From positions 1 to 64,000 of IMG/VR virus record IMGVR_UViG_3300032235_000647: a stretch of DNA of 64,000 bases; one strand, given 5' to 3'. Positions within the stretch are counted from its first letter, which is position 1; each line of letters starts with the position of its first letter. The notes below the pieces were generated by a model, which was given only the letters and a program-made list of their open reading frames with translations, had not been told where the DNA came from and did not search any database. A program made the position numbers and the translations under genes. This DNA is from a virus. Shown here piece after piece: positions 1 through 64,000 of this stretch.

Positions 1-301
1 CACTTAAAATACCTCTACCAGTTGTTTCAAAACTTCCACTTACAAATCCAAATGAAGTTATTTGTGCTGAACCACTTACGGTTCCTGCAGGTATTGTACC
101 ACCCCCACTACCACTTAAAGCATATCTTTCATCGTATGATGCTGTTAGTTGTGATGAACCAGAAACTAATCCTTCTCTAATCGCGTAATATAATGAACCA
201 TAAGTTGTTTTTTTGGTTTCATTATTATTAACGATAGGTATTATATCACTTAAAGTAAGTGATGTATGTAAACTTAACTCGGTTATTCTTTTATCTGCCA
301 T
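1..301 (-). CDS. Tail fibre protein, N-terminal part (runs off left edge)
   Basis: The frame opens at ATG 301 and is still open at base 1, so only about 100 N-terminal residues are seen. The start MADKRITEL is followed by a low-complexity stretch rich in Gly, Ser and Thr that contains the SGSSQLTASYDERYALSGS module also found many times in the fibre genes at 2.1-6.8 kb. This places it in the same trimeric fibre family. It is the last gene of the left-hand fibre block and follows the 86-residue gene after 3 nt. The C-terminal receptor-binding part is missing from the window, so specificity cannot be inferred. Confidence 0.8.
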   Translation of the reverse strand, partial: MADKRITELSLHTSLTLSDIIPIVNNNETKKTTYGSLYYAIREGLVSGSSQLTASYDERYALSGSGGGTIPAGTVSGSAQITSFGFVSGSFETTGRGILS

Positions 302-304
302 TCC

Positions 305-565
305 TTATAAATATATTCTATCCCCGTTTTCTTGTAATAAAAAATCTCCATTTTCTTGTAAAAGGAATCCACTATATGGTTCGATTATTTCTACCTCTAA
401 TGAACCACCACCTTTAACATAATTGTAAAAACTTAATAAGAAACCATAATCAGGGAGGGAAGGAACTTCTTCTTGTTGCATGTACAAATAGTAATCCTTA
501 GTGAGTTCACTATATGGTTTTTTACCATCTGACTTTTCATGAAGAAATTCTTTCCAAGTTTTCAT
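305..565 (-). CDS. Small hypothetical protein with tandem LLQENGD repeat
   Basis: An 86-residue protein lying between two fibre genes with short spacers. The N-terminal half (MKTWKEFLHEKSDGKK) is charged and helical in character. The C-terminus carries two tandem copies of FLLQENGD (about residues 67-81), a turn-rich beta motif often seen at ends of phage tail proteins. I do not recognise a family. The gene order suggests a small virion or fibre-assembly component. The upstream spacer carries no Shine-Dalgarno sequence; the start sits in a TATATATATG context. Confidence 0.65.
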   Translation of the reverse strand: MKTWKEFLHEKSDGKKPYSELTKDYYLYMQQEEVPSLPDYGFLLSFYNYVKGGGSLEVEIIEPYSGFLLQENGDFLLQENGDRIYL

Positions 566-579
566 ATATATAAGTATCT

Positions 580-1356
580 TTACTTTATATAAACCGCTAA
601 TGTGTTGAAGTTAGATGTTACACTATTTGAAGTTGTTGAAACATTTGCCAAACCATATACAGTATTTGATAATCTATTTGTCCAACCACCCGTTCCTTGT
701 GCATTTCCACTTCTACCATAAGGTGCATCAGGATAAGCATTTGTTGGACCGTTTGTAGTCCACCAGTTTGAGGCATCATATAACCAATCAGGTGGTGCTG
801 CTACCGGATAAGAAGATGCTGTCATAAAAGTATATCCTTTAATTGCCGACCAACTACCTGTTAATGCACTACCTACTATTTTTAAAGTAGTTATTGGGTT
901 GGATGTATTTATATCTAACACATTTGGATTTGAATAAACTGTCTGATGTGCAATACTACAATTTGCTAAATGTGGTTGAACCGATGCAGTTGATGCCATT
1001 CTCATTACTGAATTACATTGTGCACTTCCACTTACACTATACCAAAGATTTTCTGCATTTCTAAAATGTCTTATAAACGATGGGTTTTGTAAACTACCAC
1101 TATCTGCATTGGGATATGGATAACCTTGTTGAGTAGAACCCGATGGATTATATGATACTAACATCCAACCTCCACCATTATCGGTTTGGTTACAATAAAC
1201 TTGTACCGAGCTTGTCATCATTCCAGTTCTTATCCAATACCAACCATTTGTTTGTATTCCTGAGTTATATAATTGAACTGCAGAAATTGCAGGATTTGAA
1301 AAAGTTCCCAAATTACCACCAATAGTTATACTTCCTCCTATGAATTCTATTGCCAT
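580..1356 (-). CDS. Fibrinogen C-terminal-like receptor-binding tail protein
   Basis: A 258-residue protein. Around residues 38-70 it has the pattern NGWYWI ... VYCNQTDNGGGWMLVSY, which matches the fibrinogen-like/COLFI signature (a Cys, then GGGW). The rest is rich in Trp, Asn, Ser and Gly, including NWWTTNG and GGWTNRLSN, as in carbohydrate-binding lectin folds. The gene overlaps the end of the upstream LamG-like gene at 1356, so the two are translationally coupled. The domain probably recognises host surface glycans as a separate distal fibre or tip protein. That role is inferred from family and position. Confidence 0.7.
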   Translation of the reverse strand: MAIEFIGGSITIGGNLGTFSNPAISAVQLYNSGIQTNGWYWIRTGMMTSSVQVYCNQTDNGGGWMLVSYNPSGSTQQGYPYPNADSGSLQNPSFIRHFRNAENLWYSVSGSAQCNSVMRMASTASVQPHLANCSIAHQTVYSNPNVLDINTSNPITTLKIVGSALTGSWSAIKGYTFMTASSYPVAAPPDWLYDASNWWTTNGPTNAYPDAPYGRSGNAQGTGGWTNRLSNTVYGLANVSTTSNSVTSNFNTLAVYIK

Positions 1357-2087
1357 TATAATCCGTATTTAGATTTATCTACATTATAATTATTCAAAAC
1401 TTCCGATGATGTTAACGCTCTATTATATAATCTAGTTATACCAATCTTACCATCAAACCATTGCGAGTATTCACCACCATTGTATGAACCTATGTATAAA
1501 TTTGTGGATGTGTTTAATATACTCGATAAACTATGTCCAACACTACCTATACTACTACCATTTACAAATGTTTGAAATGTATTAGCAGCAACATTGGTAA
1601 ACACATAAACTATTTGATACCATGTATTAAGTGATACGGTATAGGTTGTACTATTTTGAATTAAAGTTGCACCAGAACCTGCACCTGAACCAAATTGTGC
1701 ATAAAATGTTGAAGATGTTGTTCTAATACTATATCCCACGTTTGCAGATGTACCACCTGGATTAAATTTACCAAGAACTACATCATTACCGGCTACTGCC
1801 TGATTTACCCAAACTTCTATCGTCCAATCACCACTCCCTGGTTCTAATAATGCATTATCGGCTACTGAAATTTGTGAAGAAGACCCGTTGTATGTAAAGT
1901 ATGGTGATGTAAAGGATATATTTGACATTGTTCCATTTCTACCATTTCCACTCAAATCCGTAATAGTTGTTCCACTTCCAGAGTATGATGCTGTATTTGA
2001 TGGGTCATAATATAATATCAATCCACTACTTACAAATGTAGGTAATGGAGGTAATATACTAAAACCTTTTGAAAATGATATACTCAT
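1356..2087 (-). CDS. LamG / concanavalin-like jelly-roll tail protein
   Basis: A 243-residue protein with a laminin-G-type (Laminin_G_3) jelly roll: GLILYYDPSN at about residue 22, then ITDLSGNGRNG, DWTIEVWVN at about 87, and the C-terminal IGITRLYNRALTSSEV at about 215-230, the usual closing strand of this family. Such domains bind sugars. It lies 4 nt after the C1q-like fibre gene and overlaps the fibrinogen-like gene by one base, so the three adhesin genes form one translational unit. Its likely role is a receptor-binding subunit on the tail fibre. Confidence 0.75.
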   Translation of the reverse strand: MSISFSKGFSILPPLPTFVSSGLILYYDPSNTASYSGSGTTITDLSGNGRNGTMSNISFTSPYFTYNGSSSQISVADNALLEPGSGDWTIEVWVNQAVAGNDVVLGKFNPGGTSANVGYSIRTTSSTFYAQFGSGAGSGATLIQNSTTYTVSLNTWYQIVYVFTNVAANTFQTFVNGSSIGSVGHSLSSILNTSTNLYIGSYNGGEYSQWFDGKIGITRLYNRALTSSEVLNNYNVDKSKYGL

Positions 2088-2091
2088 GACC

Positions 2092-4338
2092 TTATCCTAA
2101 ATATGCTACTGAAAAATTATCGTTTACATCAAATGAAATCTCACCAACCGCAACTACCATTTTAAGCGTATCACCTACTGCTAATTTAGAAATAGTAGAA
2201 CCACCAGCATGATTCATAGAAGAACTTACTCCAAATTCAATCATTATTTGTTGAGTTCCCGATGTACCTCCCGTATTATTTTTGAAAACTATAAGTTGAG
2301 ATATTGTACCTAATGTATTTGAGTTTGTTCTAGTTACAACATTTACTTGATATAATCCTGCTATTGGTGCGGTAAATGTACCAGTTGAATTATCCCAAGC
2401 ATTACCTTGTTGCCAATCTATATTAAGATAACTTCCAGATAATGTTGTTACTGCTGTTTTTGCCCCACCTGCTCCCGTTACTCTTACACCCGGTCTATTT
2501 GGCATTGTTATTGAACCACTACTAATACTGATTGAGCCTGTTAATGCTAAACTACCACTAACTCTTAATGAACCACTAATTTCAGCTATACCATTATTCT
2601 GAACATATAAGTTACTACCACTTGTTAAATAAAGTGATGATGTATTTGCAAGTATTTGAGAGGCAAAAAATGAACCAGTTGTTATTATTAACGAACCTGT
2701 AATTGTTTGGTTTCCGTTAAATGAGTTTGAACCAGTTGTTGCTAATGAACTACTCCAAATATTTAAAGAAGATGTAAATGTATTTAATTGTAATATTGAT
2801 GAAGTTACCGAACCTGTTACCAAATATCTACCATCAAATGAACTTGTCAATTGTGATGAACCACTAATTGTCCCAGCAGGAGTAGTTCCACTTACTACAC
2901 TACCACTCAATGTATAACGAGTATCATATGATGCAGTAAGTTGTGATGAACCACTAATTAAACCCGATGGTAATTGAGCGGATGAACTTAATAATCCACT
3001 CGGTAATGGTTGAACACTACCACTTAATGTGTATCTAGTATCATATGAAGCAGTTAATTGAGAACTACCACTAATTAAGCCAGATGGTAATTGTGAAGAA
3101 CCACTAATAATACCAGATGGTAATTGTGTATTACTTTTTAACTCTACTGCCGTTAAAACAGGGCCATTAAATTCACCAAAATCAAATGTACCCGACATCG
3201 AATCAACAGTTCTCATACTATATGTGTAAGTTCCTGCAGATGGTGTATCTATTACATTTAAACAATACGGAATATTTAGATTGGAACTATTTTCAACTTG
3301 AATTATATTTCCAATTCCATTTCCATCTCTAAAAATTTGTAATCTAGCCCAACCCGCACCTCCTGTTGGATTTGCATCACCAGTCATCATAATTTGAACG
3401 GGATTGCCTGTTGTAGTAATACTTCCACTTATTATGGATGTGCCTACTGATGTAATTCCGGTTCTTCTATTTCCTAATACTTGTGTATAATTTATACTAC
3501 CAGTTATAATAGATGCCTCTAATGTATCTAATCTATTATCTACTGATGAAGAGAATGAAGTTAAAATACTACCACTCAATGAGTATCTACTATCATACGA
3601 AGATGTTAGTTGTGAAGAACCACTTATAAGACCAGATGGCAACGGTTGAACACTACCACTTAATGTATATCTAGTATCAAATGAAGAGGTTAATTGTGAT
3701 GAACCACTTATAGTTCCAGCAGGTGTAGAAATTATATTTTTAATTCTACTATCAACTGATGAACTAAATGCTACAACATCACCAATTCCAAAAACAGAAC
3801 CTGTTAATGAACCAGTGATTGCTCCACTTGAATCTATTGAAATACTACTACCACTTGTTAAGGATAATACTGACCCCGTTGGTACATTTATTCCACCACT
3901 AACAACTGCAATTGCACTTACTATTAAAGAACCAGTTATAGTTTGAGAACCACTAAATGAGTTTGAACCAGTTGTTGCAAATGAGGATGTAAGTTGAGAA
4001 CTTCCACTTACTAAACCTGCCGGTAATGGTTGAACACTACCACTTAAAGTATATCTTGTATCATAAGATGATGTGAGTTGTGATGAACCACTAATAATAC
4101 CAGATGGCAATGGTTGAACACTACCACTTAATGTATATCTAGTATCATAAGATGATGTGAGTTGTGATGAACCTGAAATTACACCATCACCACCAATTGT
4201 TAAATATCTAGTATCCAATGAAGATATTGTACCTACTCCATCTACAAGCCATACTTGGCCATTATAAACATATACCAACCCATTATCAGCTGTGTATTTT
4301 TGTCCGTTTATTGCTCCATCTGGAAAATTAAATGCCAT
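2092..4338 (-). CDS. Long tail fibre with C1q-like C-terminal head
   Basis: A 748-residue fibre. Residues 1-40 (NGQKYTADNGLVYVYNGQVW) look like a small attachment domain. Residues 45-600 are repeats of a roughly 28-residue module containing SGSSQLTSSYDTRYTLSGS. A non-repetitive globular insert (about 290-400) contains MMTGDANPTGGAGWARLQIF. The last 130 residues match the C1q/TNF-like jelly roll: GTFTAPIAGLYQVNVV and a terminal NDNFSVAYLG. C1q-like heads in phage fibres are trimeric receptor binders. Repeat units are near-identical at DNA level with neighbouring genes, so recombination between them is plausible. Confidence 0.8.
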   Translation of the reverse strand: MAFNFPDGAINGQKYTADNGLVYVYNGQVWLVDGVGTISSLDTRYLTIGGDGVISGSSQLTSSYDTRYTLSGSVQPLPSGIISGSSQLTSSYDTRYTLSGSVQPLPAGLVSGSSQLTSSFATTGSNSFSGSQTITGSLIVSAIAVVSGGINVPTGSVLSLTSGSSISIDSSGAITGSLTGSVFGIGDVVAFSSSVDSRIKNIISTPAGTISGSSQLTSSFDTRYTLSGSVQPLPSGLISGSSQLTSSYDSRYSLSGSILTSFSSSVDNRLDTLEASIITGSINYTQVLGNRRTGITSVGTSIISGSITTTGNPVQIMMTGDANPTGGAGWARLQIFRDGNGIGNIIQVENSSNLNIPYCLNVIDTPSAGTYTYSMRTVDSMSGTFDFGEFNGPVLTAVELKSNTQLPSGIISGSSQLPSGLISGSSQLTASYDTRYTLSGSVQPLPSGLLSSSAQLPSGLISGSSQLTASYDTRYTLSGSVVSGTTPAGTISGSSQLTSSFDGRYLVTGSVTSSILQLNTFTSSLNIWSSSLATTGSNSFNGNQTITGSLIITTGSFFASQILANTSSLYLTSGSNLYVQNNGIAEISGSLRVSGSLALTGSISISSGSITMPNRPGVRVTGAGGAKTAVTTLSGSYLNIDWQQGNAWDNSTGTFTAPIAGLYQVNVVTRTNSNTLGTISQLIVFKNNTGGTSGTQQIMIEFGVSSSMNHAGGSTISKLAVGDTLKMVVAVGEISFDVNDNFSVAYLG

Positions 4339-5280
4339 ATCTATTTAAATTTTTAATATAATCTTTCTATTGAAATAAAATTATTGTTGAATGATGCACC
4401 TATCATTAATGTAATACGATAAAATCTATTGTTTGTTTTATCTAATATGTTATAATATGAACCATCTGCTTCCGCAGGGAAATTCCAACCAAATAAAGAA
4501 GTTGTTGGAGTAGTTGTTATTGATTGGTTATTTGCACTAATACCCGCAATACCACCAGAATATGCGTGATAAGCGGATATGTTTGCACTAAAATTTGTTG
4601 ATACTGCGGCAACACTTAATCCTCTATTACTACTTGATGTTAGAGTTGCTTTGATATTATCCAAAGTTACAAATGTTCCTGCATTTACAATTCCACTTGC
4701 TTTCCATAATAATTCACCGGCATTTCCAGCTGGTGTTTTACTTAAATCAACATATACACCTCTACTATTTCCACCAGTTTCAAAAATTCTTAATCTATCT
4801 TGATAAACATCTATCGCAACTGCACTTCCGGTTAAAGTTGAATTCGTTTGTGATTTTGCTAATAAAATTTCACCACCTTCATCACCACCTCCTGCTGCAA
4901 TTGTTACCGAACTACTAAATATTGTTGCACCAGTGAATGTATTTGAACCTGTTGTTGCTAAAGTTGGTAATTGAGATGAGCCACTAACTAATCCATTTGG
5001 TATTGCAGAAATTGTATCGGTTGCAACTACCCAATAACTATCGTAGTAAACATAAAGATTACCATCATTAGTTTTCCACCATAAATCACCTTGTGTTGGT
5101 GAGGATGGTGCATTATCGGAAGCAAATACACGAGATGTACTACTGCCACTTAATAAATATCTTGTATCGTATGAGGCAGTAAGTTGTGATGAACCACTAA
5201 TTAGTCCATTTGGTAATGGTTGAACACTACCACTTAATGTGTATCTAGTATCAAATGATGCTGTTAATTGTGATGAACCA
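2830..5280 (-). repeat. Shared SGSSQLT fibre modules across genes
   Basis: Near-identical DNA segments encode SGSSQLTSSYDTRYTLSGS in the genes at 2092-4338 and 4353-6800 and in the edge gene. The plus-strand segment ggttgaacactaccactta recurs near 3008, 3644, 4027, 4110 and 5217. Such tracts can drive recombination between fibre genes. Confidence 0.75.
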
Positions 5281-6800
5281 CTTATTACACCATTTGTTGC
5301 CTCAATTTCACCTTGTAAATAAGCGGATTTTAATCTGTTTGTTGATGGATTATATAATACACCAGGAATACCATCGGTATAAGTTTGCATATATCCGTTT
5401 GAACCAGATGTGGTAAATATTAAACTATAATCCTGATTTGTATTTGAATTTAATGTTTTTACTAAATCGGAATATGCTGCAGTTCCTGTTATATTTCCTC
5501 TAAACGAACCAGTAAATGAACCTGATAAGTTTGGTATCGTAGTTCCACTTAATTGTGATGAACCCGAAATTGTTCCTGCCGGTATAGGAGTAGATGAACT
5601 AATAAATCCTAATGCAGTTATTTGTGCAGAACCTGATACAACACCATTAGTTGCATGGATTCCACCATATATATTATTTGCTTTGAAATCTGCTAATTGG
5701 AAAGACCCATCGTTTGTATCAATTGATTGTGATGGCTCTAATGTATATCCTTTGAATACTTTCCATGTATGATTATCACTTGCATCACTAAATATACCAG
5801 TATGTGCATAAGTTCCATCATTGTAATTACCCGCGATACCTAAATCAGGATTAGTTACCTGATTATTATCATTTAGATAAATAAAATTATCTTCAATTAC
5901 CAAATTTGATGCACTAACTGTTGTAGTTGTACCTTCGATATTTAAATCACCACGAATAGTGGTTACTGAGGCAGTTCCTATTCCACTTACTTCTATTGCA
6001 TTTTGTAAAGATGCAGTATATTGATTTAATGAATTTATACTATCAGAAGAACTTATAAATCCTAATGCAGTAATTTGTGAAGATGAACTTACAATAGCAT
6101 TTGGTTTATTTGCAATATTATCCCAAGTTGTTTGAGTAATACTACCACTTAAAACATATCTACTATCGTATGAACTTGTCAATTGTGAAGAACCACTAAT
6201 CAAACCAATTCCATTTGAAAATATTGAACCAGATACTCTTAATGAACCTGATATATCTGTGTTGTCATTTACAATAGTTCTGGCTCCATTTGAATTAATT
6301 TGTAAGGGTTGATAAAAACTTCTAATTTCAATTGGTCCACCATTATAAAGTAAATTAGTTTGAACATATCCATTAACAGTTTGAATATTGCTTGTTGCAA
6401 TTATTGAACCTGTTATAATTTGATTGCCATTGAATTGGTTTGAACCAGTTGTTGCTAATGATGATGTAGATTGTGATGCTGTATATTGATTGAAAGATGA
6501 TGTTGTTACTAATCCAACTGCAGATGATACTACTGAAATTGTTGCTGCTACTGAACTACTTACAATTGCAACTTCTAAATCTGTTGCAAATGTATCAGTT
6601 AGGGATGAACTCCAATTTTCTAAATCAATTACCCTACCATCAATACTTTCACTAAATGTTTGTAAAGATGAGGTTGTTACAAGTGAACCAGTATCAATTG
6701 TTGATTGGATTGGTGGTAAATAAGATAATGGAACTTTACTACCACTATCTAATGGAGCGTATCCATTTGCCCTTCCTCTATTTATTTTACTTTCAAACAT
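4353..6800 (-). CDS. Long tail fibre protein
   Basis: An 815-residue fibre starting MFESKINRGRANGYAPLDSG, a common phage fibre attachment sequence with SKVPLSYLPPIQ following. The body alternates SGSSQLT...YDTRYTLSGS modules with globular inserts: one at about 290-360 (IYLNDNNQVTNPDLGIAGNY), one at about 560-600 (SPTQGDLWWKTNDGNLYVYY, a collar-like motif). The C-terminal 100 residues (FGWNFPAEADGSYYNILD ... SFNNNFISIERLY) form a beta-rich tip without a recognised fold. The first bases overlap the end of the upstream oxygenase gene by 8 nt. Confidence 0.8.
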   Translation of the reverse strand: MFESKINRGRANGYAPLDSGSKVPLSYLPPIQSTIDTGSLVTTSSLQTFSESIDGRVIDLENWSSSLTDTFATDLEVAIVSSSVAATISVVSSAVGLVTTSSFNQYTASQSTSSLATTGSNQFNGNQIITGSIIATSNIQTVNGYVQTNLLYNGGPIEIRSFYQPLQINSNGARTIVNDNTDISGSLRVSGSIFSNGIGLISGSSQLTSSYDSRYVLSGSITQTTWDNIANKPNAIVSSSSQITALGFISSSDSINSLNQYTASLQNAIEVSGIGTASVTTIRGDLNIEGTTTTVSASNLVIEDNFIYLNDNNQVTNPDLGIAGNYNDGTYAHTGIFSDASDNHTWKVFKGYTLEPSQSIDTNDGSFQLADFKANNIYGGIHATNGVVSGSAQITALGFISSSTPIPAGTISGSSQLSGTTIPNLSGSFTGSFRGNITGTAAYSDLVKTLNSNTNQDYSLIFTTSGSNGYMQTYTDGIPGVLYNPSTNRLKSAYLQGEIEATNGVISGSSQLTASFDTRYTLSGSVQPLPNGLISGSSQLTASYDTRYLLSGSSTSRVFASDNAPSSPTQGDLWWKTNDGNLYVYYDSYWVVATDTISAIPNGLVSGSSQLPTLATTGSNTFTGATIFSSSVTIAAGGGDEGGEILLAKSQTNSTLTGSAVAIDVYQDRLRIFETGGNSRGVYVDLSKTPAGNAGELLWKASGIVNAGTFVTLDNIKATLTSSSNRGLSVAAVSTNFSANISAYHAYSGGIAGISANNQSITTTPTTSLFGWNFPAEADGSYYNILDKTNNRFYRITLMIGASFNNNFISIERLY

Positions 6801-7434
6801 TTTCTATTGTTTTTTGGAAATATCTTTCTATTCTTTTACTCAATCTTACTCTTACATCAGTTTCGGTTCTACCTACCACATCGTATGGTAATAAAAACCC
6901 AAAACTTAGGAAAACTCTTCTTGATTTGAATTCGTTTGTCCAATGTTTGTATAACGATGCTTCAAATCCGTATAAATCACCTTCCTTTATTTCTATAACA
7001 TCTTTATCTAAAAACAATTCATAATCCTCTGATAAAACACTTATGTTACATTTATAATTAACGTGTCCTTCAACTGCTGCATCATAGTGAGGATTTATCT
7101 TTCCACCACCATTCATATCTATCGCTTGTAAGAAGATATGATTTTTAGGAAAATGGAATTCTTCTGCAATCCTATCAACAATACTATGAATAAAATCAGG
7201 TAGTTTCTCTTTTGAAACATCTGATATTGATTGGAACTTTGTAATATAATTTGTAAAAGGTGTATCTGAAATATCAAACATATAAGTTTTACCTTTTAGC
7301 TCTTTTGATAATTCCGAAAGATGATGATTAGCACCATTACCTTTGTGGTCAATCGAATCTATCCAATTTATTATTTGTTTAGATTCCAATGGTGTAATAA
7401 ATCTCCTTTTTATTTTATAGTTACTATCTTCCAA
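6793..7434 (-). CDS. 2OG-Fe(II) oxygenase superfamily protein
   Basis: A 213-residue protein with a double-stranded beta-helix signature: HxD iron ligands at H116 and D118 (INPHYDAAVEG), a distal His at H164 (YKHWTNEFKSRR) and a 2-oxoglutarate-binding Arg at 172/173. It would hydroxylate an unknown substrate using Fe(II), 2-oxoglutarate and oxygen. The gene is embedded among fibre genes, overlapping an 82-residue gene at its 5' end and the next fibre gene at its 3' end. Such enzymes in T4-like phages are suspected to modify nucleic acid or virion protein. The location favours a virion protein substrate, but this is inference. Confidence 0.75.
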   Translation of the reverse strand: MEDSNYKIKRRFITPLESKQIINWIDSIDHKGNGANHHLSELSKELKGKTYMFDISDTPFTNYITKFQSISDVSKEKLPDFIHSIVDRIAEEFHFPKNHIFLQAIDMNGGGKINPHYDAAVEGHVNYKCNISVLSEDYELFLDKDVIEIKEGDLYGFEASLYKHWTNEFKSRRVFLSFGFLLPYDVVGRTETDVRVRLSKRIERYFQKTIENV

Positions 7435-7672
7435 TTTTTTTCAAATTATGCTTTTCCAAAAACTCTCTAGGGTGCATAGCCTCTATTATAGTTAATTCAG
7501 CAGAATCAATCATTTCTTTAGCTTTTTCTTCGGTAACTGCCAATACACATAATTTGTGAGTGGCAGGTAACTCTCCCGTTGGTGATAAATCTATTTTTAG
7601 AATATCACTATTTTTCATCTTTTCTCTTGCTTGCTGAACTTTTGATTCTTCGCATAATATACATATTCTCAT
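7424..7672 (-). CDS. Small hypothetical protein upstream of the oxygenase
   Basis: An 82-residue protein beginning MRICILCEES, with a CxxC pair at residues 4 and 7, a central LSPTGELPATHKLCVLAV and a C-terminal AMHPREFLEKHNLKKIGR. The alternating strand and helix pattern suggests a compact alpha/beta fold. I do not recognise a named family. It overlaps the oxygenase start by 11 nt, so the two are likely translated together and may act together. The start is preceded by AAAGAAAT with no clear Shine-Dalgarno sequence. Confidence 0.65.
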   Translation of the reverse strand: MRICILCEESKVQQAREKMKNSDILKIDLSPTGELPATHKLCVLAVTEEKAKEMIDSAELTIIEAMHPREFLEKHNLKKIGR

Positions 7673-7687
7673 ATTTCTTTCGTTTTA

Positions 7688-10045
7688 TTAATCTATTGGT
7701 TCGTTAATATATTGACTTACATACCATTGACCGCTATCATTTAATGAACTCAACATAGGTGTTCCATCAAATCTTCTTTGAATAGTTTTATTGTAAGTTT
7801 CATAAACCATTGGTGTTGCGTTTAAACCACTTACAGTCAAAACTAAATCAGTTTCACCACCAAATGAACCAGATGCTATTGTTATAGTATCATTAAGTTC
7901 GTATAATTTTCCAATATTTGTAATAGTAACGGTCTCAACAAAACTACCAGTCACATCAATAGTAAATGTAGCATTTACTCCAATTCCACTGGTTGTTCCC
8001 GTTACATTAGTATAAGTTCCGTTTGTTCCAGCAGTTGGTGGATATGTTACACCATTAATTCTTCCTAAATATGTGGTGAAATCTACTTCATCTATTGGTG
8101 CTTCTATTCTATTATATTGAAATTCACGGCCTATTGTATTATTACCAAATGCATTTCCAATATTATTATCCCAAAAATAAGTTCCAATAGTATTGTTTCC
8201 GAAATCGTTTCCAATTACATTGCCTCTGCGTTCACTAGACGAACCTCGGCCGAAACTAGGACCAATATCATTATTATAGAAACCATTTCCGATTTTATTA
8301 TATTGAAAATTATCACTAATTGTATTTGATTCAAAATCATTTCCGATTACATTTTCTTCAAAATTATCTTCAATATCGTTTATATAAAAATAATCTCCAA
8401 TTGTATTTTTAATAAAAGTATATGCTATTTGATTTCCGTTGAAGAAATCAGCAATTCTATTTTTGTTAAAATCACCTAAAATTTGGTTTCCTTTAAATTC
8501 ATATCCAATATTATTATATTCAAAATACGATTCATCATTTAATACTCCAATTGTATTATTATAAAAATTCTGAGCAATAGTATTTTTTGTAAATTGTGAA
8601 TAAACATCATTATTATAACAATTATAACCTATTGTATTGTGACTGAAATCTTGTGTAAATACATTATCATAAAAACTATTACCTATCGTATTACCAGTAA
8701 CTTCACGTCTAAATTCATTATCATTAGCGCTATAAAAAGTGTTATCGTTAAATCCTTCATTAATAATGTTATTACTAAAACTTTTGTTAAAAGTGTTGTT
8801 TGACATTGGATTATAACCTTCATAGAAGTTATTGTTAAATGACCCTTTAAAAGTATTATTATTAACATTAGTTCCATCATCATCACCCAAATTATTATTA
8901 TAGAATGAATCCATAATTAAATTCTCTTGAAAATTAACATCAATTACATTATTATAAAATGGAGCATGGATTGTATTGTTATCAAAATCATCATCAATAA
9001 TATTATTGTAAAAAGAATCTGTAATTAGATTTGAATCAAAATCATCACTAAATGTATTATTTCTAAAATCACATACAAATGAATTATCCCTATAAGAACC
9101 TCCTCTAAACACATTGTTTGGTAATAAGAAAGTGTATTCATCCCAAATTGTAAATTCAGCAGGATTTGTGCTTACATTATTAAAGCACTGTGTGATGTCT
9201 GTGAAAGTTAAATATTCGTACTGATTTGTATTTGATATAATATTACTTTTTTTCCAAGACATCCCACTTCTAGTTCCTGCATTGACCAATCGTTTATTAT
9301 CAACAGTATTAATCACACTTCCAGTGACAATCATACCATAATCACTTAATACTTCTAAAACTTGATAATAAGTTATAAGAGGACTATTATATTTATCCCA
9401 AACACCAACAATATCTTCAGCACCGAAATTAGTAAAAGTTGTCCCACTACCACTAATAAAACCAGCACTACCAGTCATACTTAAACTAATTGTTCCATTG
9501 TACATATCATCGGAAACATACGAATCATATCTTTTGAAAAGAACTTCTCTAAAGTCATAATCCATTGCATTTCCTCTCTCATCTTTTCTATATATAATTC
9601 TACCAAATGCAGGATTAGATGTTACTTCGGTTTGATTAAATGTAATATCGTATTTAATATTATCAGTTGGATATTGTGGTTGATATGCATCGGATGCCAA
9701 AGAACCTGTATCTAATGCGAATACAATTATAGGTGAAAGACTACCTGTTTTATAGTTACCAGTTGTAATTGTTGAACCATCGTAATTATAATTTGGTTGG
9801 TCATAACAAGTTCTAAAATCGGTAATCTTATAGTAAGTACCAGGATTTAACGAACCACTATCCAATGAAGCCGTTAATTGGTTATAAGTGGTGTCTACTA
9901 ATCCACCAGCAACAGATGATATATTTCCTGAACTATCTTTTGATTTGATAGACCCATCGTTTGTATCTATAAACAAATTAAACCCACCTTCTAATGGGGT
10001 ATCTAAATCTGCGGCTACTTGTCCTTGTAATTGTATGTATTGCAT
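7688..10045 (-). CDS. Tail fibre/adhesin with nonapeptide beta-solenoid
   Basis: A 785-residue protein. Residues 1-50 (MQYIQLQGQVAADLDTPLEG) form a fibre attachment region and residues 55-290 a globular domain. From about 305 to 640 there are some 35 copies of a 9-residue repeat of the form N-x-I-x-x-x-F-x-x (for example NTIGDYFYI, NDIEDNFEE, NVIGNDFES). The regular Ile and Phe spacing with Asn ladders implies a beta-solenoid rod. The last 140 residues (TYPPTAGTNGTYTNVTGT ... YNKTIQRRF) form a beta-rich cap. It is flanked by fibre genes and likely forms a long rigid fibre segment. Confidence 0.75.
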   Translation of the reverse strand: MQYIQLQGQVAADLDTPLEGGFNLFIDTNDGSIKSKDSSGNISSVAGGLVDTTYNQLTASLDSGSLNPGTYYKITDFRTCYDQPNYNYDGSTITTGNYKTGSLSPIIVFALDTGSLASDAYQPQYPTDNIKYDITFNQTEVTSNPAFGRIIYRKDERGNAMDYDFREVLFKRYDSYVSDDMYNGTISLSMTGSAGFISGSGTTFTNFGAEDIVGVWDKYNSPLITYYQVLEVLSDYGMIVTGSVINTVDNKRLVNAGTRSGMSWKKSNIISNTNQYEYLTFTDITQCFNNVSTNPAEFTIWDEYTFLLPNNVFRGGSYRDNSFVCDFRNNTFSDDFDSNLITDSFYNNIIDDDFDNNTIHAPFYNNVIDVNFQENLIMDSFYNNNLGDDDGTNVNNNTFKGSFNNNFYEGYNPMSNNTFNKSFSNNIINEGFNDNTFYSANDNEFRREVTGNTIGNSFYDNVFTQDFSHNTIGYNCYNNDVYSQFTKNTIAQNFYNNTIGVLNDESYFEYNNIGYEFKGNQILGDFNKNRIADFFNGNQIAYTFIKNTIGDYFYINDIEDNFEENVIGNDFESNTISDNFQYNKIGNGFYNNDIGPSFGRGSSSERRGNVIGNDFGNNTIGTYFWDNNIGNAFGNNTIGREFQYNRIEAPIDEVDFTTYLGRINGVTYPPTAGTNGTYTNVTGTTSGIGVNATFTIDVTGSFVETVTITNIGKLYELNDTITIASGSFGGETDLVLTVSGLNATPMVYETYNKTIQRRFDGTPMLSSLNDSGQWYVSQYINEPID
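8122..9130 (-). repeat. 27-nt coding repeat array (nonapeptide solenoid)
   Basis: About 35 degenerate units encoding N-x-I-x-x-x-F-x-x in the 785-residue fibre. The period is exact at protein level and degenerate at DNA level, so it is an old repeat under selection for fold. Confidence 0.75.
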
Positions 10046-10049
10046 ATCT

Positions 10050-10646
10050 TTATATTATTTTTCCTGTTCCTACTATCTGAGAATTACCTATTAGTATAAC
10101 TTCACCACCGACACTTATCAAACCATCATTTTCTATGTAACTATCTTTTACTAATAAATTACCACCTATAAATATTGTTCCTTCTTTTCTAAAGGATTTA
10201 TTTGATGAATATTCGACTTCTTCTACACTACCATCAACCTTCAAATAAGTGTTTTCTAAAATATAATCACCAGAAAAAGTTAATTGTTCGGTTTTTTTAA
10301 CTGAATACTCCTCATCATAATTCCAATTGGTTGTTGAGGTTAAATTAGTTAAACTCCTACCACTACCTTGGTAGTATGATGCACTTACAAAACCATTAAC
10401 TCTTTGACTTCCACTAAATATATTTGAACCAGTAGTTGCAAATCCACTTCCAATAGTTCGATTTAGTGAATATATAGATTGAGAAATAGAACTGCTAACT
10501 GCAGCAAGTTCCGCATCACTACTCATGGTTGTATCCAATTGAGTAACGAATGAGACATAATTAGATGCTGAAAGTAAATTTATCTGACTAGATGCAGAGA
10601 TTATACCTTGTAAATCTATTTGTTTAATTCTTATCTTATTTCCCAT
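10050..10646 (-). CDS. Short tail fibre protein
   Basis: A 198-residue protein starting MGNKIRIKQIDLQGIISASS. The central part contains FATTGSNIFSGSQRVNGFVSA, the same module as in the long fibres. The C-terminal 90 residues are non-repetitive with short beta strands (GTIFIGGNLLVKDSYIEN, GGEVILIGNSQIVG) reading like a small beta-helix. It lies 4 nt upstream of the solenoid fibre gene and may be its partner or baseplate-proximal adaptor. No catalytic motif is visible. Confidence 0.7.
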   Translation of the reverse strand: MGNKIRIKQIDLQGIISASSQINLLSASNYVSFVTQLDTTMSSDAELAAVSSSISQSIYSLNRTIGSGFATTGSNIFSGSQRVNGFVSASYYQGSGRSLTNLTSTTNWNYDEEYSVKKTEQLTFSGDYILENTYLKVDGSVEEVEYSSNKSFRKEGTIFIGGNLLVKDSYIENDGLISVGGEVILIGNSQIVGTGKII

Positions 10647-10661
10647 ACCAAACTACTCGTC

Positions 10662-11279
10662 TTATTTATTGTGCTCACCTGGCTTACAAAATTTTCCTAA
10701 ATCTTGCCAGTTAGCTCTTGGTTTTTCATTCAAAAATACAAAACATTTCCATTGTTTTTGACCTTCAAAGAAAATATGTTTTTCTATATAGGAAGGAATC
10801 GCTGCATTTGTAGGAATTCTTTTTACTGGGTTGTCAAAATGTACGGTAATCAGAACGGTTAAATTTTCTGTATCATCCCATTTTCTTTCTTGTTCCTCTA
10901 ACAATCTCCACTCACCTCTATTAAGGTATTGGTCTTGAAGAATTGAATTAAGGTAAGAAAATGTTTGTTTTAGATTCTCCATATTATCGGAGAATGTTGC
11001 TGCAGGAGCACCGTGTCCTTTATCGTAAATGTTTTTGAAATAATCATCCGCATCGGATGTTTTGATGTTAGGTTCTTTATAAAAATCCATTGAACCTCTA
11101 TTTACATTTGTTGGACGATTAGTAGAACGATATCTAATCCAAAGTGGTTGTTCTAAATCTTGTGAATAAAGTACTTCAAATACATTATTTTTTACTTTAA
11201 CATCACCTAATTTTTGGGAATACAAATCCCCAACAAATAAAAAAACTGCCAATACTGGCATTAATAAAAACTTTTTCAT
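10662..11279 (-). CDS. Secreted DNA/RNA non-specific endonuclease (NUC1 family)
   Basis: A 205-residue protein with an N-terminal signal peptide (Lys-rich start, hydrophobic 4-20, likely cleavage near residue 21 after DLYSQ). The beta-beta-alpha-metal nuclease motif is complete apart from one conservative change: DKGH at 86-89 (usual DRGH), N111, then LNRGEWRLLEE with N120 and E128. These match the spacing of the Serratia nuclease active site (His, two Asn, Glu). It would cleave DNA and RNA outside the cytoplasm or in the virion. A late-promoter-like element and an AAAGGAGA Shine-Dalgarno sequence precede the start, suggesting late expression. Confidence 0.8.
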   Translation of the reverse strand: MKKFLLMPVLAVFLFVGDLYSQKLGDVKVKNNVFEVLYSQDLEQPLWIRYRSTNRPTNVNRGSMDFYKEPNIKTSDADDYFKNIYDKGHGAPAATFSDNMENLKQTFSYLNSILQDQYLNRGEWRLLEEQERKWDDTENLTVLITVHFDNPVKRIPTNAAIPSYIEKHIFFEGQKQWKCFVFLNEKPRANWQDLGKFCKPGEHNK

Positions 11280-11301
11280 ACTAAAATGGGTCTCCTTTTA
11301 G

Positions 11302-11313
11302 TATATAAATATT
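11302..11313 (-). promoter_or_regulatory. Candidate late promoter
   Basis: AATATTTATA on the coding strand, then AAAAGGAGA, before the NUC1 nuclease gene. Confidence 0.5.
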
Positions 11314-12598
11314 AAACTTTTGAGTAATCCATACCCCAAGAGGCTTTTATTGGAAATCCAAAAGATTCGAGCACGGATTTAATACCCTTCACTACATCCG
11401 TATCCCCATCAGTTGGAAATTGGAACAAGAATGAATCATATACATACAGAATAGGAAGTGGAAGGCCTTCATCTTTTAACCTCTTCATCACCTCGATATT
11501 AAACTCGGTTTCTGTCGCTTGAAGAAGGTAATTAAAGTACTTCTGAGCAGTTGGTGATTCAATCCACTCCAACGGAATTCTCCTCCCTTTTGGAGTTTGT
11601 AAATATCCCCTTTCGGTAGATGAAACCTTTAATTTTTCGATAAATTCATCTACCTTTTGGAAGAATGGAATCTCCCTATCCTCTTCACTTACACCCCCAT
11701 AAAGGATTCGGAATGTTCTACCTTTAGATTCATCATACGAACACCCATATTGGTCTGCTAACCATTGGTGCACGGATGTTGTGGGTAAATCGTATTTAAT
11801 CAATTTACCAATCAAACGAACATGGTATGCATCGTAATCCATTTGTAAGAATATATGACCGGGTTTTGGAACGAATATCTCCCTTGAACCATCCTTTTTA
11901 TTAAGGGCAGAATAATTTACTCCCCCATGACGATTGGATGGTCGAGATGTAATGGTATATGGATTGTACTCGGTAAATACCTTATCATTGAGTAGGTGTT
12001 TGTGAGCATCTGGCCATCTATCAATAAATTTTTCCGTACCGACCTGAATCCCCATTCGTTCAATTTCTGAAAGGAGAGGAATCATTGTATCATCAATCCA
12101 AGGTGTAGTGTTACCCAAATTCCATTCATTTGTAATACCTTTTAAAACCTCGCCCCATTTCATTATAGGAAGAGATTTTCCTAAATCATCTCTCATACCT
12201 AATCGGGTATAAAAGTTCGTTAGCACCTCTAATTTATCACCAAATGGGTATAATTTATTCCCATCAAAAAATAATGCAGTTTGTATATCTTTTAGGTTTT
12301 GAATTTCGATATCGGTTTGTAAAAATCCCTTCTTATTCCATATCCATTTTGGTTGTGCGGATTCGGAAAGGTCTATTTGTACCCTTTCACAATCATTGTG
12401 GTTAAAAGGTATAATGTAATCAATAGTTTTATCACCAAAATCGGTTTCCTCATCTCGGAATCGGATATAAAGAAAAGACAAACTATTATTCATAGGATGT
12501 CTTTCTAAATCTTCCCAAATTGGTATTACAATAGATTCTTCGTTATTCCAATAATTTAGGAATAACTCTTTTTCTCTATCGGTTTCTACTATTATCAT
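11312..12598 (-). CDS. Divergent, compact family A DNA polymerase
   Basis: A 428-residue protein. Family A motifs: ITSRPSN at about 216-222 (TGRLSS equivalent), motif A DYDAYHVR with D254 and R261, O-helix K292-x3-F296-x3-Y300-G301, GYLQTPKGRRIPLE at 331-344, and motif C VYDS with D388. Both catalytic Asp are kept, but the motif A Glu (steric gate) is His259 and motif C HDE is YDS. The first 165 residues correspond to a degenerate exonuclease region without visible acidic exonuclease motifs. No thumb of normal size is present. It overlaps the upstream 95-residue gene by 4 nt. It may be one part of a split replicase or an accessory repair polymerase. Confidence 0.85.
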   Translation of the reverse strand: MIIVETDREKELFLNYWNNEESIVIPIWEDLERHPMNNSLSFLYIRFRDEETDFGDKTIDYIIPFNHNDCERVQIDLSESAQPKWIWNKKGFLQTDIEIQNLKDIQTALFFDGNKLYPFGDKLEVLTNFYTRLGMRDDLGKSLPIMKWGEVLKGITNEWNLGNTTPWIDDTMIPLLSEIERMGIQVGTEKFIDRWPDAHKHLLNDKVFTEYNPYTITSRPSNRHGGVNYSALNKKDGSREIFVPKPGHIFLQMDYDAYHVRLIGKLIKYDLPTTSVHQWLADQYGCSYDESKGRTFRILYGGVSEEDREIPFFQKVDEFIEKLKVSSTERGYLQTPKGRRIPLEWIESPTAQKYFNYLLQATETEFNIEVMKRLKDEGLPLPILYVYDSFLFQFPTDGDTDVVKGIKSVLESFGFPIKASWGMDYSKV

Positions 12599-12882
12599 TT
12601 ATTGAAATCACTAAATTTTAATCCCCACATAAGAGAAATCATTCCCATTTCTCTTTCTGCAAATTTCTTATTATATTTAAATCTTTTTCTGATTTCTTCA
12701 ATACCCCATTTGTTCCACATATCACTTTGTTCCATGGTCATTGTCCATTCGGTATACCAAGGATCTTGTCTATCCTTTACATCATCATAAGTGACTTCAT
12801 GACCTGCAATCTCAAACATTTTGTTGATTAGATCTACAACCAATTGTTCTTGTTTTTGTTTCGTACTTAATCGTTGTGCCAT
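12595..12882 (-). CDS. Hypothetical protein coupled to the polymerase
   Basis: A 95-residue, helix-rich and charged protein with a conserved-looking block DRQDPWYTEWTMT followed by WNKWGIEEIRKRF and an aromatic C-terminus (LMWGLKFSDFNK). It ends in an ATGA overlap with the polymerase start, so translation is coupled. I do not recognise a family. The tight coupling suggests a polymerase accessory role, which is inference. The start has an AAAGTTATG context and no Shine-Dalgarno sequence. Confidence 0.7.
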   Translation of the reverse strand: MAQRLSTKQKQEQLVVDLINKMFEIAGHEVTYDDVKDRQDPWYTEWTMTMEQSDMWNKWGIEEIRKRFKYNKKFAEREMGMISLMWGLKFSDFNK

Positions 12883-12886
12883 AACT

Positions 12887-13198
12887 TTAATATAAATCTT
12901 CTGAATATAATTCTTTGAAGGTAGTATCTGATATAATTTGATTTGCTTCTCTTGCTATTCGCATACCTTCAATTCTATCAACAAACCTATTTTCACTTGT
13001 AATAAAACCTTGTATCGTTTCACCCACACTATTTTCTCCAAATTGTACGGTTCGTTTACCAAGTAAGTTTAGTACTGTTCTAATGATATCAGCATGTCTA
13101 TGTCCTTCTACCACTACACCCTTATATATGTTTGTGGGCATATATTTCACACTAGGTAGGTCTTTATACCAAATAGCAGCACTATATATCTGTTCCAT
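12887..13198 (-). CDS. Conserved phage hypothetical protein
   Basis: I chose ATG 13198 (MEQIYSAAIWYK, 103 residues) rather than the upstream ATG 13243, because 13198 follows the ACTATAAAGTTATG context shared with other genes here and starts 5 nt after the upstream stop. The protein has VVVEGHRHADII around residues 28-39 and GFITSENRFVDRIEGMRIA near 68-86. This pattern (a GHRH block, then GF(I/L)TxxxRFVDRxEA) is widespread in phages of Bacteroidota, with no established function. Confidence 0.7.
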   Translation of the reverse strand: MEQIYSAAIWYKDLPSVKYMPTNIYKGVVVEGHRHADIIRTVLNLLGKRTVQFGENSVGETIQGFITSENRFVDRIEGMRIAREANQIISDTTFKELYSEDLY

Positions 13199-13202
13199 AA
13201 CT

Positions 13203-13433
13203 TTATAGTTTACCAAAGTGTTGGTGGTTTTGTTTAAAATCATTTGATACTCTGATACCCAACAAAATATCTTTAAAAACTCTTTTTATTTTTTTACGAA
13301 AGGTATTATCCTTTTTGTAGTTCTTGATTACCTCTTCTTGTATCAACTCCAGCATTCTAGTGGATGATATTTTTTCAGCGAACACTTGATGTTCTAATTC
13401 TCTAAAAAATCCAGTTTTAAGATACTTTGGCAT
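13203..13433 (-). CDS. Small basic helical hypothetical protein
   Basis: A 76-residue, Lys/Arg-rich protein (MPKYLKTGFFRELEHQVF ... KDNTFRKKIKRVFKDILLG) predicted to be largely helical by pattern. No known domain is recognised. It sits between a 45-residue gene and the conserved 103-residue gene in a run of tightly packed small genes that precedes the polymerase. Its basic character would fit nucleic-acid binding but nothing specific supports that. Confidence 0.55.
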   Translation of the reverse strand: MPKYLKTGFFRELEHQVFAEKISSTRMLELIQEEVIKNYKKDNTFRKKIKRVFKDILLGIRVSNDFKQNHQHFGKL

Positions 13434-13445
13434 AATTGTAGTTGT

Positions 13446-13583
13446 TTATATACCTATAACTATTTCCCATTTTAGATAACCGATAATCAGTTCTAAATCA
13501 CCATTTAATTGGCGAGTATGTGTGAATTTTATGAAGGGTAAAAGATAAACTTGTCCCCATACTTCGCTGATTGATAGTTTCAT
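13446..13583 (-). CDS. 45-residue small protein, translationally coupled
   Basis: A short frame starting MKLSISEVWGQVYLLPF and ending YLKWEIVIGI. Its ATG overlaps the stop of the upstream 77-residue gene as ATGA, the same coupling used by several neighbours, and it fills the otherwise empty gap before the next gene. The hydrophobic and aromatic composition (WEIVIGI tail) suggests a small amphipathic or membrane-peripheral peptide. Function is unknown. Confidence 0.55.
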   Translation of the reverse strand: MKLSISEVWGQVYLLPFIKFTHTRQLNGDLELIIGYLKWEIVIGI

Positions 13584-13813
13584 TTGTATGTTTCGTAATA
13601 GTATTCTTCTCCTGAAATTCCGTTATCGCGATAATTCTCTTTGAAGCCTTCTTCAAACCCATTAATAATCTGCTCCTTCTCCATCTCTTTTGCTTGTTCT
13701 AAATATTCGGCTCTCAAATTATCTGCCCAACTTGCCGATATTTCATCTCTATTTCTTAACCAAGTGACGTACATATACTTCTCTGATAAGAATTCTACTG
13801 CTGTCTGTTTCAT
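13580..13813 (-). CDS. Small acidic helical protein, paralogue A
   Basis: A 77-residue protein starting MKQTAVEFL and containing the block EQAKEMEKEQIINGFEEG, ending YYYETYK. It is paralogous to the 77-residue gene at 13909-14142 (same start, same length, same EKEQII...YYxETY ending). The family is frequent in Bacteroidota phages and prophages, with no function assigned. The start lies 12 nt after a 28-residue membrane-peptide gene. Confidence 0.7.
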   Translation of the reverse strand: MKQTAVEFLSEKYMYVTWLRNRDEISASWADNLRAEYLEQAKEMEKEQIINGFEEGFKENYRDNGISGEEYYYETYK

Positions 13814-13825
13814 TTTTCTTTAATG

Positions 13826-13912
13826 TTAAAATATTTTAATAAGTAAATATGTCAGAATTGCTGATGATATACATCCTATCCAAAAAGATAATTCAGTATA
13901 TTTCTTTTTCAT
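13826..13912 (-). CDS. 28-residue single-span membrane peptide
   Basis: A short frame (MKKKYTELSFWIGCISSAIL...) with a Lys-rich N-terminus and one hydrophobic segment from about residue 9 to 28. Its ATG overlaps the upstream stop as ATGA with GAGAA just before it. The size, topology (positive N-terminus in) and coupling are typical of phage small membrane peptides, but so short a frame could be chance. It fills the gap between the two paralogous 77-residue genes. Confidence 0.5.
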   Translation of the reverse strand: MKKKYTELSFWIGCISSAILTYLLIKIF

Positions 13913-14142
13913 TTCTCGTAAGTTTCTTTATAGTATTGTTCTGCGTATTCAAAAGGTGGTATTTGCTGACCATAGTTATAAGCATCAATTATCTGCTCCT
14001 TCTCTGCCTCAAGTAGCTCGTATAACCCTCTCTCAACCTGCTGAAGATGATGAGCGGTATGTTTACCCATTAGAGTGTCATTCATTGACTCCATTCTGTT
14101 TCTAACCATTACGATGGCTTGTTGTATTGCTGTCTGTTTCAT
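13909..14142 (-). CDS. Small acidic helical protein, paralogue B
   Basis: I chose ATG 14142 (MKQTAIQQAIVMV, 77 residues), only 2 nt after the upstream stop. The longer frame to 14187 needs a TTG start inside the upstream gene. It shares with paralogue A the MKQTA start, an AEKEQIIDAYNYG block and the YYKETYEK end, so the two arose by tandem duplication with divergence. Function is unknown. Two His at 43-44 (TAHHLQQVERG) are specific to this copy. Confidence 0.7.
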   Translation of the reverse strand: MKQTAIQQAIVMVRNRMESMNDTLMGKHTAHHLQQVERGLYELLEAEKEQIIDAYNYGQQIPPFEYAEQYYKETYEK

Positions 14143-14144
14143 AG

Positions 14145-14642
14145 CTAGTCCCACCAATTCTGAATATTGTGTTCTATAAAATCCCAAAGTAGTTTATGTG
14201 CCATCTTTTGTTTTTCTTTGGATTCTAAAAATAGTTTTTTTCTAACTTCGTCAATTTCTTCTGAATTATCCCATTTCTCATATTCCCATCTCAAAAAAGT
14301 TGAACCATCACCTTCACCTGTATCTTCAAACCAAAAGTCTAATGCATTCTCACCATATAGTTTTTCTAGTTTATCTTGGTATTCACAACCATATTCGTCA
14401 TCATAAACTTTATCCATCAATCGGATTGCTGTTCTGATTCTTGAAGCATTTTGTTTTGCTTCTAATGTACGTGCTTTATCACTTTCTAAAAATTTTGCTT
14501 GTCTTTCCAATTGTTTTTTGAAGAGCTGTACTGAATAACTATAATCAAAATCAAACCCATTCCATATCATGGGTAAGAAATCAATTACTCGTTGAATTTG
14601 CTGGTATTTTCTTTTGAAAAAATATTTAATATCGTTTAACAT
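14145..14642 (-). CDS. Hypothetical protein with WNGFDFDYSY motif
   Basis: A 165-residue helical, charged protein. The N-terminal region is basic (MLNDIKYFFKRKYQQIQR), followed by FLPMIWNGFDFDYSYSVQLF, a helix-rich middle (RQAKFLESDKARTLEAKQNA) and an acidic aromatic C-terminus (WDFIEHNIQNWWD). Similar proteins with a WxxxDxDYxxxxxLxxxxL block occur in many Bacteroidota phages without known function. The start context is ACTATAAAGATATG, the common non-Shine-Dalgarno signal of this cluster. Confidence 0.65.
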   Translation of the reverse strand: MLNDIKYFFKRKYQQIQRVIDFLPMIWNGFDFDYSYSVQLFKKQLERQAKFLESDKARTLEAKQNASRIRTAIRLMDKVYDDEYGCEYQDKLEKLYGENALDFWFEDTGEGDGSTFLRWEYEKWDNSEEIDEVRKKLFLESKEKQKMAHKLLWDFIEHNIQNWWD

Positions 14643-14664
14643 ATCTTTATAGTTTAATTGTTAA

Positions 14665-14811
14665 TCATTTAAGTTCAAACCACTCACGTTTTCTCTCTTC
14701 CATTTTTTTGTTATGGATTATTGTTTTTCTTAACTTGACAAACTCTGTAAAATTAAGTGGTTCACCTTTACACCTACTTAAATATCCTTTGTATAATTCG
14801 TCCCAATTCAT
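14665..14811 (-). CDS. 48-residue small protein with own promoter
   Basis: A short frame starting MNWDELYKGYLSRCKGEPLN and ending EERKREWFELK. It begins about 20 nt downstream of a very good host-like promoter (14832-14864) and uses the AAAAGATG start context. It is charged and helical, with no recognised family. The dedicated promoter makes it more credible than its length alone would. Confidence 0.6.
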   Translation of the reverse strand: MNWDELYKGYLSRCKGEPLNFTEFVKLRKTIIHNKKMEERKREWFELK

Positions 14812-14831
14812 CTTTTAGTATTTTTAGTTTT

Positions 14832-14864
14832 ACAAAGATACTAAATTATTTTGTATTTTCCAAA
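14832..14864 (-). promoter_or_regulatory. Host-like promoter
   Basis: Coding-strand TTTG, 20 nt, TATCTTTG: an exact match to the Bacteroidota -33/-7 consensus. It lies about 20 nt before the 48-residue gene. Confidence 0.7.
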
Positions 14865-15472
14865 TCCTCTAATTGTTTTTCCAATCTTTCTATACTACCT
14901 CTAATAATACCTGCATTAGGGTCAAGTTTTTTGATTTGCTCTATCAATTCTTCTTCCCTACCAATATGGTATACTTTACTCTCGATAGCATCAGCAAGTT
15001 CTTGTAGGTGTTTTGGTGCACCTATGGTAATACGAAGGTCATAATCACTCCATTTCGTTTTCCAATCCCAAAACTGAATCCCTTTGGTAAGTTTTCTATG
15101 TAGGTAATTCAATTTCTGATTCCTAACTCGTACAATACTTTTATCATTACCGAAAACATGGAGGAAACGAAGAAACCATCTTGGACACCATTTTGGTTTT
15201 GCCTCATAATCCATTGCGAGTACTAATGGATACATATACTTAAAAAATGAACTCTCTTCCCAAATAGCAGTTCCCAAATACCCATATTTTTCCTCAAATC
15301 CTTTTGGAAAAAAAATGTAACGAAAATCACTCCACTCTAAATCACGAGTGTGTACGAACCCATTTCTTGCAGGTCTACCTTTCCAAAAAAGCAATCCTCT
15401 TAAAAAATAAATTATTCTTTGTTTAAGTGGTACTTTTGGCGATTCGTTTAATGTTTCGAATTTGTTTTCCAT
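14846..15472 (-). CDS. Hypothetical protein with WDWKTKWSDYDLRI block
   Basis: A 208-residue protein from ATG 15472 (MENKFETLNESPK). A 6-codon longer version would need a TTG start. There are basic and aromatic segments (YFLRGLLFWKGRPARN at about 24-40), a central GNDKSIVRVRNQKLN and FWDWKTKWSDYDLRITIG at about 133-150, then a C-terminal helix with heptad-like Leu (IERLEKQLEDLE). This resembles a family of phage hypothetical proteins paired with the WNGFDFDYSY proteins. No function is known. The start lies inside the upstream 56-residue frame. Confidence 0.6.
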   Translation of the reverse strand: MENKFETLNESPKVPLKQRIIYFLRGLLFWKGRPARNGFVHTRDLEWSDFRYIFFPKGFEEKYGYLGTAIWEESSFFKYMYPLVLAMDYEAKPKWCPRWFLRFLHVFGNDKSIVRVRNQKLNYLHRKLTKGIQFWDWKTKWSDYDLRITIGAPKHLQELADAIESKVYHIGREEELIEQIKKLDPNAGIIRGSIERLEKQLEDLENTK

Positions 15473-15593
15473 AACCTTTCTTTTTTTCAATTTGTTTACA
15501 GGTATCTGATACCAATTTTACTAATTCTCCAATTGGATTGTTTCCTAATAGGAATCTCATTCGTGTGTCTGATTCTAATGTTCTAATTTTCAT
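15423..15593 (-). CDS. 56-residue small protein overlapping its neighbours
   Basis: A short frame starting MKIRTLESDTRMRFLLG with GNNPIGELVKLVSDTCKQIE in the middle and a Lys/Arg-rich end. Its ATG overlaps the stop of the 143-residue gene as ATGA, which supports translation. Its 3' end overlaps the next gene by about 50 nt in another frame, which counts against it. Without it a gap of about 115 nt would remain. Function is unknown. Confidence 0.45.
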   Translation of the reverse strand: MKIRTLESDTRMRFLLGNNPIGELVKLVSDTCKQIEKKKGYGKQIRNIKRIAKSTT

Positions 15594-16021
15594 TTTGTTT
15601 TTGTGATAATTAAATATCCCTCTTTATTTGATTTAAACTCTTTAATAATTCTACCCATAATCTCCATTCCGGCAGTAAGATACGGCCCTCCACTTGGGTC
15701 TACCATATCAATTACATGCGTATTTGATGTTACCATCGGACCATATACTCGTGCAATATCACACGGCCCTACCCATTTACCATTCTCATCGTAAATGTGC
15801 CTATGAACTTCTTCTTTGAATTCATCGAGATTCATTCCTCCACCAAATGTGAGATATGCTTTGTAGGCCTTAGTGTAATCGTTTGGAAATCCAAATCTGG
15901 AATGTTTAAATTCACCATTCCATTGGATGTTTCCATCTTCATTCAGAATAAATATAAACTTTTCTCCGTAACGATTAAAAAAAGTTTCGTTTTTTACATT
16001 ATTTTTTACTTGTATCTCCAT
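15590..16021 (-). CDS. Hypothetical protein
   Basis: A 143-residue protein with an N-terminal beta-like region (GEKFIFILNEDGNIQWNG), a glycine-rich middle (YLTFGGGMNLDEFKEE) and HRHIYDENGKWVGPCDIARV near 88-107. No family is recognised. The IYDENGKWVGPC stretch and PSGGPYLTAGMEIMG read as a folded enzyme-like or binding domain rather than a structural repeat. The gene overlaps the upstream gene by 23 nt and is coupled to the small frame downstream. Confidence 0.6.
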   Translation of the reverse strand: MEIQVKNNVKNETFFNRYGEKFIFILNEDGNIQWNGEFKHSRFGFPNDYTKAYKAYLTFGGGMNLDEFKEEVHRHIYDENGKWVGPCDIARVYGPMVTSNTHVIDMVDPSGGPYLTAGMEIMGRIIKEFKSNKEGYLIITKTK

Positions 16022-16379
16022 TTAATTTTGAAAGTGTATAAATTGAATTATTAGTTTTGAATTTTACATACTCATTGGTCTGTTCCAAGATTTCGGTGAC
16101 CGTAGTTGTTTGCCATGTAAAGAAGTCATTAAATGGGGACATGATAAGAGAACGATTCAAACCAATCCCATCGTATCTTTCTTTAAATCTACCATCGGAA
16201 TTAAATTCAATCCACATTACTTTTTCGGATTGTTTAGTTAACCCATCATTCTCCCTGACAAGTTTCCAATTTTCATTTTTTTCAGTTAATCCCATGAGTT
16301 CTGCTTGATACGGGTCAAGTTGTAAATTACCTTCTTCATCAAAAGATACTACTAGTTTTGGGTGTACTCCACCTATCAT
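15999..16379 (-). CDS. Hypothetical protein
   Basis: A 126-residue protein (MIGGVHPKLVVSFDEEG ...). It has alternating charged and hydrophobic segments, QSEKVMWIEFNSDGRFKERYDG near 50-72 and a Thr-rich section (FFTWQTTTVTEILEQ). I recognise no domain. It follows the 110-residue gene by 11 nt, has an ATATATG start context and probably shares the transcript started by the promoter at 16762-16793. Confidence 0.55.
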   Translation of the reverse strand: MIGGVHPKLVVSFDEEGNLQLDPYQAELMGLTEKNENWKLVRENDGLTKQSEKVMWIEFNSDGRFKERYDGIGLNRSLIMSPFNDFFTWQTTTVTEILEQTNEYVKFKTNNSIYTLSKLNGDTSKK

Positions 16380-16390
16380 ATATTTTTATA

Positions 16391-16723
16391 TTAAATTCCA
16401 CTTTCCATTCGTTGAACCTGATTGTGGTAGTCAGCCTCTGAGTATTCTACTACTGATAAACCAGGGGTGAACTTTGTCATTAGATAACCATCTTTACCAA
16501 CAAAATCAATCACCCTGTCAATGAATTGTTGAATCATGTAAGTCATATCAGAAGAACCAAATCCTTGGTCTTCATCCCACATATCTGTCCATTCTTCGGC
16601 AACTTCGGTTGCTAGTTCTAATAAATCCCATTGGGCAACACGAGTATCTCTAATCAATTCGGTAAAACCTTTGATTCGGTGAGAGTTAAAAAGTAAAGTC
16701 TGTGGGTCAACTATGTAATTCAT
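16391..16723 (-). CDS. Hypothetical acidic protein with CCCCTAAA leader
   Basis: A 110-residue protein starting MNYIVDPQTLLFNSHRIKG and acidic in the middle (ATEVAEEWTDMWDEDQGF). No family is recognised. The start is preceded by the CCCCTAAACCCCTCATATT leader and a host-like promoter at 16762-16793, the arrangement shared with the small-gene cluster at 53-56 kb. That suggests early, independent expression of an accessory protein acting on the host. Confidence 0.6.
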   Translation of the reverse strand: MNYIVDPQTLLFNSHRIKGFTELIRDTRVAQWDLLELATEVAEEWTDMWDEDQGFGSSDMTYMIQQFIDRVIDFVGKDGYLMTKFTPGLSVVEYSEADYHNQVQRMESGI

Positions 16724-16761
16724 AATATGAGGGGTTTAGGGGTTATGTTTTATATTGAATA

Positions 16762-16793
16762 CAATTATACGAAAAAAATTTTACATTTCCTAG
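16762..16793 (-). promoter_or_regulatory. Host-like promoter
   Basis: CTAGG, spacer, TATAATTG upstream of the 110-residue gene, followed by an AACCCCTAAA leader. Confidence 0.6.
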
Positions 16794-16811
16794 TACTTTG
16801 GAAAATAATTT

Positions 16812-17096
16812 TTATACTAGTTGCATTTTCTGCAACTCTCCACCAAGTCCCTCAACCACTATGGGCTTGGAGAACTTAACCTCGTGGTCTATGTACTCAT
16901 AACGAGAATACTCATTACTCTGGGCTTCCACCAAATTAATAAGAGCGAGTTTCAAATCCTCCTTGTAGGCATACATCACCAAATCGGAGTCAATCGGAAA
17001 AGAGAAATCCACTCCACCTTTGGGTTTCCAATAAGGAGTTTGGTTATCGGAATAATTCTCGTAATACTGGGCGGAAACTAAAACACTAATCATCAT
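16812..17096 (-). CDS. Hypothetical protein, early-type
   Basis: A 94-residue protein (MMISVLVSAQYYENYSDN, then PYWKPKGGVDFSFPIDSD). Two consecutive ATG codons are present, and the first follows AAAAGATATG. No domain is recognised. The QYYENYSDxxxPYWKPKGG segment looks like a compact beta domain. A dedicated promoter (17134-17165) and a CCCCTAAA leader precede it. A probable accessory gene of unknown role. Confidence 0.6.
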   Translation of the reverse strand: MMISVLVSAQYYENYSDNQTPYWKPKGGVDFSFPIDSDLVMYAYKEDLKLALINLVEAQSNEYSRYEYIDHEVKFSKPIVVEGLGGELQKMQLV

Positions 17097-17133
17097 ATCT
17101 TTTATCGTTTAGGGGTTATCTGTTATTACTTTA

Positions 17134-17165
17134 CTAATGTAAGAAAAATTATTCGTAATTCCTAG
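17134..17165 (-). promoter_or_regulatory. Host-like promoter
   Basis: CTAGGAAT, spacer, TACATTAG, followed by GTAATAA and an AACCCCTAAA leader before the 94-residue gene. Confidence 0.6.
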
Positions 17166-17176
17166 TCTTTTTTTAA

Positions 17177-17440
17177 TTATTTTACACTAGTTCCAATAAA
17201 TTGGATTGTGTTTGCAATTCGTTGAAGAATGGGAGTGGGTAATTCCATTTCTTTAGCAATTTCCAACATTTCGGTGTAAAGGTAGCCATCCCACACACCA
17301 CACAACATATTGTATAGTGGGGTGAACCAAGACTCATCTCTATCTATGTGAAAATCTTCTACACTTCGAAGAGTAGTTGAGTGGTATTCCATCCAATCGT
17401 TGGTGAATAATTCGTGGCGGTCAAATCTTACAATGTTCAT
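17177..17440 (-). CDS. Hypothetical protein, early-type
   Basis: An 87-residue protein from ATG 17440 (MNIVRFDRHELFTNDWMEY). The longer frame to 17590 would run through a terminator hairpin and a good promoter, so I reject it. Acidic and aromatic segments (HIDRDESWFTPLYNMLCG) are followed by a C-terminal helix (EMELPTPILQRIANTIQF). No family is recognised. It has its own promoter at 17478-17509 and a leader with TACTAAACCC. Confidence 0.6.
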   Translation of the reverse strand: MNIVRFDRHELFTNDWMEYHSTTLRSVEDFHIDRDESWFTPLYNMLCGVWDGYLYTEMLEIAKEMELPTPILQRIANTIQFIGTSVK

Positions 17441-17477
17441 ATTTAAAGGGTTTAGTAGTTGAACTCTCATTACATAA

Positions 17478-17509
17478 CAAACATACAAAAAAAAGTTGAG
17501 CTTTCCAAA
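17478..17509 (-). promoter_or_regulatory. Host-like promoter inside a terminator
   Basis: TTTGG, spacer, TATGTTTG before the 87-residue gene. The -33 element lies in the loop of the terminator hairpin of the PhyH gene. Confidence 0.65.
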
Positions 17510-17524
17510 TGAATGCCCAACTTT
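17485..17524 (-). terminator. Terminator of the PhyH-like gene
   Basis: AAAGTTGGGC and GCTCAACTTT arms (one G-U pair) with a 13-nt loop, followed by T residues. The loop holds the next promoter's -33 element. Confidence 0.7.
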
Positions 17525-17549
17525 TTTCAAAAAATTTTTAATTTTTTTT

Positions 17550-18329
17550 TTATTCTCCCCAATGTTTCTGGCGAAGTTCATATACATCAATCGGTTCTCT
17601 CTTCATGTGATTACCTTGATTGAAATGGGCACCTTTTTTCAAATATCCACCCAACAGATTTCTACGGAATCGATTTGAATTATTAGGCTCTGAACCATGA
17701 ATAGTGTGGGAATGAAGTAAAACTACTTCTCCTTTACGAAGGTATCCTTCTACCTTTCGGAAATCATGTCCTTCTGGCATAATACAAGGTTTACCTCTTT
17801 CATTTCTCCAAAACTTAGGATTTGTTTTTGCTCTTTCCTCATCCACCTCAATTGGTAAAACTGGTAATCGGTGTGAACCTTCATAGTTCCAAACTGCTCC
17901 ATTTTCTGGGTCATGATTATCAAGAGCAAGTGCTGTGTTGATGATTTCATTATGAGCACATCCAGTATAGAATGCATTTTGGTGCTGGTCTCTACCCAAT
18001 TGTCCTGGTGGTTTGAAGTATGACCAAGTTTGTAGACCAACCAATTCGCCTTCCATAAGGAACTCCATTGCTTCAATAAGTTTTGGATGTACGAAAATTG
18101 ATTCTAATTTTGGTGATAATTTATGTGGATATGCAAAAGGGTCCCACTCTCCCCACTCTTCACCATTTTCCTTGGTGGTTAATGCTCTTTCTTGGCGAAG
18201 TCTTTCGAGTTCATTGTTAATTTCATCACATTGTTCCTCGGTAAGGAGTTGTAATACGGTCCAACCTCTATATCGCCAATCGAAGGTCATTTGTTGGATT
18301 TCTAAATCCGTAAGATGTTTAAATGCCAT
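17550..18329 (-). CDS. Phytanoyl-CoA dioxygenase (PhyH)-like 2OG oxygenase
   Basis: A 259-residue protein of the PhyH family. It has YRGWTVLQLLTEEQCDEI at 20-37, the first iron-ligand region GRDQHQNAFY at 112-121, LDNHDPENGAVWNYEGSH at 136-153 (the usual DxxxxNGxxxxxxGSH), and the distal LLHSHTIHGSEPNNS with H211, then R222/R223. The first metal motif reads HxN (H116, N118) where active PhyH enzymes have HxD, so activity or metal binding may differ. It lies between the baseplate block and the small genes, with a late-promoter-like element 22 nt upstream and a terminator after it. The substrate is unknown. Confidence 0.8.
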   Translation of the reverse strand: MAFKHLTDLEIQQMTFDWRYRGWTVLQLLTEEQCDEINNELERLRQERALTTKENGEEWGEWDPFAYPHKLSPKLESIFVHPKLIEAMEFLMEGELVGLQTWSYFKPPGQLGRDQHQNAFYTGCAHNEIINTALALDNHDPENGAVWNYEGSHRLPVLPIEVDEERAKTNPKFWRNERGKPCIMPEGHDFRKVEGYLRKGEVVLLHSHTIHGSEPNNSNRFRRNLLGGYLKKGAHFNQGNHMKREPIDVYELRQKHWGE

Positions 18330-18350
18330 AACTTATTTTTTGTTGTTTTA

Positions 18351-18360
18351 TATAAATATA
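18351..18360 (-). promoter_or_regulatory. Candidate late promoter
   Basis: TATATTTATA 21 nt before the PhyH-like gene. Confidence 0.5.
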
Positions 18361-18362
18361 TA

Positions 18363-18752
18363 TTACTTGTGAAATTGTAAAAGATTCGGTAAATAAAATT
18401 TTAAATTTGGTATTTTATCACTTACCAATGATAATGCAATTCGATTTGATTCTCTGACTCCTTTATCCAATACATTACCACTAGAATCATATTGAGTTGT
18501 AATTGGTCCAGAAATTCTCCATCTTACTATTACTCCTGTATATAAAGCATTAGATAATATTTTACTATATTGAGAATAGTTAGACTCATATATTGTTGAG
18601 GATTTATCGTTTGTTTTTTGAATAAAATATCGTGTAATCCATCCTCTTTTATAATCACTTTCAGTTGGAGTTGGAAAATGAGTTTCAATATCAGAATTCA
18701 AGGTGAATAATGAGTTTATTTTTAAATTTGAATATTTTTTATTATTATCCAT
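18363..18752 (-). CDS. Small baseplate-associated hypothetical protein
   Basis: A 129-residue protein from ATG 18752 (MDNNKKYSNLKINSLF), one base after the stop of the hub gene. An upstream TTG/ATG extension would overlap the hub and is not needed. Mixed composition with a YTGVIVRWRISGPITTQYD beta segment. It ends the baseplate gene run, so it is probably a virion or baseplate component. No family is recognised. Confidence 0.6.
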   Translation of the reverse strand: MDNNKKYSNLKINSLFTLNSDIETHFPTPTESDYKRGWITRYFIQKTNDKSSTIYESNYSQYSKILSNALYTGVIVRWRISGPITTQYDSSGNVLDKGVRESNRIALSLVSDKIPNLKFYLPNLLQFHK

Positions 18753-18753
18753 A

Positions 18754-21222
18754 TTACGCCTCCCCATCCTTTAACTTCATTTTACCACCTACACGAGTTG
18801 TCCACAATCCATTATCCAATGTATGTGAAATATCAACAACAGTAAAAGCAGCTTTACCATTAAATTGAGATGGTAAATCTGCTATTTCAAATAAATCACC
18901 TGTTTTGATACCAGACACACCATGTATTTGAAAATCGAATGTAATTTGTAGTAAGATATTATTTGGAGTTGTATCATTTTTGTAATTCAAATCCAATTTT
19001 CTAAATAAAGTTGAATCATTCCATGCACCTACTGCTATGATAGATTCTAAATTAGTAGTTGTAGTAGTTTCACCGCCAGAACCACCACCGAATCCAAAAA
19101 ATCCAGCAATAGAACTAAGTACATCACCTATTCCTTTAAAAAAGTCATCAAACAACTTTTTTGCAGCATCTCTAGGGGCATTCCTATCTTTTATAGTTGG
19201 AACTACCGTTGCATATTTCATGAAAAGTTCATAATTTTGTTTTCTAGCTTCCTTTTCAGCTTCTGCAGGATCTGTTGCTGGTGCAGGTTCATTATTGCCG
19301 GTATTACTAGATGAACCACCAGCATTTCCTCCATTCTGTGCTTCACTATCTTGTGCAATTTGACTTTTGGCAAACTTTGTTATTATTTCAACAACTGGAT
19401 CAGGTTTTTTGGCAAATAACATACCAGGGTCTATTGGTAAATTACCTTCAGGTGAAACATCCACTTGTTCAGCAGCAGTTCTCTCTGCAATAATCATATT
19501 TTTCATTGCAGCCGGTATATCAAATCCAAATTCAGATTCTATAAAAGGACAATCAACTCCACTTGAAAAAAATTTGACTATACTTTCAGATTTTGAATTT
19601 TTTCCTGAGAAGTTTAAATCAACTATTTCTAATTGATTACAATCTTTATTTTCTTGTCTACGAGATGGTAATTGTGCTATATCAAAGTGCCAAATCGAGT
19701 TTGCTGCAGATGATATACCATTTAAAAGTTCGTAATAAACATCTTTTGCAACATAATTTGATTTACTTATAACTTCAACAAAAAATTCAAAATTTATATA
19801 TAAATCTTTTAAATAACCCCATTGTCCTATTAATGCATCAAATGGAACAGTATCTACGGGAAATGCAGAAGCAGGTAGTTGTTCTAATTGTGGAAATCTA
19901 AAAAAATGACCATCTGGATCTTTTTGTTCTAGGTTAACAGCACCTTGAGGGGCTCCGTTTTCACCAAGAATAGGTCCTACTTCTTCAATCGTTGTTGCGG
20001 ATAAAGCACTAACTAATCCAAAATCAGGAGTATTCCTATTAGGGATAATTAATTTAGTACCATCAATTGAAAACATATATGGATGTGCCCTACAAATAGT
20101 ATCTCTATATTCTATAGCCAAAGGGAATGTTGGTACACCATCTCCACAAATTGAGGCAACTGATTTTGTATCATATGGTAGTCGATTGAGTATTTCAAAC
20201 GCAAGTTCGAGTCTAATATAAGAACTTTCACTAACTAAAGGAACTCCCGATGGTATTGATGCTTCAGGTGCTGCGGCACCATCTCCTCCACTATTTTGTT
20301 GAGAAGTTTGGACAGCAGTATCTTGTAATTCACCAATTAAATCCTTTCGTATTTCATCATCCATGTTGATAAAATTGGCTTCACTTATGAATGGTATTTC
20401 TCTACTATCCTTTTCGTTTATTAATTTTTTTACATCTTCATTTCTTTTTGAAGGAGGTAATCTATTGTACATTTGCATAAATAAAGCACGGCCAACATTT
20501 GATTCTGCAGTACTTTCAATTACTCTACTATCATATCGTTCACCACCTGTATTTTGCTTATCATCAAGTTTACCACCACTTCGGTGTTGTTGTAAATATG
20601 CAGCAACTTCACCTATTGAAGTTAATTCAACTTTTAAAACATAAGTTTCACCAACAGCAGTTTTAAATCCACCATTTGTGATATATCCCAAAAAACCATC
20701 ATAGGTATAACCTGAATTTTGTTGTTTACTTTTTAGATAATCATACGAATTAAACTTTGCAAAATCACACGGACTTAACGCACTTCGCTCGGCATAAGAT
20801 TGAGGTAAATTCCAACCATATTCTACTAAAACAGTATAACCAGGTTCAAGAAAATATTCAGCTACTTTTTCTGCTTGTTTTAGTGTAAAGCATTTAATTT
20901 CAAATTCAGCCTTTCGTGTTAATCCACCTTCTCCAAAATTTATACCCATAGATTGGATTACAGGCGATGGTCGGAATCCTCTATCACCTTCTACAAACAC
21001 CGAACCTCCTGCAAAATCAGTACCTACTCTTCCTGATTTTTCAGTATTACCATATCTAAGTTCGAATGAATCGTTAGGAGGAAGTGTTTCGAGTACTAAC
21101 CCACTTGAAGATGAAACTCTCATCCATGCAAGTCTTTCAGATGCTTGAACATTTCTACCTGCTCTCGATAAAATAAGTTCTTGTATTTTTGGATGAAAAT
21201 AAGAATTAAAAGGAAATAACAT
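18754..21222 (-). CDS. Putative baseplate hub protein
   Basis: An 822-residue protein. The N-terminal region carries RVSSSSGLVLETLPPNDSF and VQYG/VEYGW-type strands (residues 30-140). A low-complexity linker rich in Gly, Ser, Ala and Pro lies around 590-660. The C-terminal 80 residues (GDLFEIADLPSQFNGKA, then FTVVDISHTLDNGLWTTRVG) match the final beta domain of late-control/hub proteins, where VxxVxHxIDxxGWxT is typical. Order after tape measure, initiator and LysM genes fits a gp27/hub-like role at the centre of the baseplate. Exact T4 counterpart is uncertain. Confidence 0.65.
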   Translation of the reverse strand: MLFPFNSYFHPKIQELILSRAGRNVQASERLAWMRVSSSSGLVLETLPPNDSFELRYGNTEKSGRVGTDFAGGSVFVEGDRGFRPSPVIQSMGINFGEGGLTRKAEFEIKCFTLKQAEKVAEYFLEPGYTVLVEYGWNLPQSYAERSALSPCDFAKFNSYDYLKSKQQNSGYTYDGFLGYITNGGFKTAVGETYVLKVELTSIGEVAAYLQQHRSGGKLDDKQNTGGERYDSRVIESTAESNVGRALFMQMYNRLPPSKRNEDVKKLINEKDSREIPFISEANFINMDDEIRKDLIGELQDTAVQTSQQNSGGDGAAAPEASIPSGVPLVSESSYIRLELAFEILNRLPYDTKSVASICGDGVPTFPLAIEYRDTICRAHPYMFSIDGTKLIIPNRNTPDFGLVSALSATTIEEVGPILGENGAPQGAVNLEQKDPDGHFFRFPQLEQLPASAFPVDTVPFDALIGQWGYLKDLYINFEFFVEVISKSNYVAKDVYYELLNGISSAANSIWHFDIAQLPSRRQENKDCNQLEIVDLNFSGKNSKSESIVKFFSSGVDCPFIESEFGFDIPAAMKNMIIAERTAAEQVDVSPEGNLPIDPGMLFAKKPDPVVEIITKFAKSQIAQDSEAQNGGNAGGSSSNTGNNEPAPATDPAEAEKEARKQNYELFMKYATVVPTIKDRNAPRDAAKKLFDDFFKGIGDVLSSIAGFFGFGGGSGGETTTTTNLESIIAVGAWNDSTLFRKLDLNYKNDTTPNNILLQITFDFQIHGVSGIKTGDLFEIADLPSQFNGKAAFTVVDISHTLDNGLWTTRVGGKMKLKDGEA

Positions 21223-21223
21223 A

Positions 21224-21511
21224 TTATCTGAATTTATTTACAATTTCTAAATAATTTTTTGGAACTCTCAAAATAGTGCCATCTGCTACTGCAAATGGTG
21301 CATCGTGAATATTATTTGCAGTTGCAATAATCCACCAAAGGGATTGATCCCCATAATATTGATATGCAAGCGTATCTAATCTATCACCTCCTTGGGTAAC
21401 GATGTATATATCGCTATCTCTCAATGGTATATTTGGGTATATTTTTGTTCTATATACCTCTCTACCATCTTTTAGTTTTTGTACCTGATTTCTTTCGTAT
21501 CTACTTGCCAT
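21224..21511 (-). CDS. LysM-domain baseplate protein (gp53-like)
   Basis: A 95-residue protein. Residues 38-88 form a LysM-type repeat: VTQGGDRLDTLAYQYYGD, then WWIIATANNI and GTILRVPKNY. In T4, baseplate wedge protein gp53 carries a LysM-like domain, and short LysM proteins (gpX-like) follow tail assembly genes in other myoviruses. It sits directly between tube initiator and hub with 1-17 nt spacing. Expected role: baseplate assembly, binding other wedge subunits or peptidoglycan. Confidence 0.75.
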   Translation of the reverse strand: MASRYERNQVQKLKDGREVYRTKIYPNIPLRDSDIYIVTQGGDRLDTLAYQYYGDQSLWWIIATANNIHDAPFAVADGTILRVPKNYLEIVNKFR

Positions 21512-21528
21512 AATTTAGTTTTGTTATA

Positions 21529-24132
21529 TTACCAACTACCACCAGCACCACCACCACCGAATGAACCACCTTTAAAACCACCAAATTTGGTATTAGGGTA
21601 ATCATTATAAAACGAATTTTTTGCTAAATTTACTTTTCCAGCATTTTTTGTTCCAGCAGTGTTTGAACCTCTTTTTTGTGTTTGCAATATACTCTCTTCT
21701 TGAGTTCTATCTCTACCTACATAAGGTTTAGTAATTGATTGAGTTGGTTTTGGTAATTCTTTATTAACATCAACACCATTTAGTCTAGTTGCAACTGCGT
21801 TTGCATAATTAACAATTGTTATTTGGTCAGAGTATACTGTTATGAATTGAGTATATGTAACGGATGTTGTACCAGGATGTCTACTTGGTACAATAACCAA
21901 ATGTGAATAATTAGTTTCAGATACTTTCTTTACACTATCCAAATCATAGGTTGTATCTGCCCAATATGAAAGAAGTACATCGTCATCTACAAATGGGAAT
22001 AACTTTTTAGCCTTAGTAAATCTCTCATCTATCAGAGATGCAAGTAAAGATGTTGCTCCAATACTAGTTACAGTTTCACCACTTTGTTGTTCTTGTGGAG
22101 TAGGTTCAGTTTTACCACTTTCTAAATTTTGTTGTGGTTTATTTACACCACCCTCTACAGGAGGTTGGGTATTACTAACTCCTATATTATCAACTTTAGG
22201 TGGTTGGAATTGGAGATTTTTTAGTTGTGTTGCTGCCATAATATCTGCAATTGCCTGTGCTGCTACTGCATCATTATTTACAGTTGCAGTATTAGGTGTT
22301 GTAGCAGTAGGAGTTGTAGCTGGAGAATCCGTATTTACAATTGGTTCCGTTGGAACTTGGGTTCCTCCATTTGTAATAGTCTCATTTATTACATTCACTG
22401 CCTCATCAGACATTGCAAAATTATATGGTTTAAGTTCCGAACCACGTTCTTCAATAAATTTAATGGTAATAGAAACTTCGATATATTTTGGTAATAATAA
22501 ACCATCATGTTGAGTTTCCCAGCTATTATTATCAGGTATTGCATAAGAAAGAGAATCGATATATCCATCTTTATTTACATACATATTACCTAATCTAAAA
22601 GATATGATAGGTGGTTGAGTATAATTTTTACCTTCATTTGCTGCAAAAGTTGGGTATGTTAATTGAGTTAAGAATTTTAATTTATCCCAATTTGATGCCA
22701 ATTCTAATTTATTAAAACATACAACATTTAAAGTGAATTGTACACTTCGTTCTATACTACCATATGTATAAAATTTATAAGGATTTCCAAAAAAACTATG
22801 AGAATCCCATTCAGGTGTAGTTGTTTCAGATAATGAAGTAATATAACTTCTAAAATGTACGGTTCGGTTTGATCTTCTTGATTTAAACCAAAGTGGAATT
22901 AAATCTTGTCCTTCAATTGATTTCAATTCTTCTGCTGAACGAGTTTTTACAGGAGATTGATTTACAAGGTCAAAATTACTATCTAAACCATAGGTAGTTT
23001 TCCAAGTATTTTTATATCCGGATAGTGCTCCGTAATTATTTCCCTCTGTTGGATTGTATGGAGAATATCTACCTGTTTTATTTTGTCTATCCGAGAATCC
23101 ATATTCGGTTTTACCATATCTACCATCAGTACCTGACCTATCTATACCGAAGACAGGTGATACCAGTGTTAAATCAATAATAGGAGTATTTGCTTCTCTA
23201 TAATCATTTTTATAACCACCAAGAATTTCAGAATATTTTAAATCAGGATTTGGTTTTGGATTACGAGTTTGTTCTTCAATAACCTTGTCTAATGCATCTT
23301 TATTTGTATTAGAGGTACCTTTTAATTTGTTTTTAAATTCAACTACATCTTCACCAAGTTTTCTCTTTAATTTTTCTTTTTCTAGGTTGGCTTTTATTAA
23401 AAAATCATTTGTTGCTTCTAATAATGGAGCCAAATCTTTTTGTTGCTGTTCTCTTTCTCTCGCTACACGAATTCTAGCAGAATAACTAAATTCAGATGAA
23501 TATTGATATGAACCATTTGCAGGTTTTGCAGTATTTAATCCCAACGAATAAGGGTCTCCAAATAAAAAATCTCTTACTTCATCTTTTACTAAAGATATAC
23601 CTTGTCCCAAAAGCTGTCTTCCAAGAGTTTTAGGATTACCTCCTCCAGCTTGTTTTAAAAATTTACCAAATTCAGTGCCAGCTGCATCGTTTTTTATACG
23701 AGCAATGGTAATCATTGTATCTGGTTCTATATTTCGTTGCAGTTCTCCTGTATTATTAACAAATGTTGGTATTGTAAGTTGTGGAATACCCAATCGTGAA
23801 TTTATACCATCTCTGGCTTGACTTAATGAACGAACTTGTCCTCCAAATACAAATCTACCAAACCCACCAGATGTAATTGCACCCAAACCTTGACCGATTA
23901 GTCCACCATTACCTGCTTCTCCTCCAGTTGCCTGTTTCATTAGTTCAACTGCAGAGGTAGAACGAGTGGCAATACGAATGGATTGATTTCCATATAGTAA
24001 TGGATTATTCAATTCAACTGCAGATCTAGGTCTGATACCAGTTGTTTCAAATTCAACCAAAGTATCTTTGTCAGCCTCTACTGCTGTATCAAATGTTGAA
24101 CCCCTAAATAAATCTAATATCGTTCTTCCCAT
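21529..24132 (-). CDS. Large baseplate protein with tail-tube-like domain (gp48/54-like)
   Basis: An 867-residue protein from ATG 24132 (MGRTILDLFRGSTFD). A 2-codon longer frame would start at TTG. A domain at about 430-570 has the tail-tube/tube-initiator pattern: HFRSYITSLSETTTPEWDS, FYTYGSIERSVQFTLNVV, PTFA, PPIISFRLGNMYVNKDGYI and LPKYIEVSITIKFIEERG. T4 gp48 and gp54 use this fold to seed the tube. Residues 580-680 are a Pro/Thr/Gln-rich linker and the C-terminus is glycine-rich (GGFKGGSFGGGGAGGSW). Immediately follows the tape measure gene. Confidence 0.65.
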   Translation of the reverse strand: MGRTILDLFRGSTFDTAVEADKDTLVEFETTGIRPRSAVELNNPLLYGNQSIRIATRSTSAVELMKQATGGEAGNGGLIGQGLGAITSGGFGRFVFGGQVRSLSQARDGINSRLGIPQLTIPTFVNNTGELQRNIEPDTMITIARIKNDAAGTEFGKFLKQAGGGNPKTLGRQLLGQGISLVKDEVRDFLFGDPYSLGLNTAKPANGSYQYSSEFSYSARIRVAREREQQQKDLAPLLEATNDFLIKANLEKEKLKRKLGEDVVEFKNKLKGTSNTNKDALDKVIEEQTRNPKPNPDLKYSEILGGYKNDYREANTPIIDLTLVSPVFGIDRSGTDGRYGKTEYGFSDRQNKTGRYSPYNPTEGNNYGALSGYKNTWKTTYGLDSNFDLVNQSPVKTRSAEELKSIEGQDLIPLWFKSRRSNRTVHFRSYITSLSETTTPEWDSHSFFGNPYKFYTYGSIERSVQFTLNVVCFNKLELASNWDKLKFLTQLTYPTFAANEGKNYTQPPIISFRLGNMYVNKDGYIDSLSYAIPDNNSWETQHDGLLLPKYIEVSITIKFIEERGSELKPYNFAMSDEAVNVINETITNGGTQVPTEPIVNTDSPATTPTATTPNTATVNNDAVAAQAIADIMAATQLKNLQFQPPKVDNIGVSNTQPPVEGGVNKPQQNLESGKTEPTPQEQQSGETVTSIGATSLLASLIDERFTKAKKLFPFVDDDVLLSYWADTTYDLDSVKKVSETNYSHLVIVPSRHPGTTSVTYTQFITVYSDQITIVNYANAVATRLNGVDVNKELPKPTQSITKPYVGRDRTQEESILQTQKRGSNTAGTKNAGKVNLAKNSFYNDYPNTKFGGFKGGSFGGGGAGGSW

Positions 24133-24138
24133 TATCAA

Positions 24139-26604
24139 TTAAGCAAACTGAGTTCCAAATTTATTATCGGTACTCGTTTCAGATTTTCTTCTTACAATAC
24201 TCGTAACCCTTGTACTATCCATATAAACATCTTTATTCGCTAAAAATGCTGCCTTTAACTCTCGTAGTTCGGCTATAACACCTTCCATAGAAACCATAGC
24301 TCCTCCTCCTCCACCCAATGAATTTGCTAATGCAGCAGGGTTTTTGGTTGCTATTAAGAAATCTTCAGGTGAAGTTGATACAACTTGTCCATTTTGAACT
24401 ACACCATCATTTATAGATGGAGCAGCTGCACTCATAGATTCATTTTGAGCAGATGATGTGATATCAAACCCTCCTACACCTATTAATTGTTTTACCCAAT
24501 CCGGTATCATATTCATAATGGTGGCTTTTATTTTTGTTCCAATATCACCGAATATTGCTAAAACGGAATCAAACAAATCAACAAATGAATCAAACATTCC
24601 AAGTGGAATAGCAAGAAACATTTCAACTACACCTTTAATTGATTGTATAATTCCCTCACCGATTAATGAGAAATCAAGTGTAAAAATTCCCTTTATTATT
24701 TTAAATACACCACCTAAAGTATTTGCAATACCATCTATAAATCTAGCAAGAACGGATACATATGTAATTACGACACGAGCTAGAATTTGTCCTACTAGTT
24801 CCATAACTTTTAAAAACCCTTGACCACTACTGTCACCAAAAATCTCCCTAAAAGGTGCTAATAAATTATCAAAAGCAGACATTAATCTTTCTATTGCTGT
24901 ACCTACTCCTGAAAAATATCCTTTTAACATTGCAAAAACAGGTACTAAAATTCCCATGAATAATTTTCCTATCGGTGCCATGGCCATCATTAGATCAGTA
25001 CCCATTGCTGTTAATTGATTTTTCATGTTATCAAATTCCGATTGCATTTCTCTTTGTTTAGCAAGTTCTTCGGTTTGTCTTTTTAAATCGGCTTCAGACA
25101 TTTTTGATATATCTTTACCAGCTTCAACTGCTGCTTGAGCAGCTGCTAGTTCTTCTCCAGCCAACTTTCCAAATCGTTCTCTGATTCTTACTTGATTCAC
25201 CATCGATTCGTAGGTCATATTACTTGCACCTGCCAATGCATCTTGTTCAAATGTGTTGAGTTTTGTAATATCACCCAACTTCATGACCTCATCAATTACT
25301 GCTTGTTGAGCACCAACAGCATCTTTGGTTGCTGCAAGATATCTTGCTCGTCCAAAATTTAAACTCTGCCCCAACATAGCAGATGCTTCGAGTTCTTTTG
25401 TTATTGAACTTTCAAAATCCAATAAGTTATCTGCTACTTTACCTGCTTCACCAAGTGATGTTCCTAATTTTGCTGCTTCAATTGCCGCATCTCTTAATTT
25501 TTCAGGTGAACTACTAAAATATTTATAGGCGTATTCTGAATTCTCCGCCATGTCTTTAACAACTTTATCAGGGGCCACATTGACCATTTTAGCCATTTCT
25601 ACTGTTTGACCTATTAAAAGCTGTGATTGTTCTGCACTTAATCCACCTATATTTTGGAATATTTTATTTAATTCAGTTGCTTCTTTGGTAGAAACTCCAA
25701 AGTTTTTATTTAATGCCACTATTGAACTTAAAACTGCCTGAGATGGTTGTTCTAATCCCGAAAATTCGTTTGTGAATTCTGCAGCTGCCTTTGCCACATC
25801 TTCGGCAGATGCTCCAAGTGCGGCAGTTGTTCGAGTGACATTAATTATATTTCCTTCTAATTCTTTAGTTTGAGAATTTAATAAACCAGTTTCTTTTCTA
25901 AAAGCTTTAGTTGCTTCGGATAGTTTATAAAATCCAATTAAACCAATTGCAACTACTGCAAGTATTGCTGCTCCAGCTAATACGTATGGATTAGTAAGTA
26001 GTGGTCCTAGATTTTTACTCAATGCACCCATACCACCTTGCATACCCGATGAAAATGAACCTACGAATCCCTTTCCTGCTTTTAAATTATCAGTAAATGC
26101 CGTAGCAAATCCATTCTTAAACGCAGATGTTGCATTACCAATTCCGCTCTTTATAGCACCCATTGGTATTATCTTACTAAAGACTTTACCAATTACTGGA
26201 ATATCTTCTAATGCATCTTTAAAATCATCCAAACCATCAGTTATACCTTCACCAAGTTCACTTGTTAATCTTGAAACTTGTTCGACAACCTTTTGTCTTT
26301 TTTGTTCAATACTTAAAGCCTCTTTTGCTGCGGTTACTTGTCCAAGTAATTCTCTTTTTAAATCTTCATTTACACCCCAGTTGGCTTTTAGAAGGTCTTG
26401 TTCCTTTTCTTTTAATTTATTAATAGCTTTATTTAAATCTTCGGCATCTTCTAAATTATCAACGATTTGTTTCATCATATCAGTTGAATTTGTCAATATA
26501 TCAAGATGTCTATCTGATTTTGTTGCGAGATCGTCCATAGCCCTACCAATAGATTGGGTAAGTTCTTCCATTTCTCTTAACGCAATAGTATCTTTGTTTG
26601 CCAT
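24139..26604 (-). CDS. Tail tape measure protein
   Basis: An 821-residue protein with long N-terminal coiled coil (residues 1-115), a hydrophobic segment at about 203-226 (NPYVLAGAAILAVVAIGLIG), a helical middle with Ala-rich segments (KAAAEFTNEFSGL, EELAAAQAAVEAG) and further hydrophobic stretches near 520-545 and 600-680. Length and architecture fit a tape measure of roughly 110-120 nm by the usual 0.15 nm per residue rule. It follows the gp26-like and recoded genes and a small 82-residue gene, the standard position. C-terminal part probably interacts with the hub. Confidence 0.85.
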   Translation of the reverse strand: MANKDTIALREMEELTQSIGRAMDDLATKSDRHLDILTNSTDMMKQIVDNLEDAEDLNKAINKLKEKEQDLLKANWGVNEDLKRELLGQVTAAKEALSIEQKRQKVVEQVSRLTSELGEGITDGLDDFKDALEDIPVIGKVFSKIIPMGAIKSGIGNATSAFKNGFATAFTDNLKAGKGFVGSFSSGMQGGMGALSKNLGPLLTNPYVLAGAAILAVVAIGLIGFYKLSEATKAFRKETGLLNSQTKELEGNIINVTRTTAALGASAEDVAKAAAEFTNEFSGLEQPSQAVLSSIVALNKNFGVSTKEATELNKIFQNIGGLSAEQSQLLIGQTVEMAKMVNVAPDKVVKDMAENSEYAYKYFSSSPEKLRDAAIEAAKLGTSLGEAGKVADNLLDFESSITKELEASAMLGQSLNFGRARYLAATKDAVGAQQAVIDEVMKLGDITKLNTFEQDALAGASNMTYESMVNQVRIRERFGKLAGEELAAAQAAVEAGKDISKMSEADLKRQTEELAKQREMQSEFDNMKNQLTAMGTDLMMAMAPIGKLFMGILVPVFAMLKGYFSGVGTAIERLMSAFDNLLAPFREIFGDSSGQGFLKVMELVGQILARVVITYVSVLARFIDGIANTLGGVFKIIKGIFTLDFSLIGEGIIQSIKGVVEMFLAIPLGMFDSFVDLFDSVLAIFGDIGTKIKATIMNMIPDWVKQLIGVGGFDITSSAQNESMSAAAPSINDGVVQNGQVVSTSPEDFLIATKNPAALANSLGGGGGAMVSMEGVIAELRELKAAFLANKDVYMDSTRVTSIVRRKSETSTDNKFGTQFA

Positions 26605-26627
26605 TTATATTCTATATATCTCCAAAA

Positions 26628-26876
26628 TTATCTTGGTAAATATCTTTTTAAATAATCAGGTACATTAATTCCTTTTTCTTCTTGGCTTTTTGCCCATTGA
26701 GCAACTCTTTCCAAATCTTTATCAGCATCAACTAATGCTTTTCTTAAATCAACATCATTTTCAAGTTTATTCTTCAACCTTTTTTTAAAAAAATTCATAA
26801 AAAACCCTTCATTTTTTAAATTATGTTTCTTTTGAATTTCTTTAAATAATCTTGATTCAGATTCGGTATATTTCAT
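26628..26876 (-). CDS. Small helical virion/assembly protein
   Basis: An 82-residue, highly charged and helical protein (MKYTESESRLFKEIQKKHNL ... VAQWAKSQEEKG). It sits between the recoded gp26-like gene and the tape measure, where small tail assembly proteins are common. It has its own late-promoter-like element at 26898-26908 and a GGGAG Shine-Dalgarno sequence. No named family is recognised. Confidence 0.65.
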   Translation of the reverse strand: MKYTESESRLFKEIQKKHNLKNEGFFMNFFKKRLKNKLENDVDLRKALVDADKDLERVAQWAKSQEEKGINVPDYLKRYLPR

Positions 26877-26897
26877 ATTAAACTCCCATTTATACTC

Positions 26898-26908
26898 TAA
26901 TAAATATT
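26898..26908 (-). promoter_or_regulatory. Candidate late promoter
   Basis: AATATTTATTA then TATAAATGGGAG before the 82-residue gene. Confidence 0.5.
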
Positions 26909-26911
26909 AAA

Positions 26912-26943
26912 TAAAAAAAAATGTGAGGAGTTTACCTTCTCAC
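26912..26943 (-). terminator. Terminator after the recoded gp26-like gene
   Basis: GTGAGAAG and CTCCTCAC arms (7 of 8 paired) around GTAAA, followed by a run of T. It overlaps the stop codon of the frameshift extension, supporting that as the true gene end. Confidence 0.75.
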
Positions 26944-27156
26944 ATTAATATTTGGACTACTTACACTTGATTTCGATTTCTGTGATTGTTTTATGTTTTC
27001 TTGTTCTTGTTTCTTAGCATCTATCAGTTGTTTGTAGTAGAAATTTCGTATATGTATGGGTAATCGATAAACTCCTTCTTGAGTGAATCCATTACCAAAA
27101 TAACATAATTCAAAAATTTGTTTATGAAGTAGAATTGAATAATTATTCGGAAGGCC
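26932..27156 (-). CDS. Frameshift extension of the gp26-like gene (gp51-like/GT-like part)
   Basis: A 74-codon frame (GLPNNYSILLHKQIF ... FTQEGVYRLPIHIRNFYYKQ) open from inside the end of the gp26-like gene. It has no ATG, GTG or TTG until four codons before its end, so independent initiation is unlikely. It resembles the helical domain found after tail assembly chaperones (LHKQIFELCY..G.GF...VY.LPIHIRNFY). It is entered by a +1 (or -2) shift at the seven-T run 27157-27163 within GGG TTT TTT TGG. The position between tube and tape measure is the classic place for chaperone frameshifting. A homopolymer miscall that splits one gene is the main alternative. Confidence 0.7.
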   Translation of the reverse strand, partial: GLPNNYSILLHKQIFELCYFGNGFTQEGVYRLPIHIRNFYYKQLIDAKKQEQENIKQSQKSKSSVSSPNINVRR

Positions 27157-27898
27157 AAAAAAACCCTACGCCCATTGGTATTGAGCGTACCTCCATTTCT
27201 CCCGTTCGTGGGTCTTCATATTCAAATTCCATTTTAATATCCGGTTGGATTTTTTTCAAATGTTCTCTGAATGCTTTTGTATCTCTTGTTAAGAATTGGT
27301 TATTGATAAAGTATGTAATACTAGACGTATCAGTTTTACCATTTACTGATACTATCATATATCTATAACGAGTAGTTAATTCAGAACCAGTTCCTCCTTT
27401 GTTCAATCTTTGTAGTGCTTTTATATCTGCATCTATTTTTTTCTCATCACCATGAGTTAGTAATCTATATTCTAATACATTTCCATTTGTTGTAGTAAAT
27501 TTATATCTATTTTCTCTATTCAATAAAGTAGTATCTATTTCCTTTACCTGAACTTTTGATAAATCTACAACTACCGATTCTTTCTCATCGGAATCAAGGG
27601 TCAACTCTATATTATATTCAGGTCCATAACCTAAAATACGAGTTGCTAACATAATAGCATTTTTATCACCAATTAGAATATCATCAACATTGATTTTATT
27701 ATCTACTATGATAGATTCAAATAGTTTATCTAAAACTATACCTTTTTTAATTAAATTTTGAGATGCTAGAATTTCTTCTTCTTTTGCAGTCATGTATTTA
27801 ATTTCTATTTGACCAGAAGAGAGAGGATTTGATTCAGGATAACATAATCCTTGAGATGGAAGTGAAATTACTTCAGTTGGAAAATCATAATTTGCCAT
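27143..27898 (-). CDS. gp26: T4 gp26-like baseplate/tail assembly protein
   Basis: A 251-residue protein with the T4 baseplate family signature: VISLPSQGLCYPESNPLSSG at 10-29, IEIKYMTAKEEEILASQ at 32-48, then LIKKGIVLDKLFESII. The family (Pfam T4_baseplate) includes gp26, thought to help hub or tail initiation. The C-terminus (MGVGFFWPSE) contains the T7 run where a shift would join it to the downstream frame. Lies between tail tube and tape measure, where other phages have the G/GT chaperone. A late-promoter-like element and AAAGG precede the start. Confidence 0.8.
   Translation of the reverse strand: MANYDFPTEVISLPSQGLCYPESNPLSSGQIEIKYMTAKEEEILASQNLIKKGIVLDKLFESIIVDNKINVDDILIGDKNAIMLATRILGYGPEYNIELTLDSDEKESVVVDLSKVQVKEIDTTLLNRENRYKFTTTNGNVLEYRLLTHGDEKKIDADIKALQRLNKGGTGSELTTRYRYMIVSVNGKTDTSSITYFINNQFLTRDTKAFREHLKKIQPDIKMEFEYEDPRTGEMEVRSIPMGVGFFWPSE
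27157..27163 (-). other. T7 run, candidate frameshift site
   Basis: Coding-strand GGG TTT TTT TGG near the 3' end of the gp26-like gene. A +1 or -2 shift enters the 74-codon extension frame, which has no usable start codon of its own. Confidence 0.6.
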
Positions 27899-27924
27899 AA
27901 TAAACCTTTATTTTGTTGTTTGTA

Positions 27925-27934
27925 TATAAATATA
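27925..27934 (-). promoter_or_regulatory. Candidate late promoter
   Basis: TATATTTATA 26 nt before the gp26-like gene. Confidence 0.5.
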
Positions 27935-27951
27935 TAAATTAAAAAAAGTTG

Positions 27952-27982
27952 AAAAAAAAAGAGTTCTCGTAATGAGAACTCT
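27952..27982 (-). terminator. Terminator of the tail tube gene
   Basis: Perfect 9-bp stem AGAGTTCTC/GAGAACTCT with a 5-nt loop and eight or more T. Confidence 0.9.
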
Positions 27983-28008
27983 CTTATGTAAGAAAATGAA
28001 ATAATGTA

Positions 28009-28500
28009 TTAGAATTCCAAGATTGCGTAATCGTAAGAAATTGTTAATTCGATTGTGGCAGGATCAGTACCAGTTGCCCAATCCAAATCACCAAAGTTTG
28101 CTTGTGTAATGAAAGCACCTTTCAATGTCCATTGTTCGATTTTATCACCTACTGGACCTAACATATAACACTGGATATCTTTCTTATACATATCAGCATA
28201 TCCATTTCTACCAGTTAGAGATTCATGTGATAAACGAACCCACTCCATTACCGCTTGTGCTCCAGATGGAACAATTGGGTCATAAAGAGTCATTGTAATA
28301 TCTTGCCACTCACCCTTACCTTTAAGTTGTCTTTTAACATTAATGTGGTCTAGGGTAACCTTTTCAAACTGAATTGTAGGTCTTTGTGATGCTTTAATTA
28401 AATATGAAGGAATACCACCTACTTCGAAGATGAAGCGGTTCTTCATCTTCGGTTCGAAATTGGTATAGAACATTTCATTAAATTCTAATACTTCTGCCAT
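28009..28500 (-). CDS. gp19: Tail tube protein (gp19-like)
   Basis: A 163-residue protein of the contractile tail tube family: NRFIFEVGGIPSYLIKASQRP at about 21-41, GEWQDITMTLYDP at 64-76, DIQCYMLGPVGDKIEQWTL and a C-terminal GDLDWATGTDPATIELTISY typical of T4 gp19. It polymerises as hexameric rings forming the inner tube. It directly follows the sheath gene, has a late-promoter-like element and ATAGGAGA Shine-Dalgarno sequence, and is followed by a strong terminator, consistent with high expression. Confidence 0.92.
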   Translation of the reverse strand: MAEVLEFNEMFYTNFEPKMKNRFIFEVGGIPSYLIKASQRPTIQFEKVTLDHINVKRQLKGKGEWQDITMTLYDPIVPSGAQAVMEWVRLSHESLTGRNGYADMYKKDIQCYMLGPVGDKIEQWTLKGAFITQANFGDLDWATGTDPATIELTISYDYAILEF

Positions 28501-28523
28501 TTTTTATTTTCTCCTATTATACT

Positions 28524-28533
28524 AATAAATATA
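28524..28533 (-). promoter_or_regulatory. Candidate late promoter
   Basis: TATATTTATT 23 nt before the tail tube gene, followed by ATAGGAGA. Confidence 0.55.
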
Positions 28534-28554
28534 ATCTTTTTTTATTTTTTTAAA

Positions 28555-30879
28555 TTATGCTGTAAATGAAGCTCCAGTTGGCAAGATGTTGAAATCTAAC
28601 ACGATAAATTCAGCAGTTCTTGTTGGTTGTAAGAAAATCTGTCCAGCCAAGATGTTTCTATCGATTACATCAGGAGTATTGTTTGATTCATCCATTACTA
28701 CACGGAATGCAAACAAACCTTGTCTTTGCTGAATACCTTCCAAGTATGGATTTACAGTATTCAAGAATCTTGAACGAGTTTGTGCAGTGTTTTGTTCGAA
28801 TACCAAGTATCTTGAAGTAGATGCAATGTATTTCTTAACTTTAATCAACAATCTTCTTACATTGATTCTATCAAGTGCAGATGCTCTGTCTTGAAGAGTC
28901 TTCTGTCCAAATGCAACGATACCTTCTCCAGGGAATTGAGCAATTGGGTTTACTTTGTTCTCATATAGAGTATCTCTTTCAGCATGTGTTAATCTATTCA
29001 ATACACTAACTGCACCAGTGATACCACCTCTATTCAAACCAGCAGGAGCAAACCACTCTGCGGCGATAGCATCGTTGGCAGCGTAGATTCCTGGCATCAA
29101 TACTGATGGTGGAACGATAGTTAGTTTGTTTGTTCTTGAATCAATTGTTTTAACCCAAGGATAGTAAGAACCCACATAGTTAGAATCAACATTTTGTGCT
29201 TCACCTGTTACTAAATCAATTGTATCATCGTAATCACTTAATTCACCAATAAAGAACGCATCTTCTCTAGCCTCTACCATATCAACAATCTTATCAAATA
29301 CATAAGAGTGTAGTCTTCTAACAACACCAGGAGCAGCTACCAAGTTGATATCAAAATCATCAGGGTTAGATACTGAATTGATTGCTTTTACATAAGCAAC
29401 TGAACCACTTGTTGTAGGGTTAGCCAAGTTGAATCCTTGTGAGTTTCCAGCTCCCCAATCAGTATCACCAACTTTTGCCAAAGCATGTTTTACAACAGGA
29501 GATATTCCATCAAATCCACCTTGGAAACCTACCGTAAATTGTCTTTTAGCAACATCAGTAGTATTTGAACCAGTTAATAAATAATTAAATGGTACATCAT
29601 CAAATGAGAAATGTATATTTGAACCAGTACTAGCATTATTTGGAATTGGAGCCAAGAAGTAATTATTATCTACTTTTACAATTGAAGTTTCTAAATCAAT
29701 ACCTGAATATCTAAATGTAGATGATGAAGTATTATCATGTGAACCAGTTGAGAAGATAACTGCAGGTGTTATTGAATTATTTCCTCGGATTGGAGAAAGA
29801 TATGCCTCATGTCCGAATGGTCCTGCCGTAATTGGAAAAGAACCTTCTTCTGAAACTTCAACTCTAACAAGTCTAGAACGATTTGCATAATCTCCATTCA
29901 TTGTCATCTTACCATTTGCATCAATAGTGATGTTTTGGTCACCAATTATTTTTAAAATATAATTAGGTGAAGACGGGTCTAAATTAACATTATTATAAGT
30001 TTCTAAAATTGATTTTCTTCTATCAGTATCAGAATATGCTCTAATCACAATTGAGAAAGTTGCATAATCAGTAGCATTTGACTCACCAGCTGCCTTTACA
30101 TTAAAAATAGAAATTTTGTATTCATTATTAGCATATGTACCATCACCTAATGTGTGGAAACGGAACAATTGATGGGTTTCACCAGAAATTTCTTGAGAAA
30201 TAATCCAAGGAGTGGATGCGAATGTGCAATCTTGACTAGAAAAACTTTGCTCACCTAAACTTACCAATGAAACAGTTGACCCAGAATCTTCATTGAAGAT
30301 AGATTCTGCTGCGTTTTCAAAGAATTGAGAAACATACACCCCTTTAGACCCTCGTGGATTACCACCAAATACATCAGATAAATCATTTCCAGCTGTGTAT
30401 AGGATTGATGCAGATACTGAAGTATTGTATGCAGAATCAGAACCACTCAATACAATATTGAATACTGATGATGATACTTGAGCATCAATTGATGCGGTGA
30501 TAGCATCACCATTTCCAGAGGTTGTCCAGTGATGAGTTGATTTTAAAACACCAACTAATTTTTCTCCATTAGAACCTGATACTTTAATACCAACTGATCC
30601 TTGTTGAGTATATCCACCGATATGCCCAACACGAACAATAGTTACAGTTCCAGCTTCTCTTAAATAATTTTGAACCGCGTACCCAGTGTAGTAAGAACCA
30701 TCTGGTGTACCGAAAATTGATTCAAATTCTGATTGGGTGTTTACTACGGTTGGTGCGAAAGCAGGTCCTTTAGAAAAAGGTCCGATTATTGCTGCTCCGA
30801 TTTCTCCAATACCTTGTGATAAGAAAGAAAGGTCATTCTCTCTAGTAAATACACCTGGTGATACAATCTTTTCTGCCAT
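28555..30879 (-). CDS. gp18: Tail sheath protein (gp18-like)
   Basis: A 774-residue protein with sheath hallmarks: the N-terminal SPGVFTRENDLSFL, then IGAAIIGPFSKGPAFAPTVV and NYLREAGTVTIVRVG, and a C-terminal domain with NRLTHAERDTLYENKVNPIAQFPG-type sequence, GIVAFGQKTLQ, INVRRLLIKVKKYI and LVFEQNT. The middle is enlarged by surface domains (residues 100-450) exposed on the sheath. Contracts to drive the tube into the host. Late-promoter-like element and AAAGGAG precede the start. Confidence 0.93.
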   Translation of the reverse strand: MAEKIVSPGVFTRENDLSFLSQGIGEIGAAIIGPFSKGPAFAPTVVNTQSEFESIFGTPDGSYYTGYAVQNYLREAGTVTIVRVGHIGGYTQQGSVGIKVSGSNGEKLVGVLKSTHHWTTSGNGDAITASIDAQVSSSVFNIVLSGSDSAYNTSVSASILYTAGNDLSDVFGGNPRGSKGVYVSQFFENAAESIFNEDSGSTVSLVSLGEQSFSSQDCTFASTPWIISQEISGETHQLFRFHTLGDGTYANNEYKISIFNVKAAGESNATDYATFSIVIRAYSDTDRRKSILETYNNVNLDPSSPNYILKIIGDQNITIDANGKMTMNGDYANRSRLVRVEVSEEGSFPITAGPFGHEAYLSPIRGNNSITPAVIFSTGSHDNTSSSTFRYSGIDLETSIVKVDNNYFLAPIPNNASTGSNIHFSFDDVPFNYLLTGSNTTDVAKRQFTVGFQGGFDGISPVVKHALAKVGDTDWGAGNSQGFNLANPTTSGSVAYVKAINSVSNPDDFDINLVAAPGVVRRLHSYVFDKIVDMVEAREDAFFIGELSDYDDTIDLVTGEAQNVDSNYVGSYYPWVKTIDSRTNKLTIVPPSVLMPGIYAANDAIAAEWFAPAGLNRGGITGAVSVLNRLTHAERDTLYENKVNPIAQFPGEGIVAFGQKTLQDRASALDRINVRRLLIKVKKYIASTSRYLVFEQNTAQTRSRFLNTVNPYLEGIQQRQGLFAFRVVMDESNNTPDVIDRNILAGQIFLQPTRTAEFIVLDFNILPTGASFTA

Positions 30880-30922
30880 TTTATATTACTCCTTTATAAT
30901 TTCAATTATGTAATGATACGAA

Positions 30923-30932
30923 TATAAATATT
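30923..30932 (-). promoter_or_regulatory. Candidate late promoter
   Basis: AATATTTATA 43 nt before the sheath gene, followed by AAAGGAG. Confidence 0.55.
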
Positions 30933-30957
30933 ACTTACTTTTTGTAAAGAATATTTT

Positions 30958-31239
30958 TTATTGAGTAACCTCATTATTTATGGGAGTAAATACACCAGTA
31001 TTTGGATCATAATTACCATCACCATATTTTTCGTTTAAATTTTTAAATAATTCTAGTTCGGTATTAACCAACTCTTTGTGTTTTTCTAATAATTCTGATT
31101 CAATTTCATCCAATTCATCATTTCTTCTTTTTCTCTCAACCGAAAGTTGTCCTAATTGAATAAAAACTAATTCCACATCAGTTTTTAATTGATTAATTGA
31201 ATTGACTTCTTCTTGTGTAAACTTGATTTGTTCCATCAT
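30958..31239 (-). CDS. Coiled-coil small virion-associated protein
   Basis: A 93-residue protein, heptad-rich (IKFTQEEVNSINQLKTDVEL ... ELDEIESELLEKHKEL), ending NEKYGDGNYDPNTGVFTP. The KYGDGxxDxxTGxFTP end is common to a small protein next to structural genes in T4-like marine phages. Function is unknown, perhaps an assembly factor for sheath or fibre. Two adjacent ATG codons are possible starts. A late-promoter-like element lies at 31269-31278. Confidence 0.7.
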   Translation of the reverse strand: MMEQIKFTQEEVNSINQLKTDVELVFIQLGQLSVERKRRNDELDEIESELLEKHKELVNTELELFKNLNEKYGDGNYDPNTGVFTPINNEVTQ

Positions 31240-31268
31240 TTTGATATATTTAGTTATTGTTTTTTATA

Positions 31269-31278
31269 TATAAATATA
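31269..31278 (-). promoter_or_regulatory. Candidate late promoter
   Basis: TATATTTATA before the 93-residue coiled-coil gene. Confidence 0.5.
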
Positions 31279-31302
31279 TAGTTTTTCATCAAACATTAAA
31301 AA

Positions 31303-32562
31303 TTATCTTGTAAATATTATTGTTGCCCATGCTCCTTTTAATCCCTGATCAATTGCTCTAACTCTGATATACCAATTTCCTGCAGATAATAATGTATTTA
31401 CTTCAATACTTGTAGAACTCCATTCAGAATAATCATAAGTTAGTGAACCAAAATCAGAATTGTTATCTATTTGAACATCGTATGCAGTAATACCAGTTGT
31501 TCCAACTGATGATGGTGCTGTCCATGATACGAACGGTGAAGAATATGCTAATGAAGTTGGAGCTCCAGGTGCAGCTAAGTCAGTATGAGAATTACCACCT
31601 TTATTGTGAGTGATATATCCATTAACCATGTAAGTATCATCTTCTTCAACATCAATAGAAACAATTTCAGTAGTTTTTTCTACAATTTCAATTGAAGTAA
31701 TATCAACTTCTGAATTATCACCTTTAATTAATTTATCACCAACTACCAAATTGAACATTTCTTTGAAAAGATAATCACCAGTTACCGAATCTTTCACCAA
31801 CATCGGGTGTTCGGACGTAGCAGTAACCTCTCCATTATTAACATCATAATAACGAGACGCGAATGAATAAGTTAAATTAACAATTGTTACATCTTTTGGT
31901 GTAGTAGAAAGTGATTCAGTTGACCAATCTAAGAATGTTTCATCGGACTCCATACTTAATCCACCAATAGAGAACCCTTTAAGTGAGTCTCCTTCATTCA
32001 AATCACCAGCCTCTACGATTGTACCATCAGCTAATGTAACAGGTGAATCAATAGTTAAACATAGTGCAGTAGAGTTTCCATCATAGGAATCTACCGAATA
32101 AACGGTCTTGGTTCTTGCAACATTATAGTTAACAGCATGTTGATTATATCCATCAGCAAAAGTTGCAGAAACTGTATGTAAAAGTACTGGTTGTAAAACG
32201 GTTTGAGTTGGTGCATTTGTCATATTACCAACTGCAATACTAGCACTAACACCATTGTTTGTAGAAACTGATAATCTATCGCCACCTGTAATTCCCCAAG
32301 TTACATTTCCACCTCTACTACTAATTTGTGAAAAATTAGTACCTCCTCCAGCTGTTCCTAATGTATATACTTCGGAAGTGTTTTCAACTGCGTATGTAAA
32401 CCCATTAACACTACCTATTGAATCTACTGCATATGAAGATAGAGCAGTTGAAACTGCAGAACCACGAATAGTACCAAGTGAAACATTGGAATTTTGTGTA
32501 TTTCCAGTTGCACCTGCAAGTGCATTAAGTGATAAAGTATCTCCGGATGTTAATGTTGGCAT
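31303..32562 (-). CDS. Tail protein with Hint (intein-like) and Fn3 domains
   Basis: A 419-residue protein in three parts. Residues 1-165 form a tail-protein-like region (SGDTLSLNALAGATG). Residues 168-320 form a Hint domain: block A C168-LTIDSPVTLADGT, GDLNEGDSL, block B T247-ATSEHP with H252, block F NGYITHN ending at H319-N320. Residues 331-419 resemble fibronectin type III (APGAPTSLAYSSP ... WYIRVRAIDQG). The residue after Asn320 is Lys, not Cys/Ser/Thr, so self-cleavage is more likely than splicing. The domain has no endonuclease insert. Probably yields two virion fragments or a covalent adduct during tail assembly. Confidence 0.75.
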   Translation of the reverse strand: MPTLTSGDTLSLNALAGATGNTQNSNVSLGTIRGSAVSTALSSYAVDSIGSVNGFTYAVENTSEVYTLGTAGGGTNFSQISSRGGNVTWGITGGDRLSVSTNNGVSASIAVGNMTNAPTQTVLQPVLLHTVSATFADGYNQHAVNYNVARTKTVYSVDSYDGNSTALCLTIDSPVTLADGTIVEAGDLNEGDSLKGFSIGGLSMESDETFLDWSTESLSTTPKDVTIVNLTYSFASRYYDVNNGEVTATSEHPMLVKDSVTGDYLFKEMFNLVVGDKLIKGDNSEVDITSIEIVEKTTEIVSIDVEEDDTYMVNGYITHNKGGNSHTDLAAPGAPTSLAYSSPFVSWTAPSSVGTTGITAYDVQIDNNSDFGSLTYDYSEWSSTSIEVNTLLSAGNWYIRVRAIDQGLKGAWATIIFTR

Positions 32563-32571
32563 ATCTGTTCC

Positions 32572-33570
32572 TTATGTATTATAAATATGAAGTAATTGGT
32601 CTACCCACTTTTCTTTATTTGAAAAATTATCAATCATATATGATTTAATAATATTAAACCATTTATTTTTTATTTCGTGTGGAGTTACCAATAACTTATT
32701 ATAAATATCATGAAACTCGGTTTTAGTTGAAACACGATATGGATACTCTAAATCTTTACACCAATTTTTATGTATTATTGGTAATTTACCTCTATCTACT
32801 GCTTCAAATATAGAATATCCAAATGGTTCGGATGTAAACGCAGAATGAGAGATACCCCAATCCATATTATAGAATATATCCTTAAATGATGAATCGTAAT
32901 GATATATTTTTGATTTAGATGTATCAACTTTTGCCCCATTTTTCCAAATGGAGTTAAATTCGTGTGAATTAGTAAAAATATACGATTTTAACCCATCTAA
33001 ATAGTGTGGGTTCTTTCTACCTTCACATCTTGCGGCAAATCCTAAGTTATTTGACTCTGAAAGTGGTAAATTCCATTTAAATTCGTAAAAATTACGAATA
33101 TTCGTGTTTGGAATCAATATATCGTATAATCCTACCCAAACTGAGTGAGTTGTCCATTCATTTACTTCCTTTTCCCAACTTGAATCTAAATATGGATGCC
33201 ATCCAAGTGATGCATCAGTACCAACTTGTGATTTTATGATGTGGTCTACTGAATTGTGGAGAATATTCGAGTGAATTTTGTGTTTATTCTCTTGGATTAC
33301 CCCCATTGGGGTATAATGTCCATGTAAAATGTTAATTCTTCTCGCATTTCTACACAATTCTTCTACTTTTTGTATATCGTCTCCATGCCAGTACGCTTCT
33401 ATTGGAAATTTGTAGTCTTCGTGTCCTTTTGGCCGATTTCGGTGTAAAATAAGTATAGGTTTTACGTCTAAATATGGAGCAACCAACTCCATCCATAGAT
33501 TTACCCAAGTATCAGTACCTGCATTTACCCAAGGACCTCCACCAGTAGTGTAATAAACATCGTAAACCAT
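32572..33570 (-). CDS. GT-B glycosyltransferase (GT4-like)
   Basis: A 332-residue protein. N-terminal TGGGPWVNAGTDTWVNLW is the Gly-rich loop of GT-B enzymes, ILHGHYTPMGVI and ILHNSVDHII follow, and SEPFGYSIFEAVDRGKLPII at about 262-281 is the E-x7-E nucleotide-sugar motif of GT4-type transferases. It would move a sugar from a nucleotide donor to an acceptor in the cytoplasm. It lies between a fibre gene and the Hint tail protein with 7-10 nt spacing, so a virion protein acceptor is attractive, though DNA or host glycan modification remains possible. Confidence 0.8.
   Translation of the reverse strand: MVYDVYYTTGGGPWVNAGTDTWVNLWMELVAPYLDVKPILILHRNRPKGHEDYKFPIEAYWHGDDIQKVEELCRNARRINILHGHYTPMGVIQENKHKIHSNILHNSVDHIIKSQVGTDASLGWHPYLDSSWEKEVNEWTTHSVWVGLYDILIPNTNIRNFYEFKWNLPLSESNNLGFAARCEGRKNPHYLDGLKSYIFTNSHEFNSIWKNGAKVDTSKSKIYHYDSSFKDIFYNMDWGISHSAFTSEPFGYSIFEAVDRGKLPIIHKNWCKDLEYPYRVSTKTEFHDIYNKLLVTPHEIKNKWFNIIKSYMIDNFSNKEKWVDQLLHIYNT
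32580..32589 (-). promoter_or_regulatory. Candidate late promoter
   Basis: CATATTTATA before the Hint tail protein gene. It overlaps the end of the glycosyltransferase gene. Confidence 0.4.
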
Positions 33571-33577
33571 TTATTTT

Positions 33578-34336
33578 TTATTTTTTAACTATAATTCTAC
33601 CCGAAAAGGTACCTGAAAAAGTTATATCAAGAGCATTTACCGAAGTTGATTCTATAATTGAAGGTAATTCTTGTCTTTTTGATGAAGTATTCCATGCTTG
33701 AACTATTGGATATTCTTCATTTAAATTATGAGTAATCGTGTATGTTGAATTACCACTAACATTTACAGCATAAGTAGTCAAATCAGTAATTTGAGATGAC
33801 CCAGAAATTAATCCTGATGGTTTATTTGCAATACTTGTCCATTCGGTCGAGCCACTAACTATATGTCCACCTTTTGCAACTACAACATATCCACTATGAT
33901 TTGCAGATAATCCAATTGTTGCAGTATTATTATTCGTAAGTGTAACCGAAGATGGTATAATCTGAGTATCATTATTTTCGTATACAGAAATTAATAGATT
34001 TTTGCTATTAAAATTATGTGTTACTGAAATTGTAGATTGATTATCAAACGATGCGGTTAATGTAGCAACTTGTGAAACATCAGCAGGTGGTAAATTTGTT
34101 AATTGTGAACCATTACCAATAAAATATGATGCAGTAACATTGCCATTTACATTTATGGAACCAGTAGTTTGTGAGTTGGTGGTAACAATTTGTTGAATAG
34201 ATGATACACCATTATCTCTTTCAAAAAATATTCGGCCATCAAAAGTATTAATTGCTAACTCACCTAATTCTAAATTAGAATTAGATGGGACTTTACCTTC
34301 AACCGCTGTTCTTTTTAACTTTACTACTTGTGCCAT
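33578..34336 (-). CDS. Tail fibre with Mtd-like N-terminal domain
   Basis: A 252-residue protein. The N-terminus VVKLKRTAVEGKVPSNSNL, then LELGELAINTFDGRIFF, matches the attachment domain shared with Bordetella phage Mtd and many fibres. The middle has VNGNVTASYFIGNGSQLTNL. Two similar beta-sandwich units follow (ISVTHNFNSKNLLISVYE and YTITHNLNEEYPIVQAW). The 214-residue gene at 36.5 kb is a close relative. No repeat-rich shaft is present, so this is probably a short fibre or baseplate-proximal adaptor. Confidence 0.8.
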   Translation of the reverse strand: MAQVVKLKRTAVEGKVPSNSNLELGELAINTFDGRIFFERDNGVSSIQQIVTTNSQTTGSINVNGNVTASYFIGNGSQLTNLPPADVSQVATLTASFDNQSTISVTHNFNSKNLLISVYENNDTQIIPSSVTLTNNNTATIGLSANHSGYVVVAKGGHIVSGSTEWTSIANKPSGLISGSSQITDLTTYAVNVSGNSTYTITHNLNEEYPIVQAWNTSSKRQELPSIIESTSVNALDITFSGTFSGRIIVKK

Positions 34337-34424
34337 ATTTATGTGTTACCGATTTCATTATATAATTACTTCGGTTAAAATATCCTTATATAAGGAAGTT
34401 TTTTTTACCTTTATTTATCTATAT

Positions 34425-36416
34425 TTAAACTAATTTTGACTTTAATTCATCAATTTGTTTTTGTTGTTCTTTAATTGCCTCGATTAATAAACCAGTCAAT
34501 TTAGCATAATCAACACCTTTGAATCCATTATCTCTATTATGAACTAATTGAGGAAGAACTTCTTCAACTTCTTGAGCAATAACCCCTACATTTGGTAAAG
34601 ATTGTTGTAATTCATCGGCATTGGAGTTCCAATCCCAAGTTACACCATTCAATTTCTGAACTTTTTGGATTGGGTTTTCAATGTTTTTGATATTATCTTT
34701 TAATCTCTTATCAGAAGAAGCGTATGCAACAACATCACCTCCCACATTCAAGGCTCCACTTACACCGACACCACCCGTTACTATAAGAGCACCAGTGGTT
34801 ATTGTAGTTGAGGCAGTTGAATTAGTGATATTAACTGCAGAGGAGAATGTTTTAGCCCCAGTAAATGTTTGAGTATCACTTAGGTGGGCGGTATCTGCAT
34901 CTAAATAAGCAGAAGCGATAACTGAACCTTGCCAAGTACCTGTCCCGATTGTTCCTAATGTAGTGATTGATGTCTGTCCAACATAAGTTGATGCAATATC
35001 AACTGCATCTGCAGATACTGAAATTCTATTAGTAGTACCAACTACATTAAAAGTTCTTGAATCGGCAATCGTACCACCACCAGTTAAACCATCACCGGCA
35101 GTTAAAGTTATTGATGTGTGGTCAATGTGTCTATTTGCTGAATATCCTGTTGTTGAATCGTGAGATATTTGTGAAGACCCAGATACTAAGGTAGTGCCCG
35201 ATGCTAAAATTGTACCAGTAATTACGGTATTAGAACCGAGTGTGATTAAAGTACCGGTATCGGTAATATTTGAATCATTTAAATGTTCTTTTCCTGACCC
35301 TTTTGGTAATCTATTGTTTGTAAGATATGTTTCGTTTCCTAAATTATCATATGTTTCAGGACCCATTAGTAATACAGATGATGTTGTATTTACTCCGTTT
35401 CCTCGATGGATAAATAATAATTCATCTTGTAAAGAATCGTATAAGAATGAACCTGACCCACCCGATGAACCACTATCTACAATTGATAATCCTGCAAATC
35501 TAGATGATGGTGAAAATGTGTTTAAAGTCACAAATGAAGAACCAATAACTAAATTTGAAGATGATATATTTTGAATAGATGAAGAACCTTGTACTACTAA
35601 ATCTTGTGAAACAAATAATGAACCTGTAATGGTTTGGCTACCATTAAATATATTTGAGGAATTCGTTCTTGCGAATGAACCACTCAATGAACCCAATGTA
35701 GACCATTTAGTATCGTTTGAGGCAGTGTATAATTCTAAATTAGCAGTTTCAACTTCTAATAAGTTCAAACGTGTAATTGCACTTCCACTTGCAGTTGATA
35801 ATTGGTCTAATCTACTATTTTGAGTAGTATTAGTTGTATCATTTGAACCAGTGTATGTATTAAGTGATGTTAATATATCTACAACTTGAGATGAACCACT
35901 AACTACTGTCTCAACATTTAATCTAGTCTTAATAGTTGTATTAATAGACGATGTAAATGTCTCTAAGTTAGCAGTTTCAACTTCTAAAAGATTTAATCTT
36001 GTAATAGCACTACCACTTGCAGTTTCTAAACTTGTTAATCTGCTATTTTGTGTTGTATTGGTTGTATCGTTTGAAGCAGTATATGTAGATAATTGATTTA
36101 ATCTTGTAATAGCACTTCCACTTGCAGTTGATAATTGGTCTAATCTACTATTTTGAGTAGTGTTAGTTGTATTATTTGAACCAGTGTATGTATTTAATGA
36201 ACTTAGAATACCAACAACTTGAGATGAACCCGAAACAATTCCAGTTCCACCAAATGTTAATCCACTACCATTACCGGTAAATGTACCACCACTAAATGAT
36301 GAACCTTGATATGATCCACTAAACGAACCACTATATATACCACCTGGTGGTAAAGTGAATGTTGCACCTGGAGCAAAAACTAATGAACCTGAAATTATTG
36401 GACTATGTATAATCAT
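34425..36416 (-). CDS. Tail fibre with S74 self-cleaving chaperone
   Basis: A 663-residue fibre. N-terminal glycine-rich GTFTLPPGG-type region, coiled-coil-like shaft repeats (NTTQNSRLDQLSTASGSAIT, RLNLLEVETANLE), a globular section around 280-350 and another around 420-560. The last 99 residues are an intramolecular chaperone of peptidase family S74: YASSDKRLKDNI with S568 and K573 as the Ser-Lys dyad, then VGVIAQEVEEVLPQLV. It trimerises the fibre and cleaves itself off. A late-promoter-like element lies at 36444-36453. Confidence 0.88.
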   Translation of the reverse strand: MIIHSPIISGSLVFAPGATFTLPPGGIYSGSFSGSYQGSSFSGGTFTGNGSGLTFGGTGIVSGSSQVVGILSSLNTYTGSNNTTNTTQNSRLDQLSTASGSAITRLNQLSTYTASNDTTNTTQNSRLTSLETASGSAITRLNLLEVETANLETFTSSINTTIKTRLNVETVVSGSSQVVDILTSLNTYTGSNDTTNTTQNSRLDQLSTASGSAITRLNLLEVETANLELYTASNDTKWSTLGSLSGSFARTNSSNIFNGSQTITGSLFVSQDLVVQGSSSIQNISSSNLVIGSSFVTLNTFSPSSRFAGLSIVDSGSSGGSGSFLYDSLQDELLFIHRGNGVNTTSSVLLMGPETYDNLGNETYLTNNRLPKGSGKEHLNDSNITDTGTLITLGSNTVITGTILASGTTLVSGSSQISHDSTTGYSANRHIDHTSITLTAGDGLTGGGTIADSRTFNVVGTTNRISVSADAVDIASTYVGQTSITTLGTIGTGTWQGSVIASAYLDADTAHLSDTQTFTGAKTFSSAVNITNSTASTTITTGALIVTGGVGVSGALNVGGDVVAYASSDKRLKDNIKNIENPIQKVQKLNGVTWDWNSNADELQQSLPNVGVIAQEVEEVLPQLVHNRDNGFKGVDYAKLTGLLIEAIKEQQKQIDELKSKLV

Positions 36417-36443
36417 CTCTTTTTTTATCCCTTATTTATACTA

Positions 36444-36453
36444 TATAAATATA
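36444..36453 (-). promoter_or_regulatory. Candidate late promoter
   Basis: TATATTTATA before the 663-residue S74 fibre gene. Confidence 0.5.
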
Positions 36454-36459
36454 TCTTTT

Positions 36460-37104
36460 TTAAATTGAACCACCATCTATTGTTGAAATTATCGTGGCTG
36501 CAGCAGTACCTGTTACATCACCATTTAAAGTTATTTGGGCTGAACCACTAAATACTCCAAATGAATTTACTTCATTGAGTATTGCACCACCTAATCCATC
36601 TATGTTTTGTGCAGATACTGACCCACTAACTATATGACCACCCTTTGCTACTACTACATATCCACTTTGTTGCGAAGAAAATGTTACAGTAATTGTATTT
36701 GAATCAGTAACTCTTAAAGTTTCGGGTATTGTTTGGTAATCATTTGAATCATAAACTTGAGCAATAGGATTAATTGTGTTTAGATTATGATCAACTACCC
36801 ACGTGGATTGATTTGTAAAAATTCGTTTAATTGTTGCAGATTGGTCAACGGTAATACCAGTTAATTGAGAACCATCACCTACAAAGTTAGATGCAGTTAT
36901 TGACCCAGATAAATTAACATTCCCTACAACAGCAGTATGAGTATTTGTTGTTACAAATTCAACAACCTCATCAACACTACCGCTTTTTCGTATGAATGCC
37001 TTACCATCATAAACATTTATTGCCATTTCACCAGTTTGTAATGAACCAGTTGTAGGTTTAGTACCTGTACTCGTTGACCTTTTTAATCTGATGATTTGAG
37101 CCAT
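36460..37104 (-). CDS. Short tail fibre with Mtd-like N-terminus
   Basis: A 214-residue protein starting MAQIIRLKRSTSTGTKPTTG, then TGEMAINVYDGKAFIRKSG, the same attachment domain as the gene at 33.6 kb. It shares VNLSGSITASNFVGDGSQL and one WVVDHNLNTINPIAQVYDS sandwich unit plus SGYVVVAKGGHIVSGS with that paralogue. It ends ISTIDGGSI, similar to the DGG end of the 1160-residue fibre. Preceded by AGAGGATAA. Probably a short adaptor or side fibre. Confidence 0.8.
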   Translation of the reverse strand: MAQIIRLKRSTSTGTKPTTGSLQTGEMAINVYDGKAFIRKSGSVDEVVEFVTTNTHTAVVGNVNLSGSITASNFVGDGSQLTGITVDQSATIKRIFTNQSTWVVDHNLNTINPIAQVYDSNDYQTIPETLRVTDSNTITVTFSSQQSGYVVVAKGGHIVSGSVSAQNIDGLGGAILNEVNSFGVFSGSAQITLNGDVTGTAAATIISTIDGGSI

Positions 37105-37111
37105 GTTTATA

Positions 37112-40100
37112 TTATCCTCTATTTATTTTTTCATTCAATTCTTCTACTTTGGTTGATAATTCTTTAATGCCTTCGATTAAAATTGATACTAATTTATCAT
37201 ATTTAACTGCCTTGTACCCATTATCACGATTTTCTACTAATTCTGGTAAAATTTGTTCAATTTCTTGTGCAATTACACCATAATCTTTACCTCTATATGT
37301 ATCTTGAACTTCTTCATTCCATACGAAACTATAACCACCAATTTGATTAATTTTTTGTAAAGAATTTTGTATAGGTTGAATATCATTCTTTAATCTTCTA
37401 TCGGATGATGCATAAGCTACAACATCACCACCTGCAAATATATCTCCACTTGTTCCAATACCACCACTTACTATAAGTGCTCCAGAGGTTTTATTAGTTG
37501 AGGCCGTAATATTAGTTATTGAAATAGAATCAGATGTAGTATTTCCAGCAGTTGTAACTTCTTGTAAAGTTTTCGTAATTTGACCTGACCCTGAAACTAA
37601 ATTATTAGCAGATACATTACCATTTACAACCAAATTACCATTTACTTGTGAATTTGAATTCAAAGTAATTAGAGTTCCACTATCAGAAATATTCGAATCA
37701 TTTAAGTGATGATTATCAACTGCCTTTGGTATTCTATTGGATGTTAAGTAGGTTGGTGTTCCTTTTGTTGTATATTCAGGTCCAAATATAGTTACTGCGT
37801 AATCAATTCCTGCAGAAGAGGAGTATTCATATCCCCAATCATTAGTTTCACCATCATAATAGAATGATGCAGTTGAAAGATTAGACCCTGAATCATAAAC
37901 TGATAAACCTGCATATCTTGAAGTTGGTGTATCGGTATTCAATACTATAAAAGAGTCACCAATAATTTTTGCAGTACCACTAACTGAAGTTATATAGGCA
38001 AATGAACCAGTACCATTAACAACAATATCATTAAATGTTTTTGTACCATTAATTGTTTGGTCACCATCAAGGGTTACATATCTATTATCGTATGATGATG
38101 TTAGTTGAGATGAACCAGAAACTAATGTATGAGTTCCACTTGCCTTTTCCTCATATATGTTTTGTAAAGATGATGAATTTGATTCTAACAAATCTAATCT
38201 ATTATCTACTGATTGAGAAAAATCGGTAAAGTTTGTAACAGAAGATGATAATAGTCCACTTCCACCTAAAACTTGAGAAGACCCACTCAATACACCCTCT
38301 ACATTCAATTTAGTTTTAATTGTAGTATCAATAGACGAGGTAAATCCTTCTAAATTATCTAATCTACCATCTTGTGAACCAGTATCAGATTCTAAACTAT
38401 CTAATCGTGTATCAAATGATGCAGAATCTGATAAATAAGAACCAGTGTCAAGTTTAGTTGCAATTGAATCAATCAATGACCCAGTTGCAGAGGCTAATTC
38501 AGCCTGTGTCACAAAACCACCTTCTAATGAAGATGAGAATAGTTCTAGACTATCTAAACGAGAATCTACGGATGAACTAAATGATGATATAGATGATATT
38601 ACACCATTAGTAAAGTGTAAAGATGAAGTATCCAATGTAATAGTTACATCTCCTGTTAGTCCACCACCACTTATACCATCACCTGCATTTACGGAGTTTA
38701 TATCAGCTACATTAATGACATTATCCAACACATGAACAACAAATCGTTTAACTGCTCCTGCTGATAAAATTACATTATCATTAAGACTTGATGTACTTAA
38801 ATTAACATCTAATGATGTTGTCACGTTATACCATGCAGCCGAACCTAATGAACCAGATACTTGATATATACCAACTAATTCAGCAACTGAACCACTAACT
38901 TCGTATCTACCATCTAATGATTGGGTTACTTGGGATGAACCAGAAATGATTCCTCCAATTACATTACCAGTGATAACACCACTTGTTATTGTGAAATCAA
39001 TTGTAGATGAATCAGATGAAGAAGATACTACACCTTCAGCATTTAATTTATTTTTGATTGTACTATCAATAGAAGAAGTAAAACTTTCTAAATTATTTAC
39101 TCTGTTATCATTAGATTGTGTATATGAGTTATAAAACCCATTAATTGTTTGTTGGGAGGAAGTAAATTGTTCTAGACTTGAAATTCTACCACCTTGTGAA
39201 CCTGAATCAGATTCTAATTGAGAAATTCTATTATCATGTGATTCAGATGTTAGTTCTAAATTGAGTATACGAGAACTTTGTATATCATCAGTTGTTTTTA
39301 ATGAACCAGAAAAAGTTGAAAATCCAGTTGTATCAGTTATTGTAATTTGGGATGAACCAGACACAACATCATCACCTAAAATTTCCAAATATCTAAAATC
39401 TAATGATGAAGTTATTTGTGCAGAACCAGAAAGTATATTATCACCACCTTTCAGTAATACAACAGATTCAGACCCACTTGACCCAGCAATCCATCTATCA
39501 ATAGTAGAATCCCATAACATTGATCCAGATGTCAAATTACCAGTTGCATCTTTTACATAGATACCACCTTGTGTTATTGCACCACCGTAATTTAATTCTA
39601 AAATATTTTCACCAATATTAACTTGGGTTGAATCTATTTGTGTTGTTGTTCCTTGAACTGATAAATCACCTAATACAATTAAATTAGAACCATTTACTGA
39701 AATAGCAGTTTTTAATGATGATGTGTATTGATTCAATTGTGATATTGATATATCAACGGATGCAGATTTTTCTTCCAAATTATCTAATCTACCATCTTGT
39801 GATGGCAATGTACCAACAAATGAACCACTAAATACTGATGCAGTTACACTACCCGATACATTTACATTTCCACTAAAATAAGTGGTACTTGAACTTACTA
39901 TTAATTGATTTGTATCAGCAGATATTAAATGATTAGTTCCTCTTAATTCTAAATTATCGGCTAGTATATTACCATTTACATTTATACTACCAGTTTGAAT
40001 AGTTGAACCACTCACACGAGTAGAACCTGATAATATTGTTAAACCTATATTTGTAAATGTGGATGAACCACTTACTGTTAAAGACCCACTTAAAAATATA

Positions 40101-41029
40101 TTTCCAACTTGATGAGTTGAACCACTCATAAAAATTGAACCAGTTATGGTCTGGTCACCGATAAACGTGTTAGATTCGGTAGTTGCAAAACTTAAATTAT
40201 CAACTCTTCCTGATAATGATGATGAAAAAGTATCAAAATCTGTTGTTGATGATGATAGTAATCCACTCGGTAGAGTTATTTTATCTAAAATTAATAAACT
40301 ACTATCTCCTTCAAGTGTAACATCTCCATTTATATCAACCGGCCCAACTAACATTGCATTATGACCATCTGGAACTGTAAATCCATTTAAAGTTTTTGGA
40401 TTTATATAAACTTGTGATTTTAGTGTTTCAGTTACAGTTATTGAACCAGTAATAATTTGAGAACCACTAAAAACATTAGAACCAGTAGTTGCAAAAGTTT
40501 CGTTTAAGTTTTCCTGTGAAGAAGTGAATAATTGTAAATTATCTAATCGAGAATCTACTGATTGAGAAAAATTGTTAAAGTCTGTAGCAGAAGATGATAA
40601 AATTCCACTTCCTGGCAAAGAAATATTATCTATTGATGCAGAAACTACATGAAGTTTTCTAAATCTTTTAACAGGAGAACCTATATCATCAATTCCATCT
40701 TCTTGTGGAATTAATGAACCAGTAAATGGTGCATTTACAGTAATAATATCGTTTGACCCGGTACCTAATACAATATTCCCACCAATTTGAACATTACCAT
40801 CAATTTTAGCATTACCAGTAATATTGAGGGTTGACCCAGAAATACCACCATTAATACTTAAATTTCCAGTTAAGGTAATATTACCAGTATTTGAACCCAA
40901 CTTTACAAGAGTTATTGTACCACTTGTTCCACCTACATTTAATGTATTTGAAGTTGTGTTAAAAAAAAGTTCTGATTGAGATAAACTTGGTGTGGTTGTA
41001 CCTCTTCTTAATGTTAATATTGCAGCCAT
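37112..41029 (-). CDS. Giant tail fibre with S74 self-cleaving chaperone
   Basis: A 1305-residue fibre and the longest gene in the window. N-terminal AAILTLRRGTTTPSLSQSEL, LFFNTTSNTLNVGG is an attachment domain. The shaft mixes SGS-rich beta modules (ATTGSNVFSGSQIITGSI) with DNRLDxLExxSSS coiled-coil-like units. Several globular inserts occur (for example 1040-1110, RYAGLSVYDSGS). Residues 1206-1305 are an S74 chaperone: YASSDRRLKNDI with S1209 and K1214, DYGVIAQEIEQILPELV. Late-promoter-like element at 41055-41064. Confidence 0.88.
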   Translation of the reverse strand: MAAILTLRRGTTTPSLSQSELFFNTTSNTLNVGGTSGTITLVKLGSNTGNITLTGNLSINGGISGSTLNITGNAKIDGNVQIGGNIVLGTGSNDIITVNAPFTGSLIPQEDGIDDIGSPVKRFRKLHVVSASIDNISLPGSGILSSSATDFNNFSQSVDSRLDNLQLFTSSQENLNETFATTGSNVFSGSQIITGSITVTETLKSQVYINPKTLNGFTVPDGHNAMLVGPVDINGDVTLEGDSSLLILDKITLPSGLLSSSTTDFDTFSSSLSGRVDNLSFATTESNTFIGDQTITGSIFMSGSTHQVGNIFLSGSLTVSGSSTFTNIGLTILSGSTRVSGSTIQTGSINVNGNILADNLELRGTNHLISADTNQLIVSSSTTYFSGNVNVSGSVTASVFSGSFVGTLPSQDGRLDNLEEKSASVDISISQLNQYTSSLKTAISVNGSNLIVLGDLSVQGTTTQIDSTQVNIGENILELNYGGAITQGGIYVKDATGNLTSGSMLWDSTIDRWIAGSSGSESVVLLKGGDNILSGSAQITSSLDFRYLEILGDDVVSGSSQITITDTTGFSTFSGSLKTTDDIQSSRILNLELTSESHDNRISQLESDSGSQGGRISSLEQFTSSQQTINGFYNSYTQSNDNRVNNLESFTSSIDSTIKNKLNAEGVVSSSSDSSTIDFTITSGVITGNVIGGIISGSSQVTQSLDGRYEVSGSVAELVGIYQVSGSLGSAAWYNVTTSLDVNLSTSSLNDNVILSAGAVKRFVVHVLDNVINVADINSVNAGDGISGGGLTGDVTITLDTSSLHFTNGVISSISSFSSSVDSRLDSLELFSSSLEGGFVTQAELASATGSLIDSIATKLDTGSYLSDSASFDTRLDSLESDTGSQDGRLDNLEGFTSSIDTTIKTKLNVEGVLSGSSQVLGGSGLLSSSVTNFTDFSQSVDNRLDLLESNSSSLQNIYEEKASGTHTLVSGSSQLTSSYDNRYVTLDGDQTINGTKTFNDIVVNGTGSFAYITSVSGTAKIIGDSFIVLNTDTPTSRYAGLSVYDSGSNLSTASFYYDGETNDWGYEYSSSAGIDYAVTIFGPEYTTKGTPTYLTSNRIPKAVDNHHLNDSNISDSGTLITLNSNSQVNGNLVVNGNVSANNLVSGSGQITKTLQEVTTAGNTTSDSISITNITASTNKTSGALIVSGGIGTSGDIFAGGDVVAYASSDRRLKNDIQPIQNSLQKINQIGGYSFVWNEEVQDTYRGKDYGVIAQEIEQILPELVENRDNGYKAVKYDKLVSILIEGIKELSTKVEELNEKINRG

Positions 41030-41054
41030 TTATTGGATTTCCATTAATTTTATC

Positions 41055-41064
41055 TATAAATATA
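41055..41064 (-). promoter_or_regulatory. Candidate late promoter
   Basis: TATATTTATA before the 1305-residue fibre gene. Confidence 0.5.
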
Positions 41065-41136
41065 TGTTAATTTAATTATTTCTTTTGAGAAATGTATATA
41101 ACATCACTTATATAAGTATAAGAAAACAAAAAGTAT

Positions 41137-41172
41137 AAAAAAAATCCCCAGCCAAGAGGAAGGGGATTTTAA
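41137..41172 (-). terminator. Terminator of the 1160-residue fibre gene
   Basis: AAAATCCCC and GGGGATTTT arms followed by T residues. Confidence 0.8.
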
Positions 41173-41189
41173 AATTTAATTATATTTAA

Positions 41190-44100
41190 TTAGAATGTAC
41201 CACCATCGATAGTGTTTGAAGCTACGAATGAAGAACCATTCCATTGAATCATATCACCAGTATTTACAGCAACTACCGAAGTAAGTTCCTTAGTACCATT
41301 TGCTACTATGAATGAATTAGCACTTAAACCACCAATTGTCAAATCACCAGTGATTGAGACATCAACACCATTATCAGCAATTGTAGAATTTACTAATAAT
41401 CCGTTTGCTCCGATTACTTGAACTGAAGCAGAAGTTGGAGTTGAATTAAATCTTGCAAATTGTTTTTCCGAACCTAGTGCACCACCCATCCAATGGTCAG
41501 CTGTTGAATTCCACAACAACGAACCAGAAACGGTATTAGGGTTAGTTGCATCTTTAACTAATAAACCACCATTTGCTGCAGATGAACCATTTAGTTCGAT
41601 GATATTATCACCTAACTGAATTGTGGTTGAGTCAATAGTAGTTGTTGAACCTTGAACAAATAGATTTCCAGTTATAGTAACACTACCACCAACACTCAAA
41701 TTATTTTGAATTGAAGCAGTTGGTATTGTTACGGAATTTGGTAATCCAATGGTAACAGTACCACCATTACCTAATGTAACTGAACCACCAGTAATTTCGA
41801 TTTCATTTGTTGTACCTTGAATGGTTAATGCAGTATTTCCTTCAACTGCGGTACCCGATGTGGAACCATAATCTACTTGTAAGGAGTTATCTACACCATT
41901 TAGTGAAAGACCTATTCCTGCTAAATCAGAGTTTAAGTTGACTGCTCTTACACCATTTGTTTTAATTGAAACATTACCAGTTGTTACTGAGAAATCATCA
42001 GCATCAAATGAGGCAACACCTCTTGTAGATGTAGTAGCATTTGCAGCTGTAATTGTAATTGTATTGTTAGTTACTGCAGCTGATAATGAATTTGAACCAG
42101 TTACCAATAAAGTATCTGACAATAATGAAAGAGTGTCATTTCCAGTAGAACCACTAAGTCTTAAATCAGTAACTAAACCTGTTAATTGTGAACCATTACC
42201 TACAAATGAACCAGTAAATGTAGTTGTTCCAGTAGAATTACCAATATTATCAGCAGAAACTCTACCAGTACCAAAATTAGTTGCTTGATTAGATAATAAA
42301 GTTACAATTTGGGCAGAAGAAGAAACAACTGCATCTGCATTTAACTTAGTTTTGATTGTAGTGTCAATAGACGATGTAAATGATTCAATTCTGTTTAATC
42401 TACCAGCTTGAGAACCCGAATCGGTAGATAATTGATTTAATCTACTATCAACAGATGCAGTGTAAGTTGCAAGAGTATTATCTTTAGTTTGTTGAGAACC
42501 AGAGAAACTTTCTAATGAAGTTAATCTAGCAGACTGGGCAGTATTTACGGTTTCTAATGCACCAGTTGCAGAGGCTAATTCAGCTTGAGTAACAAATCCT
42601 GCATCAAGTGATGATGAAAATGCCTCTAAAGCAGTTAATCTTGTAATAGCACTACCACTTGCAGTTGATAATTGGTTTAATCTACTATCAACTGATGCAG
42701 TGTAAGTTGCAAGAGTATTATCTTTAGTTTGTTGAGAACCAGAGAAATTTTCTAGTGAAGTTAATCTAGCGGCTTGAGAACCTGAATCGGTAGATAATTG
42801 ATTTAATCTAGTATCAACCGAAGCAGTATATGTTGCTAATGTTGAATTTTTAGTTTCTTGAGAAGAAGTAAATGCCTCTAATGCAGTAACACGGGTTCCA
42901 ATTGAACCACCTCCACCTAATGAAGCTTCTACTGAATCTAATCTACTATCTACTGATTGTGAGAATGCTGCAGCATTACCAATACCTACAATAGATGACG
43001 CACTTACAGCACCATTAACATCTAATGCACCAGCGATAGTAATTTTAGTTGAACCAACATTTTGGGTCATGATTGAATCACCAATGTGATTTTCACCCAA
43101 AGCAACTTGAATAGACCCAGAAGTTATTCCTGATTCATTTCCAATAGTTCCTGTATTTTTAGGACCTGCAATTAAGATTGCTGAATTATATTCTTCACCA
43201 CTTCCACTTGGTTGTACATATAACCAATGGTTATTGAATGAATCCCATAATAATGAACCACTAACTCCTTGTCCTGAACCAGAATCTTGTACACTTAGCC
43301 CACCAAATCTAACAGCTGGAGTTGCAGTGTTAAGTACTATGTTATTAGTTCCAATATTTACCGAACTTCCAGTAATGTTTACTAGTGAAGACGAACCTTG
43401 AACAACTAAGTTTTGAGTAATAAATAAAGAACCAGTAATTGTTTGACTTCCATAAAATATGTTAGAACCAGTAGTTGCAAAAGTTGTATTTAAGTTATTT
43501 TGTGAAGAAGTAAATGATTGTATATTACTCAATCGATTATCAACTGAAGCAGTATAAGTTGCTAAAGTAGAATCTTTACTTTCTTGAGAAGCCGAGAATG
43601 CTTCTAATGAAGATACTCGTGAACCAATTGAACCAGCTCCACCAAGTGAAGTTTCAATCGTATCTAATCTACCATCAACTGAAGATGAGAATGATGTAAA
43701 TCCAGTTACACTACCAATTTGTACTTGAGATGAACCAGAAATTACTGTTTCAACATTTAATCTTGTTTTGATAGTTGTATTGATAGAAGATGTAAATGCT
43801 TCTAAATTAGCCGTTTCAACTTCTAATGCTGATAATCTTGTTAACGCTGAACCACTAAATGTTTCCAAATTAGCTGTTTCAATTTCTAAAAGATTTAATC
43901 TTGTAATAGCACTACCACTTGCAGTTGATAATTGGTTTAATCTACTATCAACTGATGCAGTGTAAGTTGCAAGAGTATTATCTTTAGTTTGTTGAGAACC
44001 AGAGAATGTCTCAAGTGAAGTTAATCTAGCAGACTGCGCAGTATTTACGGTTTCTAAAGCACCAGTTGCAGAGGCCAGTTCAACTTGAGTAACAAATCCA

Positions 44101-44672
44101 GCATCAAGTGATGATGAAAATGATTCTAATGCAGTTAATCTAGTAATAGCACTACCACTTGCAGTTGATAATTGATTTAATCTACTATCAACTGAGGCAG
44201 TATATGTTGCTAATGTTGAATTTTTAGTTTCTTGAGAAGCACTAAATGTGTTTAGTGAAGTAAGAATTCCTACAACTTGAGAAGAACCTGAAACAGTTCC
44301 AGTTGGTAATAATTCAGTTACTTGAGCCGAAGAAGAAACAATTCCTGTTCCGCCGGTGTTAGCAGTTGCTTTAATTTCAACATTTCCACCTTTATTTAAG
44401 ATATATAATTTGTTAGCAGAGGTATCATAAAATGGAATACCATCTATCGAAGTATCATAAGAACCACCAGTTAAGTTTGGTACACTTGTTCCCTGGAGAA
44501 TTTTGTTAGCAGGTGTAGCGGTAGAACCATCTATACCAACGAATAGAATAGAATTTCCATTGGTGGCAGTGATTCCTGATGAACCTGTAACAACTAATAA
44601 TTCTCCAGCACGTTTAGTGGCTCCACTAATTGATTCTAACGAACCTCTTCTGTGTTTAATAATTTGTGCCAT
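41190..44672 (-). CDS. Giant tail fibre
   Basis: A 1160-residue fibre starting MAQIIKHRRGSLESISGATK, an Mtd-like attachment domain, followed by GIPFYDTSANKLYILNKGG. The shaft repeats ATYTASVDSRLNQLSTASGS and AITRLTALESFSSSL many times, the same coiled-coil-like units as the 663-residue fibre, so these genes could recombine. Residues 760-900 hold Asn/Gly-rich globular sequence. No S74 domain is present; the end NTIDGGTF is short. Transcription starts probably 100 nt upstream at the element 44775-44784 and ends at a terminator at 41137-41172. Confidence 0.85.
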   Translation of the reverse strand: MAQIIKHRRGSLESISGATKRAGELLVVTGSSGITATNGNSILFVGIDGSTATPANKILQGTSVPNLTGGSYDTSIDGIPFYDTSANKLYILNKGGNVEIKATANTGGTGIVSSSAQVTELLPTGTVSGSSQVVGILTSLNTFSASQETKNSTLATYTASVDSRLNQLSTASGSAITRLTALESFSSSLDAGFVTQVELASATGALETVNTAQSARLTSLETFSGSQQTKDNTLATYTASVDSRLNQLSTASGSAITRLNLLEIETANLETFSGSALTRLSALEVETANLEAFTSSINTTIKTRLNVETVISGSSQVQIGSVTGFTSFSSSVDGRLDTIETSLGGAGSIGSRVSSLEAFSASQESKDSTLATYTASVDNRLSNIQSFTSSQNNLNTTFATTGSNIFYGSQTITGSLFITQNLVVQGSSSLVNITGSSVNIGTNNIVLNTATPAVRFGGLSVQDSGSGQGVSGSLLWDSFNNHWLYVQPSGSGEEYNSAILIAGPKNTGTIGNESGITSGSIQVALGENHIGDSIMTQNVGSTKITIAGALDVNGAVSASSIVGIGNAAAFSQSVDSRLDSVEASLGGGGSIGTRVTALEAFTSSQETKNSTLATYTASVDTRLNQLSTDSGSQAARLTSLENFSGSQQTKDNTLATYTASVDSRLNQLSTASGSAITRLTALEAFSSSLDAGFVTQAELASATGALETVNTAQSARLTSLESFSGSQQTKDNTLATYTASVDSRLNQLSTDSGSQAGRLNRIESFTSSIDTTIKTKLNADAVVSSSAQIVTLLSNQATNFGTGRVSADNIGNSTGTTTFTGSFVGNGSQLTGLVTDLRLSGSTGNDTLSLLSDTLLVTGSNSLSAAVTNNTITITAANATTSTRGVASFDADDFSVTTGNVSIKTNGVRAVNLNSDLAGIGLSLNGVDNSLQVDYGSTSGTAVEGNTALTIQGTTNEIEITGGSVTLGNGGTVTIGLPNSVTIPTASIQNNLSVGGSVTITGNLFVQGSTTTIDSTTIQLGDNIIELNGSSAANGGLLVKDATNPNTVSGSLLWNSTADHWMGGALGSEKQFARFNSTPTSASVQVIGANGLLVNSTIADNGVDVSITGDLTIGGLSANSFIVANGTKELTSVVAVNTGDMIQWNGSSFVASNTIDGGTF

Positions 44673-44774
44673 GTGTTGTTTTTTTGTTTTTTTAGTTTGT
44701 TACAACGAAAACCTTTATTGTTTTACAGGACATTTGCCTAATTTGATAAATACTATATAGTACCTAAATTTATA

Positions 44775-44784
44775 TATAAATATT
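44775..44784 (-). promoter_or_regulatory. Candidate late promoter with long leader
   Basis: AATATTTATA about 100 nt before the 1160-residue fibre gene. The intervening 128-nt gap holds no other gene. Confidence 0.45.
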
Positions 44785-44800
44785 AATCCTCTTTACAATA

Positions 44801-45472
44801 TTATATTAACCCCGAATCTATGATATATGAACCTGATGAGATTATATATTCCACAGCATCAGTAAAGTGCAAAGAAGAAGTATTTAATGTTAAAGTTGTT
44901 ATTCCAGATGATACTGATTTTGTTAAACCATTTCCAGCATTTACAGAAGAATCTCCTATTGAAAATGTATAAAGACCCCAACTTATTATATCAGTAAATG
45001 TGGTAATCATATCTGCATAAGTAATATCAGCTTGATATACCGAATTGGTATCTACAACATATACAAGTTGGCCATCAGAGAAATTTGTTATTGAAGATGA
45101 TAGTAATAAATTTAGTGTTGGATAAGTTCTAAATAAACCACTCTCTTCATATCCACTTGGTATAGTAATAGAAGCAGTATTGCTATTTATTGTATTGATT
45201 TTAACACCAGAACCCGAAAATTCGAATTGTGACGCAACTATATCAACAGACCCACTTAATACATTAATACCAGTACCTTCGGCTACAATTCCAGTTAAAC
45301 GAGAACCATCACCTTCTAAAAATACACCCCGAATTACTCCAGAGGCAGTAATATCTCCATCTACAAATAGAGAACCCGTAGTTACAAGCGAACCTGAAAC
45401 TACGAATTCTCCTTCAATTACTGAAGCGGTTACTACACCTTGTATTTGTTTACTTTGAATTAATGTTGCCAT
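44801..45472 (-). CDS. Short tail fibre protein
   Basis: A 223-residue protein (MATLIQSKQIQGVVTASVIE). It has SGSLVTTGSLFVDGDITASG and GVFLEGDGSRLTGIVAEG modules typical of the long fibres, then a compact domain containing YPTLNLLLSSSITNFSDGQL and VYVVDTNSVYQADITYADM. The C-terminal SYIIDSGLI is short. No receptor domain is recognised. It follows the 1014-residue fibre after 47 nt and may be its distal partner. Confidence 0.75.
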   Translation of the reverse strand: MATLIQSKQIQGVVTASVIEGEFVVSGSLVTTGSLFVDGDITASGVIRGVFLEGDGSRLTGIVAEGTGINVLSGSVDIVASQFEFSGSGVKINTINSNTASITIPSGYEESGLFRTYPTLNLLLSSSITNFSDGQLVYVVDTNSVYQADITYADMITTFTDIISWGLYTFSIGDSSVNAGNGLTKSVSSGITTLTLNTSSLHFTDAVEYIISSGSYIIDSGLI

Positions 45473-45519
45473 CTAATGTATTTTTACTTTTATATATATG
45501 GTTACTTATATTATATTTT

Positions 45520-48500
45520 TTACGCCAATCTAATTTTAATAGTACCAGATGTGTGATATAATCCACCCAATGGAACACCCCCGGTAGCAGCAGCTGCATC
45601 ATCTGCAAAGTTGTATGAGGATGATACTTGAGCTAAAATTGCTGTAGAAGCTCTAAGTGTACCTTTTAGGTATGTATCGGTGATATCATTATTACCGATT
45701 GTTACCGTATTGGTTCCATTACTTATTGCATTATATCCAATTACAATTTGATTATCTTGAGCATTTACATTAGATTTAGTATTTGTTCCAATAAATACAG
45801 AATTTGTATTTGATGTTACTTCGGTTACACCATTACTCAAATATCTACCTGCAGTATGTCCTAAGTATACACTATTACTACCAGTAACAACACCATACGC
45901 AGAACTATAACCTACTGCAGTAACATTGCTTGAAAGAGTATTTAACGCATTTGCATTAGAGCCCAAAAGTGTATTTTCTGAACCACTAATATTATTAGTT
46001 CCTGCTTGAAAACCAAAGAATGCGTTTGAACCACCAACACCAGTATTTAATCCAGCATTATGACCAATAAATGTATTATAATCAGCAGTTTTATGATTTG
46101 CTCCGGCAGATTGACCTACAAATGTATTAAAACTACCACTTGTATTAGTTTGTCCACTAAAATTTCCTAAGAATACGTTACCTTGTCCAACCGAGTTATC
46201 TCTACCCGAATTATATCCAAAGAATGAGTTATTATCTCCAGTTGTGTTAACACCACCAGCTATATAACCCACAAAAGTGTTATTACTACCACTTGTGTTT
46301 GCAAAACCAGCTTGAAAACCAACAAATGTATTGTTACTTACTTTAGTATTATATCCTGCTTGTTTTCCTATAAAAACATTACTATTTCCTGAAATATTTG
46401 AGAATCCTGCAGTCTCTCCTATGAAAACATTATCAGAATTTTTATTATTGTATCCAGCATAACCACCTATAAACACATTATTGTTTCCAATTTGATTTAA
46501 TAAGCCAGCACTTTTTCCTACAAATACGTTCAACGAACCATCGGTATTTAATACTCCAGCATCTTGTCCAATAATAACATTATATTCTGCATTTGTAGTT
46601 AAATTACCTAATGGTTCATCACCAATGACAATATTACCAACACCTCCGATTCCGTTTTGTGAAATTGAACCACTTACTCTTAAAGAACCAGAAATAATTT
46701 CGTTTCCAAAGAAAATATTACTTCCAGTTACTGCAAATGAGCCAGTCTCAATTGGTGTAACTCCTGGAATTCCAGTTAATCCACTACCATCACCTACGAA
46801 TGAACCAGAGAAGGAAGATGCGGTTACTGCACCAATGAGTATTGCGCTGCCACTTACTAAAAGTGAACCCGATACATCAACTGGTACTTTGATACTTACT
46901 TTATTTTCAGCAAATCTACCTTGTGATTGAAACTCCATCACTTGATAATAATTACTTGAACTATCTGCTGTAAATAAACTTGGTTCGGTTAGATTTGCAA
47001 GACCTGGCTGATTAAGATGTGTTGGGTCAGCAGAAAGTCCTATGATATTATGATTATCTGCAGATGAACTGTGTTCCAATTTTACCGAATTCGGTCCAAG
47101 TGATGTATTACTACTACCACTATGTACTATTACTGCACCAGCGAATGCAAAACCAGTTGCGTTTATAGAACCACTAATTGTTTGATTACCGTTAAATGTA
47201 TTTGAACCAGTAGTTGCAAATGAGCCAGTCTCAATTGGTGTAACTCCTGGAATTCCAGTTAATCCACTACCATCACCTATAAAGGAACCAGTGAATGAAG
47301 AACCAGATATTACACCTTTTAGATATGTGTTAGTAATACCATCATTACCCAATGTTACGGTGTTATTTCCATTACCTATAGCATCATGACCTATGATAAC
47401 TTGGTTAATTGGGTCATCATTATTTGGAGATGCACCATATCCTACAATAACAGATGCACTTAAAAATCTTAAATACTCACTAGCCGTAGAACCGGTTGCT
47501 GCGTATGCACCTACAACCACGTTTTCACTACCAGTAGAAAGAGATGTTACTGTTCGTGTACCAACAAAAGTATTATTGTTTCCATTTGAATAAAGTCCAG
47601 TATAAGTACCGATTATTGAATTTTGACTACCACTTACTGCTTCAGATCCAGCACCCACACCAACATAAGTATTTTCTCCCCCTGAAACATTGCGATAACC
47701 TGCAGTATTTCCGAGATATGTATTATTTTGTCCAGTTGTATTACTATATCCTGCTTGATGTCCAATAAAAGTATTAAATCCTACTTGGTTAACTCGGCCA
47801 GCTTGAACACCTATTTTTATTACATAACTACCACTTGTATTTGGTACATTTCCTTCACCGGAGATAGCAATATGTGAACCTTCATAAATAATTGATTTAG
47901 TATCAGCTACATTTACACTACCTGTAAACGAACCCGTAAATGAATTTGCTCTAACATTAGAACCAGTGATATTACCATAATAGTAATTAGTACCTCTATA
48001 TGTATTAAAAGAATCATTATTACCAATCTGAAGGCTCGTTACCTGATTAGTACCTACTAGCATTATTTTTCCATACATATTAACAACCGAATTTCCATCT
48101 TCATTATCGTATACTTGTACAACTCCAGTATTACCTGAGCCAGATGGTTTTAATACCATTGCAATTGATGTAGTACCTTGTGTAAATACCGAACCAGATT
48201 GGTCTACTCCAATACCATTTCGATAACTTGGAGAACGAAATTGAACACTACCAGTTGATGTCAATGAACCACTAAATAAGTTTGTTCCTACAAAAACATT
48301 AGAACCAGTTGTTGCAAATGTGGTATTTAATACTTCTTGTGATGCAGTAAATGAATTTAGAGCAGTGATATCACTTCCACCACCTCCAAATGAAGAAGTA
48401 GGGGCTAATGTAGATACATTACCACTACCACCTACCCATACATAACCTTGTTGTAGGGATGCTGTTAATGTTCCGTCTATTGTTAAATTTGTTATATTTA

Positions 48501-48564
48501 ACCCTTCAATTGCTACCGAACCTGATTGGTAGGGAGTAATTCTGTCTACTCTAATTGTGCTCAT
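45520..48564 (-). CDS. Tail fibre with YadA-like 17-residue head repeats
   Basis: A 1014-residue fibre (MSTIRVDRITPYQSGSVAIEG). Two blocks, about 265-345 and 640-900, repeat a 17-residue unit of form N-N-T-F-V-G-x-x-A-G-x-x-N-T-S-G-x (for example NNTFVGYIAGGVNTTGD). This pattern resembles the left-handed beta-roll of trimeric autotransporter (YadA) heads. Between them are SGSF(V/I)GDGSGLTGIPGVTP modules. The C-terminus (GGVPLGGLYHTSGTIKIRLA) is a common fibre end. It follows the neck-associated small genes and begins the 15-kb fibre block. Confidence 0.85.
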   Translation of the reverse strand: MSTIRVDRITPYQSGSVAIEGLNITNLTIDGTLTASLQQGYVWVGGSGNVSTLAPTSSFGGGGSDITALNSFTASQEVLNTTFATTGSNVFVGTNLFSGSLTSTGSVQFRSPSYRNGIGVDQSGSVFTQGTTSIAMVLKPSGSGNTGVVQVYDNEDGNSVVNMYGKIMLVGTNQVTSLQIGNNDSFNTYRGTNYYYGNITGSNVRANSFTGSFTGSVNVADTKSIIYEGSHIAISGEGNVPNTSGSYVIKIGVQAGRVNQVGFNTFIGHQAGYSNTTGQNNTYLGNTAGYRNVSGGENTYVGVGAGSEAVSGSQNSIIGTYTGLYSNGNNNTFVGTRTVTSLSTGSENVVVGAYAATGSTASEYLRFLSASVIVGYGASPNNDDPINQVIIGHDAIGNGNNTVTLGNDGITNTYLKGVISGSSFTGSFIGDGSGLTGIPGVTPIETGSFATTGSNTFNGNQTISGSINATGFAFAGAVIVHSGSSNTSLGPNSVKLEHSSSADNHNIIGLSADPTHLNQPGLANLTEPSLFTADSSSNYYQVMEFQSQGRFAENKVSIKVPVDVSGSLLVSGSAILIGAVTASSFSGSFVGDGSGLTGIPGVTPIETGSFAVTGSNIFFGNEIISGSLRVSGSISQNGIGGVGNIVIGDEPLGNLTTNAEYNVIIGQDAGVLNTDGSLNVFVGKSAGLLNQIGNNNVFIGGYAGYNNKNSDNVFIGETAGFSNISGNSNVFIGKQAGYNTKVSNNTFVGFQAGFANTSGSNNTFVGYIAGGVNTTGDNNSFFGYNSGRDNSVGQGNVFLGNFSGQTNTSGSFNTFVGQSAGANHKTADYNTFIGHNAGLNTGVGGSNAFFGFQAGTNNISGSENTLLGSNANALNTLSSNVTAVGYSSAYGVVTGSNSVYLGHTAGRYLSNGVTEVTSNTNSVFIGTNTKSNVNAQDNQIVIGYNAISNGTNTVTIGNNDITDTYLKGTLRASTAILAQVSSSYNFADDAAAATGGVPLGGLYHTSGTIKIRLA

Positions 48565-48599
48565 AATTTTTTTTCCTATGTTTTTTTATTTTTTTTTTG

Positions 48600-48965
48600 T
48601 TATCTACTTACTATTTTTCCTTTTACAAAGAAATCCGATGCTGTTATAAGATCTGGTCTAAATGTTATACTTTGATTAAATGTTATTACAATATTAGAAC
48701 CATTATCTATAACACTATATTGGTCAGCTGTTCTTTTCAATCCTTGTAAAAATACATCGACATAATCTGATAAGCTATCTACTTTAATATCTTCGAATAC
48801 AAATTTTTTGTCCAAGAAAGTTAAAGTAAAAAAATCACCATTTAAAGAAATTGAATCAGGAGTATATTGATATATCCATGAATCATTTATTACTTCCAAT
48901 ACAAGATTTTTTACTCTCAATTTATCATTAAAAGGAACTATTACATTTGGTTTAGGTTTAATCAT
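48600..48965 (-). CDS. Small neck/tail-associated protein B
   Basis: A 121-residue protein (MIKPKPNVIVPFNDKLRV). Beta-rich, with SWIYQYTPDSISLNGDFFTL, and FVFEDIKVDSLSDYVDVFLQ. Overlaps the preceding 108-residue gene by 4 nt (ATGA), which in turn overlaps the gp15-like gene. Position suggests a connector or fibre-attachment component. I do not recognise a family. Confidence 0.6.
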   Translation of the reverse strand: MIKPKPNVIVPFNDKLRVKNLVLEVINDSWIYQYTPDSISLNGDFFTLTFLDKKFVFEDIKVDSLSDYVDVFLQGLKRTADQYSVIDNGSNIVITFNQSITFRPDLITASDFFVKGKIVSR

Positions 48966-49288
48966 ATCGAATCTATATCTCCTTCTAATTTTATATCATC
49001 AGTATTTTCTAATTCGTATTGAAAATTTGCTTTAATGAAAGATACATGAAAATCATTATTAACCTGCTCAAATATATAATCTCTTTCTAAAATATATTGA
49101 CCATTAATAAATATATCAAAACGAGAGTGTTCCTTTCTAAATGGTCTTAAATTTATGTTTAAATCTTTCATTTTTACATTTGGTAATTTCCAAATCCAAT
49201 ACGAAGGATGTGAAAGGTTATGTGGAATCAGAGTATATTCATCTGGTTCGTGAACTTGTTTTAATATTTTATTTAATTCATTTATCAT
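48962..49288 (-). CDS. Small neck/tail-associated protein A
   Basis: A 108-residue protein (MINELNKILKQVHEPDEYTL). It contains FDIFINGQYILERDYIFEQV, a pattern (INGxxI..xDY) also seen in the C-terminal domain of the adjacent gp15-like protein (FRIYVNGVLIPPMTYTYTG), suggesting a shared beta domain. Overlaps both neighbours by 4 nt. Probably a small structural protein of the neck. Confidence 0.6.
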   Translation of the reverse strand: MINELNKILKQVHEPDEYTLIPHNLSHPSYWIWKLPNVKMKDLNINLRPFRKEHSRFDIFINGQYILERDYIFEQVNNDFHVSFIKANFQYELENTDDIKLEGDIDSI

Positions 49289-50424
49289 AATTCAATAAAC
49301 TTTCCAGTTATACCAATTTCATCAGAAGATTCTAAAATATAACCTAAATCACTTGTAGTAGGAATTAAATCATTTGGATAAGTTCCACCAACTTGAAGTG
49401 AACCAGTATTAAAATTAAAATAAATTTCATTAGTACCATACGAACCTGTATATGTGTAAGTCATTGGTGGAATTAATACACCATTTACATAAATTCTAAA
49501 CCATTGATCGGTATCAAACGAACCAAATAATTCAGGTGGTAATTTTGGTAATTCTACATTTGTTAATTTAACAGTATCTGCATCCACAAAAACTGCTTCT
49601 TGTGAACTACGAATAGACATAAAGTCAATAACATCGGAATATTCTGTATATAAACTTTGTTTACTTAAATTCAAATTTTTACCAGTTAAATCAGTTTCTC
49701 CTGCCCAGACAATCTTTTTTGGAGAAATTTCTTTTCGTGTAGTTGATTCATTATCAAATTTTTCAGGTAAAAGATATGCATCCACTACCATAGTAAAAGT
49801 TGTTCGAACAACTCTTTGTGTACCTTCACCAACTTCAGTAGTATTATCAAATGAATCAATTTTTACTCTAAATTTGAAGCCATTTTTATCTCCCCAATAC
49901 TCATCAGTTGCGTATTGAAATGCCTCCACGATTTTATTCATGTGTTCGGTAAAATCAGTCCAAACATTTACTTCATAAGTAATAGTAACATAATCAGGTA
50001 TAGTGACGTTATATAACTCTACTGGTCTTCTTGCAGAAGTCATCTGTGAAAACCTATCGTATTTGTGTTTTTTTGAGTATTGTGATACAGCGGTGTAAAA
50101 TAAATTACGATTCATAGAAATTGCACCCGTATCATCTCTTGCTACAGAATTTCTTTTGAATACACAAACTGGAATTTGAACTTGTCCATTTCTATCTCTT
50201 AAAAATCCATCCTTTTTTATGGCCTTCCATCTTTCAGGATTACCATATATGACAGGTACCTTCACCTTTTCTCCCATTACCTCAACCGTGGGCATGACAG
50301 TATCTATCATGTGTTCTGCAATTGCAGAATCAATATCATACAACTTAATACCTTTATGATTTTTCGGTTCGGTTTTAAGTTGTTCTTCTCTTTTGGGGAT
50401 TCTTTTTAACGGGTCTATACTCAT
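49285..50424 (-). CDS. gp15: Tail sheath stabiliser/completion protein (gp15-like)
   Basis: A 379-residue protein. Residues about 130-225 carry the gp15 pattern: VELYNVTIPDYVTITYEVNV, WTDFTEHMNKIVEAFQYAT and FRVKIDSFDNTTEVGEGTQRV-type sequence. T4 gp15 caps the tail and joins it to the head. At 379 residues it is longer than T4 gp15 and ends in an extra beta domain (about 290-379) with an INGxxI-like motif. It follows gp13- and gp14-like genes in T4 order with a 1-nt overlap. Confidence 0.75.
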   Translation of the reverse strand: MSIDPLKRIPKREEQLKTEPKNHKGIKLYDIDSAIAEHMIDTVMPTVEVMGEKVKVPVIYGNPERWKAIKKDGFLRDRNGQVQIPVCVFKRNSVARDDTGAISMNRNLFYTAVSQYSKKHKYDRFSQMTSARRPVELYNVTIPDYVTITYEVNVWTDFTEHMNKIVEAFQYATDEYWGDKNGFKFRVKIDSFDNTTEVGEGTQRVVRTTFTMVVDAYLLPEKFDNESTTRKEISPKKIVWAGETDLTGKNLNLSKQSLYTEYSDVIDFMSIRSSQEAVFVDADTVKLTNVELPKLPPELFGSFDTDQWFRIYVNGVLIPPMTYTYTGSYGTNEIYFNFNTGSLQVGGTYPNDLIPTTSDLGYILESSDEIGITGKFIEL

Positions 50425-50981
50425 TAGTAAATTCTATCCTCTATTTGTACTTGTGATCTTCTTACCATGTGAGAAGTTGCAATTAAAAACATTCTTGCGT
50501 CTTCAAATTCGTTTGTACTCTTATTATACATTTTAGGCTGTCCACCAATTAAAGCATTTCTTCTTATATTATCTATTTCGTAATAAGTTTCATCAAATAA
50601 AATAATATCACCGATTTCAGGATATCCGTATTGTGAATTTTGAATTGCACCTACTGGAATCAGAGTTCCATTAATATCTCGTAATCTTGGAAGAGTCTCG
50701 GTCCGTAATCTCATTATATTAAATCTAAATTCGACCGATTGAGTTCTATCAGCACCAACTTCTCCATCATAACTAACATTAGGTGGTTCTCTATCTATGA
50801 TAGCCATCAAATTAGCAGGTGCATGCCAAACTTTACCTAAAGATTCACCATATAGATTAGTTTTAGTTTCACCAACTGATACTTTGAATAAAGTAATAGC
50901 TTGTTCAACTACATAATCTACAACTTCTTCGGCGATAGATTTTATAAAATTTAAATCGTTTGCATTATAAAACTTTGGCAT
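50424..50981 (-). CDS. gp14: Neck protein (gp14-like)
   Basis: A 185-residue protein. It has KVWHAPANLMAIIDREPPNV near 50-70 and YPEIGDIILFDETYYEIDNI at about 120-139, a pattern found in T4-type gp14 neck proteins (GDxIxxDxxYYEIDxI). It lies between the gp13- and gp15-like genes. Expected to form the neck collar under the portal. Somewhat shorter than T4 gp14. Confidence 0.75.
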   Translation of the reverse strand: MPKFYNANDLNFIKSIAEEVVDYVVEQAITLFKVSVGETKTNLYGESLGKVWHAPANLMAIIDREPPNVSYDGEVGADRTQSVEFRFNIMRLRTETLPRLRDINGTLIPVGAIQNSQYGYPEIGDIILFDETYYEIDNIRRNALIGGQPKMYNKSTNEFEDARMFLIATSHMVRRSQVQIEDRIY

Positions 50982-50985
50982 CGTA

Positions 50986-52134
50986 TTATCCTATATAAAT
51001 TGCAAGTGGCACTTTTCCTATAATCTTTTGTTGTTGGTCAACCATTTCTGCCTCATTGGACATTCTAGTTTTTCTACTTACTTCTTCCAAGTTTTCTCTT
51101 AATTGAGTAATCAAGTTGTCCTTTTCAGTTTGAGCTTCTGCTCTTAAAGCAGCACCATCAAGGGAAACTTCTGAACCAGGAATTGGCACTGTATTATATT
51201 TCTCTCTAATAGCACCCAACATTTCTTTTGCAAGTGCAAGAGTATATTTTCTAATCCATTGTTTACCCACATCATTAATTTGTGAGTAAGTTGCAAAATT
51301 ATACTCAATATTAGAATAATCAGACATTACATTTGGTCTAACAACAGTTGAATTTTCTCTAAATTCAGTATCTACATAGTACTCAAACCATAATTGATAA
51401 TCGGAAGTTGGTATTGGGAATATTTTTAATTTATTATTTACAATATTGAATGTATGAGCCGATTTACGGAACTGGTCATTAAATTCAATTGCTTGAATTC
51501 TCAACATATCCTCATAAAGAGGCATTAATATGAATTGTGCAGCTGGTGAAAATGAGCCAAATCCAAATTCATCAATTAAGTTTAATGTACCTTGACCTGA
51601 TACTGAATAAGGGTCAAAGAATCGATTGATTGCAGGAGTTGCCTCATAAAATACTCTAGTTACTGATATTCTTTCACCACCTTCGGCTACATCAGCAAAT
51701 TCTTGTAAATCATAATCTTGTACACCCTCAGTCATATTAATAGAACCAGATTTTATACTAGTTCTACCACCTACTCCTGCTTGACTTCCGTATGCTTGCG
51801 AAATTTCAATTACATTATTTAATTCTGAGCCATTTACTTGTTTTCCAGTATAATTTACACCAGTTGGTCTACCTTGTAATGCACCAAGATTATTTCGAAT
51901 ATTGAATTGATTTACTTGGGCAGAATATTCAGAAACAGCCTCTTCAAATACTGCAAAAAAGTTTTCACCTTCTAATTCTATATCAATTATAGGATACCCA
52001 AGGCGTTTAGCACACCAAGATGCAACTTTTGGTGCTTCTGTTCTAAATTCAGAATCAGAATCATAAATACCAAAAGGGGTTGATGAACCCGTTACAAATA
52101 CAGCTGAACCTGTCCAAATTCGTGCTTGAGACAT
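50986..52134 (-). CDS. gp13: Neck protein (gp13-like)
   Basis: A 382-residue protein. The C-terminal half holds the gp13 signature: WIRKYTLALAKEMLGAIREK, then PIPGSEVSLDGAALRAEAQ and a coiled-coil end (EKDNLITQLRENLEEVS). The N-terminal half contains VASWCAKRLGYPIIDIEL and AVFEEAVSEYSAQVN. gp13 sits under the portal and recruits gp14. First gene of the neck operon; a late-promoter-like element (52167-52176) precedes it and a terminator of the previous gene lies just upstream. Confidence 0.85.
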   Translation of the reverse strand: MSQARIWTGSAVFVTGSSTPFGIYDSDSEFRTEAPKVASWCAKRLGYPIIDIELEGENFFAVFEEAVSEYSAQVNQFNIRNNLGALQGRPTGVNYTGKQVNGSELNNVIEISQAYGSQAGVGGRTSIKSGSINMTEGVQDYDLQEFADVAEGGERISVTRVFYEATPAINRFFDPYSVSGQGTLNLIDEFGFGSFSPAAQFILMPLYEDMLRIQAIEFNDQFRKSAHTFNIVNNKLKIFPIPTSDYQLWFEYYVDTEFRENSTVVRPNVMSDYSNIEYNFATYSQINDVGKQWIRKYTLALAKEMLGAIREKYNTVPIPGSEVSLDGAALRAEAQTEKDNLITQLRENLEEVSRKTRMSNEAEMVDQQQKIIGKVPLAIYIG

Positions 52135-52166
52135 ATTAGTTTTCCTATTTTATACAATTATACACC

Positions 52167-52176
52167 TATAAATATA
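52167..52176 (-). promoter_or_regulatory. Candidate late promoter
   Basis: TATATTTATA 32 nt before the gp13-like gene, just after the upstream terminator. Confidence 0.55.
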
Positions 52177-52182
52177 AACAAC

Positions 52183-52211
52183 AAAAAAAGGGAGTGAAAA
52201 TCACTCCCTTA
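52183..52211 (-). terminator. Terminator of the Dps-like gene
   Basis: AAGGGAGTGA and TCACTCCCTT perfect stem with a tight TTT loop and seven T. Confidence 0.9.
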
Positions 52212-52238
52212 ATTAAAAACCAAGATAAAAAAATGGTA

Positions 52239-52592
52239 TTAATTTAAGTATTTTAATTTGTATAAAGTTTGATAAATTAACTTTTCTATTTCTTGTACTA
52301 TATTATCAATAAATGGGTCTTTGATTGGTCTTGCCTTTTCAATAAATTTTATGATTTTACCAAAATATTCAATTACTTGTTCTTTTGATTCGTATTGTTC
52401 GATTTTAGATACATTTTTATATTTTAGAATACCATATTTACCTTGATATGCCTCTGCAAGTTCATCGGTGATATCACCAACTGAATCATAATAAGAACCT
52501 AACGCTTTATGTTCTGCAAATGATTTCGTTTGTAGGTGAAAAATGTGAACTTGATTTACTGAATGCAGTAATACTGAAATTAAATCTTCCAT
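52239..52592 (-). CDS. Dps/ferritin-like mini-protein
   Basis: A 117-residue helical protein. It has H16, H28, D43 and E47 in the stretch HIFHLQTKSFAEHKALGSYY, then DITDELAEAYQG. The spacing (12, 15, 4) equals that of the ferroxidase ligands of Dps proteins (His, His, Asp, Glu), with the LH..F and Y..D..xE context. It is much shorter than Dps (about 165 residues), lacking an obvious fourth helix. Related small phage proteins carry only a DUF name as far as I recall. Could bind iron or DNA; both unproven. A late-promoter-like element and AGGAA precede it and a terminator follows. Confidence 0.65.
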   Translation of the reverse strand: MEDLISVLLHSVNQVHIFHLQTKSFAEHKALGSYYDSVGDITDELAEAYQGKYGILKYKNVSKIEQYESKEQVIEYFGKIIKFIEKARPIKDPFIDNIVQEIEKLIYQTLYKLKYLN

Positions 52593-52617
52593 TTAGTATA
52601 TTCCTATTAAATTTACT

Positions 52618-52627
52618 AATAAATATA
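52618..52627 (-). promoter_or_regulatory. Candidate late promoter
   Basis: TATATTTATT then AGGAA before the Dps-like gene. Confidence 0.5.
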
Positions 52628-52647
52628 TACCAAAAAGTTTTTACGAA

Positions 52648-52911
52648 TTATTTAACCCATTCCATGTACCCGTATTCTATGGCATCTAGGTAATCTGTAA
52701 TAATTAGATTATCCCACCCACCCTTCTTATCAGCATCTATCTCTAAATGTAGGTATGAGAACTCCATTACTTCATACAATACATTATTTTCGAACGAATT
52801 ATTAACAATATAATCAAATGTTATTTGATATTCTGAAAATTCATCAACCATCTTGTGTTTAAATTCCCAAAACCACTTTTCTAAATTAGTTTGTGCAACT
52901 TCTTGTGTCAT
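52648..52911 (-). CDS. Hypothetical protein, accessory cluster
   Basis: An 87-residue acidic and aromatic protein (EKWFWEFKHKMVDEFSEYQI ... DYLDAIEYGYMEWVK). Predicted helical by pattern, no family recognised. It follows an 83-residue gene by 6 nt and precedes the late-promoter-like element of the Dps-like gene, so it belongs to the accessory cluster transcript. Confidence 0.55.
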   Translation of the reverse strand: MTQEVAQTNLEKWFWEFKHKMVDEFSEYQITFDYIVNNSFENNVLYEVMEFSYLHLEIDADKKGGWDNLIITDYLDAIEYGYMEWVK

Positions 52912-52917
52912 TTTAGA

Positions 52918-53169
52918 TTAATTTAAATACGAATACTGATTTGCTGCTACAATTACTTTTAGATTATTATAGCATTCATTATCTGCCTTTGAAATTGCTC
53001 CGAACAAATCGTTATCTACTATCGATTGAACGAAACTACCACCTTGTAATCCTTTACCATCTCTAGTCATCATTACTGATGCAATAATTCTGATAATATG
53101 AGGATTGGTTACATCATATTGTAATGCAAATTCCTCTGCTGCTGTTTGATACTGATTTACTATGTCCAT
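52918..53169 (-). CDS. Hypothetical protein, accessory cluster
   Basis: An 83-residue protein (MDIVNQYQTAAEEFALQYDV) with RIIASVMMTRDGKGLQGGSF in the middle. Helical, no recognised domain. The motif FVxxIVxNDLFxAxxxAD reads as a conserved small phage protein. It has 6-13 nt spacing to its neighbours. Confidence 0.55.
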   Translation of the reverse strand: MDIVNQYQTAAEEFALQYDVTNPHIIRIIASVMMTRDGKGLQGGSFVQSIVDNDLFGAISKADNECYNNLKVIVAANQYSYLN

Positions 53170-53182
53170 AATTTTTTATATT

Positions 53183-53467
53183 TTATTTTTTAAAAACTGA
53201 TTCTTTCCATGCTTCATTCAATTCCTCTTTACTAAATCCATGTTCTAAAAAGAAAGGGAATAGTTTGGTTTTTTTCCACTCCGTTAATTCTTTATTGTAA
53301 TTTGAATTATGTACAGTTACTTGTCCTGCTGGTGTGTAGGTGTTACCCATATTAGTACGATTCCTTCGTTTTGGTGCAGGACTGATAAGAGATGAATAAT
53401 ACATCATCGCTCTTCGTAATCCTTCTTCATTTACAACTGTCAAAACTTTGGAAACTAAATCGTTCAT
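53183..53467 (-). CDS. Hypothetical protein, accessory cluster
   Basis: A 94-residue protein with helical ends and a basic, flexible centre (ISPAPKRRNRTNMGNTYTP). The C-terminal FPFFLEHGFSKEELNEAWKE is amphipathic. No family is recognised. The basic linker could contact nucleic acid. It is on the transcript from the promoter at 53740-53771. Confidence 0.55.
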   Translation of the reverse strand: MNDLVSKVLTVVNEEGLRRAMMYYSSLISPAPKRRNRTNMGNTYTPAGQVTVHNSNYNKELTEWKKTKLFPFFLEHGFSKEELNEAWKESVFKK

Positions 53468-53480
53468 AGTATAGGGAGTT

Positions 53481-53702
53481 TTATTTCAATTTATAGGAGA
53501 ATAATGTACCACAATCATCATCATCCAAACTATCCTCCACAACGGTAATCGTATCACCAATTATGGATTGAAGTTTATTTACATCTACTCGTTTCCAATA
53601 TCCAAATCGGAGAAACATCCGAGTAGTACCAACTACATTATCTACTTTGTACTCACCGAATTCGGCTTGGATTTGTTCGTGGAGAAGGGAAGAAATATTC
53701 AT
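53481..53702 (-). CDS. Hypothetical protein, promoter-proximal
   Basis: A 73-residue protein (MNISSLLHEQIQAEFGEYKV), ending with a very acidic VVEDSLDDDDCGTLFSYKL. Beta-alpha pattern, unknown family. It is the first gene after the composite terminator-promoter at 53740-53777, with an AACCCCTAACC leader. Likely early-expressed. Confidence 0.55.
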   Translation of the reverse strand: MNISSLLHEQIQAEFGEYKVDNVVGTTRMFLRFGYWKRVDVNKLQSIIGDTITVVEDSLDDDDCGTLFSYKLK

Positions 53703-53739
53703 AATTTTAGAGGTTAGGGGTTTAATTTTTATTACTTAA

Positions 53740-53771
53740 CAAATATATAAAAAAGACCTGAATAATCCAAG
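53740..53771 (-). promoter_or_regulatory. Host-like promoter fused to a terminator
   Basis: CTTGG, spacer, TATATTTG before the 73-residue gene. The spacer carries the T-tract of a hairpin terminator. Confidence 0.65.
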
Positions 53772-53777
53772 TCTTTT
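53749..53777 (-). terminator. Terminator fused with a promoter
   Basis: AAAAGACTTG and CAGGTCTTTT arms (one G-U) followed by Ts, directly after the 69-residue gene. The TTG of the stem is the -33 element of the next promoter. Confidence 0.6.
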
Positions 53778-53788
53778 CGAAAATATTT

Positions 53789-53998
53789 TTAATATTTTTT
53801 TGCTGATTCAAGGTGTAGTAGTATTGTTTTTAATCCACCTTTTAGATATCCCGCCTCAAATGCCAGTTGAGACATCAATTCAGGAGAATGTTCCTTAGAA
53901 GCAGGTTCGGCCTCAGTCAAGGTAGAGTGGATTGTAGATTCAATCGAATTAACTAATTCAATTAGTTGGGCTTTGGTGTAAGTTCGGTAATTATACAT
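53789..53998 (-). CDS. Hypothetical helical protein
   Basis: A 69-residue helical protein (MYNYRTYTKAQLIELVNSIE ... GGLKTILLHLESAKKY). It follows the 79-residue gene by 20 nt and starts after an AACCCCTAAACA leader. A terminator-promoter element starts immediately after its stop. Function is unknown. Confidence 0.55.
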   Translation of the reverse strand: MYNYRTYTKAQLIELVNSIESTIHSTLTEAEPASKEHSPELMSQLAFEAGYLKGGLKTILLHLESAKKY

Positions 53999-54018
53999 AT
54001 TGTTTAGGGGTTTAAAGG

Positions 54019-54258
54019 TTAAACATCAGCAGATGCCAACCAGAGGTCATAAATAACATTATATTCAGTAGTAGTAATTTCGGATAAGTTCCAAAATACT
54101 CGTTCTCTAATCAAACTATCACTTACTCCGATGTATTCGTACACATCTTCGTAGTTATTCAAAACCCTAACCAAACCATCAAAAGTGGCACTAGGGTTAA
54201 TTTCATTACCCAATTCATCTGTTGGGAAGTTTGCGAGGTAGTATTCTCTGATATTCAT
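54019..54258 (-). CDS. Hypothetical protein, early-type
   Basis: A 79-residue protein from ATG 54258 (MNIREYYLANFPTDELGNEI). A longer frame to 54303 would overlap the -7 element of its promoter, so I reject that start. The region PTDELGxEINPxATFxGLxxxLNxxxDVYxYIGVxDSxxRERVF is a recognisable conserved style seen in many small phage proteins, with no function known. Its promoter (54293-54324) gives a leader of about 30 nt. Confidence 0.65.
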   Translation of the reverse strand: MNIREYYLANFPTDELGNEINPSATFDGLVRVLNNYEDVYEYIGVSDSLIRERVFWNLSEITTTEYNVIYDLWLASADV

Positions 54259-54292
54259 ATTTTTAAGTTTTAGTGTCTCTCTCATTACAGAA

Positions 54293-54324
54293 CTAAAATA
54301 CAAAGAAAAGCCTAGAATTCCAAA
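54293..54324 (-). promoter_or_regulatory. Host-like promoter
   Basis: TTTGGAAT, spacer, TATTTTAG about 35 nt before the 79-residue gene. Confidence 0.65.
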
Positions 54325-54489
54325 TGTTTAGGAAAATATTTTTAAATTATTTTTAAAATAAAAACCCACCACACTTGAGACCGAGAGAGAGAGAGTTAGT
54401 GTGTGGTGGGTGACCCAGGATGGATACTTTATATAGGAGAGAATGGTCTCAAAAAATAGGAGAACCTTGTATATCGCTAGAGTAGCATC
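54304..54489 (-). ncRNA. Intergenic region with interleaved inverted repeats; possible structured RNA
   Basis: 186 nt without a convincing gene. It contains an 11-bp perfect inverted repeat (54364-54374 with 54401-54411) and an 8-bp perfect repeat (54375-54382 with 54445-54452) that interlock, with a (CT)n tract between. In the transcript the two stems could form a pseudoknot or two alternative hairpins. The 11-bp stem is followed by Ts and may act as the terminator of the two-helix membrane protein gene. The host-like promoter of the next gene begins in the same region. Confidence 0.4.
54360..54411 (-). terminator. Long-loop hairpin after the two-helix membrane protein gene
   Basis: Perfect 11-bp ACCCACCACAC/GTGTGGTGGGT stem with a 26-nt CT-rich loop, followed by TTTTA. 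It may terminate the transcript or be part of a structured RNA. Confidence 0.6.
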
Positions 54490-54702
54490 TCAATCGCGAT
54501 AAGGGTTTTGTGGATGTGATTCCTTTGATGATTTTCCTATCATCATTACCAATACGAAACTGATAAGAGAACTCACCACCACTACTTCAAATGGGTGTCT
54601 TGCCCCTAACAAGACAATATCCCAGAAGAAGTAGGTGATGGGTTCAATGAAAAGGAGAAAACTAATAAATAAAACCAAGAAAACAAACATCAAATATTTC
54701 AT
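54490..54702 (-). CDS. Small membrane protein with two helices
   Basis: A 70-residue protein with two hydrophobic segments, about 3-30 (YLMFVFLVLFISFLLFI) and 38-57 (PFEVVVVSSLISFVLVMM), and a polar C-terminus (GKSSKESHPQNPYRD). Probably an inner-membrane protein. Its size and topology would fit superinfection exclusion or holin-like roles but nothing specific supports either. Preceded by an AACCCCCTATACGATATG leader. Confidence 0.65.
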   Translation of the reverse strand: MKYLMFVFLVLFISFLLFIEPITYFFWDIVLLGARHPFEVVVVSSLISFVLVMMIGKSSKESHPQNPYRD

Positions 54703-54715
54703 ATCGTATAGGGGG

Positions 54716-54889
54716 TTATTTTTTTCTATTTCTTAATTGCAGTATAAGTTGGTATCCATCAAACTCGGCCTCTTTAAGAGAGAATCCATTTTGTAAGTTC
54801 ATCAATCTAGTTGATTCGTAGATTTTTCGTTCTTCAGGAGTCAATGACGCGAAGAATTCAAAGTTGGGGGAGTTGTTGTTAGTACTCAT
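54716..54889 (-). CDS. 57-residue small protein
   Basis: Starts MSTNNNSPNFEFFASLTPEE with RKIYESTRLMNLQNGFSLKE following. Two-helix pattern. An AACCCCTCATAAC leader precedes the ATG, linking it to the other accessory genes, and its start follows the stop of the 39-residue gene. Function unknown. Real by context and codon style. Confidence 0.6.
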   Translation of the reverse strand: MSTNNNSPNFEFFASLTPEERKIYESTRLMNLQNGFSLKEAEFDGYQLILQLRNRKK

Positions 54890-54890
54890 G

Positions 54891-55010
54891 TTATGAGGGG
54901 TTGATTAGTTCGTATTCAGTATAGGGTTCTAGTATCCCTGATTCATTTAATCGGTTCTTGGTGATTTCTCTAACCCAGCCGAGTCCGTTGATGTAGAAGG
55001 TGTCTTTCAT
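54891..55010 (-). CDS. 39-residue small protein with own promoter
   Basis: A very short frame (MKDTFYINGLGWVREITKNR). It starts about 20 nt downstream of a promoter at 55033-55064 and has the TAAAGATATG start context. It ends one base before the next ATG. Function is unknown; promoter and start context support it. Confidence 0.55.
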   Translation of the reverse strand: MKDTFYINGLGWVREITKNRLNESGILEPYTEYELINPS

Positions 55011-55032
55011 ATCTTTATCTCTTATTACAATA

Positions 55033-55064
55033 CTAATGTACGAAACTTTGCCGAGTATTCCAAA
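55033..55064 (-). promoter_or_regulatory. Host-like promoter
   Basis: TTTGGAAT, spacer, TACATTAG before the 39-residue gene. Confidence 0.65.
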
Positions 55065-55086
55065 TGTTTTAGGAATTATTTTTAGA

Positions 55087-55236
55087 TTATTTACTTTCTT
55101 TTATTTTATCAATGAACTTTCTCATCGCTTCATGTATTCTTTGGACAGGGTACGGACCTTGTTCTGTCTCATCCCATAGTTGCCAGTCTTCATACGTGAT
55201 ATAATAAAATTCTTCAAGTTGCTCTATAATATTCAT
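55087..55236 (-). CDS. 49-residue acidic small protein
   Basis: Starts MNIIEQLEEFYYITYEDWQL and contains DETEQGPYPVQRIHEAMRKF, acidic and helical. The ATG follows GGATAAGATATG and the previous gene ends 4 nt upstream. Function unknown; could be a host-inhibitory protein, but nothing shows this. Confidence 0.55.
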   Translation of the reverse strand: MNIIEQLEEFYYITYEDWQLWDETEQGPYPVQRIHEAMRKFIDKIKESK

Positions 55237-55239
55237 ATC

Positions 55240-55404
55240 TTATCCTTTTAAACTTATTGTTAAATCAAACTGCTTTTGAATAAAATAATCTAACTTGTGA
55301 TGGATATGGTCTATTTCTCTAATATCGCCACTCTTTACGGCATCCATTAATTTATAAGTCCAATATTCAATTTTACTCATATAACCATTTTCGTAAGTCT
55401 TCAT
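55240..55404 (-). CDS. 54-residue small protein
   Basis: Starts MKTYENGYMSKIEYWTYKLM, with AVKSGDIREIDHIHHKLDYF following: a two-helix protein. The ATG is one base after the stop of the 49-residue gene upstream. Function unknown. Part of the tightly packed run from the promoter at 55585-55617. Confidence 0.55.
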   Translation of the reverse strand: MKTYENGYMSKIEYWTYKLMDAVKSGDIREIDHIHHKLDYFIQKQFDLTISLKG

Positions 55405-55405
55405 A

Positions 55406-55555
55406 TTAATTCAATCCTAGTGTCCAAACTCCTTCTTCCATTTGATTGACGAAGTGTCTTCTCGTCATTACTCTTTCTACTCCATTAGGGAATAGAACCA
55501 AGACCATAGAGTGGCCGTTGTAGAGCCAGTGTCGGGTGATGTGTGGTTGTGTCAT
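55406..55555 (-). CDS. 49-residue small protein, first after a promoter
   Basis: Starts MTQPHITRHWLYNGHSMVLV with LFPNGVERVMTRRHFVNQME following. Beta-strand followed by helix. The leader is AACCCCTAAAAGATATG and the promoter is at 55585-55617. Function unknown. Confidence 0.6.
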   Translation of the reverse strand: MTQPHITRHWLYNGHSMVLVLFPNGVERVMTRRHFVNQMEEGVWTLGLN

Positions 55556-55584
55556 ATCTTTTAGGGGTTATCTCTTATTACTTT

Positions 55585-55617
55585 ATAAATGTAGTAAAAA
55601 AACCTGAATAATCCTAG
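55585..55617 (-). promoter_or_regulatory. Host-like promoter
   Basis: CTAGGATT, spacer, TACATTTAT before the 49-residue gene at 55.4 kb, followed by an AACCCCTAAA leader. Confidence 0.6.
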
Positions 55618-55635
55618 TCTTTTACCAAATATTTT

Positions 55636-55914
55636 TTAATCTACTGGATAAAATTTTACACTCAATATTACTTCGGCCGGCTTGGTTGCCAATACTGTCT
55701 CCACATACTTATTAGCCCGTTCTCTTGCACCAAAGTGTCCAAACTCCATTACATCAAAAAATTTCAGATTTACTTTGTACAATTTTTTAGGAAATCTACC
55801 ATCACCATAGTATACTCTGGTCTCTATCTTCTCTCGTTTTACATTAGGAAGTTTCATTAGAGAAGTGATTTTATTAGAGGAAGCAGATACGGAGAAGAAA
55901 TCAAAATCGTTCAT
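55636..55914 (-). CDS. Hypothetical protein, early-type
   Basis: A 92-residue protein (MNDFDFFSVSASSNKITSLM). It has a basic central part (KREKIETRVYYGDGRFPKKL) and FGHFGARERANKYVETVL near 62-78. Beta-alpha pattern, no family recognised. It has a dedicated promoter at 55952-55983 and is the first gene of the accessory cluster in the direction of transcription. Confidence 0.6.
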   Translation of the reverse strand: MNDFDFFSVSASSNKITSLMKLPNVKREKIETRVYYGDGRFPKKLYKVNLKFFDVMEFGHFGARERANKYVETVLATKPAEVILSVKFYPVD

Positions 55915-55951
55915 ATTAGTAAGGGTTTAAGGTTTATCTCTTATTACAATA

Positions 55952-55983
55952 CTAATATAGGTAAAAAAACCCGTAATTCCAAG
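55952..55983 (-). promoter_or_regulatory. Host-like promoter
   Basis: CTTGGAAT, spacer, TATATTAG before the 92-residue gene, the first of the accessory cluster. Confidence 0.65.
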
Positions 55984-56016
55984 TCTTTTTGAAAATATTT
56001 AAAAAAAAAAAGATAT

Positions 56017-56046
56017 AAAAAAAAGGGATGATTTCTCATCCCTTGA
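56017..56046 (-). terminator. Terminator of the LRR gene
   Basis: AAGGGATGA and TCATCCCTT arms with a short loop, followed by eight T. Confidence 0.9.
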
Positions 56047-56064
56047 TTAGTATTTTTTATTTTA

Positions 56065-56913
56065 TTATGGGCAACTACCAGTAGCTACAATTAATCCACT
56101 ACCACTTACTTGATAATAAACAGAACCTGTGGCATAAAAACCATCAACTGCAGGATTCCATGCATCTGAATTTTGATATAGTTTATTACCAACTTGTAGA
56201 TTTGAACCCGATATAATATAGTATGAACCAAAAGCATCACCATTACATATATTAGCTTCAAGTGCTTCGTATGCCATTGTAAACATAGTATGATTACCAT
56301 TGGTAACATCAAATGTCCAACCTCTTCCATTAAGAACAAAAAGTGATGCTCTTCCTACTTGTCCTGGTGCAGAGTTTGTTCCAGTAGTATTATTTTCAAG
56401 ACCAACATATCCATTTGAAACACTACCACTAGCTAATTCTAAAAGAATATTATCTACTGCGGTTTGTGAAAATCCACAATCATTTAATGTTACTTCATTT
56501 CCATTATCACCTATTGGTTGATTTCTTGATATTATTAATTCGGTTAATCCTAAATTACCACTAAAATCAATGTATTCTAATGAAGGTAAATTAGATATAT
56601 CTACCGAACCTACTAACCCACATTGGTCGAAATCTATATATGTTAAAGAAGTACAATCTGATAAATCAGGAAATCCTGCTGAAAGGTCGTTATCATCTAA
56701 ATAAAGTGTTTCTAATGATGTACATCCACTTAAATTAACCGATACGGGGGAATTAGTACTACTTCCTGGTAAATCATTATCACTCAAATCTACAATAGTA
56801 AGTGATGATAATCCAGATAAATCAACAGATGTTAAACTATTGTAATCTGCTCTAAATTGTTGTATATTTGTTAGGTTTTGAAGGCCTGTAAATGAAGTTA
56901 TTGTTGCTCCCAT
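56065..56913 (-). CDS. Leucine-rich-repeat virion protein
   Basis: A 282-residue protein. Residues 5-150 are about six LRR units (LTSVDLSGLSSLTIVDLSDN, LETLYLDDNDLSAGFP, LEYIDFSGNLGLTELIIS). Residues 150-185 contain NDCGFSQTAVDNILLELASG, a typical LRR-cap in this class, and the C-terminal 60 residues are beta-rich (GSYYIISGSNLQVGNKLY). LRR domains bind protein ligands, so a surface adhesin or host-interaction role is likely. It pairs with the PKD-like protein upstream (12 nt apart) and a terminator follows. Confidence 0.75.
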   Translation of the reverse strand: MGATITSFTGLQNLTNIQQFRADYNSLTSVDLSGLSSLTIVDLSDNDLPGSSTNSPVSVNLSGCTSLETLYLDDNDLSAGFPDLSDCTSLTYIDFDQCGLVGSVDISNLPSLEYIDFSGNLGLTELIISRNQPIGDNGNEVTLNDCGFSQTAVDNILLELASGSVSNGYVGLENNTTGTNSAPGQVGRASLFVLNGRGWTFDVTNGNHTMFTMAYEALEANICNGDAFGSYYIISGSNLQVGNKLYQNSDAWNPAVDGFYATGSVYYQVSGSGLIVATGSCP

Positions 56914-56925
56914 AATATTTTATTT

Positions 56926-57384
56926 TTAATCGTCTCCGTTAAATTCTAATTGAGTTACCACACTTATATCATCAAAACATAATCTAACAGTATATTCCGT
57001 ATCAGAATCTGCGTAAGTATGATTTATTTCAAGTTGATTTACACCATCTACTTCACCAGTTTCAGTTTCACCATCACCCCATGTTATTGTGTAATTGGTT
57101 GGTGCAGATGTGTTAATCCAAAATCTACATTCAGTTCCATCGGTTGTGTTGTTTACGAATTCAATACATCCAGAAGGTAACCCTTGTTGGATAACTGTAG
57201 CAACTGCACTACCAGCAGAACTTGGTACAACTTGTTGTTGAACAAGTAATTGTTGTGTTAAATATACCTCGTGTATCAAATTTTGATTGTAAATTTCATA
57301 CTCAATTAATTGTCTACTAAGAGGTAATTGGGCGATATGTGGTAGGCTAGAAAACTGATGCCACGAAAGTCCATTTATTATCAT
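56926..57384 (-). CDS. PKD-like domain virion protein
   Basis: A 152-residue protein. Residues 1-60 are helical and Gln-rich (SRQLIEYEIYNQNLIHEVYL). From residue 75 on there is a PKD-type beta-sandwich: RFWINTSAPTNYTITWGDGE, then NQLEINHTYADSDTEYTVRL (WGDGxxxxG ... HTYAxxxxYTV is the PKD signature). PKD domains in phage virions decorate capsids or fibres. A late-promoter-like element lies at 57410-57419. With the LRR gene it may form a decoration or adhesion unit. Confidence 0.75.
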   Translation of the reverse strand: MIINGLSWHQFSSLPHIAQLPLSRQLIEYEIYNQNLIHEVYLTQQLLVQQQVVPSSAGSAVATVIQQGLPSGCIEFVNNTTDGTECRFWINTSAPTNYTITWGDGETETGEVDGVNQLEINHTYADSDTEYTVRLCFDDISVVTQLEFNGDD

Positions 57385-57409
57385 ATATTGTGTGTTTTAA
57401 AGATATAAG

Positions 57410-57419
57410 TATAAATATC
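57410..57419 (-). promoter_or_regulatory. Candidate late promoter
   Basis: GATATTTATA 25 nt before the PKD-like gene, just after the HNH terminator. Confidence 0.5.
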
Positions 57420-57436
57420 ATCCATACTAATTTAAC

Positions 57437-57467
57437 AAAAAAAAGGGAGAACTTTCGCTCTCCCTCT
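57437..57467 (-). terminator. Terminator of the HNH gene
   Basis: AGGGAGA and TCTCCCT stem around a GCGAAAGT loop (GNRA-like), followed by eight T. Confidence 0.9.
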
Positions 57468-57485
57468 AATTTATTATTTCACTCT

Positions 57486-58019
57486 TTATATATTTGAAAT
57501 TATTTGATTTATTTTTTCAGAATACAGCGGATGGTTTTTATATTGAATAAGCAAATTATGATAAAATTCTAATTTATCTTCAATCCGTTGTCCATACGGT
57601 TGAGAAGTATCCCATAATTCTAAATTTTCTATTCTATTATCGGTTTTTATACCATTTCTGTGATGTATGTTCTGATTTTTAGTAAGTGTAACTCCATAAT
57701 ACTCTTCATACACAACTCTATGTTCTAGTTTACCTCTATTTTTACCATGTTTTATCACATTATAACCTCTACTACTGATACTACCATTACCACCTTTCCA
57801 TCCAAAGTTATTTGAACCACTCATGCGTTCTTTGGCAACCTCTTTATTATAACATCCACATGATTTTACAATACCTCGTGTTAAATCTGATGTTAGATGT
57901 GTTTTAATCGTACCACACTCACAAACACACTCCCATTTCTTTTGTTTTCTACCATTGTTGGTAATCCAAACTGGTTTGATAACCTTAAATCTATTAAATT
58001 GTTTGTTAGTTAAATCCAT
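57486..58019 (-). CDS. HNH homing-type endonuclease
   Basis: A 177-residue protein. An N-terminal zinc-finger-like module (WECVCECGTIKTHLTSDLT ... SCGC, residues 29-57) precedes an HNH domain: EHRVVYEEYYGVTL at about 98-111, NQNIHHRNGIKTDNRIENLE at 115-134. This arrangement is typical of free-standing phage HNH homing endonucleases. It lies with a second HNH gene between the capsid gene and the PKD/LRR pair. A host-like promoter (58024-58055) overlaps its start so closely that the mRNA would be almost leaderless. A terminator follows. Confidence 0.85.
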   Translation of the reverse strand: MDLTNKQFNRFKVIKPVWITNNGRKQKKWECVCECGTIKTHLTSDLTRGIVKSCGCYNKEVAKERMSGSNNFGWKGGNGSISSRGYNVIKHGKNRGKLEHRVVYEEYYGVTLTKNQNIHHRNGIKTDNRIENLELWDTSQPYGQRIEDKLEFYHNLLIQYKNHPLYSEKINQIISNI

Positions 58020-58023
58020 ATAA

Positions 58024-58055
58024 CTAATATACGATTTTTTTAGCAGTTTTCAAAA
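58024..58055 (-). promoter_or_regulatory. Host-like promoter of an HNH gene, near leaderless
   Basis: TTTTG, 19 nt, TATATTAG ending only 4 nt before the ATG of the HNH gene, so transcription would begin at or beside the start codon. Confidence 0.55.
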
Positions 58056-58059
58056 TATT

Positions 58060-58701
58060 TCACCATTTTTTTCTATTTTCTTCCCAAGTAATCATTCGTA
58101 AGTTTTCCATCTTGCCTATTTCATCTGCAGGTATTCCTTTTTCCCAGCCATCATTTATAGAAACAACATGGTCTATTTGATATGCTCCTATTACACCATT
58201 CCTACCCCGTTTATCAAAGTTTGGTAATGTTGTTAAATCATTTCTATAAGTATATTTCCAAACTTCTCTCTTGTAAAATTGTTTTTTGGGATATTTTTCT
58301 ACATATTCATCCCACGATGAGAAACCTGCTTTAGTTGCTCTCATTTGTTTAATATGTTCTTCAGTTATATTATTGATAAATGTTTTACCATATTTAATTG
58401 TTGCACAAGATATGCATAATTTCTTACCTCGTATTCCATTATCTCTACTCTTTTCAGATATATGGTAAATTTTAGTATCACATGATGGGCAAAATCTGTG
58501 AAATGGTTTGTTTATTTCATTCAATTTATTTCGTAAATGAGGTTTCCATCCCAATTCCATTTTTTTGTGAACAATCTTGCTATTTTGTTCTGATTGACAC
58601 GATTTACATTTAGAATTTCTCTTTTTTGCATTATACCAACTTCTTTTATTGGTATATTCAATTTCACTATTACAAATAGGACAATTTCTTATATTTGTCA
58701 T
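58060..58701 (-). CDS. HNH endonuclease with zinc ribbons
   Basis: A 213-residue protein. Zinc ribbons at 7-36 (CPICNS ... CKSC) and 71-98 (CPSC ... CISC), then an HNH-type core at about 170-213: YQIDHVVSINDGWEKGIPAD, IGKMENLRMITWEENRKKW. This IDHxxSIxDGxxxxIxPxxIxxxxNLRMIxWxxN pattern is found in T4-like mobile endonucleases. It sits directly downstream of the capsid terminator, with a late-promoter-like element at 58727-58736. No remnant of an intron or interrupted gene is visible next to it. Confidence 0.85.
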   Translation of the reverse strand: MTNIRNCPICNSEIEYTNKRSWYNAKKRNSKCKSCQSEQNSKIVHKKMELGWKPHLRNKLNEINKPFHRFCPSCDTKIYHISEKSRDNGIRGKKLCISCATIKYGKTFINNITEEHIKQMRATKAGFSSWDEYVEKYPKKQFYKREVWKYTYRNDLTTLPNFDKRGRNGVIGAYQIDHVVSINDGWEKGIPADEIGKMENLRMITWEENRKKW

Positions 58702-58726
58702 ACTACCTCTTTTCTATGTATTTACA

Positions 58727-58736
58727 TATAAATATA
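58727..58736 (-). promoter_or_regulatory. Candidate late promoter
   Basis: TATATTTATA 25 nt before the zinc-ribbon HNH gene, just after the capsid terminator. Confidence 0.5.
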
Positions 58737-58767
58737 AAAAAAAAGAGGGAAACCGAAATTTCCCTCT
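58736..58767 (-). terminator. Terminator of the capsid gene
   Basis: AGAGGGAAA and TTTCCCTCT stem with a short loop, followed by a run of T. Confidence 0.9.
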
Positions 58768-58798
58768 AATTTTACTAAGAATATTTACTCTAAATAGA

Positions 58799-60415
58799 TT
58801 ATACTAAAGCTAAATCTTTAACATAAATCTTACCATAGAATTCAGGACGAACCATCTTCTTAGCGTAACGAGTCATTACCCCGCGTCTTGGAGTAAAGTT
58901 AGTTGGATCGTACACTAATGGAGTCATAATCAATGGAACGTAAGGAGCGTATACAGCACCAGTCTCAAGGAAGTTAGAACCTTTGAAACCTAACAAAATC
59001 TCGTTAGATGTCATGTAAGGGTTCTTGTAAACAGTATATCTGTTTGCCATTGAACCAACTTGAGAAACACCAGCAGCAAACTGCATAGCATCTTTATCAG
59101 CATTTACCATGAATCCTGGGATTGATTCCAAGATAGTAGCTACATCTGGAGATACTACAACGAAGTTAGCACCACCACGAAGAGTTAATTGGTGAATCTT
59201 GTTAGATACTTTGTTCAACTTAGCACCAAGAGTTTGGAACCAAGTGTTCTTAGTGTAAGCAGCAGCGTTAGTACCAGCTACCCAAGTAGAACCATTCCAC
59301 TCTTCACCCAATGTTGCTGACCAGTACTCAGTAGTCAAAGCGTTAGCCTTCAACATATCAAGGATTTCAAGGTCAATCTCCAAAGAGATGTACTCTGACA
59401 ACATTGAAGTTAATTCAGCTTCTGCATCGATTGAGTGGTAAGCGTTCAAATCTTGAGCAAGTTCAGGAGTCCAAACTGCCTTCAACTTACGAGTCTTGGC
59501 TACGATAGCCTCAGAACGAAGTTCCAAATCAACTTCAGGAATACCTAAATCAGTTGCTGGTTCAGTTGGGTTAGCATCTTCGAAATCACCTCTTGTGTTA
59601 GCAGTTGGCTGCTTAGCATAAGTAATAGCGATTGAAGAAGTTGCGTTAGTTAAAGAAGTAACTTTTGCATAGAATACTGCAGAAGTTCCAGATAAATCAG
59701 AGTGAGCTGGGTAGAAAGTATCAGCTGCAGAGAATGCAGATGAAGAGATGTAAAATGCCTTAACACCTTCTAAATCAGCAGAAGTAAAGTTACCAGCCTG
59801 AGGGATAGTAATTTTAGCCAAAGTAGAGTTAGCTACTGAAGATGACAAAGAAGCATCAAATCCAACTTCTAACCAAGATGCAGTTGCAACAGTATAAGAA
59901 CCAGAAGCAATAGTTGCAGCTGATTCGTTGATAGTGTATGCAAATCTACCATCACCATAAAGACCGTTTACAGCAGCCTTAGTTCTACCGAAGTCACCAT
60001 TGAATGCTGATGTACCATTACCACCGAAAAGTGATTTTCCAGAGAATGCAGGATTAGAGGCTACAGCAGTACCATACTTGAAATCAAGATAGAAAATAAG
60101 ACCAGATGGAAGGTTCATTGGTTGAACTGAAACGAATTCTTTCGCTGCAATTTCACCAAAGATTCTTCTTACCAATGGAAGGGCTACGCCAGACCATTCT
60201 TCAGAACCTGCAGAGGTTCCGGTAGCAGTAGCTTCGTCAAGCAATTGTTTTGCTTGGTTTTCCAAAAGAACTGCGATTTGAGATTGCTCTCTAGATTTTA
60301 AACCTTCAAGAAGTCCAGTTTTTGCCCACTTAGCTTGTAACTGACGAGTTTCAGCCAACATTACTTGTTGTGGGTTCTTTCCTTCCATTAGTTTAGATAA
60401 ATTAAAATTTGCCAT
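58799..60415 (-). CDS. gp23: Major capsid protein (gp23-like)
   Basis: A 538-residue protein with gp23 features: an N-terminal propeptide-like region (about 1-60), AVLLENQAKQLLDEA at 48-62, VALPLVRRIFGEIAAKEFVS near 77-96, VQPMNLPSGLIFYLDFKYG, and later the conserved ARTRKLKAVWTPELAQDLNA-type segment and LGFKGSNFLETGAVYAPYVP. HK97 fold, cleaved by the prohead protease in T4 relatives. TTAGGAGA Shine-Dalgarno, strong terminator downstream, GC-richer synonymous codons than neighbours, all fitting very high expression. Confidence 0.93.
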   Translation of the reverse strand: MANFNLSKLMEGKNPQQVMLAETRQLQAKWAKTGLLEGLKSREQSQIAVLLENQAKQLLDEATATGTSAGSEEWSGVALPLVRRIFGEIAAKEFVSVQPMNLPSGLIFYLDFKYGTAVASNPAFSGKSLFGGNGTSAFNGDFGRTKAAVNGLYGDGRFAYTINESAATIASGSYTVATASWLEVGFDASLSSSVANSTLAKITIPQAGNFTSADLEGVKAFYISSSAFSAADTFYPAHSDLSGTSAVFYAKVTSLTNATSSIAITYAKQPTANTRGDFEDANPTEPATDLGIPEVDLELRSEAIVAKTRKLKAVWTPELAQDLNAYHSIDAEAELTSMLSEYISLEIDLEILDMLKANALTTEYWSATLGEEWNGSTWVAGTNAAAYTKNTWFQTLGAKLNKVSNKIHQLTLRGGANFVVVSPDVATILESIPGFMVNADKDAMQFAAGVSQVGSMANRYTVYKNPYMTSNEILLGFKGSNFLETGAVYAPYVPLIMTPLVYDPTNFTPRRGVMTRYAKKMVRPEFYGKIYVKDLALV

Positions 60416-60439
60416 TTTTATTGTCTCCTAATGTTTTGT

Positions 60440-61528
60440 TTATTTAATATTTGCTAATTGTTTGAATCTTTCAGCTAAAGCATTGCTTTCAGAAATAATC
60501 TCCTTCTTAGGAGCAGTTGAAGCAACTGGCTTAGATGCAAATGATTCGGTTAATTTGGTTTGTTTTACTTTTTTAGATGTACCACCCATTTTAAGTGATT
60601 CAGCTAAAGTAGAGAATACTAGTTTTACTTCTCTAACATTACCAGTTCTGTCTAATGTTTCAACAACTTTGTGCTTTTGCTCATTTGTCAAATCATAAGA
60701 ACGGAATAATTTGTTAGTGTAAAGTAATTTAGCGTTCAATAAGTTTACTTCATTAATGGTTTTCTTTAATGATTTGATTACTTTGTAAGCTTCTTCAAGT
60801 TCGGCTTCTTTTTCAGCCATTTCAGCTGCCATTTCTTCACCGTTTTCTTCTTCTTCAGAAACTTCTTCGTCATCACCATATCCCATTTCTCTCAAGATTT
60901 CGTCTAAATCGATTCCATCTGCTGCAGGCATTTCTTCTTCAGATTCTTCTTCATGCATTTCTTCGTCATCCTCTTCGTTCATTTCGTCTTCGGATTCTTC
61001 TTCGTGCATTTCTTCTTCCTCTTCTTCATGCATTTCTTCTTCACCTTCTTCTTCAAGTTCAGATTCCAATTCTCTGATGATTTCTGCTAAATCGAATTCA
61101 TCTTCGTCTTCTTCCTCTTCTTCAGGTAAATAAGATTGGGTTTCACCCGGTACTTCATCCTCGTCACCTTCAGATACAACATCATAGTCTTCTTCTTCTT
61201 TGCCTACTTCTGCTGTTTCTACTTCGGTATCAGGATTTCCTTTTGCTAATTCTGATGAGCTGTTAGCATCATCTGCTGGTTGCTTATTATCGCCAGTTCC
61301 AATATCAGATGCATCTTGATCTGGAGCTTCGCTTCCATCTGAATACTCTTCGTTTACTTCCTCTTCGTCATCCATATCTTCCATTTCTGCCTGGATTCTT
61401 CTGGATAAAGCGGCTTGTAATCTTGGAGCAAATGCTTCTTCTAGTGCGATTTTGGCGTTTGCAATTGCAGTTTCTCTAACGGCTTTGGCATCAGCAATAG
61501 CTTCTTTCAATAATTTTGAATTTGCCAT
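60440..61528 (-). CDS. Prohead scaffold/core protein (gp22-like)
   Basis: A 362-residue protein from ATG 61528 (MANSKLLKEAIADAKAVRET), preceded by AAAAGGAAGG. The 38-codon TTG extension upstream is less likely. The middle (70-270) is extremely acidic, with repeats of EEEMHEEESEDEMNEED, and the C-terminal 100 residues are helical (KEAELEEAYKVIKSLKKTIN). Charge, helicity and position immediately before the capsid gene fit the T4 gp22-type core scaffold, which is degraded on maturation. Exact homology to gp22 is inferred. Confidence 0.75.
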   Translation of the reverse strand: MANSKLLKEAIADAKAVRETAIANAKIALEEAFAPRLQAALSRRIQAEMEDMDDEEEVNEEYSDGSEAPDQDASDIGTGDNKQPADDANSSSELAKGNPDTEVETAEVGKEEEDYDVVSEGDEDEVPGETQSYLPEEEEEDEDEFDLAEIIRELESELEEEGEEEMHEEEEEEMHEEESEDEMNEEDDEEMHEEESEEEMPAADGIDLDEILREMGYGDDEEVSEEEENGEEMAAEMAEKEAELEEAYKVIKSLKKTINEVNLLNAKLLYTNKLFRSYDLTNEQKHKVVETLDRTGNVREVKLVFSTLAESLKMGGTSKKVKQTKLTESFASKPVASTAPKKEIISESNALAERFKQLANIK

Positions 61529-61750
61529 TTTTTGACCTTCCTTTTGTTTTTTGTCCGTGAAATTATTAGGAGAATTCCAATGTGGGGTTGATTTAAGGTC
61601 GGTTGTTCGGTCACCACTTAATAAAGGGTATTCATTAACCAACTTTTTAATAAAAATTCACATTAATGGTGAATTAATTATAAATAAATATATAATATGA
61701 AAATTAAACCTATAATTTTCTATATAAAATATATATTTTTTGTAAAAAAA
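61529..61750 (-). promoter_or_regulatory. Long leader of the scaffold-capsid unit
   Basis: 222 nt without a convincing gene. It holds a late-promoter-like element (61683-61692), a small hairpin (61655-61661 with 61669-61675) and, further on, an in-frame TTG at 61642 that could extend the scaffold by 38 residues. A leader of about 150 nt is longer than for other genes here and may influence expression of scaffold and capsid. Confidence 0.5.
61683..61692 (-). promoter_or_regulatory. Candidate late promoter
   Basis: TATATTTATT in the long leader of the scaffold and capsid genes. Confidence 0.5.
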
Positions 61751-61999
61751 TTACTTTTTATTCTTTTTACCACTATTATACTCACCACTTGCCATTCGTT
61801 CCAACATAACTTTTCTTTGGTTTTCGCGAATAGCCTTTAATTTAGTAGTTCGTCTAACAGTTTTTGGTTTTGTAAATTCTTTTCTATCTCTCAATTCAAG
61901 AAGATGTCCTGAATCGTTTACTTTCTTTTTAAAAACCTTGAGTGCCTTTGCAATATCTCCGTTTTTAACTATAACCTTAATTAGTGCTGTTTTTGCCAT
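61751..61999 (-). CDS. rpsU: Ribosomal protein bS21 homologue
   Basis: An 82-residue protein aligning without gaps to bS21: IKVIVKNGDIAKALKVFKKK (7-26), GHLLELRDRKEFTKPKTVRR (31-50) and TTKLKAIRENQRKVML. Residue 58 is Arg where Bacteroidota bS21 carries a Tyr (KAAY/KAVY), recalled to help sequester the 16S anti-Shine-Dalgarno tail. The C-terminal 15 residues are a Lys/Gly-rich extension. It likely replaces host bS21 on 30S subunits and could favour phage late mRNAs with AGGAG sites. It sits in the head operon, so expression is probably late. Confidence 0.88.
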   Translation of the reverse strand: MAKTALIKVIVKNGDIAKALKVFKKKVNDSGHLLELRDRKEFTKPKTVRRTTKLKAIRENQRKVMLERMASGEYNSGKKNKK

Positions 62000-62042
62000 T
62001 TATATGAAAATTAATTTAATATAAGTATTCTTTTTTTATTTT

Positions 62043-62384
62043 TTAAGAACCTTTTCCTGTTCTAGATTTTTTACCACCAGTATGTGTAGATACATTTATT
62101 GGTTTTTTTCCTTGGCCTGGTGATTCGGAACCTCCTCTACCTGTCTTGTTTTGTGCTGCTCTTTTTCTACGAGTTGCAGATTCTTTTTCTTTTTTACTCA
62201 TAGTTTTTGCTTTTGCAGCAGGGACACACTTTGCATATCCACTCTTTTCTCCGCTCGTTCCACAAGGAGGATGTTTTCCACCAACTTTTTTACCAATATT
62301 AACCCACTTGGATTTGAACCAATTACGAAGGTCTTCATTGGTGGTTTGTTGAGATATTTCTTGTAGAATTTGATTGAGTTTCAT
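62043..62384 (-). CDS. Conserved basic T4-like protein with HPPCGTSGEKSGYAKC motif
   Basis: A 113-residue protein: a short N-terminal MKLNQILQEISQ helix, then WVNIGKKVGGKHPPCGTSGE, GYAKCVPAAKAKTMSKKEKE and a strongly basic Lys/Gly/Arg end. The P-C-G..GYxKCVPxxKA.xMs pattern is common in T4-like marine phages, unknown function. The MKLxxxLxE start is shared with neighbours, which resembles the cleavable N-terminal tags of T4-like head proteins. TAATG overlap with the upstream stop. Confidence 0.75.
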   Translation of the reverse strand: MKLNQILQEISQQTTNEDLRNWFKSKWVNIGKKVGGKHPPCGTSGEKSGYAKCVPAAKAKTMSKKEKESATRRKRAAQNKTGRGGSESPGQGKKPINVSTHTGGKKSRTGKGS

Positions 62385-62539
62385 TAGTCCTTACATTTTT
62401 TCCAACCACCACCCTTACCTTTGTAGTTTTTTGCAGCCCATCCATTTGCATAAGCAGAAGGATATACATCAAACTTCTTTTTTGCTGCTGCTTTGGATGC
62501 AGACCATTTTTCAGGGTCAGTTGGGCAATTCTTTTCCAT
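62384..62539 (-). CDS. Small conserved protein, likely C-terminal part of a recoded gene
   Basis: A 51-residue protein from ATG 62539 (MEKNCPTDPEKWSASKAAAK) with KKFDVYPSAYANGWAAKNYK and GGGWKKCKD. The DPxKWSxxKxxAKKKFDVYPSAYANxWAxKxYK motif is widespread in T4-like phages. The frame continues upstream (SELIRLGEEVQKL) in the style of the full domain, overlapping the end of the 215-residue gene in the -1 frame, and would join it at the A10 run (62579-62588). So the full protein may be a frameshift fusion. Initiation at ATG 62539 is the alternative. Confidence 0.75.
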   Translation of the reverse strand: MEKNCPTDPEKWSASKAAAKKKFDVYPSAYANGWAAKNYKGKGGGWKKCKD

Positions 62540-62568
62540 CAATTTTTGGACTTCTTCACCTAATCTAA

Positions 62569-63216
62569 TTAATTCAGATTTTTTTTTTCGTCTAGTTTAG
62601 ATTCTAACTTAGTTCTTATTTTATTAGTAACTCTATTCAATTCTTTTTTATCAATACCTAGTGCATCCAAAACTCTACCCATTACTTGTAATTTTTGTGG
62701 ATATGTTAGTTTCTTTGCATCAAGTATATCTAACGCCTTTTGTAATTTGAGTCTTACATCACCGGGAATTGGTGCCTTATTAACATCTTCACCTGCTTCG
62801 GATATGGATTCTCTGATTCCTAATCTTTTTTTCATTTCGTCTTCAGTAATTTCTCCCATCTTGTAATATCTATTAAGAATATGACCCATATCTTCATACA
62901 ATCCGTGTAATCTCTGGTCTAATGAATTAGCTTCAGTTGCACACTTATCAAACTCTTTACCTAACTTATCTAATTCATTCAAGTTTCGTTTGATAGTCAC
63001 TTTATCAAACCAGTCATCACTTTCACCTAACAATAAAGTTTTTGCAGCTTCGGTAATTCCACCTAAAACTTCTGCAACTTCGGTAATATCGGATTTTCTA
63101 TCCATCATTTCTTGATATTTGTTATATGTAGAAATGATTTCAAGGAAGTGTTTCTTCACTTGAGGTGATAATGTTCTAGGTTCTTCGTTTTCTTTTAGTA
63201 ATTTAGTTAATTTCAT
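62569..63216 (-). CDS. Head-region hypothetical protein, possible frameshift donor
   Basis: A 215-residue helical protein (MKLTKLLKENEEPRTLSPQV). Contains GKEFDKCATEANSLDQRLHG and a coiled C-terminus (TNKIRTKLESKLDEKKNLN). The MKLTKLLKE start resembles T4-like head-protein leader peptides cleaved by the prohead protease. The 3' end has GAA AAA AAA AAT, an A10 run permitting -1 slippage into the DVYPSAYAN frame. ATAGGAGA Shine-Dalgarno. Function unknown. Confidence 0.7.
   Translation of the reverse strand: MKLTKLLKENEEPRTLSPQVKKHFLEIISTYNKYQEMMDRKSDITEVAEVLGGITEAAKTLLLGESDDWFDKVTIKRNLNELDKLGKEFDKCATEANSLDQRLHGLYEDMGHILNRYYKMGEITEDEMKKRLGIRESISEAGEDVNKAPIPGDVRLKLQKALDILDAKKLTYPQKLQVMGRVLDALGIDKKELNRVTNKIRTKLESKLDEKKNLN
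62579..62588 (-). other. A10 slippery run (candidate -1 recoding site)
   Basis: Read on the coding strand, GAA AAA AAA AAT contains A AAA AAA, the canonical slippery heptamer, extended to ten A residues. A -1 shift continues as AAA TCT GAA TTA ATT and reaches the DVYPSAYAN domain. The run could also be a transcriptional slippage site or a homopolymer miscall. Confidence 0.55.
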
Positions 63217-63235
63217 TAGTATATTCTCCTATATG

Positions 63236-63487
63236 TTAATAAATACCAGGTCGGTCACCTTTTTTCATGGTATCTGCCCAAGTTTGAAACATTTTTTTAA
63301 TATCTGCTGGTAATTGTTTATCTCTTATCGTTAAAACTCCATCTTTACTGATATGGGCAATTATTTTATAGTCACCATTTTTTTCTTCGGCTCTATTCCA
63401 AATAGTTAAACCATTACCCATCCATCCCGAACCGATATCGTATTTTTTTGTTTCTTTAAGAATTGAAGTTAAACGAGTTGATTTCAT
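63236..63487 (-). CDS. Small head-region hypothetical protein
   Basis: An 83-residue protein (MKSTRLTSILKETKKYDIGS) with WMGNGLTIWNRAEEKNGDYK and HISKDGVLTIRDKQLPADIK. Small alpha-beta pattern. The MKxTxLxxILKE start resembles that of neighbouring head-region genes, suggesting a shared leader peptide. ATAGGAGATT Shine-Dalgarno. This style occurs in T4-like phages, function unknown. Confidence 0.7.
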   Translation of the reverse strand: MKSTRLTSILKETKKYDIGSGWMGNGLTIWNRAEEKNGDYKIIAHISKDGVLTIRDKQLPADIKKMFQTWADTMKKGDRPGIY

Positions 63488-63499
63488 TAGTATAATCTC

Positions 63500-64000
63500 C
63501 TATCTAAATTTATTAATCAAGGATCTAAAACGAGATCCAAGTGAACCTTTTTTTGATTTATCAGCATCCGATTCTCTGTCACGATTTTGAGTAGGTGGCG
63601 GAGGAGGAGGCGGTGGCGGTGGAATTGAACCTGCTGGTCTTGGTTTCACACCTGGTGCACTTCCACTCTTTGGAATCGGTGGAGGTGGAGGTGGAGGAAG
63701 TTTACGAGCAGGTGCTGCAGCCTTTGGTGCTACCGTAGGTGGAACTTTAACCGAAGGTTTAGTATCCCACTTACTATTAGGTGCAACTGCTTTTGAAGAA
63801 TCCCATCCACTTGGTGCATTTTTTATCCAATCTGGCTCTTCCCATGCTCCTCCTTTTGAAGTTGTAGGTGGAGGAGTTTTCAAAGATGGTTTTCCACTAG
63901 GTGGTGGAGGTGGAGGTGGCGGTGGAACCGCACCTTTTGGTCTTACACCAGGAGGTGTTCCAACAGATTTTCCACTAGGTGGAGCAATAACTGGTGGTTT
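63500..64000 (-). CDS. Proline-rich virion-like protein, C-terminal part (runs off right edge)
   Basis: The frame is open from base 64000 to its stop at 63500 (166 residues seen). The N-terminus is outside. Most of it is Pro/Lys/Gly-rich low complexity with runs of eight to ten prolines separated by SGK and GVRPKG/GVKPRP units. A short basic end follows (GSLGSRFRSLINKFR). The repeated blocks are similar at DNA level. An internal TTG at 63883 is not needed as a start. Possibly a head or portal-linked tether; no function is assigned. Confidence 0.7.
   Translation of the reverse strand, partial: KPPVIAPPSGKSVGTPPGVRPKGAVPPPPPPPPPSGKPSLKTPPPTTSKGGAWEEPDWIKNAPSGWDSSKAVAPNSKWDTKPSVKVPPTVAPKAAAPARKLPPPPPPPIPKSGSAPGVKPRPAGSIPPPPPPPPPPTQNRDRESDADKSKKGSLGSRFRSLINKFR

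Follow-up and report, generated by a model that had tools for sequence, protein, structure and literature searches.

The window analysed here comprises the first 64,000 nt (bases 1-64000) of a 130-kb IMG/VR record. A gene for ribosomal protein bS21 lies next to structural genes of a phage, several of which are preceded by Shine-Dalgarno (SD) sites:

10662-11279, minus strand: DNA/RNA non-specific endonuclease (PF01223, E 5.9e-19), with SD AAAGGAG at 11292-11298
28009-28500, minus strand: tail tube (phrog_4542, E 3.7e-29)
28511-28515, minus strand: tube SD, AGGAG
28555-30879, minus strand: tail sheath (phrog_23, E 1.1e-71)
30889-30895, minus strand: sheath SD, AAAGGAG
50986-52134, minus strand: head-tail adaptor (phrog_211), SD match here 4 nt
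58799-60415, minus strand: major capsid protein of T4 gp23 type (phrog_138, E 1e-72)
60425-60429, minus strand: capsid SD, AGGAG, spacing 9
60440-61528, minus strand: scaffold-like protein, function taken from position and from the naming in the initial annotation, no PHROG match
61539-61544, minus strand: scaffold SD, AAAGGA
61751-61999, minus strand: phage bS21, 82 aa (PF01165 match, alignments and AlphaFold2)
62000-62024, minus strand: bS21 leader without SD (TTATATTAAATTAATTTTCATATAA), pairing with the 16S tail at -0.7 kcal/mol
62569-63216, minus strand: conserved 215-aa protein of the structural module, with SD in 42/42 orthologues of phages having Arg at bS21 position 54 (R54, see below)
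63226-63230, minus strand: SD of the 215-aa gene, AGGAG
63236-63487, minus strand: 83-aa protein of the structural module
63497-63501, minus strand: SD of the 83-aa gene, AGGAG

The bS21 gene is encoded on the same strand as the capsid gene and is not antisense to the structural genes. Its product scored 47.5 bits against PF01165 (Ribosomal_S21), whose curated cut-off is 27, and independent alignments placed its Arg58 in the column of Tyr54 of F. johnsoniae, the residue which stacks on A1534 (PMC9976891). The identity of the protein and its non-aromatic residue, both claimed in the initial annotation, were confirmed in this way, and the alignment check proposed there for the Tyr position gave the same residue; the alignment had been described as gapless, which was true from the first helix on, with a one-residue gap near the N-terminus. 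AlphaFold2 predicted helices at 16-30, 32-40 and 48-70, the last being the C-terminal helix expected in the bS21 fold to bear position 54, and it contained residue 58. With a mean pLDDT of 75.5 and a pTM of 0.34, the model can be trusted for its helices only, and the block 51-60 reached a mean pLDDT of 92. In place of the aromatic residue 54 typical of Bacteroidia-type bS21, which sequesters the anti-SD, the phage protein has Arg58. In 25 of 68 R54 bS21 genes (for example the L008, L011 and L033 loci) AGGAG was located 0-3 nt before the ATG (AAAGGAGAATG), a distance too short for a normal SD, and possibly pointing to autoregulation.

Among 91 viral bS21 proteins from scans of viral contigs, two phage records included, residue 54 was Arg in 68 and aromatic in 17. 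All of the 80 nearest cellular bS21 proteins belonged to Bacteroidota and all had Tyr54, in a set whose scan patterns were biased toward Bacteroidota and Tyr-type sequences. A further sample of 37 cellular bS21 proteins from the GTDB phylum Bacteroidota gave 18 with Tyr54 and 19 with Arg54, so cells with Arg54 do exist. In the bS21 tree the R54 phage proteins nested among Tyr54 proteins of Bacteroidia and the Arg54 cells formed a separate branch; the nesting node had a UFBoot of 83 on an alignment of about 65 residues, hence support is moderate. The tree was therefore in agreement with descent from Bacteroidia bS21, and Tyr54 was probably lost in the phages from a Bacteroidia-type protein, as judged from the position of the R54 clade inside the Tyr54 proteins. 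A search of the phage collection yielded no cultured phage with a bS21 close to the R54 proteins. Within that GTDB phylum, cellular bS21 (L257, L258 and others) comprised a Tyr54 group and an Arg54 group with moderate SD use. Two bS21 matches each were observed in cellular genomes G023, G025 and G063; the additional match may stem from a phage or may be a paralogue.

The SD sites named in the initial annotation for capsid, sheath, tube, nuclease, scaffold and the genes starting at 63216 and 63487 were all present as described. The AAAGATATG start context which it had assigned to accessory genes occurred at only four of 127 genes and was not upheld, the accessory genes being simply without SD. 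In the 130-kb record an SD match of at least 4 nt preceded 15 of 17 core structural genes versus 26 of 110 other genes (Fisher p=4.5e-7); the first ATG of each open frame served as its gene start, a choice which reduces SD detection somewhat, equally across the groups. The sites were concentrated in two structural blocks (27-52 kb and 58-74 kb), and the part from 74 to 113 kb, which carries sugar-nucleotide, glycosyltransferase and radical-SAM genes, was nearly SD-free. A 1829-aa protein encoded there (record 75370-80859, L012:11471-16960) has a cytidylyltransferase-like domain, a DUF5661 domain and an IF2_N match below threshold. Scanning the window against Rfam and for tRNA genes gave no match. 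Repeated C-rich leaders (AACCCCTAAAC and similar) were present before small ORFs without assigned function at 16391-17117 and 53481-54889, on the minus strand.

The same distribution was found in the R54 relatives. An SD of at least 5 nt preceded the capsid gene in 45 of 46 R54 contigs and the head-tail adaptor in 34 of 38 orthologues, and scaffold orthologues, which adjoin the capsid gene in R54 phages, carried an SD in 49 of 51; these counts are not independent, as R54 contigs within the clade are akin. Not every structural gene has the site, since at least 5 nt of SD was found at none of 25 terminase genes and at one of 36 portal genes. For structural versus other genes, matches of at least 4 nt gave p=5e-3 to 6e-11 across five whole or partial genomes, and AGGAG was the top enriched 5-mer of structural leaders (23/73 versus 32/1113, p=1.7e-15). 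Taken from the genomes, the evidence for a Tyr-less bS21 together with an SD pattern at structural genes is strong. Contigs L026-L030, L049 and L054 had been considered as SD-free R54 cases and were rejected: in L026 and L049 bS21 lies outside the structural module, and their records do have SD at some core structural genes located elsewhere. Tyr54 contigs L057, L058 and L070-L072 were likewise discarded as an unambiguous comparison group from that bS21 clade, since they have no structural genes and are uninformative on SD.

The host was approached through promoters of the form TTTG-N20-TAnnTTTG, the known promoter type of Bacteroidota. Upstream of genes in four long R54 relatives, TTTG-N19-21-TAnnTTTG was found 38 times in sense and never in antisense orientation, with about 1.3 expected:

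G004: 15 sense, 0 antisense, 0.5 expected
G007: 5 sense, 0 antisense, 0.4 expected
G005: 13 sense, 0 antisense, 0.3 expected
G003: 5 sense, 0 antisense, 0.1 expected

The usual form in these relatives was TTTGG...TTCGTATATTTG with a spacing of 20, and an SD of at least 5 nt occurred in one of 39 genes behind such promoters. The same type was abundant in Tyr54 cellular genomes (16 versus 0.7 expected) and in the Tyr54 phage G012 (29 versus 0.6), and was absent from the T4 and HTVC008M stretches. It was also absent from the tested stretches of immuto, a phage with a known Flavobacterium host, so its absence is uninformative. No such promoter was detected in the window record, and its host has to be read from its relatives; the window phage, whose capsid is 81% identical to that of G004, would share the host of these relatives. 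From promoters and the bS21 tree, the R54 virus family very probably infects Bacteroidota, and a non-Bacteroidota host, alphaproteobacterial or cyanobacterial, is not favoured for the same two reasons.

The host bears directly on the first alternative, in which the phages infect SD users from the wider Bacteroidota, or from another phylum, that have an Arg54 bS21 themselves, and the phage bS21 and SD sites just match these hosts. The Arg54 cells in the sample of 37 would suit it, as would their SD use (19% in Arg54 genome stretches versus a background of 7%, compared with 10% versus 10% for Tyr54), and for the window phage the host is deduced from relatives. Against it, the R54 phage proteins group with Tyr54 Bacteroidia and not with Arg54 cells, the promoters abundant in the four R54 phages are scarce in the sampled Arg54 cells (3 in 31.6 kb, at higher G+C), and in phage genes other than the structural ones SD is close to background (8-16% versus 7-9%). 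We regard this explanation as unlikely.

Residue 54 and SD do not always go together, as some aromatic-54 phages have SD and some R54 or M54 phages are nearly without it. Aromatic-54 lineages with SD at structural genes were L083/85, L345/346 and L353/354 (one clade, 36% SD). Structural genes had little SD in R54 phages L339/L341, noted together with G425 (10 Bacteroidota-type promoters versus 0.2 expected), and few or no SD in the M54 phage LR756508. In the structural-gene tree these SD-poor R54 and M54 phages branched at the base of the R54 clade with SD, so loss of the clamp may precede the gain of SD; the branching suggests that the clamp was lost first and that SD sites came afterwards. 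The gain of SD in the R54 clade was essentially a single evolutionary event, and the association of residue 54 with SD amounts to very few events.

The aromatic-54 phages with SD, and the finding that F. johnsoniae ribosomes without bS21 favour SD mRNAs (PMC9976891), would fit a second alternative: the structural SD sites are real and selected, but they act through ribosomes lacking bS21, by phage-induced loss or dilution, or merely add to initiation, and residue 54 is no switch. This appears improbable, because SD use in the first search tracked loss of the aromatic residue (SD at 6% in aromatic-54 contigs versus 34% in R54 contigs), and no SD enrichment was seen in Tyr54 Bacteroidia or in their phages having no bS21 or an aromatic one. 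Arg can stack on adenine, and the Arg of the phage protein could itself stack on A1534. A third alternative accordingly keeps the tail clamped, the Arg bS21 only securing enough bS21 for 30S subunits being made, and the SD pattern of the structural module being a legacy of an ancestor that used SD; L339/L341, R54 yet with hardly any SD, would agree with it. We consider it very unlikely, since the capsid SD is retained at about 74-82% capsid protein identity although the flanking leader varies, which argues for present selection, and the basal members without SD make SD look gained instead of inherited.

The most likely reading, for which we see about an even chance, is a switch by loss of the clamp. 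The phage would have acquired its bS21 gene from a Bacteroidia host, and the stacking of Tyr on A1534, which helps to keep the 3' tail of 16S rRNA within the bS21-bS18-bS6 pocket, would then have been lost. Early genes, with host-type promoters and no SD, would be translated by normal host ribosomes, and the phage bS21 gene, itself SD-less, should be readable by them. Phage bS21 would enter 30S subunits in place of host bS21, the anti-SD tail would be freed enough to pair, and structural mRNAs with AGGAG or AAGGA sites would gain, presumably late in infection. That this whole explanation holds, from an Arg bS21 freeing the tail to a gain of SD structural mRNAs, we rate marginally better than even. 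The broader claim, that a viral bS21 turns SD-blind Bacteroidota ribosomes into SD-reading ones and so separates early SD-less from late SD translation, falls a little short of even. The initial annotation had suggested a late swap of bS21 that frees the tail for structural mRNAs; this interpretation is supported in part: it gained from the promoters of the four R54 relatives, the SD-less genes behind them, the conserved structural SD, the derived loss of Tyr and the SD-free immuto without bS21, and it was weakened by the loose link between residue 54 and SD. A late switch to SD-driven translation is plausible, clearly more so than before.

The reading bears on the question of why phages carry bS21, and few clear examples of specialised ribosomes in bacteria exist. 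If it is true, this would be a ribosome specialised by a virus and a novel layer of gene control by viruses. It depends on one residue and a conserved SD set, for which F. johnsoniae Y54A mutants and toeprinting assays exist, so it is directly testable.

Several known systems share parts of this arrangement. Flavobacterium phage immuto (MW353175) has a related capsid (53.5%), terminase and portal, but no bS21 and SD at 3%. Microcystis phage Mel-JY01 (PP395634) has a related structural module which contains bS21, but with Lys54, a bS21 of another branch, weaker SD use and a cyanobacterium as recorded host. The module of Mel-JY01 (L017, L221-L223), recorded from Microcystis elabens, is common with Flavobacterium phages, and six Bacteroidota-type promoter matches were counted versus 0.5 expected, without a clear spacing peak; its recorded host may deserve a check. 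Pelagibacter phage HTVC008M (PMC6375957) also encodes a bS21, which enters E. coli ribosomes according to PMC9976891, but it uses SD widely and would need no such switch.

Phages of Bacteroidetes with bS21 were surveyed by Chen et al. 2022 (PMC9723584), who found only aromatic residues at position 54. Their phages share with our case a bS21 adjoining structural genes, a proposed late role and, probably, Bacteroidota hosts, and the survey concludes that phage bS21 may work like host bS21; its clades a-e differ in having an aromatic residue 54 and a bS21 antisense to structural genes, against Arg, the same strand and structural SD here. No coupling of phage bS21 to SD was reported in the passages of it that were consulted. 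Late action of phage bS21 in favour of phage mRNAs is already published (PMC9723584), and the part on Tyr loss and SD is new; our literature search, mainly of openly accessible articles, found no paper connecting late genes that bear SD with a phage bS21 lacking Tyr.

The nearest counterpart is the Y54A or bS21deltaC allele of F. johnsoniae (McNutt et al. 2023, PMC9976891), in which Tyr54 of a Bacteroidia-type bS21 is likewise lost and a gain of SD mRNAs is predicted. With Y54A or C-terminal loss, SD reporters rose 1.7-5 fold and most SD-less ones were nearly unchanged; for Y54A ribosomes the gain of SD mRNAs was 1.7-3 fold in vivo and 3-fold in vitro (PMC9976891). These data concern strong SDs (rpsU below -13 kcal/mol), and Y54A ribosomes showed no advantage over wild-type ones on m291, an mRNA with a weak SD (PMC9976891). 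Phage SDs pair at about -7 to -9 kcal/mol (capsid mean -7.8 kcal/mol) and are weaker than those of host rpsU, about -13 to -19 kcal/mol by the same calculation. The published allele is engineered, chromosomal, Ala-bearing and 64 residues long, whereas the phage version is natural, viral, Arg-bearing and 82 residues long and faces these weaker SDs; if the proposed switch is true, the Y54A mutant would have its counterpart in nature.
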